Shown: positions 1 to 64,000 of the stretch, piece by piece
Layout: every line of letters begins with the position of its first letter
Numbering within the stretch: position 1 is the stretch's first letter
Assembly (NCBI GenBank): GCA_947456245.1
Contig: CANGPS010000003.1
Coordinates: 1-64,000, forward strand
Direction: 5' to 3'
Length of the DNA: 64,000 nt
From: Acidimicrobiaceae bacterium
GTDB taxonomy: Bacteria; Actinomycetota; Acidimicrobiia; Acidimicrobiales; RAAP-2
Notes under the pieces: generated by a model
Told to the model about the DNA's origin: nothing
Databases searched by the model: none
The model's input: only the letters and a program-made list of their open reading frames with translations
Translations under genes and position numbers: made by a program

Positions 1-402
1 CTCAGCTCGTTCCTCGTCGCGCAGGTCCTCTTCGCCGTCGGCTTCTTGATCCAGCCCCACGGCTCGCTGCTGGCCTGCGTGGCGGTGATGCTGCTCGTCG
101 CCGGTGGGCCGTCCGCCATCGTCCTGCGTTCGGTGCGCCACAAGGCACCGGAGGTCCTCGGCCCCGTCGTCGTCTACGTGGCAGCCATCACGCTGATGGC
201 CGCCGCCGCCATCGCCGTCGGCATCCACGAACCGGGGCGACGGGTCCCCGCCATCATCGGTGGCCTCTCCTTCGTCGCCTCTGATCTACTCCTGGCGATC
301 AACAAGTTCGTCCGGCCGCTGCGCTACGAGTCGCTGATCGTGCACGTGACGTATCACGTGGCCCTGTTCGGCCTGACGATCGGGATGCTGGCGATCAGCT
401 AG
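1..402 (+). CDS. YhhN-family membrane protein (lysoplasmalogenase-like), 5' partial
   Basis: Frame open from base 1; multi-TM protein with C-terminal SDLLLAINKF motif typical of YhhN family. Confidence 0.7.
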   Translation, partial: LSSFLVAQVLFAVGFLIQPHGSLLACVAVMLLVAGGPSAIVLRSVRHKAPEVLGPVVVYVAAITLMAAAAIAVGIHEPGRRVPAIIGGLSFVASDLLLAINKFVRPLRYESLIVHVTYHVALFGLTIGMLAIS

Positions 403-1192
403 CCGAGACCACGGCGAACCGCCCGTCGCCGTGCCGGAGGACCTCGACGTCGACGCCGAACGCCGAGGAGATGACGGTCGAGGTGATCACCTCGTCGATC
501 GGCCCCGACGCGAACGGGGAACCTCCTCGCAGGACCAGCGCGTGGGTCAGGCCGATCGGGAGCTCCTCGAGGTGGTGGGTGACGAGCACGACGGGTGCGG
601 GGCTCGGGTCGGTCATGAGACCGGCCAGACGGGCGAGGAGGTCCTCCCGGGCACCGAGGTCGAGCCCGGCAGCTGGCTCGTCGAGGCACAGCAGCTCGGG
701 GGCCCCGATGAGCACCCTTGCCAGCAGGACGCGGGCGCGCTCGCCCTCGGAGATGACCCCGACCTGCCGCTGGGCGATGGACGCGATGCCGAGGAGCTCG
801 AGCAGCTCGTCCGCCCGACGGTGGTCGCCAGGCTCGTAGGTCCGCCACCATGGCTCGAGCGCGCCGTCCACCCCGGTGACGACGATGTCGTGCACCGACA
901 CCCGTGGCCGGAGCGCACGGGTCACCGCGGCAGAGTGGAAGCCCAGCCGGATCCGGAGCTCACGCAGATCGACCCGACCGAGCGTCTCGCCGAGGAGGCT
1001 CACCGTTCCCGCCGTCGGCCAGTGCCGACCGGCGATCACGCTGAGCAGCGTCGTCTTGCCTGACCCGTTCGGGCCGAGCAGCGCCCATCGCTCGCCCTCG
1101 CGGATGACGAGGTCGGGGACGTCCAGGGTCACCACCCCGGAGTGGACGACCCTGAGGCCCTCGATCCGGACGACCTCCGCGGGATCAGGCAC
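395..1192 (-). CDS. ABC transporter ATP-binding protein (orphan ATPase)
   Basis: Walker A GPNGSGKTT, Walker B LLCLDEP, GTG start; signature is a degenerate SEGERARV. Confidence 0.85.
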   Translation of the reverse strand: MPDPAEVVRIEGLRVVHSGVVTLDVPDLVIREGERWALLGPNGSGKTTLLSVIAGRHWPTAGTVSLLGETLGRVDLRELRIRLGFHSAAVTRALRPRVSVHDIVVTGVDGALEPWWRTYEPGDHRRADELLELLGIASIAQRQVGVISEGERARVLLARVLIGAPELLCLDEPAAGLDLGAREDLLARLAGLMTDPSPAPVVLVTHHLEELPIGLTHALVLRGGSPFASGPIDEVITSTVISSAFGVDVEVLRHGDGRFAVVSAS

Positions 1193-1201
1193 GCGTGGTG
1201 A

Positions 1202-1876
1202 TCACCCGTGCAGCCCGCACTCGGTCTTGTCCGAGTCAGCCCATCGTCCCGCTCGGGGATCCTCGCCGGGGGCCACGGGACGGGTGGTCGGCGCACAGCC
1301 GATGGACAGGTAGCCCTGCGGGATGAGGGGGTGGATCGGCAGGTCGTTGGCCTTCTCGTAGTAGGCGACGTCCTCGTCGGTCCAGGTGGCCAGCGGGTTG
1401 ATCTTGACGAGGCCGAACTTGTCGTCCCACGAGATGATCGGGGCGTCGCCTCGGGTCTGGGCGTCCACCCGCTTGACCGAGGTCAGCCACGCGTCCTTGC
1501 CAGCCACGGCGCGCATCAGCGGCGCCACCTTTCGTCCCTGGCAGCAGCCCGACTCCCCGCACGGCACGGGGTTCTCGGCCGGGTCAGGGTGGGTCACGAC
1601 CAGGTTCAGGTCGTAGCGCCTCCGGACATCCTCGACATAGGCGAGGGTCTCGGGGAAGTGCGCCTCGGTGTCGAGGAAGATGACCTCGAGGTCGGGGGCT
1701 GCCTTGACGGCGATGTCGAGCAGGACGATGTCCTGGAAGCTGCAGGCGTAGGTCAGGCTGGACGAGTAGGTCTCGATCGCCCACGAGACGATCTCTCCGG
1801 GCGATGCCGTCTCGAACCGGGCCGAGGCTGCGGCCAGCTCATCGAGGAGCGACGGGGTGGGTTGGGTGCTGCTCAT
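1202..1876 (-). CDS. cysH: Assimilatory adenylyl-sulfate (APS) reductase, 4Fe-4S type
   Basis: PAPS/APS reductase fold; CC...C..C cysteines (GCCQGRKV, IGCAPTTRPV) and C-terminal ECGLHG. Confidence 0.92.
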   Translation of the reverse strand: MSSTQPTPSLLDELAAASARFETASPGEIVSWAIETYSSSLTYACSFQDIVLLDIAVKAAPDLEVIFLDTEAHFPETLAYVEDVRRRYDLNLVVTHPDPAENPVPCGESGCCQGRKVAPLMRAVAGKDAWLTSVKRVDAQTRGDAPIISWDDKFGLVKINPLATWTDEDVAYYEKANDLPIHPLIPQGYLSIGCAPTTRPVAPGEDPRAGRWADSDKTECGLHG

Positions 1877-1930
1877 TGGGGGAGATCCCCTCTCTTTCTC
1901 AGGCTCGGGCTGACCCGAACAGGACTGACA

Positions 1931-2656
1931 CTACCGAGGCTGGTCCGATGTGAGACCAGCCAGATCTGTGACGGCGCCGATGACGATGACGGCGGGCGCC
2001 TCGAGGTGGACGTCGCCGAGGGCGCCGAGCGTGGTGGCCACCCGGCGCTCGGCCGGGGTGCTGCCCCACTCGACGGCCAGCACCGGGGTGCCTGGGGGGA
2101 GCCCGCCCTCGACGAGGGCGGCGGCGATCCCCGACCGCGCTGCCACTGCCATGAGCAGCACGAGGGTGGCGCCACTGGCGGCGAGCGCAGCCCAGTCGAC
2201 GTCGCCGTTGGTGCCGTTGTGGCCCGACACGATGGTGACCGCCTGGCTGACCCCCCGGTGGGTGACCGGCACCCCGGCCAGCGCTGGGACCGCCAAGGCC
2301 GACGAGATCCCAGGGACGACCTCGACGTCGATGCCGGCGGCGGCGAGGGCCAGGACCTCCTCCCCGCCGCGTCCGAGGACGAAGGGGTCGCCCCCCTTGA
2401 GCCTCACGACCACCTCGGAGCGCGCCCCGTGCTCGAGGAGCAGCGCGTTGATCTGCTCCTGGGTGGTCGAGGCCGAGGGATCGTGTCCGTGCTTGCCGGC
2501 CAGGATCACCGTCGCCCCCTCGGGCACCTCCTCGAGCAGCCGACGATCCACGAGACGGTCGACGATCACCACGTCGGCCGAGGCGAGGAGCTCTCCCCCG
2601 CGCCGCGTGAGCAGGCCTGGGTCCCCGGGTCCTGCGCCGACGAGGTAGACCGTCAT
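1931..2656 (-). CDS. cobA: Uroporphyrinogen-III C-methyltransferase
   Basis: VYLVGAGPGDPGLLT, VVRLKGGDPFVLGRGGEE motifs of SUMT. Confidence 0.93.
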   Translation of the reverse strand: MTVYLVGAGPGDPGLLTRRGGELLASADVVIVDRLVDRRLLEEVPEGATVILAGKHGHDPSASTTQEQINALLLEHGARSEVVVRLKGGDPFVLGRGGEEVLALAAAGIDVEVVPGISSALAVPALAGVPVTHRGVSQAVTIVSGHNGTNGDVDWAALAASGATLVLLMAVAARSGIAAALVEGGLPPGTPVLAVEWGSTPAERRVATTLGALGDVHLEAPAVIVIGAVTDLAGLTSDQPR

Positions 2657-3303
2657 CGACCTGACCCGATGACGGTGGACCGGATCCGATCAGCGGCGAG
2701 GCTGTGGCGACCCGCGGTCACGTCAGCGATGAGCTCATCGTCGATCACCGAGGCCCAAGGCAGGCCCTCGGTCGTGCGACCTTCGGCCGCGATCTCCTGG
2801 CGCACCGAGGAGAGCAGGAGGGCCACCTCGCCGAGGGATGACTCGAGCTCTGCGTCGAGCCGGCGTCGGAGGTAGGACGCCATGGCCGGCGACGCCCCAG
2901 ACGTCGAGATCGAGACCACCACGGGACCCCGCCGCACCTGCGCCATCAGATAGGCGCTGCAGTGCGGAGGGTCGTCGACGGCATTGACGAAGATCTGGCG
3001 CTCGTGAGCCTCGGCGGACACGAGGCCGTCGATCTCCGAGATGTCTGTGGCGGCCACGACCAGCCAGGTGCCGTCGAGGTCCGAGGTGCGGTAGGCGCGC
3101 TCGACGAGGTCGATGCCCGCGTCATCGGCCGCTCGGGATCGCAGACGGTCGCAGACCCTGGGCGCCACCACCGTCACCGGGGCGCCCGCCGAGCGGAGGC
3201 CGCCCACCTTCTGGTCGGCCATGGTGCCGCCGCCGACCACGAGGCAGCGACGACCCTCGAGGATCAGGCCGATCGGGAAGATGGTGGGGAGGAGTTCAGG
3301 CAT
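2653..3303 (-). CDS. Precorrin-2 dehydrogenase / sirohydrochlorin ferrochelatase-like (Met8/CysG N-terminal)
   Basis: PIGLILEGRRCLVVGGGTMADQKVGGL Rossmann motif and STSGASPAMA; ATG at 3301-3303; the longer ORF upstream is antisense to sir. Confidence 0.88.
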   Translation of the reverse strand: MPELLPTIFPIGLILEGRRCLVVGGGTMADQKVGGLRSAGAPVTVVAPRVCDRLRSRAADDAGIDLVERAYRTSDLDGTWLVVAATDISEIDGLVSAEAHERQIFVNAVDDPPHCSAYLMAQVRRGPVVVSISTSGASPAMASYLRRRLDAELESSLGEVALLLSSVRQEIAAEGRTTEGLPWASVIDDELIADVTAGRHSLAADRIRSTVIGSGR

Positions 3304-3355
3304 CAGGTTTGTCAGGGGTCGCTCAAATACTTTATAGTTGATCAGGTTAGTCAAC
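3302..3355. promoter_or_regulatory. Divergent promoter/operator between met8 and sir: direct repeat ATCAGGTTWGTCA (3302-3314, 3341-3353) and inverted repeat GTTGA-N9-TCAAC (3337-3355)
   Basis: Repeats read directly; plus-strand TTGTCA(3309-3314)-N18-TATAGT(3333-3338) resembles sigma70 -35/-10; AT-rich island in GC-rich DNA. Confidence 0.6.
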
Positions 3356-3409
3356 AATTGGCATCCGGCAGGCACGACCCCGGCTGACCAGCACGAGAGG
3401 GAGAGAGCC

Positions 3410-3448
3410 GTGGGCTCAGCCAACGAGATGATCGGGGCGGGACGATGA
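3410..3448 (+). CDS. Candidate 12-codon upstream ORF (VGSANEMIGAGR) whose TGA overlaps the sir ATG
   Basis: GTG preceded by purine-rich GAGAGGGAGAGA; stop 3446-3448 overlaps sir start 3445-3447 (ATGA). Confidence 0.35.
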   Translation: MGSANEMIGAGR

Positions 3449-5166
3449 GCACGCGGCGCATCGACTCCGACGACCCCTTCGGTCTCAACCTCGGTGGACC
3501 CGACGAGGGACAGCTCCCCTTCCTCCGCCCGTACCGCAACCTCCGCCAGCTCTCCGACCCCGAGATGATGAAGCTCCGTCGGCACCCGTTCGAGGTCGCC
3601 CAGGGGATCATCGAGACCTACTCGGTCCAGGGCGTCGAGGCCCTCAATGCCGTCCCCGGCGAGGTCGAGCGCCTCAAGTGGGTGGGCCTCTACCCGCAGC
3701 GCCAGGGCGGCGATGCGTTCATGATGCGCATCAAGGTCGCCGGAGGCGTGCTGACCGCCGAGCAGGCCCGGGAGATCGGGATGATCGCCGAGGGCTACGC
3801 CCACGGTCCGGTCGAGCACCCGAGGTTCGGGAACCGCTACGTCGACATCACGACCCGTCAGGCCGTCCAGGTCCACTGGCTCACGATGGCCTCGATCCCG
3901 AAGATCTGGCAGCGCTTCGCCGAGGTCGGGCTCACCTCGATCCAGGCATGCGGTGACTGCGCTCGCAACGTGACCGCCTGCCCGACCAGCGGAGCGGACC
4001 CCGACGAGGCCGTCGACACCCTCGGCGTGGCCCGGGCCATCTCGGACTTCTTCACCGGCAACCGCTACTACGCCAACCTCCCGAGGAAGTTCAAGCTCGC
4101 CGTCTGCGGCTGCGGCAAGGACTGCACCCGCGTCGAGATCAACGACGTGGCGCTGTGGGCCGCCGAGCGCGACGGCGTCCAGGGCTTCAACCTCCTCGTG
4201 GGTGGCGGCCTGTCTGACGGCGAGCGGATGGCGACCGACGTCGACGTCTTCGTCGAGGAGCACGAGGCCGTCGAGATCGCTCGTGCCGTCGCCCAGCTCT
4301 TCGGCGAGCTCGGCAACCGAGAGCACCGCGGCCTGGCCCGCATGCGGTACCTCGTCCAAGAGCTCGGTCCCGAGCAGTTCCGCGCCGAGCTCGCCGCCCG
4401 AACCAGCCTCGAGCTGCGCACGGCTGGCACCGAGCGGACCACGAGCTACCGACGCGACATCGTCGGCGTGCACCCAGAGCGCACCGCAGGGATGTTCACC
4501 GTCGGGTGCAACATCCCGGTCGGTCGGCTGACCGGCGCCGAGCTCGTGGAGTTCGCTCGCCTCGCCGCCACCTACGGCGACAGCACGGTCCGCCTCGGCG
4601 TCGACCAGAACCTGGCGCTGACGGGCGTCTCGCAGGATCACCTCGACGCCCTGCTCGCAGAGCCGCTGCTCGAGAAGTTCAGCCCCACGCCGACCACGAT
4701 CGAGCGCTCGGTGGCAGCCTGCACCGGCAGCGAGTTCTGCCGGTACGCCATCGTCGAAACCAAGGAGCGTGCCCTCAAGCTCGCAGACGAGCTCGACCGG
4801 AAGGTGTCCGCCGCCCTCGGCGAGGCACCCCCTTCCGACGCACCGCTGCGAATCCACCTCTCCGGCTGCTCTGCGTCCTGCGGCCAGCCCCAGATCGCCG
4901 ACATCGGCCTCCGCGGGGCAGTGAACAAGTCCGGCACGACCCTCGAGGAGGGCTACGACGTCGGGTTCGGCGGGGTGCTCGGTCCGGAGGCCAGCTTCGT
5001 CGACTGGATCGGCGGCGCCGTCCCGGCCCGCTCGTTGTCCGATGCGCTCTCCAAGGTCATCGTGGCCTGGGCACAGGGACGCAAGGACGGCGAGGGCTTC
5101 ACGCCCTGGATCCGACGCACACCGGTGGCGACGCTGCGAGAGCTCATCGGCGAGGAGGCCTCATGA
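3445..5166 (+). CDS. sir: Siroheme/4Fe-4S nitrite/sulfite reductase, ferredoxin type, probably assimilatory sulfite reductase
   Basis: CTGSEFC and SGCSASC siroheme/4Fe-4S cysteines; located with cysH, cysDN and siroheme genes. Confidence 0.9.
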   Translation: MSTRRIDSDDPFGLNLGGPDEGQLPFLRPYRNLRQLSDPEMMKLRRHPFEVAQGIIETYSVQGVEALNAVPGEVERLKWVGLYPQRQGGDAFMMRIKVAGGVLTAEQAREIGMIAEGYAHGPVEHPRFGNRYVDITTRQAVQVHWLTMASIPKIWQRFAEVGLTSIQACGDCARNVTACPTSGADPDEAVDTLGVARAISDFFTGNRYYANLPRKFKLAVCGCGKDCTRVEINDVALWAAERDGVQGFNLLVGGGLSDGERMATDVDVFVEEHEAVEIARAVAQLFGELGNREHRGLARMRYLVQELGPEQFRAELAARTSLELRTAGTERTTSYRRDIVGVHPERTAGMFTVGCNIPVGRLTGAELVEFARLAATYGDSTVRLGVDQNLALTGVSQDHLDALLAEPLLEKFSPTPTTIERSVAACTGSEFCRYAIVETKERALKLADELDRKVSAALGEAPPSDAPLRIHLSGCSASCGQPQIADIGLRGAVNKSGTTLEEGYDVGFGGVLGPEASFVDWIGGAVPARSLSDALSKVIVAWAQGRKDGEGFTPWIRRTPVATLRELIGEEAS

Positions 5167-6434
5167 AGCGCTACCGGCTCAGGGAGTCGATGAACGGGAT
5201 CGCAGAGCCACCGCGCAAGACGTGGTTCTGGGAGCTCGAGGCCGGCGTGATCGAGGCCGATCGGTGCATCCAGTGCGGGACCTGCGTGGCCGCGTGCCCC
5301 TCGAACTCCATCGGCATCAACGAGGACACCAACCTTCCTGAGCTCGTCAAGATGTGCACGGGCTGCTCGCTGTGCTGGGACTTCTGCCCCCGCGGTGGCC
5401 TCCGCTACGAGACCACCTGGCCGCCGTCGACCCCATCTGATGCTCCGGAGGCCCAGCCGGTCGAGCTCGTGACCAAGCCCGACCCCGCCGACACCTACTT
5501 CAAGCTCACCGGCGCCGCCCCCGGCAAGGGGCTCGGGCGGGTCGAGGCCACCTACGCCGCACGGGCCGCCAAGCGGACCGATGGCGTGCAGGACGGCGGC
5601 GTCGTCACCTCCCTGCTCGTCGCCCTGCTCGACTCCGGCGAGATCGACGGGGCACTCGTGGCGAAGCCGTCCTCAGACCCCGACGAGCCCTGGAAGGCCG
5701 TCCCGACGGTGGTCACCTCGGCGGCAGAGATCAAGGCCGCCGCCGGGAGCTTCTACAACCAGTCGATGGCGCTCGCGGCGCTCGACCTCACCGGCAAGGG
5801 CCTCCCTGCGAACCCCCGACTCGCCGTGGTCGGGACACCATGCGAGGTCGCCGGTCTCCGAGCGATGCAGTCGCGTCGCTGGCCCACCGGCAGCCATCGC
5901 GTCGACGCTGTCTTCCTGACGATCGCCCTGTTGTGCACCAAGTCGTTCAGCTACGAGGGATTGATGCTCGACGAGCTGAAGCGGCGGCGCGGCATCGATC
6001 TCGACCGGGTCTCCAAGGTGGACGTGACCCGTGGCCGCCTGATCGTGGAGTACATCGACGGCGCCACCGCCGTCGACGAGCCGATCAAGGCCTTCCACGG
6101 GGCGGCGCTCAAGGGCTGCGACGAGTGTGCCGACTTCCTCGGCCGGGCCGCCGACATCTCGGTGGGCTCGGTGGGTTCCAACGACGGATGGACGACCGTG
6201 CTGGTCCGCACCGAACGGGGCAGGCAGTCCTTCGAGGCCGCACGGCGCAGCCTCGACGTACGCGACCTCGATGACGCGAGTGCTCTGATCCGCCTCGACG
6301 AGCTCGACCAGAAGATCGCCAGACGAGCGATGGCCCGTGACCTCGACCCGATGGGAGAGACCTTCATGACCTATGACGACCACGTCGCCAACTACGCCGG
6401 CACCTCCCGGCAGCCGGTGGTGATCCGCCGATGA
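5163..6434 (+). CDS. Coenzyme F420 hydrogenase/dehydrogenase beta-subunit (FrhB) family protein with N-terminal ferredoxin domain
   Basis: CIQCGTCVAACP and CTGCSLCWDFCP 4Fe-4S motifs; VQDGGVVTSLL, LLCTKSF, GCDECADF FrhB-family motifs; ATGA overlap with sir. Confidence 0.85.
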   Translation: MKRYRLRESMNGIAEPPRKTWFWELEAGVIEADRCIQCGTCVAACPSNSIGINEDTNLPELVKMCTGCSLCWDFCPRGGLRYETTWPPSTPSDAPEAQPVELVTKPDPADTYFKLTGAAPGKGLGRVEATYAARAAKRTDGVQDGGVVTSLLVALLDSGEIDGALVAKPSSDPDEPWKAVPTVVTSAAEIKAAAGSFYNQSMALAALDLTGKGLPANPRLAVVGTPCEVAGLRAMQSRRWPTGSHRVDAVFLTIALLCTKSFSYEGLMLDELKRRRGIDLDRVSKVDVTRGRLIVEYIDGATAVDEPIKAFHGAALKGCDECADFLGRAADISVGSVGSNDGWTTVLVRTERGRQSFEAARRSLDVRDLDDASALIRLDELDQKIARRAMARDLDPMGETFMTYDDHVANYAGTSRQPVVIRR

Positions 6435-6739
6435 GCGCCCTCCACCTCCACCTCCCCGACGAGCCCACGGTGCTCGCCGAGCAGTGGCTCGACGATGTCG
6501 TCGGCGGCCAGAGCCTCGAGTCGGTCTTCGGCGGCGAGAGCGGCCTCGGCGCATGGCTCTGGCACCGCTGGCGCTCACTCGCTGCCGCCGGGCTGACCCA
6601 GGCCGACTTCGATGCCATCGTGCTGTCGTCACGCCGGGAGCTCTGGCTCTGGCTCGCCGGCGAGCGGACCTGGACCCAGGCCTGCTCTGGCCTGCTCGGC
6701 CGCATCGAGCGCCGCATCCCGGACGAGGCGGCGGCATGA
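6431..6739 (+). CDS. Uncharacterised 102-aa Trp-rich protein in the sulfate assimilation operon
   Basis: 4-nt ATGA overlaps with both the upstream FrhB gene and downstream cysD; no family recognised. Confidence 0.75.
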   Translation: MSALHLHLPDEPTVLAEQWLDDVVGGQSLESVFGGESGLGAWLWHRWRSLAAAGLTQADFDAIVLSSRRELWLWLAGERTWTQACSGLLGRIERRIPDEAAA

Positions 6740-7659
6740 CGACCACCGACACCGCGTCGAACGAGCGCATCGACCACCTCGACCTGCTCGAGTCGCACGC
6801 CATCTTCATCATCCGCGAGGTGGCCGCCGAGTGCGAGCGGCCCGTGCTCCTCTTCAGCGGCGGCAAGGACTCGGCGGTGCTCCTGCACCTCGCCATCAAG
6901 GCCTTCGCCCCGGGCAAGCTGCCCTTCCCGATCATGCACGTCGACACCGGGCACAACTTCCCGGAGGTCATCGACTACCGAGACCGGCTGGTCGAGCGCC
7001 TCGGCGAGCGCCTCATCGTCGCCTCCGTCCAGGAGAGCATCGACAAGGGCCGCGTGGCCGATCCCGGGCCGTTCGGGATGCGCAACCGGCTCCAGACCAC
7101 CGCGCTGCTCGACGCCATCAACGAGCACAAGTTCGATGCCGCCTTCGGCGGCGCTCGGCGTGACGAGGACAAGGCCCGGGCCAAGGAGCGCGTCCTGTCC
7201 TTCCGAGACGCCTTCGGCCAGTGGGACCCGCGCAAGCAGCGTCCCGAGCTCTGGCAGCTCTACCAGGGCAAGGTGGCCCCCGGCGAGCACCTGCGCGGGT
7301 TCCCGCTGTCGGACTGGACCGAGCTCGACATCTGGCAGTACATCGCCCGGGAGGACATCGAGCTGCCGACCATCTACTTCTCCCACCAGCGCGAGATCAT
7401 CCAGCGTGACGGGATGCTGCTCGCGGTCAGCGAGTGGGTCCAGCTCCGCGAGGGCGAGGTGGTCGAGACCCGGACCGTGCGCTTCCGCACCGTCGGCGAC
7501 GCCACCTGCACCGGCTCCGTCGAGAGCCACGCCTCGACCATCGAGGACATCATCACCGAGACGGCCACCTCGACGGTCTCTGAACGCGGGGCGACCCGTG
7601 CGGACGACAAGTTCTCCGAGACCGCCATGGAGGACCGCAAGCGAGAGGGCTACTTCTAG
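6736..7659 (+). CDS. cysD: Sulfate adenylyltransferase subunit 2
   Basis: LLFSGGKDSAVLLHLA PP-loop, FDAAFGGARRDEDKARAKER, C-terminal MEDRKREGYF. Confidence 0.96.
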   Translation: MTTTDTASNERIDHLDLLESHAIFIIREVAAECERPVLLFSGGKDSAVLLHLAIKAFAPGKLPFPIMHVDTGHNFPEVIDYRDRLVERLGERLIVASVQESIDKGRVADPGPFGMRNRLQTTALLDAINEHKFDAAFGGARRDEDKARAKERVLSFRDAFGQWDPRKQRPELWQLYQGKVAPGEHLRGFPLSDWTELDIWQYIAREDIELPTIYFSHQREIIQRDGMLLAVSEWVQLREGEVVETRTVRFRTVGDATCTGSVESHASTIEDIITETATSTVSERGATRADDKFSETAMEDRKREGYF

Positions 7660-7663
7660 AGCC

Positions 7664-8962
7664 ATGACGACCACGACCACCAACGACGACGTGATGGACC
7701 TCCTGAGGTTCGCCACCATCGGATCAGTCGACGACGGCAAGTCCACCCTCATCGGGAGGCTCCTCGTGGACACGCGCCAGCTCTTCGACGACCAGATCGA
7801 CGCCGTCGCCCAGGCCTCGAAGGACCGTGGCGTCGGCGACCTCGACCTCTCCTTCGTGACCGATGGCCTCCGGGCCGAGCGCGAGCAGGGCATCACCATC
7901 GATGTCGCCTACCGCTACGCGGCGACGCCCAAGCGCAAGTTCGTCATCGCCGACTGCCCCGGGCACGTCCAGTACACGGCCAACATGGCCACCGGGGCCT
8001 CGACGGCCGACCTCGCCCTGGTGGTGGTCGACGCCACCACCGGCCTCAAGGAGCAGACTCGACGCCACCTGTGCATCGCCTCGCTCCTCGGCGTCCGTCA
8101 GCTGATCGTCTGCGCCAACAAGATGGACGAGGGGAACTGGCGGTTCCCGCTCTACGAGCGGGTCGTCGCCCAGATGTCGGCGCTGGCCAAGACGCTCGAG
8201 ATCGAGTCGCTCACGGTCATCCCGATCTCGGCCCTCAACGGTGACAACGTCGTGGACCGCTCCAACGCCGCTCCCTACTACGAGGGCCCCACGGTCCTCG
8301 AGGCCCTCGAGAGCGCCCCGGCCGGAGGATGGGCCGGCGTCCACGGCGTGGAGACCGATGAGGCCACCCGCCTCCCGGTCCAGTGGATCCTGCGGCAGCC
8401 GGGCGGCGGCCGCACCTATGCCGGGATGGTCGACGGCGCCCCCATCCGAGTCGGCGAGCAGGTCACCGTCCTCCCGGCCGGGCTGACGAGCACCGTCACC
8501 GAGGTCCGCACCCCAAGCGGTCCGACCGACGTCGCCGCCGTGGGCCTCTCGGTCTCCGTGGCCCTCGCTGACGACCTCGACGTCTCTCGGGGCGACATGA
8601 TCGTCGGGTCAGCCAACCAGCCGACGGTCACCAACGAGATCGAGGCGACCATCTGCTGGTTCGGGACCGGTTCGCTCACCCCGGGAAGCCGCTTCCGGGT
8701 CAAGCACACCACTCGGACCACGCCCGGGATCGTCGACACCATCTCCGCCAAGCTCGACGTCAACGACCTCAGCCTCAGCGGAACGAGCGAGCTGGTGTCG
8801 AACGAGATCGGCGTGGTGCGCCTCAAGACGGCCGACCCCCTCGTGGTCGACTCCTACGGGGTCAACCGCATCACCGGCAGCTTCGTGCTCGTCGACGAGG
8901 TGACCAACATCACCGTGGCCGCCGGAATGGTCGGCATCCCCACCCTGCTGCACCAAGGCTGA
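7664..8962 (+). CDS. cysN: Sulfate adenylyltransferase subunit 1 (GTPase), no fused APS kinase
   Basis: GSVDDGKSTLIGRLL, DCPGHVQYTANM; 432 aa. Confidence 0.95.
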   Translation: MTTTTTNDDVMDLLRFATIGSVDDGKSTLIGRLLVDTRQLFDDQIDAVAQASKDRGVGDLDLSFVTDGLRAEREQGITIDVAYRYAATPKRKFVIADCPGHVQYTANMATGASTADLALVVVDATTGLKEQTRRHLCIASLLGVRQLIVCANKMDEGNWRFPLYERVVAQMSALAKTLEIESLTVIPISALNGDNVVDRSNAAPYYEGPTVLEALESAPAGGWAGVHGVETDEATRLPVQWILRQPGGGRTYAGMVDGAPIRVGEQVTVLPAGLTSTVTEVRTPSGPTDVAAVGLSVSVALADDLDVSRGDMIVGSANQPTVTNEIEATICWFGTGSLTPGSRFRVKHTTRTTPGIVDTISAKLDVNDLSLSGTSELVSNEIGVVRLKTADPLVVDSYGVNRITGSFVLVDEVTNITVAAGMVGIPTLLHQG

Positions 8963-8967
8963 GCGTT

Positions 8968-8986
8968 CCAGGCCCTCAGGGCTTGG
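8968..8986. terminator. Candidate bidirectional terminator hairpin between convergent genes
   Basis: CCAGGCCC-TCA-GGGCTTGG, 8-bp stem (one G-T pair) overlapping the end of the minus-strand gene. Confidence 0.4.
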
Positions 8987-9539
8987 CCACCATCACCACG
9001 GCGGCGATCAGCACCGCCAGCACCATCCCATCGACCCCCCAGCGCAGCCGCGCCAGGTCGGGCCGCCAAGAGGGCGCTTCGGGGACCGTGGACGATGCAG
9101 CAAGCAGTTCGCCGAGCCGGGTGGTGGCGGGAAAGACCAGCCACTCTCCCATGGCGATGGCGACCACCGACAGCGCGATGCCCACACCGATGAACGGATC
9201 CGCGAGGCTGAACTCCCCGTGGCTGAGCCCGACGAGGGCGAAGCCGCTGATCGGCACGAGGTAGACGATGCGTCCCGCCAGGTCGGGACCCGGGGTGAAG
9301 AACCGGCCTGCGCCCTCTGGCCATGCGACACCCGCCGCAGCCTTCCCCAGGCTGGCGGCAGCGGCGTAGGCGGCGGCCACCACGATGACAGCGACGACCG
9401 CGAGGAGGACGTGGACGATCAGCACGATGTCGAAGGCGGCGGAGTTCGCGGTGGTCTCGGCGATCATGTCCTGCCCATCATGCCTGATCCCCTCCGGCAT
9501 CGGTCCCAGGGCGAAATGCCTCCACCCCGAGCTCCGCAT
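8976..9539 (-). CDS. DUF2269-like integral membrane protein (start uncertain)
   Basis: Four hydrophobic segments; LLAVVAVIVVAAAYAAA, YLVPISGFALVGLS. Confidence 0.55.
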   Translation of the reverse strand: MRSSGWRHFALGPMPEGIRHDGQDMIAETTANSAAFDIVLIVHVLLAVVAVIVVAAAYAAAASLGKAAAGVAWPEGAGRFFTPGPDLAGRIVYLVPISGFALVGLSHGEFSLADPFIGVGIALSVVAIAMGEWLVFPATTRLGELLAASSTVPEAPSWRPDLARLRWGVDGMVLAVLIAAVVMVAKP

Positions 9540-9603
9540 GGGTCACCCCAACTCCTCGCCAGATGGCCCCACGCCACCGCCGTCGGTGGGCTAGAACCTT
9601 CGT

Positions 9604-10749
9604 GTGCACAACCTCATCTTGTACCTCGTCATCGGAACGGCGCTGGCCTTCGACTTCACGAACGGCTTCCACGACACCGCCAACGCCATGGCCACCTCGA
9701 TCGCCACCGGGGCCTTCAAGCCCCGAACCGCCGTCAGCGTCGCCGCCGTGCTGAACCTCGCTGGAGCGTTCCTGTCTCTCTCGGTGGCAGCCACGATCGC
9801 CAGCGGCATCGTCAACCAGGACCTGGTCACGCTCCCCGTCATCTTCGCCGGGCTCGCCGGCGCCATCATCTGGAACGTGACGACCTGGTACGCAGGCATC
9901 CCGTCGAGCTCGAGCCACGCCCTCATCGGCGGCGTCGTCGGTGCCATGCTCGCCTACAAGGGCTCCGCCGCTGTCCAGTGGAACGGAGTGCTCTCGAAGG
10001 TCCTCCTCCCGGCCATCCTGGCCATCGCCGTCGCCGGCACGCTCGCCACCGTCGCCACCTGGCTGGCATTCAAGATCACCAAGGGCGTCGATGCCGAGCC
10101 CAAGAACGCCGGCTTCCGCCTGGCCCAGAAGGGCTCTGCGTCGATGATCGCCCTGGCCCACGGCACCAACGACGCCCAGAAGACCATGGGCATCATCACC
10201 CTCGCCCTGATCGCCAACAACACCCTCACCCCCACGGACACCACGCCGACCTGGGTGATCGCCTCGTGCGGCATCGCGATCGCCCTCGGCACCTTCATCG
10301 GCGGCTGGCGGATCATCCGGACCATGGGCAAGGGGATCACGGACCTCGAGTCGCCGCAGGGCTTCGCGGCGGAGACCTCCTCGGCCACCACGATCCTGAC
10401 CTCGTCCTACCTCGGGTTCCCGCTCTCGACCACCCAGGTCTGCACGAGCTCCGTCGTCGGCTCTGGCCTCGGGGCCGGCGTGACCGTCCGCTGGCCGGTC
10501 TTCGGTCGGATGATCGTCGCCTGGATCCTCACCTTCCCCGCCGCGCTGGGCGTCGGCGCCCTCACCTTCGGCATCCAGAGCGCCATCGGCGGGAACGCCG
10601 GCGTGGCCGTGACGGCCGGGCTGCTCGCTGCGGTGTGCCTCATCGTCTACCTGCTCTCACGCAGGGCGCCGGTCACCCCCGCCAACGTCAACGACGAGTG
10701 GGACCCCACCCATGAGCTGCCGACGGCCCAGCCGGCAGCGGCCAACTAG
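9604..10749 (+). CDS. PiT-family inorganic phosphate transporter
   Basis: FDFTNGFHDTANAMATSIATGAF and ALAHGTNDAQKTMG duplicated PiT signatures; GTG start. Confidence 0.93.
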   Translation: MHNLILYLVIGTALAFDFTNGFHDTANAMATSIATGAFKPRTAVSVAAVLNLAGAFLSLSVAATIASGIVNQDLVTLPVIFAGLAGAIIWNVTTWYAGIPSSSSHALIGGVVGAMLAYKGSAAVQWNGVLSKVLLPAILAIAVAGTLATVATWLAFKITKGVDAEPKNAGFRLAQKGSASMIALAHGTNDAQKTMGIITLALIANNTLTPTDTTPTWVIASCGIAIALGTFIGGWRIIRTMGKGITDLESPQGFAAETSSATTILTSSYLGFPLSTTQVCTSSVVGSGLGAGVTVRWPVFGRMIVAWILTFPAALGVGALTFGIQSAIGGNAGVAVTAGLLAAVCLIVYLLSRRAPVTPANVNDEWDPTHELPTAQPAAAN

Positions 10750-10757
10750 GAGGAACG

Positions 10758-11036
10758 ATGAGCATCCTTGCCGCAGCCGCCACAGCCGCCACAGCCGCCA
10801 AGACCGCACCCAAGCCATTGATCGACTGGACGGCCCTCGGGCAGTCCGTCGTGTTCAGCCTGATCATCGGCATCGCCATCGTCGTGATCCTCGCCTTCTC
10901 CATCCGCCTCCACGCCGCCGGCCAGAGGGGCGATGGCTCGGCGAAGGTCGTCGAGACCCTGGGCGCGTGGCTCGGGATCATCGTCGTCGTGGGAGCAATC
11001 GCGGCGGGCATCTGGCTCATCCTCCACAAGGGCTGA
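10758..11036 (+). CDS. Small membrane protein downstream of the PiT transporter
   Basis: 92 aa with two TM segments, SD AGGAGG, 8-nt gap from the transporter. Confidence 0.7.
   Translation: MSILAAAATAATAAKTAPKPLIDWTALGQSVVFSLIIGIAIVVILAFSIRLHAAGQRGDGSAKVVETLGAWLGIIVVVGAIAAGIWLILHKG
10774..10800 (+). repeat. Perfect 3x 9-bp tandem repeat (CAGCCGCCA) encoding an Ala/Thr tract
   Basis: Read directly. Confidence 0.9.
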
Positions 11037-11120
11037 GCACCTGACGGCCCGTCCCTCCGCAAGACCGGAGGTCAGAGGCGGTACGATGCACCCTGCCGAC
11101 AGCCTTGTGAAGGAGCCCCG

Positions 11121-12101
11121 ATGACCGAGATGCGCCTAGACCCCCTGTCGGGTCGGTGGGTCGTCATCTCCTCAGCCCGGGCCACCCGTCCGGATGCCTT
11201 CGTGCTGCACGCCCAGCGTCTCGAGCACGAGCCCATCGCCCCCTGCCCCTTCTGCCCCGGCAACGAGGAGGAGACCCCTCCGGCCCTCGTCACCTACGAC
11301 GATGAGGGGCAGTGGCGGGTCCGGGTGATCCCGAACAAGTACCCCGCCTTCGAGGGCGACGAGCCCTTCGTGGTGGAGAACCGAGGACCGGTCTTCACGG
11401 CCGGCTCCGCCGGCGGCATCCACGAGGTCCTCGTGCTGTCCCCCGACCACGGCGTCGCCTGGTCAGACCTCGACGACGAGCAGGCCGGCCTCGTCATGGT
11501 GGCCATCCGCGACCGCATGGCGATGCACGCCGCCTCGACCAACCTCCGATACTCCCAGGCCATCGTCAACGCCGGCCGGGAGGCCGGGGCCTCGGTCGAG
11601 CACCCCCACGGGCAGCTGCTCGGGATGAGCTTCGTTCCGCGCGAGGTCGCCGAGGAGCAGGCTCGCTTCGCCCGGTTCACGGCCCGATGCCTGCTGTGCA
11701 CGACCATCGAGGCCGAGGAGTCGGTCAACCAGCGCGTGGTCTACAAGGACGACAACGTCGTCGTCCTGTGCCCGTACTGGTCGAGCGTGCCCTACGAGAT
11801 GCTCGTCATCCCGCGACACCACTCACCGCACCTGCACAGCGCGAGCGACGAGGACGTGGCGAGCGTCGGCATCGCCCTGCGGACGGCGCTTCGGGCGCTG
11901 ACCGAGGCCATCGGCGACGTCGCCTACAACCTCGTCTTCCACTCGGCACCGTTCCGGCAGGGCGACCCCTTCCACTGGCACGTCCACGTGGTGCCCAAGG
12001 CGACCACGCGTGCAGGGTTCGAGATGGGAACGGGCGTGGCGATCAACATCGTCCCTCCGGAGATGGCCACCACCGAGCTGCTGTCGGAGCTCGAGGGCTG
12101 A
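11121..12101 (+). CDS. galT: Galactose-1-phosphate uridylyltransferase
   Basis: CPFCPGNEE, VEHPHGQLLG, FHWHVHVVPK HIT-like motifs. Confidence 0.92.
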   Translation: MTEMRLDPLSGRWVVISSARATRPDAFVLHAQRLEHEPIAPCPFCPGNEEETPPALVTYDDEGQWRVRVIPNKYPAFEGDEPFVVENRGPVFTAGSAGGIHEVLVLSPDHGVAWSDLDDEQAGLVMVAIRDRMAMHAASTNLRYSQAIVNAGREAGASVEHPHGQLLGMSFVPREVAEEQARFARFTARCLLCTTIEAEESVNQRVVYKDDNVVVLCPYWSSVPYEMLVIPRHHSPHLHSASDEDVASVGIALRTALRALTEAIGDVAYNLVFHSAPFRQGDPFHWHVHVVPKATTRAGFEMGTGVAINIVPPEMATTELLSELEG

Positions 12102-12119
12102 GACCTGCTCGGCCGTCTC

Positions 12120-13103
12120 TCAGCGGTCGAGCAGCGCGGCGGCGGCCCGATAGGGGTCGGTCTCGCCCGCAGCAAGCCCAGCCACCTGCTCGGCGAAGGG
12201 CGCCCCGCCAGCCAGGGTCTCGACCTCGATCGCCAGCCGAGCGCTCAGCACACGGCGCAACTCCTCGGCGAGGCGACGCTGGCGCCGCCCATCGAGCTCT
12301 CCGGTGTCGATCAGGTGGGCGCGATGACGAGCCACCTCGCCCCATAACTCCTCGACCCCGGTCCCGTCCTGCGCCACGGTCTCGACGATGGGTGGCACCC
12401 AATCGCCGAACATCGACAGCTCGAGCATCCCCTCGAGGTCTCGGCGGGTCTCGCGCAGGCCCGGGCGATCCGCCTTGTTGATCACGAAGATGTCGGCGAT
12501 CTCGAGGATCCCGGCCTTGTTGGCCTGCATGGCATCGCCAGCGCCGGGGGTCACGACCACCACGGTCGTGTCAGCAGCTCCCACGATGTCCACCTCCATC
12601 TGGCCGACGCCGACGGTCTCGATCAGCGTGACGGGCATCCCGGCCGCGCCGAGGAGGCGAACGGCACCAGGCACAGCGAGCGCGAGGCCGCCGAGATGCC
12701 CGCGGGTGGCCATGGAGCGAATGAAGACCGTCGGGTCGGTCGCATGGTCCTGCATGCGGATACGGTCACCGAGGATCGCTCCTCCGGTGAAGGGCGACGA
12801 CGGGTCGATGGCGAGCACGGCCACCTGGTCGAGGGGCTCCGCCGGGCGGTCATCGACCGCCGGCCACCCGGCGCGCGCCGCCGTGATCAGCCGGTCGGTC
12901 ATGGTGGACTTGCCCGCCCCTGGAGGTCCGGTCAGGCCCACCGTGTAGCTGTGGGGCGAACGGTAGGCCAGGGCGGCCACCTGCTCCGCCTCCGGGCCAC
13001 CGCGCTCGATCATCGTCAGCAGGCGAGCCAGCGCCACCCGGTTGCCCGTCGTGGCGGCCTCGAGGAGCACCTCCGGATCCCTGCTCAACGTTGGCTTCGT
13101 CAT
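12120..13103 (-). CDS. meaB: Methylmalonyl-CoA mutase-associated GTPase (ArgK/MeaB)
   Basis: GLTGPPGAGKSTMTDRLI, DPSSPFTGGAILGDRIRM, ETVGVGQMEVDI. Confidence 0.94.
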   Translation of the reverse strand: MTKPTLSRDPEVLLEAATTGNRVALARLLTMIERGGPEAEQVAALAYRSPHSYTVGLTGPPGAGKSTMTDRLITAARAGWPAVDDRPAEPLDQVAVLAIDPSSPFTGGAILGDRIRMQDHATDPTVFIRSMATRGHLGGLALAVPGAVRLLGAAGMPVTLIETVGVGQMEVDIVGAADTTVVVVTPGAGDAMQANKAGILEIADIFVINKADRPGLRETRRDLEGMLELSMFGDWVPPIVETVAQDGTGVEELWGEVARHRAHLIDTGELDGRRQRRLAEELRRVLSARLAIEVETLAGGAPFAEQVAGLAAGETDPYRAAAALLDR

Positions 13104-14368
13104 CGCCAGCTCACCTCCGCCCCCAGGCTCGACAGGGTGCCGACCAGGTCGTCATAGCCACGCTCGATGTGCTCGACGCCGGAGACCACGGTCTCGCCGT
13201 CGGCGGCGAGACCGGCGAGGACAAGGGCCGCGCCGGCCCGGATGTCCGGTGCCTTGACCTGAGCCCCTGAGAGCCGGTCGATGCCGCGCACCACGGCGTG
13301 ATGGCCCTCGGTCCGCACGTCGGCCCCCATGCGGCGGAGCTCGTCGACGTAGCGGAACCTTCCTTCGAAGAGGTTCTCCGAGACGATCGAGACGCCGTCG
13401 GCCACCGTGAGGGCCGTGAGCAGGAAGGGCTTGTAGTCGGTGGCGACGCCGGGGTACGGGAGCGTGGCGACGTCGACGCCGAGGGAGCGGCCCGACGAGG
13501 CCACGGTCAGCCCGCCCGCGTCGAACGTCACCGATAGCCCCATGTCGCGCAGCTTCGACAGCAGCATCTCCATGTGCTCAGGACGGCCGTCAGCGATCGT
13601 CACCGATCCACCCGCCAATGCAGGCGCCAGGGCGTAGGTCGCCGCCACCACCCGGTCAGGGATCACCCGATGGGTCACCGCGTCGAGCCGCTCGGCGCCC
13701 TCCACCACCAGCCGGGACGTCCCCGCCCCCGTCACGTGCGCCCCCATGGTGGTGAGCATGGCGGCGAGGTCCGCCACCTCCGGCTCCCTGGCGGCGTTCT
13801 CGATCACCGTCGTGCCCTTGGCCAGTGCGGCCGCCATCAGGAGGTTGTCGGTGGCGGTGTGGCTCGGGTACTCGAGGACGAGGTGCGCACCGACCAACCG
13901 GCCCGTGGCGTCCGTGGCCTCTCCCTCCACGTAGCCGTGGTGGGTGCCGAAGCTGGCGCCCATGCGCTCGAGGCCGCTGAGGTGGATGTCGATCGGGCGC
14001 GATCCGAAGTCGTCGCCACCGGGCATCGAGACCTTGGCTCGGCCACATCGCGCCAGCAGCGGGCCGAGCACCACGATCGAGGCCCGCATCTTCTCCACCA
14101 GCTCGTAGGGAGCCTCGGGGATGATCTCGTCGGTCGACGGCACGGCCACGACGAGGCGCGACCCGGGCTGGCGGACCACCTCGCACCCGAGTGCTCGAAG
14201 CACGTCGGCCATGGTGTCGACATCGCTGATGTTGGGCACGTTGTCGAGGGTGTGCTCCCCCTCCGCCAGCAGGCAGGCGGCCATCAGCTTGAGGACGGAG
14301 TTCTTGGCCCCGCCGGCGGCGATGGTCCCCGAGAGCGGAGGTCCCGGGTTAACGACGATGCGATCCAC
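13100..14368 (-). CDS. murA: UDP-N-acetylglucosamine 1-carboxyvinyltransferase
   Basis: [19 protein letters not shown][16 protein letters not shown] region; GTG start chosen at 14368. Confidence 0.93.
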
Positions 14369-14465
14369 GTCCCCGATTATTGCCCGTGGGAGGACACGGT
14401 CCGGACCGATGCTCCACCGCCGCCACCACCCGTGGAATCGGTCGGTCTGCACTAGGGTTCAAGGC

Positions 14466-15458
14466 GTGACACCCTCACCAGAATCCCCTGACCGCAACCT
14501 CGCCCTCGACCTCGTTCGGGTCACCGAGGCCGCCGCCATGGCTGCCTCCCGCTTCATGGGCCGAGGCGACAAGAACGGTGCCGATGGCGCGGCCGTCGAG
14601 GCCATGCGCGTCGTGCTTCAGAGCGTCCCGATGGATGGCGTGGTCGTCATCGGCGAGGGCGAGAAGGACGAGGCCCCCATGCTCTTCAACGGCGAGGCCA
14701 TCGGTGATGGCTCGCCCCCAGCCTGTGACATCGCTGTCGACCCCATCGATGGGACCACGCTGACCGCAAAGGGTCGCGGCGGGGCGCTTGCCGTCATCGC
14801 CGTCTCGGAGCGCGGCACGATGTTCGACCCGGGCCCGTGCGTGTACATGGAGAAGATCGCGGTCGGACCCCAGGGTCGCGGTGCGATCGACATCACCGCC
14901 ACCCCGACGGAGAACCTCCACTCGCTGGCCAAGAAGCTCGGCCAGGACGTGCGCGACCTGACCGCCGTGATCCTCGACCGCGATCGCCACGAGGACCTCA
15001 TCGCCGAGGTGCGAGAGGCCGGGGCGCGCATCCGCCTGATCACCGATGGTGACGTCGCCGGCGCCATCCAGGCCTCCTGGCCCAACTCCGGCGCCGACAT
15101 CCTCTTCGGGATCGGTGGCACACCCGAGGGCGTCATCGCTGCGGCCGCTCTCAAGTGCCTCGGAGGCGAGCTCCAGGGCCGGCTATGGCCTCGCAACGAG
15201 GACGAGCGGGCTCAGGCGATCGCCGGCGGCTACGACCTTGACAAGGTCCTCTCCACCGACGACCTCGTCGCCGGCGACAACTGCTTCTTCTCCGCCACCG
15301 GGATCACCGACGGTGAGCTCCTTCAGGGCGTGCGCTTCTACCGCTCCGGGTGCATGACGCAGTCGCTCGTGATGCGCTCTCGCTCCGGAACCCGGCGCCA
15401 GGTCGATGCCTTCCACAGCCTCGAGAAGCTCGCCGAGTTCTCGGCCATCGACTTCTAG
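14466..15458 (+). CDS. glpX: Fructose-1,6-bisphosphatase class II
   Basis: [49 protein letters not shown] start. Confidence 0.94.
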
Positions 15459-15494
15459 GACTGCCACTCGGGCAGGACCCGCTGCCCGCACGCC

Positions 15495-15525
15495 AAGGAG
15501 CCCACCTCATCGAGGTGGGCTCCTT
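15495..15525. terminator. Strong bidirectional terminator between glpX and atpC
   Basis: Perfect 14-bp stem AAGGAGCCCACCTC / GAGGTGGGCTCCTT with 3-nt loop ATC. Confidence 0.85.
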
Positions 15526-15564
15526 GTGCGTTCTGGGTCCCGACGACGTCCGCCGGGCCGGCGA

Positions 15565-16073
15565 TCAGCTCAGGACAGCGGACGTCCCGAGTCGCAGCTC
15601 GGCTCGAGCAAGGTCGGCCTCGGCCTGGGCAAGGTCGAGCAGGGCGTCGCCGACGCCGTTGTCATCCGCTGTGCGGCTGCTCGAGGAGCGCAGGTCGGCG
15701 AGGCGCGCCTCGGCCTCGGCCTTGGCCCGCTCGGCTCGCGGCTTGTCGATCTCGTGGGCGGGCTCCGCGATGCTGGCCAGGATGGTGACCCGAGTCGACC
15801 GATCTCCCTCGCCGACGCCGTCGACGATCCCTGCCGCTGCACCGTCGGCGGTCGTCACCTGGACGAAGCCGCCGTGGATCAGGATCGTGACCGGGTCCTC
15901 GCCGTCCGCCTCGATGCGGACGACTCCGGGGACGACGTCACCGATGAGCTCGGCGTGGTCGGCCATGACGGAGAAGTCACCTTCCGAGGTCGACGCCACG
16001 ACGAGCGTGGCGGGACCACGGAACAGCGCCGCCTCCGGCGTGACGACCTCGACGCCCATGGCGTGCTCGGCCA

Positions 16074-16074
<1 letters not shown>
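15565..16074 (-). CDS. atpC: ATP synthase F1 epsilon subunit
   Basis: VEVVTPEAALFRGPATLVV, GDFSVMADHAELI; last gene of atp operon. Confidence 0.92.
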
Positions 16075-17513
<1,439 letters not shown>

Positions 17514-18422
17514 TCATGCTCCTTTTTCCTGGCGAAGCGCCTCAGCGCCGCTCACGATCTCCATGATCTCGGTGGTGATGGCATCCTGTCGGGCCCGGTT
17601 CATGATCCGGGTCAACGACAGGGCGAGCTCGTCCGCGTTCTCAGTCGCGGAGGCCATCGCTCGCTGCTGCGAGGTGTGGAAGGACGCAGAGCCCTCCAAC
17701 AGTGCGCTGAAGACCTCGCTCTCGAGCGCAGCTGGTGCCAGGGCTGCGAGCAGCTCCTCGGCGTCGGGCTCGAACTCGGTGTAGCCCTCGAGCTTGGTGG
17801 CGGTCTCCTCTGCCTCCTCGGCGCCCTCTCGGGGGTCCACGAGCGGGAGGAGCTGCTTGGTCTCGACCGTCTGGGTGCCGGCGGAGATGAACCGGGTCGA
17901 CACGAGGAGGACCTGGTCGACCTCACCGGCGACGAACGGCGCCGACGTGGCCTTGGCCACGTCTCGGGCGTGGCTGAACTCCGGCTTGTCGGCGAAGCCG
18001 ACGAAGCTGACCTCAGCCTCGAGGCCACGGAACCGGAAGTACGGGGCGGCCTTCTTGCCGACCACGATCAGCCGGATCCCGGTGCCCTTCGCCCGAAGCT
18101 CGTTGACGAGGCGCTCGGTGGCCCGCAGGACCGACGAGTTGTACGCACCTGAGAGGCCGCGGTCGCCGACGATGCAGAGCACCACGGCGTTCTCGACCTT
18201 CTCGGGGGTCCCGAGCATCTTCTTGGCTGCGCGAGGGTCTCCCTTTGCCGCCTCCACGATGATCGCTGCCATGCCCTCCTTGTACGGGCGGTTGGCGGCG
18301 ATACGTGCCTGGGCACGGGCGATCTGCGAGGCCGCGATGAGCTCCATGGCCTTCGTGATCTTGCGCGTCGCCTGGACGCTCTTGATCCGACGCCGAAGGA
18401 CTCTCTCCTGTCCACCTGCCAT
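17514..18422 (-). CDS. atpG: ATP synthase F1 gamma subunit
   Basis: RRIKSVQATRKITKAMELIAASQ; RQDAITTEIMEIVSGAEAL. Confidence 0.96.
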   Translation of the reverse strand: MAGGQERVLRRRIKSVQATRKITKAMELIAASQIARAQARIAANRPYKEGMAAIIVEAAKGDPRAAKKMLGTPEKVENAVVLCIVGDRGLSGAYNSSVLRATERLVNELRAKGTGIRLIVVGKKAAPYFRFRGLEAEVSFVGFADKPEFSHARDVAKATSAPFVAGEVDQVLLVSTRFISAGTQTVETKQLLPLVDPREGAEEAEETATKLEGYTEFEPDAEELLAALAPAALESEVFSALLEGSASFHTSQQRAMASATENADELALSLTRIMNRARQDAITTEIMEIVSGAEALRQEKGA

Positions 18423-18470
18423 GTCGCTACACCTCCTCTCTCAGTCCGAAGTTCTGCTGGTCCACGCGGC

Positions 18471-19988
18471 TCAGGCGCCTGCGCCGGTGTCGAAGCTCTT
18501 CAGGAAGGTCTCGATGGCCTGATCCATGCCCTCGGGGAGCGTCCCCTTGGTCCGGATCTCCTCGAGCTTGTCCGCCTGGTTGGCCCGGAAGTACTCCTTG
18601 AGCTCCTCCTCGAACCGCTTGACCTCCGAGACCGGGACCTGGTCGATCCAGCCCTTGGTGCCGGCGTAGATCACGACGACCTGCTCCTCGACCGGGACCG
18701 GGGCGTTGAGCGGCTGCTTGAGGAGCTCGATGAGGCGGTAGCCACGGTCGAGCTGCTGCTGTGACGCCTTGTCGAGCTCCGAGCCGAAGGTGGCGAAGCT
18801 CTCGAGGTCACGGAACTGGGCGAGGTCGATCTTGAGCGTTCCGGCCACGGCCTTCATCGCCTTGATCTGGGCCGCTCCACCGACTCGGGACACCGAATTA
18901 CCGACGTTGATGGCCGGACGGACGCCCGAGTAGAAGAGGTCCGACTCGAGGAAGACCTGACCGTCGGTGATCGAGATCACGTTGGTCGGGATGTAGGCCG
19001 AGATGTCGCCGGCCTTGGTCTCGATGATCGGCAGGGCGGTGAGCGAACCACCACCGAGCTCGTCGGACAGCTTGGCCGCACGCTCGAGCAGACGGCTGTG
19101 GAGGTAGAACACGTCGCCGGGGTAGGCCTCGCGACCCGGTGGGCGGCGGAGCAGCAGCGACAGCTGACGGTAGGCCTCAGCCTGCTTTGAGAGGTCGTCG
19201 TAGACCACGAGGGCGTGCTGGCCGTTCTCCATCCACTCCTGGCCGAGGGCGCAGCCGGCGAACGGGGCGAGGAACTTGAACGGTGCCGGGTCGCCGGCGG
19301 AGGCGACCACGACCACGGTGTACTCCATGGCGCCGGAGTCCTCGAGCAGCTTCACGGTCTGGGCGACCGAGGAGTTCTTCTGACCGATGGCCACGTAGAT
19401 GCACTTCACCCCGAGGCCCTTCTGGTTCAGGATGGTGTCGATGGCGACCGTGGTCTTGCCGGTCTTGCGGTCGCCGATGATGAGCTCACGCTGTCCACGG
19501 CCGATCGGGGTCATGGCGTCGATGGCCTTGATGCCGGTCTGGAGCGGCTCGCCCACCGGCTGACGACCGGCGATGCCAGGCGCCTGGATCTCCATGCGTC
19601 GGGTCTTCGTCGCGTTCAGCGGGCCCTTGCCGTCGATCGGCTCACCGAGGGCGTTGATGACCCGACCGAGCAGGGCGTCGCCGCAGGCGATCTCGAGGAT
19701 GCGACCGGTGGCACGGACCACCTGCTCCTCCTCGAGCTTGTCGACGTTGCCGAGCACGACGGCGCCGACCGTCTCCTCGTCGAGGTTCATGGCGAGGCCC
19801 AGCGTGCCGTCCTCGAACTCGAGCAGCTCGTTCACCGCCGCGCCGGGCAGGCCCGACACGCGTGCGATGCCGTCGGCGACCTCGACGATGCGGCCCACCT
19901 GCTCCGCCCCAACCTCCGGGGTGTAGTCGGCGACGTGGCGCTGGAGCGCCTCGGTGATCTCATTTGCGCTGATGGTCAGTTCTGCCAT
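18471..19988 (-). CDS. atpA: ATP synthase F1 alpha subunit
   Basis: [18 protein letters not shown]; start [11 protein letters not shown] at 19988. Confidence 0.98.
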
Positions 19989-20025
19989 GTCAGCTCCTCC
20001 ATGCTTCGGTGTGTGATCTAGAAGT

Positions 20026-20928
20026 TCAGTCGTTCGTGACGTACGAGCGGTGCTCGGCGTCGATGTGCTCGCGCAGGCTCTCCAGGCGACCCTTGGCCGT
20101 GGCGTCGACCAGCAGGTCTCCCACCTCGATCCGGATGCCACCCAGCAGCGTTGCGTCCTCGGTGATCTGCAGCTCGACGGGGTTGCCGGCGACCTTGGTC
20201 AGCGAGGCGCGCAGGCCGTCGGCCTGGGCCTGGTCGAGCGCCTTGGCGGTGCGGACCTTGGCGATCCTCCACCCACGGGCCCGTGCGGTCTGGTCGGCCA
20301 GCCAGTCGATGGTGCCGACCACGTCCCGTGCCCGGCCTCCAGCGAGGACGTACTCGAGCAGTCGCAGGGTCACCGGAGTGACCTTGGCGGCGAAGAGGGC
20401 GGCGATCACGCCCTGGCGACGACTCAGCGGGAGGTCACGGTCAGTCAGCGCACGACGGACGTCGGCACTGGACTCGATGGCCCGTGCCACCTGGAACAGC
20501 TCGTGCTCGATGACCTCGAGGTCGGAGACCTGCGAGTCCTCGAAGATGGCGGTGGCGAAGCCGCCGACCCGGTTCCTCGAGCTGAGGACCGAAAGAACAG
20601 GCTCGGCGTCGTGCGTCCCGGCCGCAGCGTGACGGGAGCGCTCGGCGAGGTAGGACAGCGCAGACGGGACCTCCTGGGCATGGCTCACCAGGGCGGCGTG
20701 CGACGCGAGGCGGGCGGCCGGGGCCGAGACCTTGCCGTTGAGGACGTCGGCGAGGACGTCTCGACGGACCGCACCGGGCACCGAGGTGTCCGTCAGCGCC
20801 GCACGAAGCTCGTGGTTGGTGAGCACCGTCTGGGCGAGGTTGCCGAGGTCGTCGGCGCAGGTGGCCAGCGCCGCTGCGTCGAGCGTGCCGAGGATGGCGG
20901 CGCCGTAGCCGCGGAGCGAGGCATTCAT
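20026..20928 (-). CDS. atpH: ATP synthase delta subunit, enlarged (300 aa) with an apparent tandem N-terminal domain
   Basis: C-terminal [25 protein letters not shown] delta motif; two copies of LTD...R..V...L..KV...LRL-type segment. Confidence 0.9.
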
Positions 20929-21419
20929 CGTGCCGCTCCGAGGGTTCCGGGCGTGGCATCGAGGGCGGAGACGGCCTGACCGACGAGGTCGGCGTGCGCT
21001 GCGGCGTCGACCTCACGACCGATGACAGCCTCTACGACCTCCATGACGACCGAGCCGAGCGTGGCCGAGGCCTCGTCGATCGCCCGCTGCCGCGAGAGGG
21101 TGACCTCGTTGTGGGCGTTGGCCACGAGGCGGTCGTACTCCGCCTGGGCCGATGCCGACGACGACGAACGGATCTGGGTCGCCGTCGTGGTGCCCTGCGC
21201 CACGATCTGGGCGGCCGACACCTTGGCCTCCTCGACGAGGCGAAGACGCTCGTCCTCGGCCGAGGCGGCGTCGGTGCGGGCAGCCTCGGCTGCGGCCAGC
21301 GACGCCTTGATCTCCTCCTGGCGCTTCTCCATCCCTGCCTTGAGCCCCGGCCAGACGTACTTGCCGATCAGGAAGCAGATGATGAGGAAGACGAGGAGCT
21401 CGACGATGAAAGTGGTCAT
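20925..21419 (-). CDS. ATP synthase b' subunit
   Basis: N-terminal TM helix then long coiled coil; ATGA overlaps with atpH and atpF. Confidence 0.88.
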   Translation of the reverse strand: MTTFIVELLVFLIICFLIGKYVWPGLKAGMEKRQEEIKASLAAAEAARTDAASAEDERLRLVEEAKVSAAQIVAQGTTTATQIRSSSSASAQAEYDRLVANAHNEVTLSRQRAIDEASATLGSVVMEVVEAVIGREVDAAAHADLVGQAVSALDATPGTLGAAR

Positions 21420-21928
21420 GCCGTTGCCTCTGCGTTCTTCAGGTTGCCCACTGCCGAGTCGATGAGGTCCTGGTGCTTGCTCATGTCCACCTGGCGCCCG
21501 ATCACGCGCTCGACGACCCCCATCACGATGGTGCCGAGCTGTGGGACGGCCTCGTCGATCGCCGTGCGGCGAGCAGCGTCGACCTCCACGCGGGCGGCGG
21601 CGATGATGCGCTCCGCCTCCGCCTGCCCCCGCACCTGTGCGTCGGCCCGGGCAGCATCGGACTCCGCCTGGGCGGCGGCCACGATCTCTCGAGACTCGGA
21701 CCGGCTCGCCTCGAGGATGCCCCGACGCTCGTCGTCCGCCGCCGCAGCGTCGGCGCGCGCGTTCTCCGCAGCCTCGAGTGAGCTGCGGATGTCTTCCTGC
21801 CGCTCCTCCATCGCCTTCGTGAGGGGCGGGAGGATGAACTTCGTCGTCACGAACAGGATGATCAGCAGAATGGCGAGTTCGACGAAGAACGTGCCGTTCG
21901 GCAGAAGAAAGATCCCTGCGATCTCCAT
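21416..21928 (-). CDS. atpF: ATP synthase b subunit
   Basis: FFVELAILLIILFVTTKFILPPLTKAMEERQEDI; start MEIAGIF at 21928. Confidence 0.9.
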   Translation of the reverse strand: MEIAGIFLLPNGTFFVELAILLIILFVTTKFILPPLTKAMEERQEDIRSSLEAAENARADAAAADDERRGILEASRSESREIVAAAQAESDAARADAQVRGQAEAERIIAAARVEVDAARRTAIDEAVPQLGTIVMGVVERVIGRQVDMSKHQDLIDSAVGNLKNAEATA

Positions 21929-22008
21929 GAAGTGGTGCTCCCGGTGTGTCGGTCCGAATACGTGCAATCAAGGCGGGGCGGCCGAAGCCGCCCCGCACCG
22001 CTCAGTTG

Positions 22009-22269
22009 CTACTGAGCCTTGAAGACGTAGACGAAGACGACCATGAACAGCAGGTTGATGAAGTACATCGCCTCTGCCAGACCCACGGTCAGGAAGAAGT
22101 AGGTACGGGCCTTGTTCTCGATCTCGGGCTGACGGGCGATGGCCGCGATGGTCTGGCTACCCGCCAGGCCGTCACCGATGGCCGCGCCGATGGCACCGCC
22201 ACCGAGGGCCAGGCCGCCGCCGACGAGGGCGCCAGCGGAGCGGATTGCGTCAGCTGTAGTTCCAGCCAT
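22009..22269 (-). CDS. atpE: ATP synthase c subunit
   Basis: [21 protein letters not shown] and ARQPE loop; SD AGGAGGA upstream. Confidence 0.97.
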
Positions 22270-22345
22270 TTCATTCCTCCTGTGTGATGGACTTCGTTGT
22301 TACTTGATTGCGATTGATGAACGCTTGGCTCGCCGAGCCGTTGTC

Positions 22346-23068
22346 TCAGTGCTCGTCATGGCTCATGGCCATGCCGAAGTAGAGGATCGTGAGCAGGGCG
22401 AAGATGAAGGCCTGGATGAGACCGATGGCCATGTCGAAGGGCTTCCAGATCATCTGGCCTGCGAACGAGGCGTAGAACGGGAGCAGCGACGACATCACGA
22501 CGACCATGAGGCCGCCGGAGAAGATGTTTCCGAAGAGTCGGAAGGTCAGGGTGATCGGCTTCGTGATCTCCTCGATCACGTTGATCGGGATGAGGGCCTT
22601 GTAGGGCTGGGCGTAGTGGCTGAGGTAGCCCTTGACGCCGCGAGAGCGGACCGACTCGATGTGCACCCACACGATGACCAGCAGGGCCATGGCCAGCGGG
22701 AGGTTGACGTCGCCGGTCGGAGCGGGCACCCAGTCCTCACCGGTGTTCGGGAGGACCTCGAGCCAGTTGCAGGCCAGGGTGAAGAGGAAGATCATGAGGG
22801 CGATCGGGACGAAGCGACGACCCTGGGGTCCGATGGCCGAGTCCGTGACGTCCTGGATCTGCTCGACGATGGTCTCGTAGGCGAGCTGGAGCTTGCCGGG
22901 GACGCCCTTGGTCGCGTTCTTGCGGACCAGGAAGCCGAGTCCGAGCACGATGGCCGCGGCGATGAGGCTCGCCCAGACGATGTCGAGGCTGATCGTCAGC
23001 CCGAGGATCTTCGTCGAGGCGACGTGCTCCCCGACCTTGATCTCAGCTGCCCATCTCATGGACTTCAC
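22346..23068 (-). CDS. atpB: ATP synthase a subunit
   Basis: TLTFRLFGNIFSGGLM with conserved Arg. Confidence 0.97.
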   Translation of the reverse strand: MKSMRWAAEIKVGEHVASTKILGLTISLDIVWASLIAAAIVLGLGFLVRKNATKGVPGKLQLAYETIVEQIQDVTDSAIGPQGRRFVPIALMIFLFTLACNWLEVLPNTGEDWVPAPTGDVNLPLAMALLVIVWVHIESVRSRGVKGYLSHYAQPYKALIPINVIEEITKPITLTFRLFGNIFSGGLMVVVMSSLLPFYASFAGQMIWKPFDMAIGLIQAFIFALLTILYFGMAMSHDEH

Positions 23069-23481
23069 GCAACGCCTCCTTGGGCAAAGACAACTCGTGC
23101 AACATTAGCCACGAACAGGATCTGGAAGATCACGAGCCCGACGACCATGCCAACGCCGATGGGAGCGTAGACCAAGAGCAGACCCACCGCGATCACCGTG
23201 ATGATTCCGAGGCGGGCAGCGGTGTTGGTCCGCAGCATCTTCTTGACGACCTTGCCCGATCCCTCGCCGCTCCCCTCGACCTTGGCCACGCCGGCATCGA
23301 GGCGCCGGAGGTTCAGCAGGGCGAGCCCCAGGCCGAGCACGAGGCCGACGGTGGCGAACGGCGGGGCCACGAGGAGGCAGACCACGACGGCGATGCCGCC
23401 GACGATGGCGGCCGAGGCGATGGTGCGCCGCAGCAGCTTCTGCAGGACGGGGCCGTCGAGGCTCTCGAGGTTCTCGAGCAT
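23065..23481 (-). CDS. AtpI-like membrane protein
   Basis: 138 aa, four TM segments, first in atp operon after the AtpZ-like gene; start MLENLESL at 23481. Confidence 0.7.
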   Translation of the reverse strand: MLENLESLDGPVLQKLLRRTIASAAIVGGIAVVVCLLVAPPFATVGLVLGLGLALLNLRRLDAGVAKVEGSGEGSGKVVKKMLRTNTAARLGIITVIAVGLLLVYAPIGVGMVVGLVIFQILFVANVARVVFAQGGVA

Positions 23482-23494
23482 CAGGCCGTCCCGC

Positions 23495-23734
23495 TCACAG
23501 GAACCGCCGGATCTGCGAGACCACCGAGGTGGCGGCCACCGCACAGCCGAGCAGCAGGCCGACGAAGAGGAAGATCGGTGCGGTGTGGAGCTGCGAGTCG
23601 GCCCAGATGCCCAGGATCACGCCGAGCGCCACGCAGCTGGCGACCGTCATCCCCATGGTGGCGAACGCCATCCATGACGACTTCTGCGCAGGGGCCGGGG
23701 CGTCGGAGGCCGAGGGCTCGTCGGGCGTGGTCAT
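23495..23734 (-). CDS. AtpZ/AtpI-family small membrane protein
   Basis: GVILGIWADSQLHTAPIFLFVGLLLGCAVA typical of the family; atp operon position. Confidence 0.7.
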   Translation of the reverse strand: MTTPDEPSASDAPAPAQKSSWMAFATMGMTVASCVALGVILGIWADSQLHTAPIFLFVGLLLGCAVAATSVVSQIRRFL

Positions 23735-23843
23735 CGCAGGGGGTCTCGATGCAGGAGGAGGTCATCAGCGTGGGGGGCGGAGCAGCTCGAGCACCCGGCG
23801 TGGGGCCCGTCTCCTCCTCCGTCATTCTTGCACCCTCGGACGC

Positions 23844-25010
23844 TCATGCGCCAAAGCCCGCCCCGGTGTCGGCTGGCTCCTCTGGAGCCTCCACCACGGG
23901 ATCTGGCTCCTCGGCCTGCTGGCGCAGCCCCGGGTGGAACCAGGTGTAGAGCACCACGCCGAGCGCCAGGGCGGCGAAGGGGATCAGTGGGTTGGCCCGT
24001 GGGTCGAAGAGCGGGAAGAGGACGAAGCCGCACAGCAGCGCCGTCCAGAGCCACAGGATGCCGACGGTCCGGCGGTGCCCGTGGCCGAGCCGCAGGAGGC
24101 GGTGGTGGATGTGGTCCTTGTCCGGGGCATGGAAGCCCTGGCCCTTGGCCGTGCGACGGATGAAGGCGAACGCCGAGTCCACGAGCGGGACCCCGAGGAT
24201 GAAGAACGGGATGAACAGTGGAGCGAAGAAGAAGAACGTCACCCCGCTCGCCGGTGGCGTCCGGCCGCCGATGACCATGGTGCTGGCGCTCATCAGGAGG
24301 CCGAGCAGGAGGGCACCGGCATCACCCATGAAGATCTTGGCGGGGTGGAAGTTGAAGGGGAGGAACCCGAGGCACACCCCGCACGCCACCACCGCCACGA
24401 GCGGTCCGATGTTCTGCCCCGGGAGCAGCCCGAGGTACTCGAGGCGCAGCCCGTAGACCGCCAGCGATCCCGCGCCGATGGCGACGAGCCCCGCCGCCAG
24501 GCCGTCCAGGCCGTCGATGAGGTTGATGGCGTTGGTGAGCGCCACCACCCAGATGGCGGTGATCAGCGGGATCACGCCGGGGGTGAGCACCACGAAGCCG
24601 GCGAAGGGCAGCTTGAGCTGGTACATCGTGACGCCGGCGAAGTACAGGATGCTCGCCGCGAGGACCTGTCCGGCGATCTTGGCCGGCGCTGACATCGAGC
24701 GGAAGTCGTCGACGAGTCCAATGATGAAGATGGCCGCTGCCGCTATCAGCACGCCCATGGCCTCGTTGGAGCCCGTGAACACGGGCTTGAGCGCCGGGAT
24801 CACAGAGCCGGCGATCATGGCGATGGCCACGCCGATGAACATGGCCCCTCCCCCGCCATAGGGGGTGACGCGATCGTGCATCTTGCGATCAGAGGGGATG
24901 TCGACGTAGCCGACCTTGATCGCCAGCGATCGCGCCGGCATCGTCATGGCCGCCGTCACGCCGGCGGCCACCACCAGGACCAGCAGGTACCACGGCGTGG
25001 CCGCAGGCAC
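23844..25010 (-). CDS. wecA: Undecaprenyl/decaprenyl-phosphate GlcNAc-1-phosphate transferase (MraY/WecA family)
   Basis: PSDRKMHDRVTPYGGGGAMFIG, LVDDFRSMSAPAKI, NAINLIDGLDGLAAGL, FMGDAGALLLG. Confidence 0.92.
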   Translation of the reverse strand: MPAATPWYLLVLVVAAGVTAAMTMPARSLAIKVGYVDIPSDRKMHDRVTPYGGGGAMFIGVAIAMIAGSVIPALKPVFTGSNEAMGVLIAAAAIFIIGLVDDFRSMSAPAKIAGQVLAASILYFAGVTMYQLKLPFAGFVVLTPGVIPLITAIWVVALTNAINLIDGLDGLAAGLVAIGAGSLAVYGLRLEYLGLLPGQNIGPLVAVVACGVCLGFLPFNFHPAKIFMGDAGALLLGLLMSASTMVIGGRTPPASGVTFFFFAPLFIPFFILGVPLVDSAFAFIRRTAKGQGFHAPDKDHIHHRLLRLGHGHRRTVGILWLWTALLCGFVLFPLFDPRANPLIPFAALALGVVLYTWFHPGLRQQAEEPDPVVEAPEEPADTGAGFGA

Positions 25011-25019
25011 TCAGCGCTC

Positions 25020-26318
25020 CTAGGCCGTGCCAGCGAGGCCCGGGTACGGGTCGAACTGGCCGCAGAGCTCGGCGACCTCGGCGCGCACCCCCGCGATGGC
25101 GGCCTCGTCGTCACGCTGGCGGAGCGCCCGTCCGAGCAGCTCGGCGATCGTGGCCATCTCCGCCGTCCCCATCCCTGCGGTGGTCTCCGCTGCGGTGCCG
25201 AGGCGGAGGCCCGAGGTCACGAAGGGGCTGCGGGGGTCGTCGGGGATGGTGTTGCGGTTCGCCGTGATGCCGGCGCGGTCCATAACCTCCTGCGCCTCCT
25301 TGCCGGTGAGCTCTGCGTCGAAGGCGCGGAGGTCGACGAGGACGAGGTGGTTGTCTGTGCCGCCGGAGACCAGGCGGAACCCCTGGGCCTCGAGCGCCGT
25401 GGCCAGCGCGGCCGCGTTGGCCACGACCTGGTGGGCATAGGTCGAGAAGCTCGGGTCCTGCGCCTCTCGGAAGGCGACCGCCTTGGCTGCGATGGCGTGC
25501 TCGAGCGGTCCGCCCTGGAGGCCGGGGAAGATCGCACCGTCGATCTTCTTGGCCAGCTCCGCTGACGAGAGGATGGCCCCGCCACGGGGCCCGCGAAGCG
25601 TCTTGTGGGTCGTGAAGGTCACCACGTCGGCGATCCCGACCGGGCTCGGGTGTGCTCCGCCCGCCACGAGTCCCGCGGGGTGCGCCAGGTCGAACATCAG
25701 CCGGGCGCCGACCTCGTCGGCGATGGCCCGATAGTCCTTGGCGTCGATGGTCCGCGAGTAGGCCGTCGCTCCGGCCACGATCAGCTGGGGCCGGTGCTCG
25801 AGGGCGAGGGCGCGCACCTGGTCGAGGTCGATCATCTCTCCGGGGTTGGCCGGGTCATCGCTGGCCGGGGTGAGCCCGTAGGAGACGAAGTTCCAGATCT
25901 TCGACGTGATCGACGCCGGTGACCCGTGCGTCAGGTGCCCACCCTGGTCGAGGCGCATGGCGAGAATGGTGTCGCCCGGCTCGAGCAGCGCCTTGTAGAC
26001 ACCGAGGTTTGCGTTGGCGCCCGAGTGCGGCTGCACGTTGGCGTGCTCGGCGCCGAAGAGCGCCTTGAGGCGCTCGATGGCGAGGTCCTCGACCTCATCG
26101 ACCACCTGGTTGCCGCCGTAGTAGCGGCGACCCGGGTAGCCCTCGGCGTACTTGTTGGTCAGCACCGACCCTGAGGCTGCGAGCACTGCTGGCGAGGTGA
26201 AGTTCTCGCTGGCGATGAGCTGCAGCGTCGTGCGCTGGCGGGTCAGCTCGTCGTCGAGCAGCTGCTGGATCTCCGGATCGGCGTCGAGCCAGCCGGCGAA
26301 AGGAGCGGTCGGGGTCAC
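25020..26318 (-). CDS. glyA: Serine hydroxymethyltransferase
   Basis: [50 protein letters not shown]. Confidence 0.97.
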
Positions 26319-26322
26319 GGTG

Positions 26323-26790
26323 TCAATCCTCCGATGGGTTGTTGGCGGTCGAGGAGCCGTCGAGGACGGCGATCTTGTGCAGGCGCGCTGCGTGGCGACT
26401 CTCAGCTGACGCGGCCAGGAAGGCGTCGAGAGCGCCGAGGGCGGTCACCGTCCCGGTCACCCGGGCGCCGAGGCAGAGCACGTTGGCGTCGTTGTGCTGC
26501 TTGGCCAGGGTGGCCGTCGTCACGTCGTGGACCAGCGCGGCGCGCACGCCGGGGACCTTGTTGGCGGCGATGGAGATGCCGATGCCCGTCCCGCAGATCG
26601 CCACACCGAGGTCCGCCGAACCGCTGACGACCGCCCGTCCCACCGCCGCACCGAAGTCGGGATAGTCCACGGAGGTCGTCGCATCGGCAGCACCGAGGTC
26701 GTCGACGTCGTGCCCGAGGTCCGAGAGGTGGTCCGCCACGAGAGCCTTGAGGTCGTATCCGGCGTGATCGGAGCCGAGGGCGATGCGCAC
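26323..26790 (-). CDS. rpiB: Ribose-5-phosphate isomerase B
   Basis: [26 protein letters not shown]. Confidence 0.94.
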
Positions 26791-26857
26791 GGGTCCAACC
26801 TACCAAGCGCGTCCGGGCCTCCGTGTGGGTCGACACCTGCCGGTACGCTCCTGACCC

Positions 26858-28354
26858 GTGAGCATCGATCCCCGCACCCCCGTCATCGTCGGCGTCGGCC
26901 AGAGCATCAACCGTCCGGCCGCTGATGGCCTGGTCGAGCCGGTCGACCTCATGGCCGCGTCCCTGGCGGCGGCAGCCGAGGACGCCGGCCCCGGTCGTCG
27001 CCTGCTCGAGTCGCTCGACCTGCTCACCGGTGTCGCCAGCTTCGTCTGGCACCCGGTGGACCCTGCCGCGCTGGTGGCCCAGCGCCTCGGCATCAGCCCG
27101 CGCTCCACCCAGCTCACCGCCACAGGCGGCTCCTACCCGAGCAAGCTCGTCGCCCAGGCGTCCAGGATGATCCTGGCGGGCGAGGCCGAGGTCGTGGCCT
27201 TCACCGGCGCCGAGGCGATGGCGAGCCGGTCGGCCGGACGCAAGCTCGACGACCACACGCCGTGGGCGTCTCAGGACCCGGCCGAGGTCTCGGCCCCATC
27301 GCTCTTCGGAGAGGACGTCCTCCCCTTCACCGACCTCGAGATGGCGCGAGGAATCACCGCTCCCGTCTCGATCTACCCGCTGTTCGAGAACGCCATGCGT
27401 GCCGCCAGAGGATGGGACCTCGCCGAGCACCACCGGGTCATGGGCGACCTGAGCGCCTCGTTCGCGGCGGTCGCCGCCTCGAACCCGTTCGCCTGGATCC
27501 GAGAGGCGAAAGGGCCTGACGAGATCACGATCCCGAGCGAGAGCAACCGGATGATCTCCGAGCCGTACACGAAGCTCATGACGGCCAACATCGCCGTCGA
27601 CCAGGGCGCCGCCATCATCCTGTGCTCGTTCGAGCGGGCACAGGCGATGGGGATCTCGACCGATCGGCTCGTCTTCCCCTGGGCCCACACCCAGGGCGAG
27701 GACCGGATGTTCATCTCAGAACGCCCCGAGCTCCATCGATCCGTCGCCCTCGAGGCCATCGGCCCACGCGTCCTCGAGCTCGCCGGCATCGGCATCGATG
27801 ACGTTCGGCACGTCGACCTCTACAGCTGCTTCCCCATCGCCGTGCAGATGGGCGCCGCGGCCCTCGGCCTCGCCCTCGACGATCCCACCCGGCCGCTCAC
27901 GCAGACCGGTGGCCTCACCTTCGGCGGAGGGCCGGGCAACAACTACGTGACGCACTCGCTGGCGGCGACGGCCGAGGTGCTCCGGGCGAACCCGGGCGAG
28001 ATCGGTCTCGTCAGCGGGTTGAGCTACTTCGCCACCAGCCACGCCATCGGGATCTACTCGACCACCCCTCCACCGCAGTCGTTCCGCCACGAGGACCTCC
28101 AGGAGCAGATCGACCGCCACCCCATCGAGGTCGTCGACCCGGAGCTGACCGGTCCGGTCACCGTGGAGACCTACACGATCGCCCACGACCGCGAGGCCGG
28201 CCCCGTCGCCGCCACCTTCGCCGTGCGCAGCCCGCAGGGCACCCGAGGGTGGGCGACCATGGCCCGGGCCGACGAGCTCGCGGCGATCGCCGGGACCGAG
28301 CTGATCGGCCGCACCGGAGACCTCGTCCCAGACGGGACCCTCCACCTGGGCTGA
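26858..28354 (+). CDS. Thiolase-fold acetyl-CoA acetyltransferase-like protein
   Basis: PVIVGVGQSINRP, thiolase-like GGLTFGGGPGNNYVTHSLA. Confidence 0.8.
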   Translation: MSIDPRTPVIVGVGQSINRPAADGLVEPVDLMAASLAAAAEDAGPGRRLLESLDLLTGVASFVWHPVDPAALVAQRLGISPRSTQLTATGGSYPSKLVAQASRMILAGEAEVVAFTGAEAMASRSAGRKLDDHTPWASQDPAEVSAPSLFGEDVLPFTDLEMARGITAPVSIYPLFENAMRAARGWDLAEHHRVMGDLSASFAAVAASNPFAWIREAKGPDEITIPSESNRMISEPYTKLMTANIAVDQGAAIILCSFERAQAMGISTDRLVFPWAHTQGEDRMFISERPELHRSVALEAIGPRVLELAGIGIDDVRHVDLYSCFPIAVQMGAAALGLALDDPTRPLTQTGGLTFGGGPGNNYVTHSLAATAEVLRANPGEIGLVSGLSYFATSHAIGIYSTTPPPQSFRHEDLQEQIDRHPIEVVDPELTGPVTVETYTIAHDREAGPVAATFAVRSPQGTRGWATMARADELAAIAGTELIGRTGDLVPDGTLHLG

Positions 28355-28394
28355 CGCGCCGCTTCGTCTCCGGCGACGGAGCAGGGCTCCCCGG

Positions 28395-28979
28395 TCAGAG
28401 GACGATGGCGCCTCGGCGCAGGACGGTCAGCTCGCCGTCGCGGAACGTCACGACCGTGGACGGCTCGGCGTCCCGGCGGCCGGCATCGAGCACGGCGGCG
28501 ATGGCCTCCGCACACGACAGGCTGGCGATGATCTCGTCGGCGGAGCAGCACGGGGGCTCTCCCGAGCGGTTGGCGCTGGTGACGCAGAGCGGTCCGGTGA
28601 TCTTCAGGAGCGCCCGAGCCGTCGCATCATCAGGGCAGCGGATCCCGACCGTCTGGTCCGGGGAGTGCACGCGCGTCGCCAGCTCCTCGTCGCAGCCCGC
28701 AACGATCGTGAGCGCACCCGGCCAGTGCCGAGCCGCCAGCGCGGCGAGCTCGTCGGGCACCTCGGCGAGCAGGCCCAGCGCCTCATCCGGGTCCGCCACC
28801 AGGATCGGCAGCGGCTTGGTCTCGGGGCGGCCCTTGGCGACATAGAGCTCGGCGAGCGCTCCCGGATGGTCCAGCCGGGCGGCGAGGCCGTAGACGGTGT
28901 CGGTGGGGATGGCGACGACCAGGCCGTCACCGAGCAGGATGGCCGCGAGGTCGAGGTCGTCGAGCCCGAGGCGCCTCAC
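28395..28979 (-). CDS. Threonylcarbamoyl-AMP synthase (Sua5/YciO/YrdC)
   Basis: VVAIPTDTVYGLAARLDHPGAL, KGRPETKPLPILV, VTSANRSGEPP; GTG start overlapping prmC. Confidence 0.9.
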   Translation of the reverse strand: MRRLGLDDLDLAAILLGDGLVVAIPTDTVYGLAARLDHPGALAELYVAKGRPETKPLPILVADPDEALGLLAEVPDELAALAARHWPGALTIVAGCDEELATRVHSPDQTVGIRCPDDATARALLKITGPLCVTSANRSGEPPCCSADEIIASLSCAEAIAAVLDAGRRDAEPSTVVTFRDGELTVLRRGAIVL

Positions 28980-29788
28980 GGTGCTCGTCCCACGATGCCG
29001 CGGGGATGGCCAGCGAGGTCGGCGAAGGCCTCGAGGTCGACCAGGCCGACCGTGCTCGCTCGCGCCAGCGCAACCTCGACCTGGTGCTCGGCCATCTCGA
29101 TCACCAGGATCCCGCCGGGCGCGAGGGACCCGAGGGCGCCGTCGATGATCTCCGCCACGTCGGCGAACCCCGGCGTCCCGTCTGCCGCGTCGGCGGCGAT
29201 CAGCGCACCGCGGGGCTCGTGCGAGAGCTCGATGGCCAGGCCGGCCTCCTCGGCCTCGGCCACGTAGGGCGGGTTCGCCACCAGGAGGTGGACTCCCCCT
29301 CTCCGGCCCTCCGGGATCGCCTCGTGCCAGGACCCGAGGCACCGATCGACCAGGACCCCGAGTCGCTCGGCGTTCTCCCCCGCCAGATCGAGCGCCTCCG
29401 GAGCCAGGTCGACGAGCAGGACCTGGTCGATCGCAGCCTCCTGTGCCAGCTCGATCGCCAGGCTCAGGCCGATGGCTCCGGTGCCCGTGCCGAGGTCGGC
29501 GACGACCAGGCCGTCGGCGCCGGGCCGGGTGCGACGCCAGGCGGCCAGGGCCCGCTCGACGACCTGCTCGGTCTCGGGTCGCGGGATCAGGGCGCGGCGA
29601 TCGACGACGAGCTCGAGATCACGGAACGGCCAGGTCCCGAGCAGGTACTGCAGCGGCTCGCCGGCGGCCCGGCGGCGGGCCAGCGATCGAGCGACATCCG
29701 GGTCCCGGGTGTGCTCGAGGATCCAGGTGGCCTCCCGGACCGAGCCCACCAACGGGGCGAGCTCGTCGACGAGGTCGTCCTCAGGCAT
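28976..29788 (-). CDS. prmC: Release factor glutamine methyltransferase
   Basis: VADLGTGTGAIGLSLA, NPPYV; directly downstream of prfA. Confidence 0.93.
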   Translation of the reverse strand: MPEDDLVDELAPLVGSVREATWILEHTRDPDVARSLARRRAAGEPLQYLLGTWPFRDLELVVDRRALIPRPETEQVVERALAAWRRTRPGADGLVVADLGTGTGAIGLSLAIELAQEAAIDQVLLVDLAPEALDLAGENAERLGVLVDRCLGSWHEAIPEGRRGGVHLLVANPPYVAEAEEAGLAIELSHEPRGALIAADAADGTPGFADVAEIIDGALGSLAPGGILVIEMAEHQVEVALARASTVGLVDLEAFADLAGHPRGIVGRAP

Positions 29789-30848
29789 CGCCCTCGGTGA
29801 GCTGCCGTGCCCGCTTGGCGGCCATGAGGGCGTCGACGATCTCATCGAGATCCCCGTTGAGCACGGCGTCGAGCTTGTAAAGGGTCAGGTTGATCCGGTG
29901 GTCGGTCACCCGACTCTCCTTGAAGTTGTACGTCCGGATCTTCTCGGCCCGGCCGCCGCCGCCGACCTGGGACCGGCGCAGGTCGCCCGCCTCGGCTGCC
30001 GCTGCGTCCTGGGCGGCCTTGAGCAGGCGGCTGCGCAGGACGAGCATGGCCTTGGCCCGGTTCTGGATCTGGCTCTTCTCGTCCTGCATGGCGACCACGA
30101 TCCCGGTCGGCACGTGGGTGATCCGCACGGCGGAGTCGGTGGTGTTCACGCTCTGCCCACCGGGGCCGCTGGACCGGTACACGTCGATCTTGAGGTCGTT
30201 CGGATCGACATCGACGTCGACCTCCTCTGCCTCGGGCAGGACCATGACCGTCGCGGACGAGGTGTGGACGCGGCCCTTGGACTCGGTGACGGGGACGCGC
30301 TGGACGCGGTGGACCCCGCCCTCGTGCTCGAAGCGGGTCCAGGCCTCGGCACCGCTGATCTTGAAGACCACCTCATCGAGGCCATCGCGCTCGGAGGCGT
30401 GCTCCTCGATCACCTCGACCTTGAACCCCCGGTTGGCGGCGTAGCGCAGGTACATGTCGTAGAGGTCACGGGCGAACAGGTTCGCCTCCTCGCCGCCCTC
30501 GGCCCCCCGGATCTCGACGATGACCGCACGTCCGTCGTTGGGATCCTTCGGCAGCAGCAGGCCCTGGAGGGCGTCCTCGATGGTCGCCACGGCCTGGGTG
30601 GCGCGGTCGAGCTCGCCGCGCATCTCGTCGCGCTCGTCAGGCTCGGCGCCCTCGAAGAGCTCGGCAGCCACCTCGACGTCCTCGCGTGCCGATCGGAGCT
30701 GGCGGTAGGTGCCGACGATCTCGGAGAGCTCCTTGTGCCGGCGCGAGAGGTCGCGCAGCAGGTTCGGGTCCGCCGAGGTGGCGGGCTCCATGAGGCGCGC
30801 CTCGACGGCGGCGAACTCCTCTTCGATCGCGTCGAGACGCTCGTCCAT
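29781..30848 (-). CDS. prfA: Peptide chain release factor 1
   Basis: GGQSVNTTDSAVRITHVPTG, NFKESRVTDHRI. Confidence 0.97.
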   Translation of the reverse strand: MDERLDAIEEEFAAVEARLMEPATSADPNLLRDLSRRHKELSEIVGTYRQLRSAREDVEVAAELFEGAEPDERDEMRGELDRATQAVATIEDALQGLLLPKDPNDGRAVIVEIRGAEGGEEANLFARDLYDMYLRYAANRGFKVEVIEEHASERDGLDEVVFKISGAEAWTRFEHEGGVHRVQRVPVTESKGRVHTSSATVMVLPEAEEVDVDVDPNDLKIDVYRSSGPGGQSVNTTDSAVRITHVPTGIVVAMQDEKSQIQNRAKAMLVLRSRLLKAAQDAAAAEAGDLRRSQVGGGGRAEKIRTYNFKESRVTDHRINLTLYKLDAVLNGDLDEIVDALMAAKRARQLTEGDA

Positions 30849-30885
30849 GGTCGCCCTGGGCGCGCCAGCGCTCAGGGCCTCCGAA

Positions 30886-31110
30886 TCAGGACTGGGGCGT
30901 CTTGGCGGTCTTGCGGACGCCGTAGCGACGGTTGTAGCGCTCGACGCGGCCACCGGAGTCCACCAGCTTCTGCTTGCCGGTGAAGAACGGGTGGCACTCG
31001 TTGCACAGCTCGGAGCGCAGCTCGGGCTTGGTCGACCGGGTCGTGAACGTGTTGCCACACGAGCACTGGACGTTCGCAGCTTCGTACGTGGGGTGGATGT
31101 CAGCCTTCAT
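30886..31110 (-). CDS. rpmE: 50S ribosomal protein L31 (Zn-ligand type)
   Basis: [36 protein letters not shown]. Confidence 0.97.
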
Positions 31111-31163
31111 GATTCGCTCCTCCGATGGTGCGGGATGCAAGTGTAGCGGAGAGGGAGACGGCC

Positions 31164-32837
31164 TCAGCCGTTGCCCTGCCCCTTGGCGATCTCGGCCAAG
31201 AACTCGTCGTTCGACTTGGTGGACTTGATCTTGTCCATGAGCAGCTCGAGGCCGGCCGCAGCCGAGCCCTCCGAGGCCAGTGCGTTGAGCACCCGGCGCA
31301 GCTTCCAGACCTGCTGGAGCTGACCGCGCTCGAAGAGGAGCTCCTCGTGCCGCGTCGAGCTGGCGTTGACGTCGATCGACGGGTAGAGGCGGCGCTCGGC
31401 GAGCCGGCGGTCGAGCCGCAGCTCCATGTTGCCGGTGCCCTTGAACTCCTCGAAGATCACCTCGTCCATCTTCGATCCCGTGTCGACGAGTGCGGTGGCG
31501 ATGATCGTCAGTGAGCCACCCTCCTCGATGTTCCTCGCAGCACCGAAGAACTTCTTCGGAGGGTAGAGGGCTCCGGAGTCCACACCACCAGACATGATCC
31601 GGCCGGACTGCGGGGCGGCGATGTTGTAGGCACGCGCCAGGCGGGTGATGCCGTCGAGGATGATCACGACGTCCTTGCCCATCTCCACGAGCCGCTTGGC
31701 TCGCTCGATGGTCAGCTCGGCCACGTGGGTGTGCTCGTCGGAGGGACGATCGAAGGTCGAGGCGATGACCTCGCCCTTGACGCTGCGGCGCATGTCGGTG
31801 ACCTCTTCAGGCCGCTCGTCGACGAGCAGGACCATGAGGTGGACCTCAGGGTTGTTGGCCTCGATCGAGTGGGCGATCTGCTTGACCACCGTGGTCTTGC
31901 CTGCCTTGGGCGGAGAGACGATGAGGCCGCGCTGGCCCTTGCCGATCGGGCTGAGCAGGTCGACGATGCGGGCGGTGAGGTTGGCCTCGTCGCCCTGGCG
32001 CTCGAGGACGAGCTTCTCGTCCGGGAACAGCGGGGTCAGGTCTTCGAAGCGGCGGCGGCTGCGCGCCTCCTCGGTGTCCATGCCCGACACCGTGTCGATC
32101 CGGATCAGTGCCGGGTACTTCTCGTTGCTGCCCGCCGGTCGGAAGGCACCCTCGATGGCGTCGCCCTTGCGGAGCGAGAACTTCCGGGCCTGGCTGATCG
32201 AGACGTAGACGTCCTTGCTCGACGGCAGGTAGCCCTCGACGCGCAGGAAGCCGTAGCCCTCGTCGCGCAGGTCCAGCAGGCCGCGGCACTCGATGAGCTC
32301 GCCCTGGTACGGGGTGTCGGCGCCACCCTGGAGGTCGCGCTCACCGCCACCACCTCGACCATCGCGGTCGCGGCCGCGACGGCGGTTGCGGTTGCGACGG
32401 TTGCCCGGCTCGGCGTTGCCACCACCCTGGTTCTGGTTCTGGTTCTGACGGTCACGGTTCTGGCCGCCACCCTGGTGCTGGCCGCCGCCCTGCCCCTGGT
32501 TCCCACGGCGATCGCCGGCGTCGCGCTGGGCGTCTCCGGCCTGCGTCTCGCCCGAGGAGTCCGCCGACGGGGTCGCCGGAGCCTCCTGGGTCGCGTCCGC
32601 GTCGTCGGACTGCGGGGCCTTCGACCGAGGTGCCCTCGCCGGACGATCGGCACGATCCTCGGACGGAGCGGCGGCCGGGGACTCGGAGACGCCTGCGGCC
32701 TCGAGGATCCCGGAGATCAGGTCGGCCTTCTTCATGCGGCTCGTCGTCTTGACGCTGAGCTGCTCGGCGATGGTCTGGAGCTCGGTGCGCTCCTTGGATT
32801 CGAGGACGGAACGTCCAAGCTGAACATCGGAAGTCAT
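31164..32837 (-). CDS. rho: Transcription termination factor Rho with long low-complexity N-terminal insertion
   Basis: [37 protein letters not shown]-terminal Gln/Asn/Gly/Arg-rich tract. Confidence 0.97.
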
Positions 32838-33054
32838 GTGCTTCCACTCTCCTCTCTTCCGTCCTTCGGGCGACGCCCGCAAGGGTCAGGAAGAAGATCA
32901 GGGGCAGAGAACAGCGGATCGCTGGTCTCCGTACAACGTGCTCCTCGGCGCCACTGGAGTCGTCCAGATGGCCTTCGTCGAACGGAACGCTCGACGCCCC
33001 CCGAGGGAGTACACCGCTGACCTTAGCGGCGCGAGCGCCCCAAGCGCAACGCGA

Positions 33055-34092
33055 TCAGACCTTGAGGGCCGAGAGGATTGCGCCCATCTCCGGCTCGATG
33101 GTCACCGGGACCTCGATCTGGCTGATGGCCCGGTCCGGGTCCTTGAGGCCGTTGCCCGTGAGCACGCACACCACGGTCGACCCCTCGGGGACGCCGACCT
33201 TGAGCATTCCGGCCACCGAGGCCGCAGAGGCGGGCTCGCAGAAGACGGACTCCTCAGTCGCCAGCATGCGGTACGCCACGAGGATCTCCTCGTCCGTCAC
33301 CATGTCGATGGCCCCTCCAGAGTCGGTCGCCGCCTCGATGGCCGACTCCCAGCTCGCCGGGTTGCCGATGCGGATCGCCGTGGCGATCGTCTCAGGCCGC
33401 TCGACGACGTGGCCGAGCACGATCGGGGCAGACCCGGCGGCCTGGAACCCGCGCATCTGGGGAAGCTTCGACGACCGGCCGGCGGCGTGGTACTCCCGGT
33501 AGCCCTTCCAGTAGGCCGTGATGTTGCCGGCGTTGCCCACCGGGATGAAGTGCTGGTCGGGGGCGTCGCCGAGTGCGTCGACGATCTCGAAGGCACCCGT
33601 CTTCTGGCCCTCGATCCGATAGGGGTTGATCGAGTTCACGACGGTGATGGGCGCGTGGTTCGGCAGGTCGCGCACGATGTCGAGGGCCTGGTCGAAGTTG
33701 CCGCGGATCTGGAGCACCTTGGCGCCGTGGATCAGGGCCTGGGCCAGCTTGCCCAGCGCGATCGCCCCGTCGGGGATCAAGACGGCCGAGGTCATCCCCG
33801 CCCGGGCTGCGTAGGCGGCAGCCGAGGCCGAGGTATTCCCGGTCGATGCGCACACGACGGCCTTGGCGCCCTCCTCGTGGGCCTTGGTGATCGCCATGGT
33901 CATGCCGCGGTCCTTGAAGGAACCCGTCGGGTTCGCGCCCTCGATCTTGAGGAGCACCCGAGCCCCGACCCGCTCCGAGATCCTCGGCGCCTCGAGCAGC
34001 GGCGTGTCTCCCTCGAGCAGGGTCACCACGGGGGTGGTGTCGCTGACCGGCAGGTGCACCCGGTACTCCTCGATCAGTCCTCGCCAGGCCAT
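33055..34092 (-). CDS. thrC: Threonine synthase
   Basis: [18 protein letters not shown] motif; follows hom. Confidence 0.93.
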
Positions 34093-35417
34093 CAGAACCC
34101 TTCCTCGTCGCTGCCGATCACCCGCAGGACGCCGCCGACCGAGTCGACGGCGTCGACGGTGTCGAGCGCCGCCAAGGTGGCGGCCATGTCCCGCTCGGTG
34201 GCGGCATGGGTCAAGAAGATCAGGCGGGCCTCGTCACCGAGACCGACCTGCTCCATCGAACGGATCGAGATCCGGTTGTCGCCGAACGCCGTGGCCACGG
34301 CGGCGAGCACGCCAGGGCGATCGGCCACGTCGATCGAGAGGTAGAAGGCGCTGCGCAGCTCGTCGAGTCCCACCGGGACCCGGTCCATGGTCGAGATCGG
34401 CGTCGGTGCGCTGGTTCCCGACAGCCGACGACGGGCGGCGTCGATGATGTCGCCGAGGACGGCCGAGGCGGTGGGCTTGCCCCCGGCCCCCTGTCCGTAG
34501 AGCATCACCGGCCCCGAGGCCTCTCCCTCGATGAAGACGGCGTTGAAGGCCCCACCCACCGCGGCCAGCGGATGATCGATCGACACCATCGTCGGGTGCA
34601 CCCGGGCCGAGATCTCACCGTCGCCGACCCGCTCGGCGATCGCCAGGAGCTTGACGGCGAATCCGAGGTGCCGGGCGAAGGCGACGTCCACGTCCCTGAC
34701 CGAGGTGATCCCCTCACGGTGCACGGCATCGAGCGGCACCGGGCAGCCGAAGGCCAGGCGGGCCAGGATCGCCGCCTTGGCTGCTGCGTCGAAGCCCTCC
34801 ACGTCAGCCGTCGGGTCCGCCTCGGCGTAGCCCAGCGCCTGGGCCTCGGCCAGCACCTCGCCGTAGGACGAGCCGCGCTCGGCCATGGTCGAGAGGATGA
34901 AGTTGGTGGTCCCGTTGACGATGCCCATGACCCGGGTGATCTGCTCGCCGGCGAAGGACTCGCGCAGGGTGCGGATGACCGGCACCACGCCACCGACTGC
35001 CGCCTCGAAGCCCAGGTCGGTCCCGTGGGCCGCGGCCAGGTCGCCGAGCTCGAGACCACGGTCGGCCAGGAGGGCCTTGTTGCCCGTCACCACCGGGATG
35101 CCACGCGACAGGGCCGAGGAGATCAGCGACCCCGCCGGCTCGAGGCCCCCCATGAGCTCGACCACGAGGTCGACGTCGTCGCGCCCGACGAGGGCTGCAG
35201 CGTCCTCGGTCAGGAGCTCCTGGGCCAGGTGGGGCGCCGATGGTCGGGGCTTGCTGGCGTCTGACACCGCCACACCGACGATCTCGAGGCGAGCTCCGGC
35301 ACGGGTGGCGAGGTCGTCGGCTCCCGCAGGGTCGAGCAGCAGCTCGACGAGGGCCGCGCCGACGTTGCCGCAGCCAAGGATGGCGATCCTGATGACGGGA
35401 AGGGACGACGCCGGCAC
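34092..35417 (-). CDS. hom: Homoserine dehydrogenase (with C-terminal ACT domain)
   Basis: [36 protein letters not shown] overlap with thrC. Confidence 0.95.
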
Positions 35418-35457
35418 ACCGCGAGGCTACTCCGCCGCACCTGCGTGCCCGCTGCGC

Positions 35458-36759
35458 TCAGACGTCGAGGCTGGCGAGGTCCTCGTAGGTCTCGCGCCGC
35501 ACCACCACCCGAGCGATGCCGTCTGCGACGAAGACGACCGCCGGTCGCGGGACCTTGTTGTAGGTCGAGGCCATCGAGTAGCCGTAGGCACCGGTCACCG
35601 GCGTGGCCAGCAGGCTGCCGACGCCGATCGCGGGCGGGACCTGCGCCTCGGGGAGGATCACATCGCCGCTCTCGCAGTGCTTGCCCACCACCCGTGCCAC
35701 ACGGGAGCGCACCGCCCGCACGTCCGCCGGGTCGAAGGCCTCGTAGCCGCTGCCGTAGAGGACCGGTCGCGGGTTGTCGCTCATCCCGCCATCGACTGCC
35801 AGGTACGTGCGGATCCCGGCCACCTCCTTGATCGTCCCCACCCGGTAGACGGTGAGCGCGGCCTGCGCCACGATCGAGCGACCGGGCTCGGCGGTGATCG
35901 TGACCTCTGGGGCCACCCCACGGGACCGGAGGGCGGCGATGGTGCCCTCAGCCCACTCGGTCAGGCTCGGTGCCTCCTCGCCCACCACATAGGCCACACC
36001 GAGACCGCCGCCGACGCACAACTCATCGAGTCCGAGGGGGATGAAGAAGTCGGCGAGGACCTCGGCGGCCCGAGCGAAGGAGCCGGTGTCGAACACCTGG
36101 CTTCCGATGTGCGCGTGGATGCCCTTGAGCTCGATCGCCGACGACGCTCGGAGGCGCTCGAGCGCCACCTCGGCGGCCCCTGACGCGATCGAGAGCCCGA
36201 ACTTCGAGTCCTCCTGGCCTGTCTGGACGAACTCGTGGGTGTGGACCTCCACGCCCGGGGTCACCCGGAGCAGCACCGGCACGTCCGCGCCCGGACCCGC
36301 GAGCTGCTCGATGCGGTCGATCTCGTCGAGCGAGTCGACGACGATGCGTCGAACGCCGGCCGAGATGGCCATGGCCAGCTCGTCGGAGGACTTGTTGTTG
36401 CCGTGGAGGACCACGCGGTCCGCCGGCACGCCGGCGGCCAGGACCGTCGCCAGCTCCCCGCCGCTGGCCACGTCGAGGTACAGGCCCTCCTCGTGGGCGA
36501 GCCGGGCCATGGCCTTGCAGAGGAAGGCCTTCGACGCGTAGGCGACCCCATCGCCGAACGCGGCCACCGCCTCCCGGCAACGGGCGCGAAGGTGCTCCTC
36601 GTCGTAGATGAACAGCGGGGTCCCGAGCTCCTCGGCCAGCGCCACGACGTCGCATCCGCCCACCTCGAGGTGCCCGTCGGCCCGCACGGTCGCCGTCATC
36701 GGCAGCAGGGATTCGGGGATCGGGACGGTCGGATCCGTCTGAATCGAGGGCGAGGCCAT
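35458..36759 (-). CDS. lysA: Diaminopimelate decarboxylase
   Basis: YASKAFLCKAMARL, GGGLGVAY, CESGDVI. Confidence 0.94.
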   Translation of the reverse strand: MASPSIQTDPTVPIPESLLPMTATVRADGHLEVGGCDVVALAEELGTPLFIYDEEHLRARCREAVAAFGDGVAYASKAFLCKAMARLAHEEGLYLDVASGGELATVLAAGVPADRVVLHGNNKSSDELAMAISAGVRRIVVDSLDEIDRIEQLAGPGADVPVLLRVTPGVEVHTHEFVQTGQEDSKFGLSIASGAAEVALERLRASSAIELKGIHAHIGSQVFDTGSFARAAEVLADFFIPLGLDELCVGGGLGVAYVVGEEAPSLTEWAEGTIAALRSRGVAPEVTITAEPGRSIVAQAALTVYRVGTIKEVAGIRTYLAVDGGMSDNPRPVLYGSGYEAFDPADVRAVRSRVARVVGKHCESGDVILPEAQVPPAIGVGSLLATPVTGAYGYSMASTYNKVPRPAVVFVADGIARVVVRRETYEDLASLDV

Positions 36760-36808
36760 GGGGCGAAGCGTAGAGCCTCGGCCATCAGGTGGACGGTACG
36801 ATCAGGCG

Positions 36809-38638
36809 GTGGCAGCGCACACGACGGAGACCCACGTCGCCGAGGTCGACCCGTCTCGAGATCGTCGCCAGGCGCTGTCGCTCGCGGCCTGCGTCGCCGC
36901 CTACCTCCTCCTCGGTGCCGTAGCCAACCTCCATGCCTGGATCGACGGAGCGGCAGGCACGCTGCAGTCCGGCGGGGGCATCGGTGACGTCGGCCAGAGC
37001 GTCTGGTTCCTCGGGTTCACCCCGAACTCGATCATCCACGGCCACCGCATCCTGACGACCGACTGGTTGAACGCCCCCTGGGGCTACAACCTGATGGCCA
37101 ACACCTCCATCGTCCTGCCGGCCGTCGCACTGGCTCCCGTGACCCTGCTGCTCGGTCCGATCGTGGCGTTCAATGCCGCGGTGGTCCTGGCCTTCGCAGG
37201 CTCGGCGACCGTGACGATGCTGGTCCTGCGTCGCTACACGACCTGGCTGCCGGCGGCCTTCGTCGGCGGGCTGCTCGCCGCCTTCTCCCCGGCCATGGCC
37301 ACCCAGGGGGCGCTCCACCTCCACCTGATCATCGAGGTCATCCCGCCGCTCGTCCTGCTCGTGCTCGACGAGATCCTCGTGCGCCAGCGGCATCGACCCT
37401 GGGCGCTCGGGGTCGGACTCGGCCTGTTGGCCACCGCCCAGCTCCTGATCTCCGCCGAGGTCCTCATGACCACCGGCCTGCTGGCCGGCGTCGGCATCGT
37501 CGCGCTCTGCCTCCTGCACCGCCGACAGGTGCACAGCCATCTCCCCGCTGCCTGGCGGGCGCTGGTCGTCGCCGCCGCCACCTTCGCGGCCACGGCCGCC
37601 TACCCGATCTGGGTGATGCTCCGGGGCCCGTGGAGCGTCACTGGACCCGTCCAGTCGCCGACCTACTCGCGCCAGCTCGCCTCAGACCTGCTCAGCTTCG
37701 TGCTGCCCACCTCGGGCCAGGCCATCGCACCGGCACGCGCCACGAAGATCACCGACGGCCTCGTCGGTGCCAACCTGGCGGAGAACGGCTCCTACCTCGG
37801 CGTCGTGCTGATCGTGGTGCTCGCCCTCATCGTGTGGCGGTGGCGACGCGTGCTCATCGTGCAGATCGCCGCCGTGGTGGGCGGGTCGGCGGCACTGCTC
37901 TCGCTCGGCGAGCGCCTCCACCTCCGCGGCCGTTCGCTCCACCTCCCCCTGCCCTTCGGCATCGTGTCGCGCATGCCGCTCCTCGACAGCGCCAGCGCCT
38001 CTCGGCTCGCCATCCCCGTCGGCCTGTGCGCCGGCATCCTGCTCGCCATCGGCATCGATCGCCTGCGAGCCGAGGGCCTCGGGACCCGCCTCCCCCCTGG
38101 CCTCCGAGCCGGACGGGTCGGTGTCGGGATCGCCGCCATGGCGCTCGTCTGGCTCGTCCCGTCCTGGCCCTACGTCAGCGCGCCCACCGACGTCCCCGCC
38201 TACTTCTCCGGCGGGGCGTCGTCATCGATCGCCCAGGGCTCGACGGTGCTCACCTACCCGACACCGCAGATCAAGACTCCGCACAACCAGGCGATGGTCT
38301 GGCAGGCCCTCGATCACATCCGCTGGCGCCTGGTCGGCTCCTATGGACACTCCCCCGGTCCCGACGGCCGAGCCGACAACGGCACCGAGCCCAGGCTCAT
38401 CCCCGCCCTCCTCGACGTGTGCACGACCGGCGCCACAGCCCCCACCCTGACGCCCCGGCTGGCCAGGGAGGTCCGAGCCGAGCTGGCGGCATGGCACGTC
38501 GGGACCATCGTGCTGACGGAGCGCACCCCGGGGATCTCGTGCGCGCGGTCCATCTTCCAGCGCGCCCTCGGCCGTCCCGCCCACCGGGTGGACGACGTGC
38601 TCGTCTACGCAGGCCTGCGACGGGGCCTCGCCCGCTGA
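36809..38638 (+). CDS. Polytopic membrane protein, GT-C glycosyltransferase-like
   Basis: Multiple TM helices; GTG start at 36809 selected (609 aa). Confidence 0.55.
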   Translation: MAAHTTETHVAEVDPSRDRRQALSLAACVAAYLLLGAVANLHAWIDGAAGTLQSGGGIGDVGQSVWFLGFTPNSIIHGHRILTTDWLNAPWGYNLMANTSIVLPAVALAPVTLLLGPIVAFNAAVVLAFAGSATVTMLVLRRYTTWLPAAFVGGLLAAFSPAMATQGALHLHLIIEVIPPLVLLVLDEILVRQRHRPWALGVGLGLLATAQLLISAEVLMTTGLLAGVGIVALCLLHRRQVHSHLPAAWRALVVAAATFAATAAYPIWVMLRGPWSVTGPVQSPTYSRQLASDLLSFVLPTSGQAIAPARATKITDGLVGANLAENGSYLGVVLIVVLALIVWRWRRVLIVQIAAVVGGSAALLSLGERLHLRGRSLHLPLPFGIVSRMPLLDSASASRLAIPVGLCAGILLAIGIDRLRAEGLGTRLPPGLRAGRVGVGIAAMALVWLVPSWPYVSAPTDVPAYFSGGASSSIAQGSTVLTYPTPQIKTPHNQAMVWQALDHIRWRLVGSYGHSPGPDGRADNGTEPRLIPALLDVCTTGATAPTLTPRLAREVRAELAAWHVGTIVLTERTPGISCARSIFQRALGRPAHRVDDVLVYAGLRRGLAR

Positions 38639-38684
38639 CCCACGAACCGGGCCCGGCAGGGGTCAGGTACGCTGTCGGGGCTAC

Positions 38685-38757
38685 GCCTCAGTAGCTCAGT
38701 GGATAGAGCACTGGCTTCCGGAGCCAGGTGTCGGGGGTTCGAATCCCTCCTGGGGCA
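38685..38757 (+). tRNA. tRNA-Arg (CCG anticodon), CCA not encoded
   Basis: Full cloverleaf: acceptor GCCTCAG/CTGGGGC, anticodon stem CTGGC/GCCAG with loop TTCCGGA, T arm GGGGGTTCGAATCCCTC. Confidence 0.95.
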
Positions 38758-38868
38758 CGCATCCGACCGAACCGCCGGTCGGCGGCAGCGTCGAGCACCT
38801 CCTCGGCCGCCCGCCCGGGACACGGTCGTGTCCACTGCTCGGCGGGGGCCCGGTGGCAGACTGAGGGC

Positions 38869-39444
38869 ATGATCCGTCGCCTCGCCCCCATCGCCACCAT
38901 CGTGCTCGCCCTCGGGGCCTCCGCCTGCAGCTCGTCCGCCTCGTCGACCTCCACGTCAACCACCGCGGCGAAGACCACGACGACGGCCAAGGCCTCGACC
39001 ACGACGACGAAGGCCACGACGACCACCGCCCCGGGCCCAGTGCGCTGCACCGCCTCGACCCTGTCGGTGACGGCCGGTGCGTCCAATGGCTCCGCCGGCC
39101 ACGTGAACACCCCCGTGATCTTCACCAACACCTCGAGTGCTCCCTGCACGCTCTACGGCTACCCCGGCGTGGCCGCCCTCGACGCCTCCGGCGCACAGGC
39201 GGCGCAGGCGACGCGCACCGCCACCCCCGGGCCCACCCACCTCGTCGTGGCTCCCGGCAGCACCGCATCGGCCATCGTGATCAACACGAGCATCCCGAGC
39301 GGCGACCAGACCACCTGCCCGACGTGGTCCGGACTCCTCGTCACCCCGCCCAACGACACCAAGTCGACCAAGCTCACCGTCGAGCTCCCCGGGTGCAACG
39401 GCTTCACGGTGAGCGCCGTGGTGGCCGGCTCGAACGGCATCTGA
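38869..39444 (+). CDS. Lipoprotein with Thr/Ser-rich linker and DUF4232-like domain
   Basis: Signal peptide with ASAC lipobox, TTTTAKASTTTTKATTTT tract, PVIFTNTSSAPCTLYGYPGVAALD. Confidence 0.75.
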   Translation: MIRRLAPIATIVLALGASACSSSASSTSTSTTAAKTTTTAKASTTTTKATTTTAPGPVRCTASTLSVTAGASNGSAGHVNTPVIFTNTSSAPCTLYGYPGVAALDASGAQAAQATRTATPGPTHLVVAPGSTASAIVINTSIPSGDQTTCPTWSGLLVTPPNDTKSTKLTVELPGCNGFTVSAVVAGSNGI

Positions 39445-39528
39445 TCGGGATCGTCGCCCCGAAGAGGGCCGAAGGTCCCTAGTCACAGGGCAGACAACCT
39501 GCCACGCTGCCTCCATGGCGGCACCATC

Positions 39529-39954
39529 ATGAGCGCAGCGGCTGAACTCGAGGTCCTCCAGGAGCCGCTGGGGCGCACCGAGTGCCTCGCCCTGCTCGAC
39601 CAGTCCTCCTTCGGGCGCCTGCTGCTGTCGGTGGACTGCCTTCCCTCGGCCCAGCCGGCGTTCATCACGCTGCTCGATGACGAGGTCCTCGCCCTGCTCG
39701 GACCGGGTCCTGAGCGCGAGGCCGCCGAGCGCGGCGACGTCGTCGCCCTGCAGGTCGACGGCACCGAGCCTGACGGCCACGCCGCCTGGTCCGTGCGGGT
39801 GACCGGTCAGGCGGCTGCCGTCCCCCTCACCGGCGTGCTGAGGGGACGACTGGCGTCCACTCGGCTCGCCCGGGCCCTCGGCGATGCCAGCACCCTGCTG
39901 CGGCTCCCCCTCGACCACGTCTCGGGCGAGCGCACCCGATGGGGCGCACACTGA
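39529..39954 (+). CDS. Pyridoxamine 5'-phosphate oxidase-like flavin-binding protein
   Basis: ECLALLDQSSFGRLLLSVDCLPSAQPAFITLLDDEV. Confidence 0.7.
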   Translation: MSAAAELEVLQEPLGRTECLALLDQSSFGRLLLSVDCLPSAQPAFITLLDDEVLALLGPGPEREAAERGDVVALQVDGTEPDGHAAWSVRVTGQAAAVPLTGVLRGRLASTRLARALGDASTLLRLPLDHVSGERTRWGAH

Positions 39955-39984
39955 TCGATCGAGGTGGCTCAGTAGGCTGATCGG

Positions 39985-41142
39985 GTGCCGTACCACCGGA
40001 TCACGGACCCCGCACGGCTCCAGGCGGTCATCGACGCAATCTTGACCATCGAGGTCGACGCGGATCTCGCCACCTTGCTGACCACGATCGTCGAGCAGGC
40101 AGCCGGGCTCGTCGGAGCACGCTACGGGGCGCTCGGCGTCCTCTCCGAGGACGGGACCAGCCTCTCGGAGTTCGTCACGGTCGGCCTCACCGCCCAGCAG
40201 CGGGCGGCCATCGGGAAGTTCCCGGTCGGCCACGGCATCCTCGGCACGGTCATCACCAACCCGGAGCCGCTGCGGGCCGAGCAGATCGCCGACGACCCCT
40301 CCACGGTGGGCTTCCCGGCCAACCACCCCGCCATGTCCACCTTCCTCGGCGTTCCGGTCCGGCTCGAGGGCGGGCAGGTGTTCGGGAACCTCTACCTCTG
40401 CGATCGCAGCGATGGCGAACCGTTCGACGACGAGGACGAAGCCCTCGTCGACTCCCTCGGCCGGGCAGCCGGCCTCGTGATCGACCGAGCCCGCCTGCGA
40501 CTCCTCGCCGAGGAGGTGGCGCTGTCCGAGGATCGCCAGCGCGTGGCGAGGGACCTCCACGACACGGTGATCCAACGGCTCTTCGCGGTCGGGCTCTCCC
40601 TCCAGGGCCTGGCGTCCTCCGGGCTTCCGGACGAGGCGACCCAGCGGCTCGATCGAGCCATCGACGACCTCGATGAGACCATCCGGCAGATCCGGTCCAC
40701 CATCTTCGCCATCTCGAGGCCCGAGGGCCCCTCGGCGTCGTCGCTGCGGCGCGAGGTCCTCGAGATCTGCGACGAGGTCTCGAGTCGCCTCGGCCTCGAC
40801 GTGACCGCAGCCCTGACGGGTCCGGTCGACCAGGTGGTCGGCCGCAACGCGGGCGACGGCGTCCTCGCCGTGCTGCGGGAGGCCCTGACGAACGTCGTGC
40901 GCCACGCCGGCGCCTCGAAGACGGAGGTGACCCTCGAAGTCTCGACCGACGCCCTCACGCTGACGGTGGCCGATGACGGTCAGGGCCTCACCCCAGCCTC
41001 GGGCTCGGGTGGCCGTGGCCTCGCCAACCTCGCCGCACGCGCCCAGGACCTCGGAGGGTGGTTCGACCTGTCGAGCGGGTCCGACGGCGGCACCGTCCTG
41101 CGGTGGCACATCACCGAGCTGAGCAAAGGAGATCCACGATGA
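39985..41142 (+). CDS. GAF-domain sensor histidine kinase, NarL/DevS type
   Basis: GAF (HPAMSTFLGVPVR...FGNLYLCD), ARDLHDTVIQRLFAVGLSLQ, HATPase DDGQGLTP. Confidence 0.88.
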   Translation: MPYHRITDPARLQAVIDAILTIEVDADLATLLTTIVEQAAGLVGARYGALGVLSEDGTSLSEFVTVGLTAQQRAAIGKFPVGHGILGTVITNPEPLRAEQIADDPSTVGFPANHPAMSTFLGVPVRLEGGQVFGNLYLCDRSDGEPFDDEDEALVDSLGRAAGLVIDRARLRLLAEEVALSEDRQRVARDLHDTVIQRLFAVGLSLQGLASSGLPDEATQRLDRAIDDLDETIRQIRSTIFAISRPEGPSASSLRREVLEICDEVSSRLGLDVTAALTGPVDQVVGRNAGDGVLAVLREALTNVVRHAGASKTEVTLEVSTDALTLTVADDGQGLTPASGSGGRGLANLAARAQDLGGWFDLSSGSDGGTVLRWHITELSKGDPR

Positions 41143-41777
41143 TCGAGCTGCTGCTCGTCGACGACCACGAGGTGGTGCGCCGGGGCCTGCGGGACCTCTT
41201 CGAACGAGAGGACGACATCGTCGTCGTCGCCGAGGCCGGTTCGGTGACGGAGGCCGAGGCCCTCGATCTCCCCGACGGCGTCGTGGCGGTGCTCGACGTC
41301 CGGCTCAGCGACGGCAGCGGTGTCGAGATCTGTCGGTCGCTGCGCCAGCGCGACCCGTCCGCGAAGTGCCTGATGCTCACCTCCTTCGCCGACGACGAGG
41401 CTCTCTTCGCCGCCATCATGGCCGGGGCGTCGGGCTATGTCCTCAAGGAGGTCCGCTCGACCGAGCTGGTCTCCTCCGTGCGGACCGTGGCCGCCGGAGG
41501 GAGCCTCCTCGACCCCGAGCTCGTCCGGCAGGTCCGCACCCGCCTCCGCCAGCGCGCCGCCGAGGAGGAGCGGGTCGAGCGACTCTCTCCTCAGGAGCGG
41601 CGCATCCTCGACCTCATCGCCGACGGTCGGACCAACCGCCAGATCGCCGAGGAGATGTTCCTCGCCGAGAAGACCGTCAAGAACTACGTGTCGAACCTGC
41701 TCTCGAAGCTCGGCTTCTCGCGGCGCACAGAGGCCGCCGTCTTCGCCGCGCGCCTCGAGCGCGACCACGAGCGCTGA
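41139..41777 (+). CDS. Response regulator, NarL/LuxR family
   Basis: LLVDDHEVVRRGL receiver, LSPQERRILDLIADGRTNRQIAEEMFLAEKTVKNYVSNLLSKL HTH; ATGA overlap with kinase. Confidence 0.93.
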   Translation: MIELLLVDDHEVVRRGLRDLFEREDDIVVVAEAGSVTEAEALDLPDGVVAVLDVRLSDGSGVEICRSLRQRDPSAKCLMLTSFADDEALFAAIMAGASGYVLKEVRSTELVSSVRTVAAGGSLLDPELVRQVRTRLRQRAAEEERVERLSPQERRILDLIADGRTNRQIAEEMFLAEKTVKNYVSNLLSKLGFSRRTEAAVFAARLERDHER

Positions 41778-41811
41778 GGGGCGCTCCGGCAATGCTCCCT
41801 AGGATGACGGC

Positions 41812-42765
41812 ATGCTCGACGAGCTGACCCCGCCTGCGTCGGCCCTCGCCGACGTGCTGCCGACGGATCGGCTGCAGCCCAACGGGATGCTGCGGCCCGA
41901 CCTGCGCCAGCCCCTGCGGCGGATCCCCGGGTTCCGCAACGCGCTGAGCGTGGCGGCGCTCTGGGCCGGGGTGGTCGTGCTCATCGCCGCCGCCACCCAG
42001 CTGCACCGCTGGTGGGTGGTCCTCATCGTCTTCCTGCTCATGGGACCGGTCCACGTCCGCTTCGCCATCCTCATGCACGAGGCGGCCCATCGGCTCCTCT
42101 TCGCCTCCAAGCGGGCCAACGACCTCGTCGGCATGTGGCTCATCGCCTGCCCAGCCCTCGTCCCGCTGACCCTCTACCGCCGCAGCCACATGGCGCACCA
42201 CCGGGAGGAGTTCGGCCCGAACGAGCCGGACATCGCCTTCTACAGCGGCTATCCCGGCCCGGCGGCCGCTCTCCGACGGCGCCTCGTGCGCGACGCCGTG
42301 GGGATCTCAGGATGGAAGAACCTCAAGGTCCTCCTCCTAGCCATGCGCACGTCGAGCGGCCGGCGCATCGCCGGACCGATCATCGCCGTCCAGCTGGTCC
42401 TCTGGGCGCTCATGTGGACCCTGTCGGGCGCCTGGTGGGCCTACCCACTGCTGTGGCTGCTGCCCTGGATGACCCAGTGGCGGGTGCTCAACCGCCTCCG
42501 GGCGCTCGGCGAGCACGGTGGAATGACCGCCTCGGAGGACCGCCGCCTCACCACGCACAACGTCGCACAGCACCCGTTGGCCCGCCTCTGGTTCGTGCCG
42601 TACAACACCGGCTGGCACCTCGCCCACCACGTGGACATGGGGATCCCGTTCCGCCAGCTGCCGGCGTTCCACGCCGAGCTCGCCGAGGCCGGCTACGTCA
42701 ATGACGCCATGACCTTCCGCAGCTACACGGCCCTCTGGCGGGCCTGCATCACGCCTGAGCGCTGA
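41812..42765 (+). CDS. Fatty acid desaturase family protein
   Basis: His boxes HEAAH, HMAHH, HLAHH. Confidence 0.85.
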   Translation: MLDELTPPASALADVLPTDRLQPNGMLRPDLRQPLRRIPGFRNALSVAALWAGVVVLIAAATQLHRWWVVLIVFLLMGPVHVRFAILMHEAAHRLLFASKRANDLVGMWLIACPALVPLTLYRRSHMAHHREEFGPNEPDIAFYSGYPGPAAALRRRLVRDAVGISGWKNLKVLLLAMRTSSGRRIAGPIIAVQLVLWALMWTLSGAWWAYPLLWLLPWMTQWRVLNRLRALGEHGGMTASEDRRLTTHNVAQHPLARLWFVPYNTGWHLAHHVDMGIPFRQLPAFHAELAEAGYVNDAMTFRSYTALWRACITPER

Positions 42766-42766
42766 G

Positions 42767-43552
42767 TCAGGAGGCGGTCATGCCGCCATCGACGCTGAGC
42801 GCCGCCCCGGTGACCCCGCTCGACGCCTCTGAGGCGAGCCAGGCGATGAGTGAGGCAGGCTCAGCCGGACGCAGCAGGCGGCCGACGAGCTGGTGCTCGG
42901 CGAACGCCTCGCTGTCCTCGAGGCCATAGAGCGCCGCGGACGCCGCCAGGATCGGGGTGTCGGTCGATCCCGGGCACACGGCATTGGCCGTGACCCCGGT
43001 CCCGGCGAGGTCGCAGGCGAGGCCCTTGACCAGCCCGATCACCCCATGCTTGGCCGCCGAGTAGGCGCTCAGGTGGCGCAGGCCCACCAGCCCCGCCGCC
43101 GAGGAGACCCCGATGAGCCGACCCTGACGTGGCTCGCCGATGCGGAGCAGGTGCGGCACGGCGGCGTCGAAGAGCCGGCGCGTGCCGTGGAGGTTGATGT
43201 CGATGACGGCGTCATAGGCGGCGTCGGCCATCTCCCAGAGCGGCTCGCCTCCGGCGATCACCCCAGCGGCGGCGACGGCGACGTCGATCCGACCGAAGTG
43301 CTCGACCGCTGTCTCGACCGCCAGGCGCATGTCCGAGGCCGACCGCACGTCACCCACCAGTGCCAGCGCGTGCTCGGCGTGGCGACCGACCACCGCGTCG
43401 AGCTCCTTCTTGGTGGCCAGCGCGTAGGGGATGGCGGCGTCGTCACGGCATCGGTCGACCGCCACCACCGAGAGGCCCTGGGCCACGAGGGCGTCGACCG
43501 TCGCTGCACCGATCCCCCGGCCCGCGCCCGTGACGACCGCCACCCTCCTCAT
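42767..43552 (-). CDS. Mycofactocin-coupled SDR family oxidoreductase
   Basis: TGAGRGIGAA, YSAAKHG, insertion PYALATKKELDAVV after the Rossmann beta2 as in mycofactocin-associated SDRs; next to mft genes. Confidence 0.85.
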   Translation of the reverse strand: MRRVAVVTGAGRGIGAATVDALVAQGLSVVAVDRCRDDAAIPYALATKKELDAVVGRHAEHALALVGDVRSASDMRLAVETAVEHFGRIDVAVAAAGVIAGGEPLWEMADAAYDAVIDINLHGTRRLFDAAVPHLLRIGEPRQGRLIGVSSAAGLVGLRHLSAYSAAKHGVIGLVKGLACDLAGTGVTANAVCPGSTDTPILAASAALYGLEDSEAFAEHQLVGRLLRPAEPASLIAWLASEASSGVTGAALSVDGGMTAS

Positions 43553-44250
43553 CGGGGGTGCCGTCCATCGAGCTGCGCAGACAGACGGTCAGCCGCCCCG
43601 GCGAGGAGCACCTCGCCCTCGTGCGCGCTCGCACCGGTCGGGTCCCCGAGGACCCCGTTGGCGCTCACCGCCGCCACCCCGCCAGAGCGGAGGTCGGCGG
43701 CGAGCTCGGACAGCGGTGCGGTGTTCCCGGCCATGGCCTCATCTTTGCGCACCAGCGAGGGATCGAGGGCGAGCAGCATCGAGGTCTCGGTCCGACCGGC
43801 ATGCGCGTCCGCCCCAGGGAAGGTCGGGAGGAGGACGAGGAGGTCATCGCCCTCGGCCTCGGCCGTCTCGGCTGCCCGCCGGAGCGCCTCGGCGTTCCCC
43901 CCGTGGCCGCTCACGGCCACCACGGCCCGGAAGGTCGTCCGCGACGATCGGACGATCTCGACCACCACGTCGGCGAGCACGGCGGTGCCGATCGACAGCG
44001 TGCCCGGGAACCCGGCGTGCTCACCGCTCGCTCCGATGGCCAGCGCCGGGGCCACGATGAGGTCGGTGCGTCGCTCCGCCAGCCGGCGGCAGAGCTCCTC
44101 GGCCACCACGGTGTCCGTGGACAGCGCAAGGTGCGGGCCGTGCTGCTCGGTCGAGCCGACGGGGAGCAGGAGGATCGGACCATCCCAGGCGCCGGCCTCG
44201 GGCGACGTCGCCTCGGACAGGCGCCGGGCCGTCCGAGCGGACTCCCCCAC
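43549..44250 (-). CDS. mftE: Mycofactocin system creatininase-family protease
   Basis: LLPVGSTEQHGPHLALSTDT, VSGHGGNAEAL; directly downstream of mftC; GTG start. Confidence 0.88.
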   Translation of the reverse strand: MGESARTARRLSEATSPEAGAWDGPILLLPVGSTEQHGPHLALSTDTVVAEELCRRLAERRTDLIVAPALAIGASGEHAGFPGTLSIGTAVLADVVVEIVRSSRTTFRAVVAVSGHGGNAEALRRAAETAEAEGDDLLVLLPTFPGADAHAGRTETSMLLALDPSLVRKDEAMAGNTAPLSELAADLRSGGVAAVSANGVLGDPTGASAHEGEVLLAGAADRLSAQLDGRHPR

Positions 44251-44255
44251 TCGAC

Positions 44256-45380
44256 CTAGCGCCGGCTCAGCTGGACCGGGCGACGGGTGGAGTGGTCGAC
44301 GGTCGACATCGGGCGGAGCGTCACCGGGACCGAGGCCAGCGCCTCGTCGGCGTTGCCGAGCACGCACTCGGGGTCCGGCCCGTCGAGCGGCAGGCCGGTG
44401 AAGAACTTGGCGGCCATGCAGCCGCCCTGGCACGCGTCATAGGAGCCGCACGAGGCGCAGGCGCCGGGGCTCTGGGGCTCGCGCAGCGCCGCGAAGACCT
44501 CGGACTCGCGCCACACACCGGTGAAGCCACCGGCGTCGCGCACGTTCCCCGCCTTGAACTCGTCGTGGATGATGAACGGGCAGGCGTAGACGTCGCCCAC
44601 GGGGTCGATCAGGCACACCACCCGTCCCGCCCCGCACAGGTTGAGGCCCTCGAGGGGATCGCCGAGCGCCGAGAGGTGGAAGAACGAGTCGCCGGTCAGC
44701 GTGCTGGGCCGGTCGAGCAGCCAGGCGTAGAGCTCGCGCTGCTGCGTCGCCGTGGGGTGCAGCTCGTGCCACGTGTCCGCACCCCGACCCGAGGGTCGAA
44801 GCCGAGTCAGCCGCAGCTGGGCGCCGAAGCGGTCGGCGATGGCCTGGAAGGCATCGAGCTGCGGGATGTTGTGCCGGGTCATCACGACCGAGATCTTGAA
44901 CTCGCCGAAGCCGGCTGCCTGAAGATTCTCCATCGCCGTCATGGCCGTGGCGAAGGTCCCCTCGCCGCGCACTGCGTCGTTGGTGGCCGCATCGGCACCG
45001 TCGATGGAGATCTGCACGTCCACGTAGTCGGTGGCGGCGAGGCGCTCCGCCTTCTCCGGGGTCAGCCGCGAGCCGTTGGTCGAGAACTTCACGCCGACGC
45101 CGCTGGCCACCGCGTGGTCCACGAGCTCGAAGAAGTCGGGGCGCAGCAGCGGCTCGCCACCACCGATGTTCACGTAGAAGATCTGCATGGCGGCCATCTC
45201 GTCGATGACGGCCTTGGCCTCCGCCGTCGTCAGCTCGTCGGGGTCCCGTCGGCCCGAGCTCGACAGGCAGTGCACGCATGACAGGTTGCAGGCGTAGGTC
45301 AGCTCCCACGTCAGGCAGATCGGGGCCTGCAGGCCCAGCGAGAAGCGGTCTCGAAGCGAGGGGACGGTCTCAGCGGGCAT
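44256..45380 (-). CDS. mftC: Mycofactocin radical SAM maturase
   Basis: CNLSCVHC radical SAM, SPASM cysteines (CGSYDACQGGCMAAKFF), next to MftA/MftB. Confidence 0.93.
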   Translation of the reverse strand: MPAETVPSLRDRFSLGLQAPICLTWELTYACNLSCVHCLSSSGRRDPDELTTAEAKAVIDEMAAMQIFYVNIGGGEPLLRPDFFELVDHAVASGVGVKFSTNGSRLTPEKAERLAATDYVDVQISIDGADAATNDAVRGEGTFATAMTAMENLQAAGFGEFKISVVMTRHNIPQLDAFQAIADRFGAQLRLTRLRPSGRGADTWHELHPTATQQRELYAWLLDRPSTLTGDSFFHLSALGDPLEGLNLCGAGRVVCLIDPVGDVYACPFIIHDEFKAGNVRDAGGFTGVWRESEVFAALREPQSPGACASCGSYDACQGGCMAAKFFTGLPLDGPDPECVLGNADEALASVPVTLRPMSTVDHSTRRPVQLSRR

Positions 45381-45660
45381 TGATGATCTCCGAGGGGACG
45401 AGGGTGGCGAGGGCGGCGGCATAGCGCTCACGAGCTCCGGGCTCGATCACGGCGTCGAGGGCGGCGGCGGCGGAGTCGTGCCCATCGAGGGCGCGGACGA
45501 GATCGACCAGCAGCCGGGACTTGAGGAAGACGAGACGGCGTGTCCCGTAGTGATAGGCGAGGGCACCGAACTCCTCGTCACGGAGCGCGACCTGGGGGTT
45601 GAGCCCCCACGGCGCCTCGAGGTCGAAGTCGACGCCACCGGCGACGGCCGGGGCGGTCAT
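45370..45660 (-). CDS. mftB: Mycofactocin RiPP-recognition chaperone
   Basis: APWGLNPQVALRDEEFGALAYHYGTRRLVFLKSRLLVDLV, PqqD-like. Confidence 0.9.
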   Translation of the reverse strand: MTAPAVAGGVDFDLEAPWGLNPQVALRDEEFGALAYHYGTRRLVFLKSRLLVDLVRALDGHDSAAAALDAVIEPGARERYAAALATLVPSEIINAR

Positions 45661-45664
45661 CGGT

Positions 45665-45775
45665 CTAGTAGACCCCGCACATGCCGTCGATGGAGACCTC
45701 CTCGACGAGCAGCTCCTCGGTCTCCGCGACCTCGGCGTCCGTCGTCTCGTTCTCGATGGTGGTGGTCTCGTCCAT
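45665..45775 (-). CDS. mftA: Mycofactocin precursor peptide, 36 aa: MDETTTIENETTDAEVAETEELLVEEVSIDGMCGVY
   Basis: Translated by eye; C-terminal IDGMCGVY is the mycofactocin core; SD GGAGGA upstream; absent from supplied ORF track. Confidence 0.95.
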   Translation of the reverse strand: MDETTTIENETTDAEVAETEELLVEEVSIDGMCGVY

Positions 45776-45801
45776 GAGGACTCCTCCCGTCTGGGTCCAA
45801 A

Positions 45802-45824
45802 GCGGTGCTGGTGGTCAGCACCGC
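45802..45824. promoter_or_regulatory. Perfect inverted repeat GCGGTGCTG-GTGGT-CAGCACCGC in the divergent mftA-mftF intergenic region
   Basis: 9-bp arms, 5-nt spacer, read directly. Confidence 0.5.
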
Positions 45825-45855
45825 GTCGTCGCCCACCATAGAGCGCTCTGGCACG

Positions 45856-47319
45856 ATGGTGACGATGCCCCGCCCCGCGGCCCTCTGCGCCCCTCCCCCC
45901 GCCGAGCCCCTCGCTCCGGGCACCCAGGTCGTGCTGGACGCCGAGGCCGTCTGGCTCGATGCCACCCATCTCGCCGGTGGGACCCCGTTCCGCATCTTGG
46001 GCCTCAGCGAGGCGGGGGCGTCGCTCGTACGGTCCTGGGTGACCCCGACCTCGCTCGACGACACCCCGGGCCACGCCGGACTGGCCCGCCGCCTCGTCGA
46101 CGCCGGGCTCGCTCATCCCACCTTCCCGTCGGGCGCGAGCATCGACGAGGTCACCGTCGTGGTGCCCGTGCGCGATCGCGCCGAGGAGCTCGATGCCCTG
46201 CTCGGATCGCTCGGCGGCCTGGCGGTCGTGGTGGTCGACGACGGCAGCGAGGATCCGACGTCCATCGCCAGGATCGCCGACGCCCATGGTGCACGGCTCA
46301 TCCGACGCGAGACCGTCGGAGGGCCGGGCGCCGCTCGCAACGACGGGCTCTGCGCCGTCGGCACCGAGCTCGTCTGCTTCATCGACTCCGACTGCCGGCC
46401 GCCCGAGGGCTTCGTGGCCGACCTCCTCCCCGCCCTCGCTGACCCACGCGTGGCCCTGGTGGCCCCCCGCATCCGGGGTGGTGCCTCGTCGAGCCTGCTC
46501 GGCCGCTTCGAGCGGGCCTGCTCCCCGCTCGACGTCGGCGCACGACCGGCGCTCGTGCGACCGGGCGGGACGACGACCTTCGTGCCGAGCGCCTGCATGC
46601 TCGTGCGTCGCAGCGTGGGTTCGCCCCTCTTCGACGAGGACCTGTCCGGGGGCGAGGACGTCGACCTCGTCTGGCGGCTCGCCGAAGCTGGATGGTCAGT
46701 CCGCCTCGACCCCACGGTGGTGGTGCAGCACCCCGCGAGGCCGTCGCTGGCCTCCTGGCTGTCCCAGCGGGCCTTCTACGGCTCCACTGCCGCCGCCCTG
46801 GCCGACCGACATGGCGATGCCATCGCCCCCGTCGGGGGATCGGCGTACACCGTCGGTGCCTGGGTCACCACCCTCCTCGGCTGGCCGGTCGCCGGAGGGG
46901 TGATCCTGGCTGGCGGGGCAGCGGTGCTCTCCCGGCGCCTCGATGGCGTGGTCACCCAGCCCGCAGCAGCCGCTGCCCGCCTCATGGTCCGCTCGTCGCT
47001 GGTCGCCGGCCCCACCCTGGCGCGTCAGATCGTGCGGTCGTACGGACCGGCGCTGCTGCTCCTGAGCCTCGTGAGCCGGAGGACCCGGCGGGCCACCATC
47101 GTGGCCGGTCTGCTCGGCGCACTCGGGCGCTGGTGGAGTTCGGACAGCGACCTCGACCCCGTGCGGTTCACCGCGATCAGCGTGGCCGACGACGCCGCCT
47201 ATGGCGTCGGGCTCTGGCGAGGGGTGCTCAGACGCGGAAGAGCCGGGGCCCTCAGGCCCCGGCTCTTCCTCATGCGTCGCTCAGGCGGCGACGGCGCGAC
47301 TGGCGCCGAGCAGCCCTAG
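45856..47319 (+). CDS. mftF: Mycofactocin glycosyltransferase (GT2)
   Basis: TVVVPVRDRAEELDALLGSL, FIDSDCRPPEGF, GGEDVDLVWRL; divergent from mftA; alternative start 45865. Confidence 0.9.
   Translation: MVTMPRPAALCAPPPAEPLAPGTQVVLDAEAVWLDATHLAGGTPFRILGLSEAGASLVRSWVTPTSLDDTPGHAGLARRLVDAGLAHPTFPSGASIDEVTVVVPVRDRAEELDALLGSLGGLAVVVVDDGSEDPTSIARIADAHGARLIRRETVGGPGAARNDGLCAVGTELVCFIDSDCRPPEGFVADLLPALADPRVALVAPRIRGGASSSLLGRFERACSPLDVGARPALVRPGGTTTFVPSACMLVRRSVGSPLFDEDLSGGEDVDLVWRLAEAGWSVRLDPTVVVQHPARPSLASWLSQRAFYGSTAAALADRHGDAIAPVGGSAYTVGAWVTTLLGWPVAGGVILAGGAAVLSRRLDGVVTQPAAAAARLMVRSSLVAGPTLARQIVRSYGPALLLLSLVSRRTRRATIVAGLLGALGRWWSSDSDLDPVRFTAISVADDAAYGVGLWRGVLRRGRAGALRPRLFLMRRSGGDGATGAEQP
47236..47269. 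terminator. Perfect 15-bp stem hairpin inside the 3' end of mftF
   Basis: GGAAGAGCCGGGGCC-CTCA-GGCCCCGGCTCTTCC. Confidence 0.7.
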
Positions 47320-48464
47320 AACTTCACCACGCCACGGACGTTGTGGCCGTCGGCGAGGTCGTCGTAGCCCTGCTGGACCTCGTCGAGCGTGTACTCCTTG
47401 GTGATCACCGAGTCGATGTCGAGGAGGCCCTTCTCGTAGAGGCGGAGCAGGTTCGGGATCTGGAACCGGGGGTTCTGCGAGCCGAAGACCGTCCCGAGCA
47501 GCGCCTGGTTGAACATGGCGAAGCTGAAGAGGTTGATCTGGGCGTCGTTCTGGTTGTACGGAGCGATGGCCGTCGTCACCACGCGACCGCCCTTGGCGCA
47601 GATCGAGCGGGCCTGCTCGATGAGGTCACCGGTCAGCACGCCGGGGGTGAGCACGACGATGTCGGCGTTGCGGCCGAAGGTCAGGTCGGGCAGCACGTTG
47701 AACGCCGCGTCCATGATCGAGGTGGCGCCGTGGGTGGCACCGATGTTCATCGCCCGGTCGACCTTGCTCTGGAGCAGGTCGATGGCCACGACGGCACGGG
47801 CACCGCCGATGCGCGCCCCCTGGATCGCACCCGATCCGACGCCACCGCAGCCGATGACGGCCACGACCTCGCCCGGCTTGATCTGTGCGCGGTCGACGAC
47901 CGAGCCGAAGCCGGTCGAGATGCCGCAGCTGATCAGGGCGGCGGCACGCAGGTCCTGCCAGGGCTCGATCTTCACGAGGCTCGCCTCGTTGACGACGATC
48001 TTCTCGGCGAAGGTGCCGAGCTGGGCCATGCGGTTGACGTTCTTGCCGTCGAGGTGGTGGCGCCAGGTCATGTCGCTCATCATCGGGCCGGCCAGGGTGA
48101 GGGCGGTCAGGTCGCAGAGGTACTGCTTGCCAGACGCGCACGGCTCGCATCGACCGCAGGCCGGCACGAAGGACACGGCCACCTGGTCGCCCACGGCGAG
48201 GGAGGTAACGTTCTCACCCACGGCCTCGACGATGCCGGAGCCCTCGTGGCCGCCGATGCACGGGAACATCGAGTCGACGCCGAAGATCTGGAGCACCTCA
48301 GGGTCCTGGCTGATGTCACCGGTGCGGAGGTGCTCGTCGGAGTGGCACATCCCCGAGTAGGCCATCTTGACCAGGACTTCGCCGGCGTGCGGCTCATCGA
48401 TGTCGAGCTCCTCGGTCCTCCACGGCTCGTGGAGACCGGAGCAGACTGCAGCGCGGACCTTCAT
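47316..48464 (-). CDS. Zn-dependent alcohol dehydrogenase, NDMA-dependent (mycofactocin-associated) class
   Basis: GGHEGSGIVEAVGENVTSLAVGDQV, CGRCEPCASGKQYLC; adjacent to mft cluster. Confidence 0.87.
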   Translation of the reverse strand: MKVRAAVCSGLHEPWRTEELDIDEPHAGEVLVKMAYSGMCHSDEHLRTGDISQDPEVLQIFGVDSMFPCIGGHEGSGIVEAVGENVTSLAVGDQVAVSFVPACGRCEPCASGKQYLCDLTALTLAGPMMSDMTWRHHLDGKNVNRMAQLGTFAEKIVVNEASLVKIEPWQDLRAAALISCGISTGFGSVVDRAQIKPGEVVAVIGCGGVGSGAIQGARIGGARAVVAIDLLQSKVDRAMNIGATHGATSIMDAAFNVLPDLTFGRNADIVVLTPGVLTGDLIEQARSICAKGGRVVTTAIAPYNQNDAQINLFSFAMFNQALLGTVFGSQNPRFQIPNLLRLYEKGLLDIDSVITKEYTLDEVQQGYDDLADGHNVRGVVKF

Positions 48465-48594
48465 GTGACTCTCCCCTCAGAAACGTTCCCCATCGGAGGG
48501 TTGCTCCCCTCCGGCGGCACTCGGAGGTGCGGTGCACCACGAGCAGATCCGACCCTAGCCCCTCGCTCGGACGCAGGGCAGTGCCCCCGGTCCG

Positions 48595-50130
48595 CTACGG
48601 CAGGGGTCCCGCCGCGTTACCCGAGAGCCTCGGGTCGTGGTGGAACTCGAGCCAGGAGGTCAGCGGGTTCGCCAGGTTCGCCGCGGACGATCCCTCGATG
48701 GAGAAGTGGCGGATCGTGCCGGCGAGTCGCACCTGGTGGTCGACGAGGACGCCGTGGTAGCCCGCCAACGTGAGCCCGATGGTCCCGTCAGCCTCTGCGG
48801 TGACGAGTGGCGTGCCCTGGCTCACCGCCTCGCTGGTGCTCCACAGCAGGCTGCCGTCGGTCCCGTCGAGGATCTGGAGGCCGCCGCGACCGCCGTCGAC
48901 CGAGGGCACGACGATGTCCGCGTGACCAGTGCCCTGCAGGTCCGCGGCCGCCAGCGACCCGACCACCGAGCCGGTCACCTTCTTCCACAGCTGCACCCCC
49001 GTGGCACCGTCGAAGGCGTAGACGGAGCCGTTCGCGGTCGAGCCGCCGGTCGAGACGTCCTGGGTGCCGATGACCACATCGAGCTTCCCGTCGCCGTTGA
49101 CGTCGACCAGGATCGGTGACGAGGTCAGGTAGTCGGTCTTGGCCGACCAGACCTTCTGGCATGACGTGTTGACCACCCAGAGCCGGTTGACGGGCCCGTG
49201 ATAGGGGGCGAAGAAGCCCTGGCCCGAGGCGATCCCGATGGCGCCCCGTGCGAGGAAGCCGCCCACGGCCGGCGACGATGCCACGATCTGTCCACCCTGT
49301 CCGTAGGTGTCGAAGATGCAGCGCAGACCGCCGCTCCCCGGCGTCCCCCGGTTGCCCTGTGCCTTGATGATCCTGACGTGGCCGCCGTCGTAGTACTGGA
49401 CGCCATAGGCATTCCCCTGCGTCGAGTCGCCGCCCTCGATGATCGACGGCGGGCCCGTCGGGCCGTTGAGCTGGGCCACCGCCACGGTCGAGGTCGACGA
49501 GTCCGCCTGGAACCACGGATTCCAGCCGGCGAGCGGGGCGCCGGTGGCGGCGACGAAGCCGTGCTCGGCCTGGCCGAGGCTCATGCCGATCACCGAGAGG
49601 CTGCCCTTGATGGTCATGAGCGACATGCCGGCCATCACCCCGTTGTGCGTGCACGACGTGTCGCCCGGCGGGTTGTTCACCTTGGCCTTCCAGAGCACCG
49701 TGCCGTCCGCCCGGACGGCGGTGTAGCCACCCCACGCCCCGTCGGAGCCCTGGCAGGCCACGGCCTGGTTCCCCCGCCCGAAGAACACCGTGTCGAGGGC
49801 GCCAGGGCTCACCGGAGCGGCCGAGGGCGGGGCGTCGATCGGGATCGACGAGGAGTACAGGACGCGATGGCTCCCGGTGGCGAGGTCGACTGCGTGGAGC
49901 TGGCCGCTGCGGTCGCCGACGACCACGGCCGGCTTCGGATCGCGAGCGGAGCCGTCGATCATGGCGAGGACCGGGGAGGACTGGGCGATGATCTGGTCAA
50001 CCGGGAGGTCGACGGGGCGCGCCCAGGCCGGCTGGACCGCTCCGAGGGAGGGCTGCGGCGACGCCGCTACCGGCCCGACGGCGACCAGCAGGGCCGCAGG
50101 GACCGCAGCCGCGATGACCTTCCGCATCAT
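48595..50130 (-). CDS. Secreted beta-propeller protein with PQQ-like/FG-GAP repeats
   Basis: Signal peptide; repeats VDVNGDGKLDVVIGTQ, VYAFDGATGVQLWKK, LQILDGTDGSLLWS. Confidence 0.75.
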   Translation of the reverse strand: MMRKVIAAAVPAALLVAVGPVAASPQPSLGAVQPAWARPVDLPVDQIIAQSSPVLAMIDGSARDPKPAVVVGDRSGQLHAVDLATGSHRVLYSSSIPIDAPPSAAPVSPGALDTVFFGRGNQAVACQGSDGAWGGYTAVRADGTVLWKAKVNNPPGDTSCTHNGVMAGMSLMTIKGSLSVIGMSLGQAEHGFVAATGAPLAGWNPWFQADSSTSTVAVAQLNGPTGPPSIIEGGDSTQGNAYGVQYYDGGHVRIIKAQGNRGTPGSGGLRCIFDTYGQGGQIVASSPAVGGFLARGAIGIASGQGFFAPYHGPVNRLWVVNTSCQKVWSAKTDYLTSSPILVDVNGDGKLDVVIGTQDVSTGGSTANGSVYAFDGATGVQLWKKVTGSVVGSLAAADLQGTGHADIVVPSVDGGRGGLQILDGTDGSLLWSTSEAVSQGTPLVTAEADGTIGLTLAGYHGVLVDHQVRLAGTIRHFSIEGSSAANLANPLTSWLEFHHDPRLSGNAAGPLP

Positions 50131-50172
50131 GTCCGAAATGCTACCGACGACGGCGGGCCAAGACTCGTCGCC

Positions 50173-51891
50173 TCACATCCGCTCGGGGGCCTCGATCCCG
50201 AGCAGTCCGAGCCCGAGTCGCAGGGTCGACGCCGTCAGCTCGCAGAGCTCGAGCCGGCTGGCCCGGGTCGCCTCGTCCGGGGCGTTGAGCACCGAGCACG
50301 ACTCATAGAAGCCGGTGAAGTGCTGAGCGAGGTCGTAGAGATAGGTGCACAGCTTCGACGGGCTGTAGGACTCCATCATCGACTCGATGGCGTCGGGCAG
50401 GGCCGCGAGGTGGCGGGCCAGGGCCCGCTCGGCGGGGTGCTCAAGCTGGATCGATCCGCCCGTTGGGACGTGATCGACGTCGAGGCGGCGGAAGATCGAG
50501 CGGATCCGGGCGTGGGCGTACTGGAGGTACGGCCCGGTCGCTCCCTCGAAGGCCAGCATCCGGTCCCAGTCGAAGACGTAGTCACGGGCCCGGTCGGTCG
50601 ACAGGTCGGCGAACTTGATGGCCCCCATGGCCACCTGGCGCGCCACGAGGCCGAGGGTCTCGGCGTCGTGGTCCCTCGTCGCCAGCGCCTCGGTGGCGCG
50701 CTCGATGCCCTCCGAGAGGAGGTCCTGGAGCTTGACGGTGCCGCCGGCTCGGGTCTTGAACATCTTGCGGTCCGGGCCGAGCACGTTGCCGAAGGCGACG
50801 TGGACCGCCTCGACGTCGTCGGGCAGCCAGCCAGCCATGCGGGCCACGGCGAAGACCATCTCGAAGTGCTGCGCCTGCGGGGCGCCGACCACGTAGAGGA
50901 TCCGGCTCGCCCCGAGGGTCGCCACCCGATCGCGCACCGCGGCGAGGTCGGTGGCGGCGTAGCCGAAGCCCTCGTCGGACTTCCGGACGATCAGGGGCAG
51001 CGGATCGCCGTCGCGGTTGGTGAACCCCGGGGGGAAGACGCAGGCCGCCCCGCCGGAGTCCTCGAGGAGTCCGGCGGCGGCCAGGTCGTCCACCACGGCC
51101 TCGAGCAGTGGGTTGTAGGACGACTCCCCGACCACATCGGCCTCGGTGAGCAGGACCCCGAGGTCCGAGTAGACGGCGTCGAAGTAGCGGACGGACTCGG
51201 CGACCAGGATCCGCCAGAGCCGGAGCGTCTCGGCATCGCCGGCCTGGAGCGACACGACGCGGGCCCGACTGCGGTCCTGGAACCCCTCGTCGGCATCGAA
51301 CTTGGTGCGGGCCTCGGCGTAGAAGCCGTTCAGGTCGCCGACGGAGAGCCCGGCCACGGCCTGGGCCTCACCGAGGTCGATCAGGTGCTCGATCAGCATC
51401 CCGAAGGGCGTCCCCCAGTCGCCGACGTGGTTGCGGCGCACCACGGTGTGGCCGAGCAGTCCGAGCGTGCGGCAGAGCGAGTCACCGATCACCGTCGAGC
51501 GCAGGTGGCCGACGTGCATCTCCTTGGCCACGTTGGGTGCGGAGTAGTCCACCACGCACACCCCAGCCTCCGGGTCCGCCGGTACGCCGAGCGCCTCGTC
51601 CGAGGCCATGGCATCGAGCTGGGCGATGAGCGCGTCGGTGGTGATCGTGACGTTGATGAACCCTGGTCCGGCCACCTCAAGGTCGGCAATCAGGCCAGCG
51701 GTGTCGATGCCGGCGACGACCTCCTCGGCGACCTCCCTGGGATTGCGCCCCAGTCGCTTCGCCAGAGGCATGACGCCATTGATCTGGTAGTCCGCACGGT
51801 CCGACCCGCGAAGCACCGGGTCGGCTCCAGGCTCGAGGCGATCGAAGGCAGGGGTAAGGCGCTCAAGGAGCCGCTGGGTCAGCGTGTGCAT
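50173..51891 (-). CDS. argS: Arginyl-tRNA synthetase
   Basis: DYSAPNVAKEMHVGHLRSTVIGDSL, C-terminal LCTYLYDLAQHFTGFYESCSVL. Confidence 0.96.
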   Translation of the reverse strand: MHTLTQRLLERLTPAFDRLEPGADPVLRGSDRADYQINGVMPLAKRLGRNPREVAEEVVAGIDTAGLIADLEVAGPGFINVTITTDALIAQLDAMASDEALGVPADPEAGVCVVDYSAPNVAKEMHVGHLRSTVIGDSLCRTLGLLGHTVVRRNHVGDWGTPFGMLIEHLIDLGEAQAVAGLSVGDLNGFYAEARTKFDADEGFQDRSRARVVSLQAGDAETLRLWRILVAESVRYFDAVYSDLGVLLTEADVVGESSYNPLLEAVVDDLAAAGLLEDSGGAACVFPPGFTNRDGDPLPLIVRKSDEGFGYAATDLAAVRDRVATLGASRILYVVGAPQAQHFEMVFAVARMAGWLPDDVEAVHVAFGNVLGPDRKMFKTRAGGTVKLQDLLSEGIERATEALATRDHDAETLGLVARQVAMGAIKFADLSTDRARDYVFDWDRMLAFEGATGPYLQYAHARIRSIFRRLDVDHVPTGGSIQLEHPAERALARHLAALPDAIESMMESYSPSKLCTYLYDLAQHFTGFYESCSVLNAPDEATRASRLELCELTASTLRLGLGLLGIEAPERM

Positions 51892-51931
51892 GGTCTCATC
51901 TTCGCACCCGCGGCTGGGTTCACCGTCCCCG

Positions 51932-53026
51932 TCAGGAAGCCCCTGAGAATCCGTCCATCATCCCTGCGGCCCGGAAGGGCCCGAAGAACCCGTGCTCGAG
52001 CAGACCGTGGCCGACGTGGTCGTCGTAGCGGAACTCCGCAAGGTGATCGATGATCCCGTACTGGGCGAGGCCCTTGATCTCCTCGACGTCGAGCACGAGG
52101 CCCTGCACCACAAGGTCCGGGCCGTGGTACATCCCGTGCCGCCAGTCAGCGTCGATGCCGTAGCCCGTCCCCAGCGACACGTAGTTCGGCAGGATCGAGG
52201 TGCATGCGATCTCGATCCCGGCCTTGGGGAACCGCAGCGTCGACCCGGTGAGGATCCGGGTACCAGGGATGATGTCGTGGCTCCACTCGACTGGTCCGAG
52301 GTCCTCGATCTCGCGCGACGGGTCGTTCCAGACCCGCTCGGACTGCACGAGGTGCCGCACGCCATCGTCGTCCTGGTGGCAGATGTAGAAGATCGAGTGG
52401 TCCTCGAACATCATCGGGTAGTAGTTCCACATGCCCGGAAGGACGATCATGCCCTCGCGGATCCCCGGCGGCTCGGCCTCACCGACCGGCCGGATGCCCC
52501 ACGAGCGGTCTCGGGTGCCGGCACCCTCGATGGCGTGCTCGACGCCGTCGACGACGAGCGTCCCGGTCCATCGACCCGTCTGGGCCAGCCGGTTGGTGTC
52601 GAAGACGATCCGGCCCTTCTGCCGCAGCGTCTGCCGGGGCTCGAGCAGGGCCTCGATGGAGCCCTCGAAGGTGGCGTCCATGGCCACGGAGTGCTCGGAC
52701 TCCTCCACCACGACCCGCAGCTTGCGCAGCGGCTCGAGCACCTCGACCCGGATCGGCCCCACCGAGAGGTCCGCACGGTCGACGAGCGGCTTCGACGAGC
52801 GCACGATGTGCTGCTTGTCGCCGATGCGCACGTCGATGAAGGCATCGGTCGTCCCGAGGTTGGGGTACTGGCCCAGGCCGAAGATGGCGAACAGGTCGTG
52901 GCTGTCCGGGTACATGTTGAAGTAGTAGCGGTCGTAGAAGTGGCGGTCCGAGGTCGCCGCGTGGGCGATGAGCTCGGGGCTCTGGTGGACCGGGTAGTCG
53001 TCGAAGCTCGTCAGCTCGTTGGTCAT
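51932..53026 (-). CDS. Uncharacterised protein, lipocalin-like/DUF7064-type
   Basis: GTRDRSWGIRPVGE motif; start MTNELTSFDD at 53026. Confidence 0.55.
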   Translation of the reverse strand: MTNELTSFDDYPVHQSPELIAHAATSDRHFYDRYYFNMYPDSHDLFAIFGLGQYPNLGTTDAFIDVRIGDKQHIVRSSKPLVDRADLSVGPIRVEVLEPLRKLRVVVEESEHSVAMDATFEGSIEALLEPRQTLRQKGRIVFDTNRLAQTGRWTGTLVVDGVEHAIEGAGTRDRSWGIRPVGEAEPPGIREGMIVLPGMWNYYPMMFEDHSIFYICHQDDDGVRHLVQSERVWNDPSREIEDLGPVEWSHDIIPGTRILTGSTLRFPKAGIEIACTSILPNYVSLGTGYGIDADWRHGMYHGPDLVVQGLVLDVEEIKGLAQYGIIDHLAEFRYDDHVGHGLLEHGFFGPFRAAGMMDGFSGAS

Positions 53027-53033
53027 CGTCGGC

Positions 53034-53246
53034 TCAGCTGCAGCATCCGCCACCGCAGCAGCCGCCTCCGGCGCCGCCGGTGGGCATAGGGGCGCTGGCA
53101 CCACCGAGGGTGGCGAAGACCGGGAACATCCGGACGGCCCCCTCGTGGCCGGCGGGGCAGGTCGCCGGCTCGTCGGCCTCGGCCATCGGCCGGGAAAGCT
53201 CGTAGGTCGCGTCGCACGTCGTGCAGCGATAGTCATACCGTGGCAT
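53034..53246 (-). CDS. FmdB-family zinc-ribbon protein with Cys-rich C-terminus
   Basis: MPRYDYRCTTCDATYE...ATCPAGHEG; tail GGGCCGGGCCS. Confidence 0.8.
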   Translation of the reverse strand: MPRYDYRCTTCDATYELSRPMAEADEPATCPAGHEGAVRMFPVFATLGGASAPMPTGGAGGGCCGGGCCS

Positions 53247-53346
53247 CTCACACCCCCTCGCGAGCCGATCGGCCCGCACCGCCCCGATCGTAGCCATCGC
53301 CCGAGTCCCGCCGAGGCCCACCCCGCCACGGTCGTAGAATGGGGCC

Positions 53347-56035
<2,689 letters not shown>

Positions 56036-56037
<2 letters not shown>

Positions 56038-56050
56038 GGCGAAGCGCCCT
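56036..56050. terminator. Candidate terminator between convergent acnA and PIG-L gene
   Basis: AGGGCG-AAG-CGCCCT hairpin immediately after acnA stop. Confidence 0.45.
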
Positions 56051-56076
56051 TCCGGGCGCCATCAGGGAGGGGTCGG

Positions 56077-56898
56077 TCAGGCGGTGTCGACGCGTCGGAA
56101 GGCCTCAGCCGTCCTCGACGGCTTGAGGCCGGCGGCCTCGGCCACCATCTGCCCCCACCCGCGCAGCAGTCCGTCGACCGAGTCCGGATCGGCGAGCTGG
56201 CTGGCGTGGCAGCGCAGCGCCTCGATCTTGCGGTCGATCACCTCGGTCGTGTCGACCACGAGCGTCGGGTCGGACATCGCCATCACCCACACCTCGGGGA
56301 CCGTGTGGGCCTCGAGGCCCTCGTTGAGCAGCTCGGGGAAGGCGAAGGGGTTGCGCGCGTCAGGGTAGACGGCGGCGAGCGCGGCGGCGCCCGCCGCGAG
56401 GTGGTCCGGGTGCGAGGCGTAGATCCGGTCGAGGTTGAGCAACGGGCTCTGGCAGATCACGCGGTCGGGGCGGACCTGGCGGATGACCCGGGACAGGTCC
56501 TTTCGCAGGTCGAGCGTCACGGCCACCTGGCCGTCGAGGTGACCGAGGAAGAACAGGTCGGAGACGCCCACCTTGGTCGCCGCGTTGGTCTGCTCGATCC
56601 GGCGACCGGCGGCCCGCTGCTCGGCGGTGCTCGACAGGTCGCTTCCCCCCGCATCGCCGTCGGTGATCAGGCAGTAGGTGACCTCGACCCCCGCCTTCGT
56701 CATCTGGGCCACGGTGCCGGCCGCCCCGAAGTCGACGTCGTCGGGATGGGCGGTGATCACGAGCACCCGCTTGACCCCGGCCGCCGGGTCGACCACCGGC
56801 AGCGCCCGAACCGGAGATGACGCGGGGGCCTTCGTCGACTTGGCCTTCTTGGACGAGGCTGCCTTCTTGGACTTGGCCTTCGCCGACTTCTTGCTCAC
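56077..56898 (-). CDS. PIG-L family deacetylase with Lys/Ala/Ser-rich N-terminal tail
   Basis: VLVITAHPDDVDFGAAGTVA; GTG start overlapping upstream helicase stop. Confidence 0.87.
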   Translation of the reverse strand: MSKKSAKAKSKKAASSKKAKSTKAPASSPVRALPVVDPAAGVKRVLVITAHPDDVDFGAAGTVAQMTKAGVEVTYCLITDGDAGGSDLSSTAEQRAAGRRIEQTNAATKVGVSDLFFLGHLDGQVAVTLDLRKDLSRVIRQVRPDRVICQSPLLNLDRIYASHPDHLAAGAAALAAVYPDARNPFAFPELLNEGLEAHTVPEVWVMAMSDPTLVVDTTEVIDRKIEALRCHASQLADPDSVDGLLRGWGQMVAEAAGLKPSRTAEAFRRVDTA

Positions 56899-58175
56899 AG
56901 GACCGAGTCCGCCGGGTCGGGACGCCAGGTGCCGAGGTCCTTGAGGCACGGGTTGTTGGAGAAGACCTCGACGATCGGGAGGCGCAGCGCCAGGCGTCGC
57001 TGGATGACCTCGGCCTCGACCATCTGGTTCCAGAGCAGGAGCGAGACCACGACGCCGTCGGTCCCGGCACGGGCAGTGCGGCCCGATCGGTGCAGGTAGG
57101 CCTTCTCGTCCTCCGGCGGGTCGTAGTGGACGACCACGTCGACGGCGTCGATGTGGAGGCCTCGAGCCGCCACGTCGGTGGCGACCAGCACGTGGAGCTT
57201 GCCTGAGGTGAAGTCGGCGAGCGCCCGCTCGCGCTGCTGCTGGCGGAGGTCGCCGTGGATGGCCCCGGCGTGCACGCCGAGCTTCTCGAGCTCGGTGACC
57301 ACCTTGTCGGCCCCACGCTTGGTCCGGCAGAAGATCAGCGCCTTGTCGTAGGCCGTGACGATGGCGGCGGCCACCTTGACCTTGTCCATCTGGTGGACGT
57401 TGAAGAAGTGCTGGACCATCCGGTCGACGGTCTGGGTGTCGCTCTTGACCTCGTGGAAGACCGGGTCGGTCAGGTAGCGCGAGACGAGGCGATCGACGGC
57501 GCCGTCGAGCGTGGCGGAGAACAGCAGGGTCTGGTGCGGGCCCTGGAGGCGACGGAGCACCCACTCGACCTGGGGCATGAAGCCCATGTCGGCCATCCGG
57601 TCGGCCTCGTCGAGGACGAGCACGTCGAGCTCGTCGACGCGCAGCTCGCCGCGGTCGCCGAGGTCGATGAGGCGGCCCGGCGTGGCGATGATCACCTCGC
57701 AGCCATGGCGCAGCTGGGAGATCTGTCGCTCGATGTCGGCGCCGCCGTACACGGCGACGACCCGGAGGCCGATGGACGCCGCCAGCGGGGCCAGCACGTC
57801 GTGGACCTGCACCGCCAGCTCACGGGTCGGCAGCAGCACGAGGCCACGCGGTGCGGCGGGGCCGCCCTCGAGCTGCTCCACCTCACCACCGGCGCCCCGG
57901 AGATTGTCGGCGATGCGCATGAGCATCGGGAGTCCGAAGCCGAGCGTCTTGCCCGAACCGGTCTTGGCCTTGCCGCAGACGTCGCGCCCGGCCAGGGCGT
58001 CGGCGATGGTCATGGCCTGGATGGGGAACGCCGTCTCGATGCCGTCCTTGGCGAGCGCGTCGCAGAGGTCCTGGCTGACGCCGAGCGAGACGAAGGTCGT
58101 GTCGGTCGAATAGGTGTCGTCCTCGGTCGCGACGTCGTCGGACTCGAGCGCGGGAGCGCCGGTGGAGGTGGTCAT
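56895..58175 (-). CDS. DEAD/DEAH-box RNA helicase
   Basis: AKTGSGKT, VLVLDEADRMADMGF, HRSGRTARAG. Confidence 0.94.
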   Translation of the reverse strand: MTTSTGAPALESDDVATEDDTYSTDTTFVSLGVSQDLCDALAKDGIETAFPIQAMTIADALAGRDVCGKAKTGSGKTLGFGLPMLMRIADNLRGAGGEVEQLEGGPAAPRGLVLLPTRELAVQVHDVLAPLAASIGLRVVAVYGGADIERQISQLRHGCEVIIATPGRLIDLGDRGELRVDELDVLVLDEADRMADMGFMPQVEWVLRRLQGPHQTLLFSATLDGAVDRLVSRYLTDPVFHEVKSDTQTVDRMVQHFFNVHQMDKVKVAAAIVTAYDKALIFCRTKRGADKVVTELEKLGVHAGAIHGDLRQQQRERALADFTSGKLHVLVATDVAARGLHIDAVDVVVHYDPPEDEKAYLHRSGRTARAGTDGVVVSLLLWNQMVEAEVIQRRLALRLPIVEVFSNNPCLKDLGTWRPDPADSVL

Positions 58176-58347
58176 GGGATCTTCTTCCTGTGGTTGGTCG
58201 GGCCCGCAACCAGCAGCGAAGAGGAGATGGGCCCCGAGGCAGGCCCGCCACGTGCGGACCGCTCGATCTTCAGCCTACCGCCGGGGCGTCCCTCGGGCCG
58301 ACCACGGCCCTAACATCGGCCCCACCACGCTCCAAGGAGGGACGACC

Positions 58348-58815
58348 ATGGCACGCCTCGAGGCCGGACAGGCCGCACCGAAGTTCACGCTGACCGACCA
58401 CGACGGGACCGCGGTGTCCCTGGCCGACTTCAAGGGCCGCAAGGTGATCGTGTACTTCTACCCGAAGGACGACACGCCGGGCTGCACCAAGGAGGCGTGC
58501 CAGTTCAACGAGAACCTCGCCGCCTTCGCCGCCGCCGACGTGGCGGTCGTGGGGATCTCGCCCGACGGCGCCGAGAAGCACACGAAGTTCCGTGAGAAGT
58601 ACCAGCTCGATCTGCCGCTGCTGAGCGACCCCGACAAGTCGGTAATGGAGGCCTACGGCGCCTTCGGCGAGAAGATGATGTACGGCAAGAAGGTGATGGG
58701 CGTGATCCGCTCCACCTTCCTGATCGACGAGAAGGGCAAGGTCGAGCGGGCCTGGTACTCGGTCAAGGCCGATGGCCACGCTGCCAAGGTGCTCGAGGTC
58801 GTCACCGGCACCTGA
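58348..58815 (+). CDS. bcp: Thioredoxin-dependent peroxiredoxin (Bcp/PrxQ)
   Basis: YPKDDTPGCTKEACQF. Confidence 0.95.
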   Translation: MARLEAGQAAPKFTLTDHDGTAVSLADFKGRKVIVYFYPKDDTPGCTKEACQFNENLAAFAAADVAVVGISPDGAEKHTKFREKYQLDLPLLSDPDKSVMEAYGAFGEKMMYGKKVMGVIRSTFLIDEKGKVERAWYSVKADGHAAKVLEVVTGT

Positions 58816-58830
58816 CCGGCGAGGTCCGGC

Positions 58831-59490
58831 TCAGCGTCGGACGTGCTTGCCTCGCCCCGACCCGCCGGAGCGCTCGGCCTTCACGGTGCGCCAGCGGTGC
58901 CAGAGGAACACCACGACCATCACCGCCACCACGGCGGCGATCAGGTAGCCGGCGTAGCTGATGCCCTTGGCGTACTTGTCGAACTGGTCGCCGAGCTTGT
59001 AGCCGAGGACGGCGAGGGCGGTGACCCACACCGAGATGCCGACGGCGGAGAAGACCCCGAACCGGACGGCCGGCATCTCGCCCACCCCGGCGGGCAGAGA
59101 GATGAAGGTGCGGACCACCGGCACGCAGCGGCCGATGCCCACAGCCAGCTCGCCGCGCTTGGCGAACCAGGCGTCGGCCTTGTCGAGGTCGGCGTGGGTG
59201 AGCAGGACGTACTTCCCCCAGCGGTCGATGGCCGCCCGACCACCGGTGCGACCGACGGCGTAGGCGATGTAGGAGCCGATCAGCGAACCGAGGATCCCGA
59301 GGATGATCACGAGCAGGAGGTTCGCCGGCTTGCCGCCGTGGGTGTTACTGGCCACGAACGCTGCCGAGCACAGCGCCCCCGCCCCTCCGATGGTGATCTC
59401 CGAGGGGATGGGCACGCAGGCCGACTCGAGGATCGTGAGCACGAAGATCGCCACGTAGACGTAGTCGACCAAGAAGCTGGGCAGGTTCAT
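58831..59490 (-). CDS. DedA family membrane protein
   Basis: FVLTILESACVPIPSEITIGGAGAL; GRCVPVVRTFISLPAGVGEM. Confidence 0.92.
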   Translation of the reverse strand: MNLPSFLVDYVYVAIFVLTILESACVPIPSEITIGGAGALCSAAFVASNTHGGKPANLLLVIILGILGSLIGSYIAYAVGRTGGRAAIDRWGKYVLLTHADLDKADAWFAKRGELAVGIGRCVPVVRTFISLPAGVGEMPAVRFGVFSAVGISVWVTALAVLGYKLGDQFDKYAKGISYAGYLIAAVVAVMVVVFLWHRWRTVKAERSGGSGRGKHVRR

Positions 59491-59545
59491 GCGTTCAGTA
59501 TCCCCCATCGGCACGACCGCCTGGGGGGATGTCCGGTGGTCGATC

Positions 59546-61753
59546 TCATCGTGGTGCCACCGCCGCGATGAGGTGCATCACCATCGTCCCGCCGGTGGTC
59601 GTGATCGTGGCGTTGGCTGTGCGGATGCCCGGTCGTCCGACCCCTGAGGCCACCACCGTGTAGGTCAGCGACGCCCCTGGCGCCAGCACGCGGCCCACGA
59701 TCGGGATCCACGAGTACGAGAAGGGCTTGGAGAGTCCCGACACCGCCGTGACCGTGAGGTCAGACCTCCCGATGTTGGTGAGCGTGCCGGTCAGCACTCG
59801 GCTCCCCCCTCTCGGCACGCCCCCGAAGCTCAGGAAGGGCGCAGGCCGCACCTCCATCAGTAATGGGCCGGCCGACGTGAGGTGGAGGACCAGCGGCAGG
59901 CTGGTCGAGCCTCCCGACGTGGCGATCTCCACCGCGCCGGTCCACTCCCCCTGCGCCGCCAGCGAGGTCGTGTCGACGGTCAGCGGCAGCTCGAACGAGG
60001 CCGAGGGCGTCGTCCCTGCCGCCGACAGGGCCGCCGCATCGGCCGTGACCGCCGGAGACGAGAACGTCAGCGAGGTGACCGTCACGGGCGTCGGCGCGGT
60101 GATCACGAGCGTCCCCGAGACCGGCGATCCCGCCGCCACGGCCGGAGCCGAGGGGACGAGCGACGTCTGCGCCGTGATCGATGCGGCGGGTCGGCGGCCC
60201 ACCGCCATCACCCCGTGGGCGGTCGCTACGTAGACCGCCTTGCCCCAGACGAGGGGTTGGGCGAACTTCGCGCCACCGTCGATGGGCCAGCTGGCCAGCT
60301 CGACCAGCCGGCCATCGATCGGCTTGGCGCCGAACACATCGAGCGAGGCATCGGCGCAGGCCGGGGTCGCGCCAGACCCGCACCGGACGACCCAGACCAG
60401 CGAGCTGTCGGGGAAGCCGGTCTTGGTCGAGATCGACGGCGACGACGATCCGAACCCGAGGTCCGGCGTCGAGGACCCCACCACGACCAGCCGTGGCGAC
60501 CCGGCCACGGAGTCGATGCGCAGCGCCATCAGCTGGCGCTGGTAGCCCACGCCGGTCGTCGACACGTAGAGGAGGCCGTCATCGGGCGACAGCGACGGCG
60601 TCGAGAGGATCTTGGCTCCGAGGTTGATCCGGTCCACCACCCCATCGCCCCCGCTCGGCCCGGTGCTCGAGCCACCGAGGTTCGAGCGGTCGAGGAGGTA
60701 GAGCCACCCGGCCTTCGAGCCCGTCACGGCCAGGCGCTGATGGGCCGGCGTGCCGAACGAGTCCGGAAGGGTGACCATCCCCCCGCTGCCGAAGTCGGCG
60801 TCGACGTCCGAGAGGTAGGCCTGGTCGTAGGGCTCGAAGAAGTCGCTGGCGACCAGTACCCCCGTGGCGCTCACCTGCAGTCGGATGGCGGCGCTCCCCA
60901 GCCGGTGGCCGGGCCGACCGCCAGGCACCCCTGCACCCATGCCGGGTCCGTTCCCGCTCGTGAGCAGGATCTGCCCGGGGCCGTCGGAGGAGAGGCCTGC
61001 GCCGGACTGCCAGATTCCGCCCTCGCCGGTGCGGCCCGGCTCGGTGGCGAAGCGGGCGGTGATCCTCCCGGCGGTCGAGATCCCCACCACCCATCCGTTG
61101 TAGGGGTGCTGGTCGCAGTGAGAGGCGAAGGCGGCGTAGACCACGCCGTCGAGGAGCAGGAGTCCCGGCCGCTGCATCTCGGCGTTGGCGTCGAAGGTCA
61201 CGCCGGTCTGGTTGTCGGCCGCGCCCGACACCTTGACCGGGAACCCTGACCGGTCGACACCCGTGGTCGGGTCGATCCGGTGGACCAGGAATGCCGTGTG
61301 CCCCCGACGCTGCTCCTCGTCGACGAGGAGCACGTCGCCGCTGGCCGGATCCACCACGGGCGTCGACGTGACGCCGCGCACCGGGCTGATGTCCTCGCAG
61401 CCGTCGCTGCTGGCATCGACCGGCACCCCGAGCGTCCGGGACCAGCGCACCGCTCCGGTCGACGGGTCGAGCGCCGCGACCACGTCGGCCTCGGTGGCCA
61501 CGATCAGGCTGCCGGCCGCCACGACCGGCTGGGCGTAGACCGTGCCGCCGAGATCAGCGGTGAACAGCGGACCGTAGTTCTGCGCCACGCTCCAGGGGGT
61601 CGGAGCGGTGGACGATGGATACCAGGCGGTCCGACCGTCATCGCCGCGGTTGGTCCCCGGCCAACCTGATCCGATCGGGATGGCCCCCATCGCCGGGCCC
61701 GCCGATGCCAGACACGCGACACCGAGCATGGCGGCGACGAGTCGGCGGAGCAT
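59546..61753 (-). CDS. Secreted PQQ-like beta-propeller with C-terminal Ig-like/choice-of-anchor-type domains
   Basis: Signal peptide; VVAALDPSTGAVRWSRTLG repeats; C-terminal FLSFGGVPRGGSRVLTGTLTNIGRSDLTVTAV. Confidence 0.75.
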   Translation of the reverse strand: MLRRLVAAMLGVACLASAGPAMGAIPIGSGWPGTNRGDDGRTAWYPSSTAPTPWSVAQNYGPLFTADLGGTVYAQPVVAAGSLIVATEADVVAALDPSTGAVRWSRTLGVPVDASSDGCEDISPVRGVTSTPVVDPASGDVLLVDEEQRRGHTAFLVHRIDPTTGVDRSGFPVKVSGAADNQTGVTFDANAEMQRPGLLLLDGVVYAAFASHCDQHPYNGWVVGISTAGRITARFATEPGRTGEGGIWQSGAGLSSDGPGQILLTSGNGPGMGAGVPGGRPGHRLGSAAIRLQVSATGVLVASDFFEPYDQAYLSDVDADFGSGGMVTLPDSFGTPAHQRLAVTGSKAGWLYLLDRSNLGGSSTGPSGGDGVVDRINLGAKILSTPSLSPDDGLLYVSTTGVGYQRQLMALRIDSVAGSPRLVVVGSSTPDLGFGSSSPSISTKTGFPDSSLVWVVRCGSGATPACADASLDVFGAKPIDGRLVELASWPIDGGAKFAQPLVWGKAVYVATAHGVMAVGRRPAASITAQTSLVPSAPAVAAGSPVSGTLVITAPTPVTVTSLTFSSPAVTADAAALSAAGTTPSASFELPLTVDTTSLAAQGEWTGAVEIATSGGSTSLPLVLHLTSAGPLLMEVRPAPFLSFGGVPRGGSRVLTGTLTNIGRSDLTVTAVSGLSKPFSYSWIPIVGRVLAPGASLTYTVVASGVGRPGIRTANATITTTGGTMVMHLIAAVAPR

Positions 61754-61794
61754 CCGGCAACCCTAACGACGGGCGTCCGAGTTGTATCGGCGGG

Positions 61795-62583
61795 TCATCG
61801 CTGGTGCTCGGGGCACCAGTAGGTGGTGCGCCCGCCGACCGTGGCCCGGAAGAGCTCAGCCCCGTCCTTCGGACAGCGACCACCAGGGTGGCGCGCCACC
61901 ATGTGATCCCCAGTGTGCGATCCACCTCGCTCGAAGAGCTGGTCGAGCACGCGCCGCGTGCATCGGTGGAGTCGCCGCAGTTCGGCGTCGTCGAGGCTCG
62001 TGCTCGACCTGGTGGGATCGATCCCCGCCCGCCACAGGATCTCGTCGGCCAGCAGGTTGCCGATGCCGGCGACCTTGGCCTGATCGAGGAGACGGGCCTT
62101 GAGCGGCGGTCCGCCGCGCCCAGCCCGACTGCCCAGCGCCTCGCGCAGCTCACGCAAGGTCAGGTTCAGTGCGTCCGGGCCGAGAGCGTCGACATCGGGG
62201 TCGATGATGAGCCGCCCCAGCCGTCTCGGGTCGTGGAGCAGCAGTGCCCCGCCATCCTCGAACTGCACCGCGGCACGGATCCACCGCTCCTCGTAGGTCC
62301 CCGGGCCGTAGCGGAGCGCATCGATGCCGGCCAGACCATCGAGCAGCAGGCCGCCGGTCATGCCGAAGCGCATGCCCAGGGTCGGACCCTCGGTCTCGAG
62401 CAGGAGCAGCTTGCCGCGCCGATTCGCCGCCACGAAGGAGAGCCCCGGCAGGACCACCTCAGGGTCCATGCCCGGCCGACCCCCCCGACCGGCGTACTCA
62501 TCGACGAACACCGACGCGATTCGTCGGTCGAGGGCGCCCTCTGCGAGCTGGCGGTAGTACTCGATCTCGAGGATCTCGGGCAT
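61795..62583 (-). CDS. Fpg/Nei-family DNA glycosylase, variant
   Basis: N-terminal MPEILE, KVAGIGNLLADEILWRAGIDP, C-terminal atypical zinc finger. Confidence 0.85.
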   Translation of the reverse strand: MPEILEIEYYRQLAEGALDRRIASVFVDEYAGRGGRPGMDPEVVLPGLSFVAANRRGKLLLLETEGPTLGMRFGMTGGLLLDGLAGIDALRYGPGTYEERWIRAAVQFEDGGALLLHDPRRLGRLIIDPDVDALGPDALNLTLRELREALGSRAGRGGPPLKARLLDQAKVAGIGNLLADEILWRAGIDPTRSSTSLDDAELRRLHRCTRRVLDQLFERGGSHTGDHMVARHPGGRCPKDGAELFRATVGGRTTYWCPEHQR

Positions 62584-62641
62584 CGTGGACCACGGTACCG
62601 GCCTGCGCGACTTGGCCTGCCGGCATCGGTAGGGTGAGCGG

Positions 62642-63757
62642 ATGCCTCCCGAGAAGCCCCAATGGACCGAGCTGTACACCGAGGTCGTGACCGGTGGACT
62701 GTGCACCGGGTGCGCCGGTTGCATCATCGCCTGCCCGCACGACGTCCTCGACTACGACACGAGCGACGGTGCCTACAAGCCCTTCCACCTCGACATCGAC
62801 GGCTCGATCGACTCGTGCACCCACGGAGAGAAGGGCTGCACGATGTGCACCCGCGCCTGTCCGAGGTTCCGGATGTGGGAGACCGAGATCGATGAGAAGC
62901 GCTTCGGCCGGGAGCGCACCGACGACGAGGTCTTCGGCCAGAGCCTCGACATCGTGCTCGCCCGGGCCACCGACCCCGAGCTCGCCGCCGCGGGCCAGGA
63001 CGGCGGCTTCGTCTCGGCGCTGCTGACCTTCGCCCTCGAGAACGACCACATCGACGCCGCCCTGGTGTCCGGCCTCGAGGGAGGTGGCAGCTGGCGAGCC
63101 GTGCCGACCATGGTGCGCACCCGCGACGAGGTGCTCGCCACGGCGGGGTCTCGCTACACCTACTCGGCCAACACGCTCGCCTACCCGGATGCCATCGCCA
63201 CCGGGGCCGAGCGCATCGCCCTCGTCGGGATGGGCTGCCAGGCGTCAGCCCCCGGTGCCATGCAGGCCCGCAAGGCCGGCAAGATCGCCCGACGGCTCTC
63301 GCTCTCGATCGGCCTGCTCTGCTCGAAGACCTTCGACGACGCCATCTTCGAGGAGCTCTTCGAGGCCAAGTACGGCATCGCCCGCCACGAGATCGTCAAG
63401 ATGAACATCAAGGGCGTCTTCCAGCTCTGGCTGACCGAGGACCGCTACGTCGAGGTCCCGCTCAAGGAGTGCCACGCCTGGACCCGCGAGGGCTGCAAGT
63501 CCTGCCCAGACTTCGCCGCCGAGCACGCCGACATCTCGACCGGTGGCATCGGCAGCTTCAGCGACTGGACCCTGACGATTGTCCGGACCGAGGCCGGGCG
63601 TGAGCTGCTCGATGCCATGATCGCCGCTGGTGCGGTCGAGACGAGGCCCGGAGACGACGACCCCGCCGGCATCGCCCTGCTCCGTCGGCTCGCCGGGGTG
63701 AGCCGGAAGCGCTGGCCGGCCACGGCGGTCGAGGCACCCCGCCGTCTGCCGGCCTGA
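62642..63757 (+). CDS. Second FrhB-family protein (coenzyme F420 hydrogenase/dehydrogenase beta subunit) with ferredoxin motifs
   Basis: CTGCAGCIIACP, CTMCTRACP, GQDGGFVSALL, LLCSKTF, GCKSCPDF. Confidence 0.88.
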   Translation: MPPEKPQWTELYTEVVTGGLCTGCAGCIIACPHDVLDYDTSDGAYKPFHLDIDGSIDSCTHGEKGCTMCTRACPRFRMWETEIDEKRFGRERTDDEVFGQSLDIVLARATDPELAAAGQDGGFVSALLTFALENDHIDAALVSGLEGGGSWRAVPTMVRTRDEVLATAGSRYTYSANTLAYPDAIATGAERIALVGMGCQASAPGAMQARKAGKIARRLSLSIGLLCSKTFDDAIFEELFEAKYGIARHEIVKMNIKGVFQLWLTEDRYVEVPLKECHAWTREGCKSCPDFAAEHADISTGGIGSFSDWTLTIVRTEAGRELLDAMIAAGAVETRPGDDDPAGIALLRRLAGVSRKRWPATAVEAPRRLPA

Positions 63758-63790
63758 GGCCCGACCGGGCAGGCGGCACGCCTGTCTACG

Positions 63791-64000
63791 ATGAACCCGA
63801 TGGCTGCCACCCACACGAAGAAGCCCCCCGCCCCGACCTTGGTGCTCCTTGTCCGTCACGGCAAGACGCCGTCGACGGGAACCGTCCTGCCGGGACGTGC
63901 CCCTGGCCTCCACCTCTCCGACGTCGGACGAGGCCAGGCCGAGGTGGCGGCCCAGCGGATCGCTGAGCTCGGCCGCCCACCGGTCGCCGTCTACGCCTCA
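63791..64000 (+). CDS. Histidine phosphatase superfamily protein, 3' partial
   Basis: LVLLVRHGKTPSTGTVLPGRAPGLHLSDVGRGQAE; alternative start 63800. Confidence 0.85.
   Translation, partial: MNPMAATHTKKPPAPTLVLLVRHGKTPSTGTVLPGRAPGLHLSDVGRGQAEVAAQRIAELGRPPVAVYAS

Follow-up and report, generated by a model that had tools for sequence, protein, structure and literature searches.

A siroheme sulfite reductase gene (sir) and the frhB-type gene that overlaps it in an Acidimicrobiaceae bacterium very probably encode a two-component bacterial sulfite reductase of the assimilatory, F420H2-dependent type known as aFsr, the unit probably comprising three genes. Judged from sequence, the split F420H2-linked sulfite reductase put forward in a first-pass annotation is the best reading of the locus. 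It is favoured by the exclusive pairing of the two genes, the conservation of domains and ligands, the F420 genes of the host, the absence of CysJ and the cofDCE-cysH-sir-frhB cluster of the Rubrobacteraceae. The window, i.e. the whole stretch of 64,000 nucleotides that was analysed, contains the following features:

1202..1876, reverse strand: cysH, the sulfite-forming (P)APS reductase (NF002537, 232.6 bits, above the cut-off)
1931..2656, reverse strand: cobA, uroporphyrinogen-III C-methyltransferase of siroheme synthesis (TIGR01469, 256.5 bits, above the cut-off)
2653..~3303, reverse strand: sirC-like precorrin-2 dehydrogenase of siroheme synthesis (Pfam NAD_binding_7 and Sirohm_synth_M; start inferred)
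3309..3338, forward strand: possible promoter between sirC and sir (weak sigma-70-like match, 10/12)
3445..5166, forward strand: sir (aFsr-alpha), 573 aa, siroheme [4Fe-4S] assimilatory-type sulfite reductase (Pfam, invariant residues)
5163..6434, forward strand: frhB-type gene (aFsr-beta), 423 aa, ferredoxin domain with two [4Fe-4S] motifs and a predicted FrhB F420/FAD/[4Fe-4S] domain (Pfam, phmmer, ligand cysteines)
6431..6739, forward strand: orf102 (candidate aFsr-gamma), 102 aa, third gene of the unit (conservation, AF2)
6736..7659, forward strand: cysD, sulfate adenylyltransferase small subunit (PAPS_reduct domain, CysD-like)
7664..8962, forward strand: cysN, sulfate adenylyltransferase GTPase subunit (assigned by sequence and by its position after cysD)

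Pfam, NCBIfam and ORF analysis of the neighbouring genes confirmed the cysDN/cysH/siroheme setting described at first pass; the overlap of sir and frhB by ATGA and the two N-terminal 4Fe-4S motifs of FrhB were likewise borne out by ORFs and Pfam. The same 4-nt overlap is shared by the sir/frhB, frhB/orf102 and orf102/cysD junctions. As sir and frhB are read in different frames, they are two ORFs and not one polypeptide. The unit had originally been described as one of two proteins; the sir/frhB pair stands, but it is usually joined by a third, small gene (~100 aa), which had been missed. The sirC-like gene and sir are divergent, and the gap between them holds one sigma-70-like match where 0.2 were expected. 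Beside this promoter-like site lies an inverted repeat, GTTGA...TCAAC (3338-3360), which is possibly a regulator site. An Rfam scan of the first 12 kb of the window gave no match. An ABC ATPase gene (395-1192, reverse strand) adjoins cysH; of the 80 loci of the best-matching FrhB relatives (80 of 254), 37 also have such a gene near the pair.

The FrhB protein consists of Fer4 (residues 29-78), FrhB_FdhB_N (130-207) and FrhB_FdhB_C (219-369) domains in Pfam, with PF04422 and PF04432 above the cut-off. Its top phmmer match is Fsr (7np8, E 1.1e-41), and the leading PDB relatives of its profile are all F420-linked enzymes, Fsr among them. Across bacterial and haloarchaeal pairs all eight N-terminal cysteines are kept, as are C227, C258, C319 and C322 and, save for one Gly-to-Ser change, the QDGG motif. 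The four single cysteines match the noncanonical cluster-1 motif (PC...C...CxxC) described for Fsr. The protein therefore has, at the sequence level, both the FAD site and the noncanonical [4Fe-4S] motif of the FrhB/FDRC family, and its domain order and complete set of cysteines are those of a separate Fsr-N homologue with two extra N-terminal [4Fe-4S] clusters, as proposed for aFsr. The AF2 model of the protein was poor (pLDDT 60, under 50 in the ferredoxin part). The window also carries an orphan FrhB paralogue of 371 aa (62642-63757) without sir, likewise overlooked at first pass. This orphan family (30-38% identity) is almost universal in the order, some FrhB match being present in 143 of 149 genomes, and one of its ferredoxin cysteines is replaced, often by Glu.

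The Sir protein shows two NIR_SIR_ferr and two NIR_SIR stretches in Pfam, and in an alignment of the bacterial and haloarchaeal pair Sirs the residues R95, R138, K215 and K217 and the cysteines C426, C432, C475 and C479 are invariant. With its two S/NiR repeats and the siroheme-[4Fe-4S] cysteines kept, it is of the aSir/NirA type expected for the reductase subunit of aFsr. The R, R, K-x-K set presumably binds sulfite, as judged from E. coli SiRHP and plant NiR. Pfam detected no Fer4 domain in Sir, which hence has no inserted ferredoxin domain. All pair Sirs, and some other Sirs of the order, share four further cysteines in the first S/NiR repeat (C169, C179, C223 and C227), possibly ligands of a second [4Fe-4S] cluster. 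By sequence, Sir is homologous to ferredoxin-dependent Sir/NirA, yet it was always found paired with frhB.

For this pairing we scanned 85,488 species, which yielded 254 FrhB relatives; the best 80, all of which were examined, belong to Acidimicrobiia and Rubrobacter. The survey of sir-FrhB adjacency suggested at first pass was thereby carried out: in 76 of these 80 loci the gene immediately preceding frhB is sir. Since frhB lies at a contig end in the other four, so that every one of the 76 loci with sequence upstream of frhB has sir directly before it, chance adjacency can be excluded. Most pairs are spaced by -4 or -1 nt, -4 being the commonest, although the locus sets overlap and the counts are not independent. 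Within the order, close FrhB relatives (51-69% identity, the window itself aside) occur in 18 of 149 genomes, and the Sir subfamily is confined to the same 18, where it adjoins frhB except at contig ends. Genes for cysH, siroheme synthesis, cysDN or sat/cysC adjoin the pair in related loci. More distant pairs (37-43% identity) were found in other actinobacteria and as a second copy in one genome, with sir kept and usually cysH as well. In one genome (G110) a second, diverged sir-frhB pair (locus L212, 4720-7612, ~40% identity) shows its frhB homology in two reading frames.

Among the 149 genomes of the order the third gene is present in 16, all of them pair-bearing and in each case beside frhB (Fisher p 1e-19), and it accompanies 71 of the 80 loci (best 80 of 254 FrhB relatives). 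A few near relatives of the window lack it, as do the haloarchaeal and the distant pairs, so it is not obligatory. The ~100-aa protein has conserved Trp and Arg residues (ELWLW..GER.W....GL.GR..RR) and an all-helical AF2 model (pLDDT 92.5). Family scans gave no Pfam or NCBIfam match, and neither a profile search nor a fold search of the model against the PDB returned anything convincing. The protein, a candidate aFsr-gamma, may be an assembly or docking subunit.

A host without F420 biosynthesis would have spoken against the proposed electron donor, as was pointed out at first pass. This objection does not apply: the host genome encodes a 764-aa FbiC, CofD and an F420:NADP oxidoreductase (NpdG), with fbiC and cofD on contigs other than that of the window. 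A second CofD-family match was considered as FbiA and rejected, as it is YvcK. There is a single sir-type match in the genome and none for cysJ, the flavoprotein partner in CysJI. F420 genes are clustered with the pair in one family, the Rubrobacteraceae, in which all loci with enough flanking sequence have the order cofD-cofC-(aroG)-cofE-cysH-sir-frhB-orf100-sat-cysC on one strand. The cultured R. taiwanensis has this joint F420-gene/sulfate cluster, on a contig that spans cofD to orf100. In several loci LLM and PPOX/FbiB-C-terminal-like genes and fbiC lie beyond the cluster. A membrane protein encoded after cysC in the Rubrobacter cluster (locus L215, 9157-9963) has a TauE/SafE-type look and, going by its sequence, is perhaps a sulfur anion carrier. 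In 14 genomes of the phylum cofH is located 7-15 kb from frhB. Within the order, co-occurrence of the pair with F420 genes is uninformative, cofH being near-universal there; the comparison called for at first pass was thus made at the phylum level, where 34 of the 40 genomes with the pair had cofH above the cut-off, compared with 158 of the 359 remaining ones (p 5e-7 by a Fisher test that ignores kinship, which inflates co-occurrence statistics). Some pair-bearing MAGs are without cofH, and cofD was detected in most of those tested (G082, G142, G357 and G367); G398 and the genome of locus L139 had neither cofH nor cofD, and G104 had a cofD fragment only.

These few MAGs with neither gene count against F420 as the donor. 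They would fit an alternative in which FrhB is a ferredoxin-dependent or other non-F420 flavoprotein adaptor, so that free ferredoxin or another donor supplies the electrons and F420 is uninvolved, as in plant HCAR. FrhB-fold proteins that work without F420 do exist: a fold search with the AF2 model of FrhB matched not only F420 enzymes but also HCAR (5dqr). Proteins of this fold also adjoin polysaccharide genes in alphaproteobacteria. On the other hand, the closest solved relatives of FrhB are F420 enzymes, and in the Rubrobacteraceae the pair is set among cofD, cofC and cofE. Furthermore, ferredoxin passes its electrons to NirA/Sir enzymes without an intermediary, which would make an interposed FAD protein superfluous. 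We therefore consider a non-F420 adaptor improbable.

The design itself is known as a proposal for archaea. On haloarchaeal plasmids, an FrhB homologue (43-48% identity) directly follows a Sir homologue (41-45%), as found in Haloferax mediterranei, Salinirubellus, Haladaptatus, Halomontanus and Natronococcus. These pairs correspond to the aFsr pairs proposed in 2012 (PMC3448663). In the Sir tree, bacterial and haloarchaeal pair Sirs form one clade apart from other Sirs (supports 100/99), and the FrhB tree likewise separates the pair FrhBs of both groups from the orphan FrhBs (supports 99/93). Loci and both trees thus agree on adjacent genes and on a common ancestry with the haloarchaeal pairs. 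The haloarchaeal FrhBs are nested among the actinobacterial ones in a tree whose rooting is weak. In two Natrialbaceae loci (L155, 3242-5866; L156, 3544-5943), aFsr-type Sir homology lies inside long proteins annotated as rhodanese-like, which are apparently Sir-rhodanese fusions; NirA-rhodanese fusions have been reported in Halobacteria (PMC11237513).

Haloarchaeal Sir homologues are otherwise annotated as ferredoxin--nitrite reductase, and one haloarchaeal homologue adjoins nosZ. Together with the nearest solved relatives of Sir, which are nitrite reductases, and with the ability of Fsr to reduce nitrite as well (PMC10229431), this might suggest that the pair is an F420-dependent nitrite reductase of nitrogen assimilation. 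Such a role is very unlikely given that the neighbours of the pair are cysH, cysD, cysN, sat, cysC and siroheme genes. In addition, every pair Sir has K217, a position taken by Asn in some of the order's NirA-type proteins, which fits sulfite as the substrate. Least likely of all is that frhB serves to reduce F420 for unrelated purposes and merely happens to be located in the cys operon: FrhB-family enzymes can run both ways, as in F420-reducing hydrogenase or CODH (PMC11493965), but the overlapping pairing is strict in Acidimicrobiia, Rubrobacteraceae, other actinobacteria and haloarchaea, and the sulfite/sulfide couple (~-116 mV) lies far above F420 (~-380 mV) (PMC10229431).

The proposed F420H2-dependent sulfite reductase made of Sir and FrhB can be compared with four known systems. 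In 2012 Susanti and Mukhopadhyay proposed aFsr for haloarchaea as an aSir (aFsr-alpha) with an Fsr-N homologue (aFsr-beta) (PMC3448663). Its freestanding aSir-type and Fsr-N-like subunits, encoded by adjacent genes, belong to the same Sir and FrhB groups as the bacterial pairs (41-48% identity). Here, in contrast, the host is bacterial, the setting is that of sulfate assimilation, a third ~100-aa gene is usually present and, in the Rubrobacteraceae, the pair forms part of an F420-biosynthesis cluster. The third gene is missing from the haloarchaeal loci examined, some of which have a rhodanese-linked Sir. Methanogen Fsr (7NP8, 7NPA; PMC10229431), which converts sulfite to sulfide, shares with FrhB the two-[4Fe-4S] ferredoxin domain followed by the FrhB F420H2-oxidase domain, including the unusual cluster-1 cysteines. 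Fsr of groups I and II is, however, one polypeptide, in which the Dsr-like reductase has a single repeat and an insertion in the form of a ferredoxin domain, whereas the present system has two proteins and a two-repeat assimilatory reductase lacking that insertion. The zeta subunit of the F420-reducing CODH and FwdI of Ca. Ethanoperedens (8RIU, 8RJA; PMC11493965) are likewise freestanding ferredoxin-FrhB modules, each of which connects F420 with a partner metalloenzyme; the partners are unrelated, and the direction is the opposite one, i.e. F420 reduction. Finally, ferredoxin-dependent NirA/Sir and NADPH-dependent CysJI have a homologous siroheme protein and the same role in the cysteine pathway, but use ferredoxin or the CysJ flavoprotein where FrhB is proposed to act here.

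In Fsr, electrons pass from FAD via cluster 1 and the N-terminal clusters 2 and 3 to the inserted ferredoxin domain of the reductase and on to siroheme (PMC10229431). A similar route can be proposed for the split enzyme, with complex formation and the direction of electron flow inferred. F420H2, produced at least partly from NADPH by the F420:NADP oxidoreductase of the host, would pass a hydride to the FAD of the FrhB domain, which is predicted to bind both FAD and F420. Single electrons would then move via the FrhB [4Fe-4S] cluster held by C227, C258, C319 and C322 to the N-terminal pair of [4Fe-4S] clusters, which would act as a built-in ferredoxin, and further to the [4Fe-4S]-siroheme of Sir. 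Sir has no inserted ferredoxin domain, and on the simplest reading the ferredoxin domain of FrhB would dock at the site that free ferredoxin occupies on plant Sir. Sir would reduce the sulfite provided by CysH to sulfide for cysteine.

The remark at first pass that no described bacterial example was known needs qualification. In the literature searched for such an example, only two papers, of 2012 (PMC3448663) and 2022, came up, with Rubrobacter and Thermobaculum sequences in their FrhB-family figures; the design as such had been proposed in 2012 as haloarchaeal aFsr. Our literature search found no assay of the proposed aFsr. What is new here is the broad actinobacterial distribution, the joint F420/sulfate cluster, the third gene family and an FrhB tree that nests haloarchaea among bacteria. 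A more far-reaching version, in which a heterotrimeric F420H2-dependent sulfite reductase includes a new third subunit family, Rubrobacter and many Acidimicrobiia depend on F420 when growing on sulfate, and the haloarchaeal aFsr derives from actinobacteria, contrary to the archaeal origin that has been proposed, is tentative, and we would give it somewhat less than an even chance.

Many soil and freshwater actinobacteria thus appear to make sulfide for cysteine by an F420-powered sulfite reductase that is fed via a partner protein. If so, core sulfur assimilation would be added to the functions of F420 in bacteria; a review from 2021 gives the FrhB-type F420 oxidoreductase family for Euryarchaeota only (PMC8498797). 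Widespread annotations as 'ferredoxin--nitrite reductase' would be corrected, and the split enzyme could show what an unfused stage of Fsr looked like. The linked F420/sulfate cluster makes the aFsr proposal of 2012 directly testable, and Rubrobacter taiwanensis offers a cultured organism in which this can be done.
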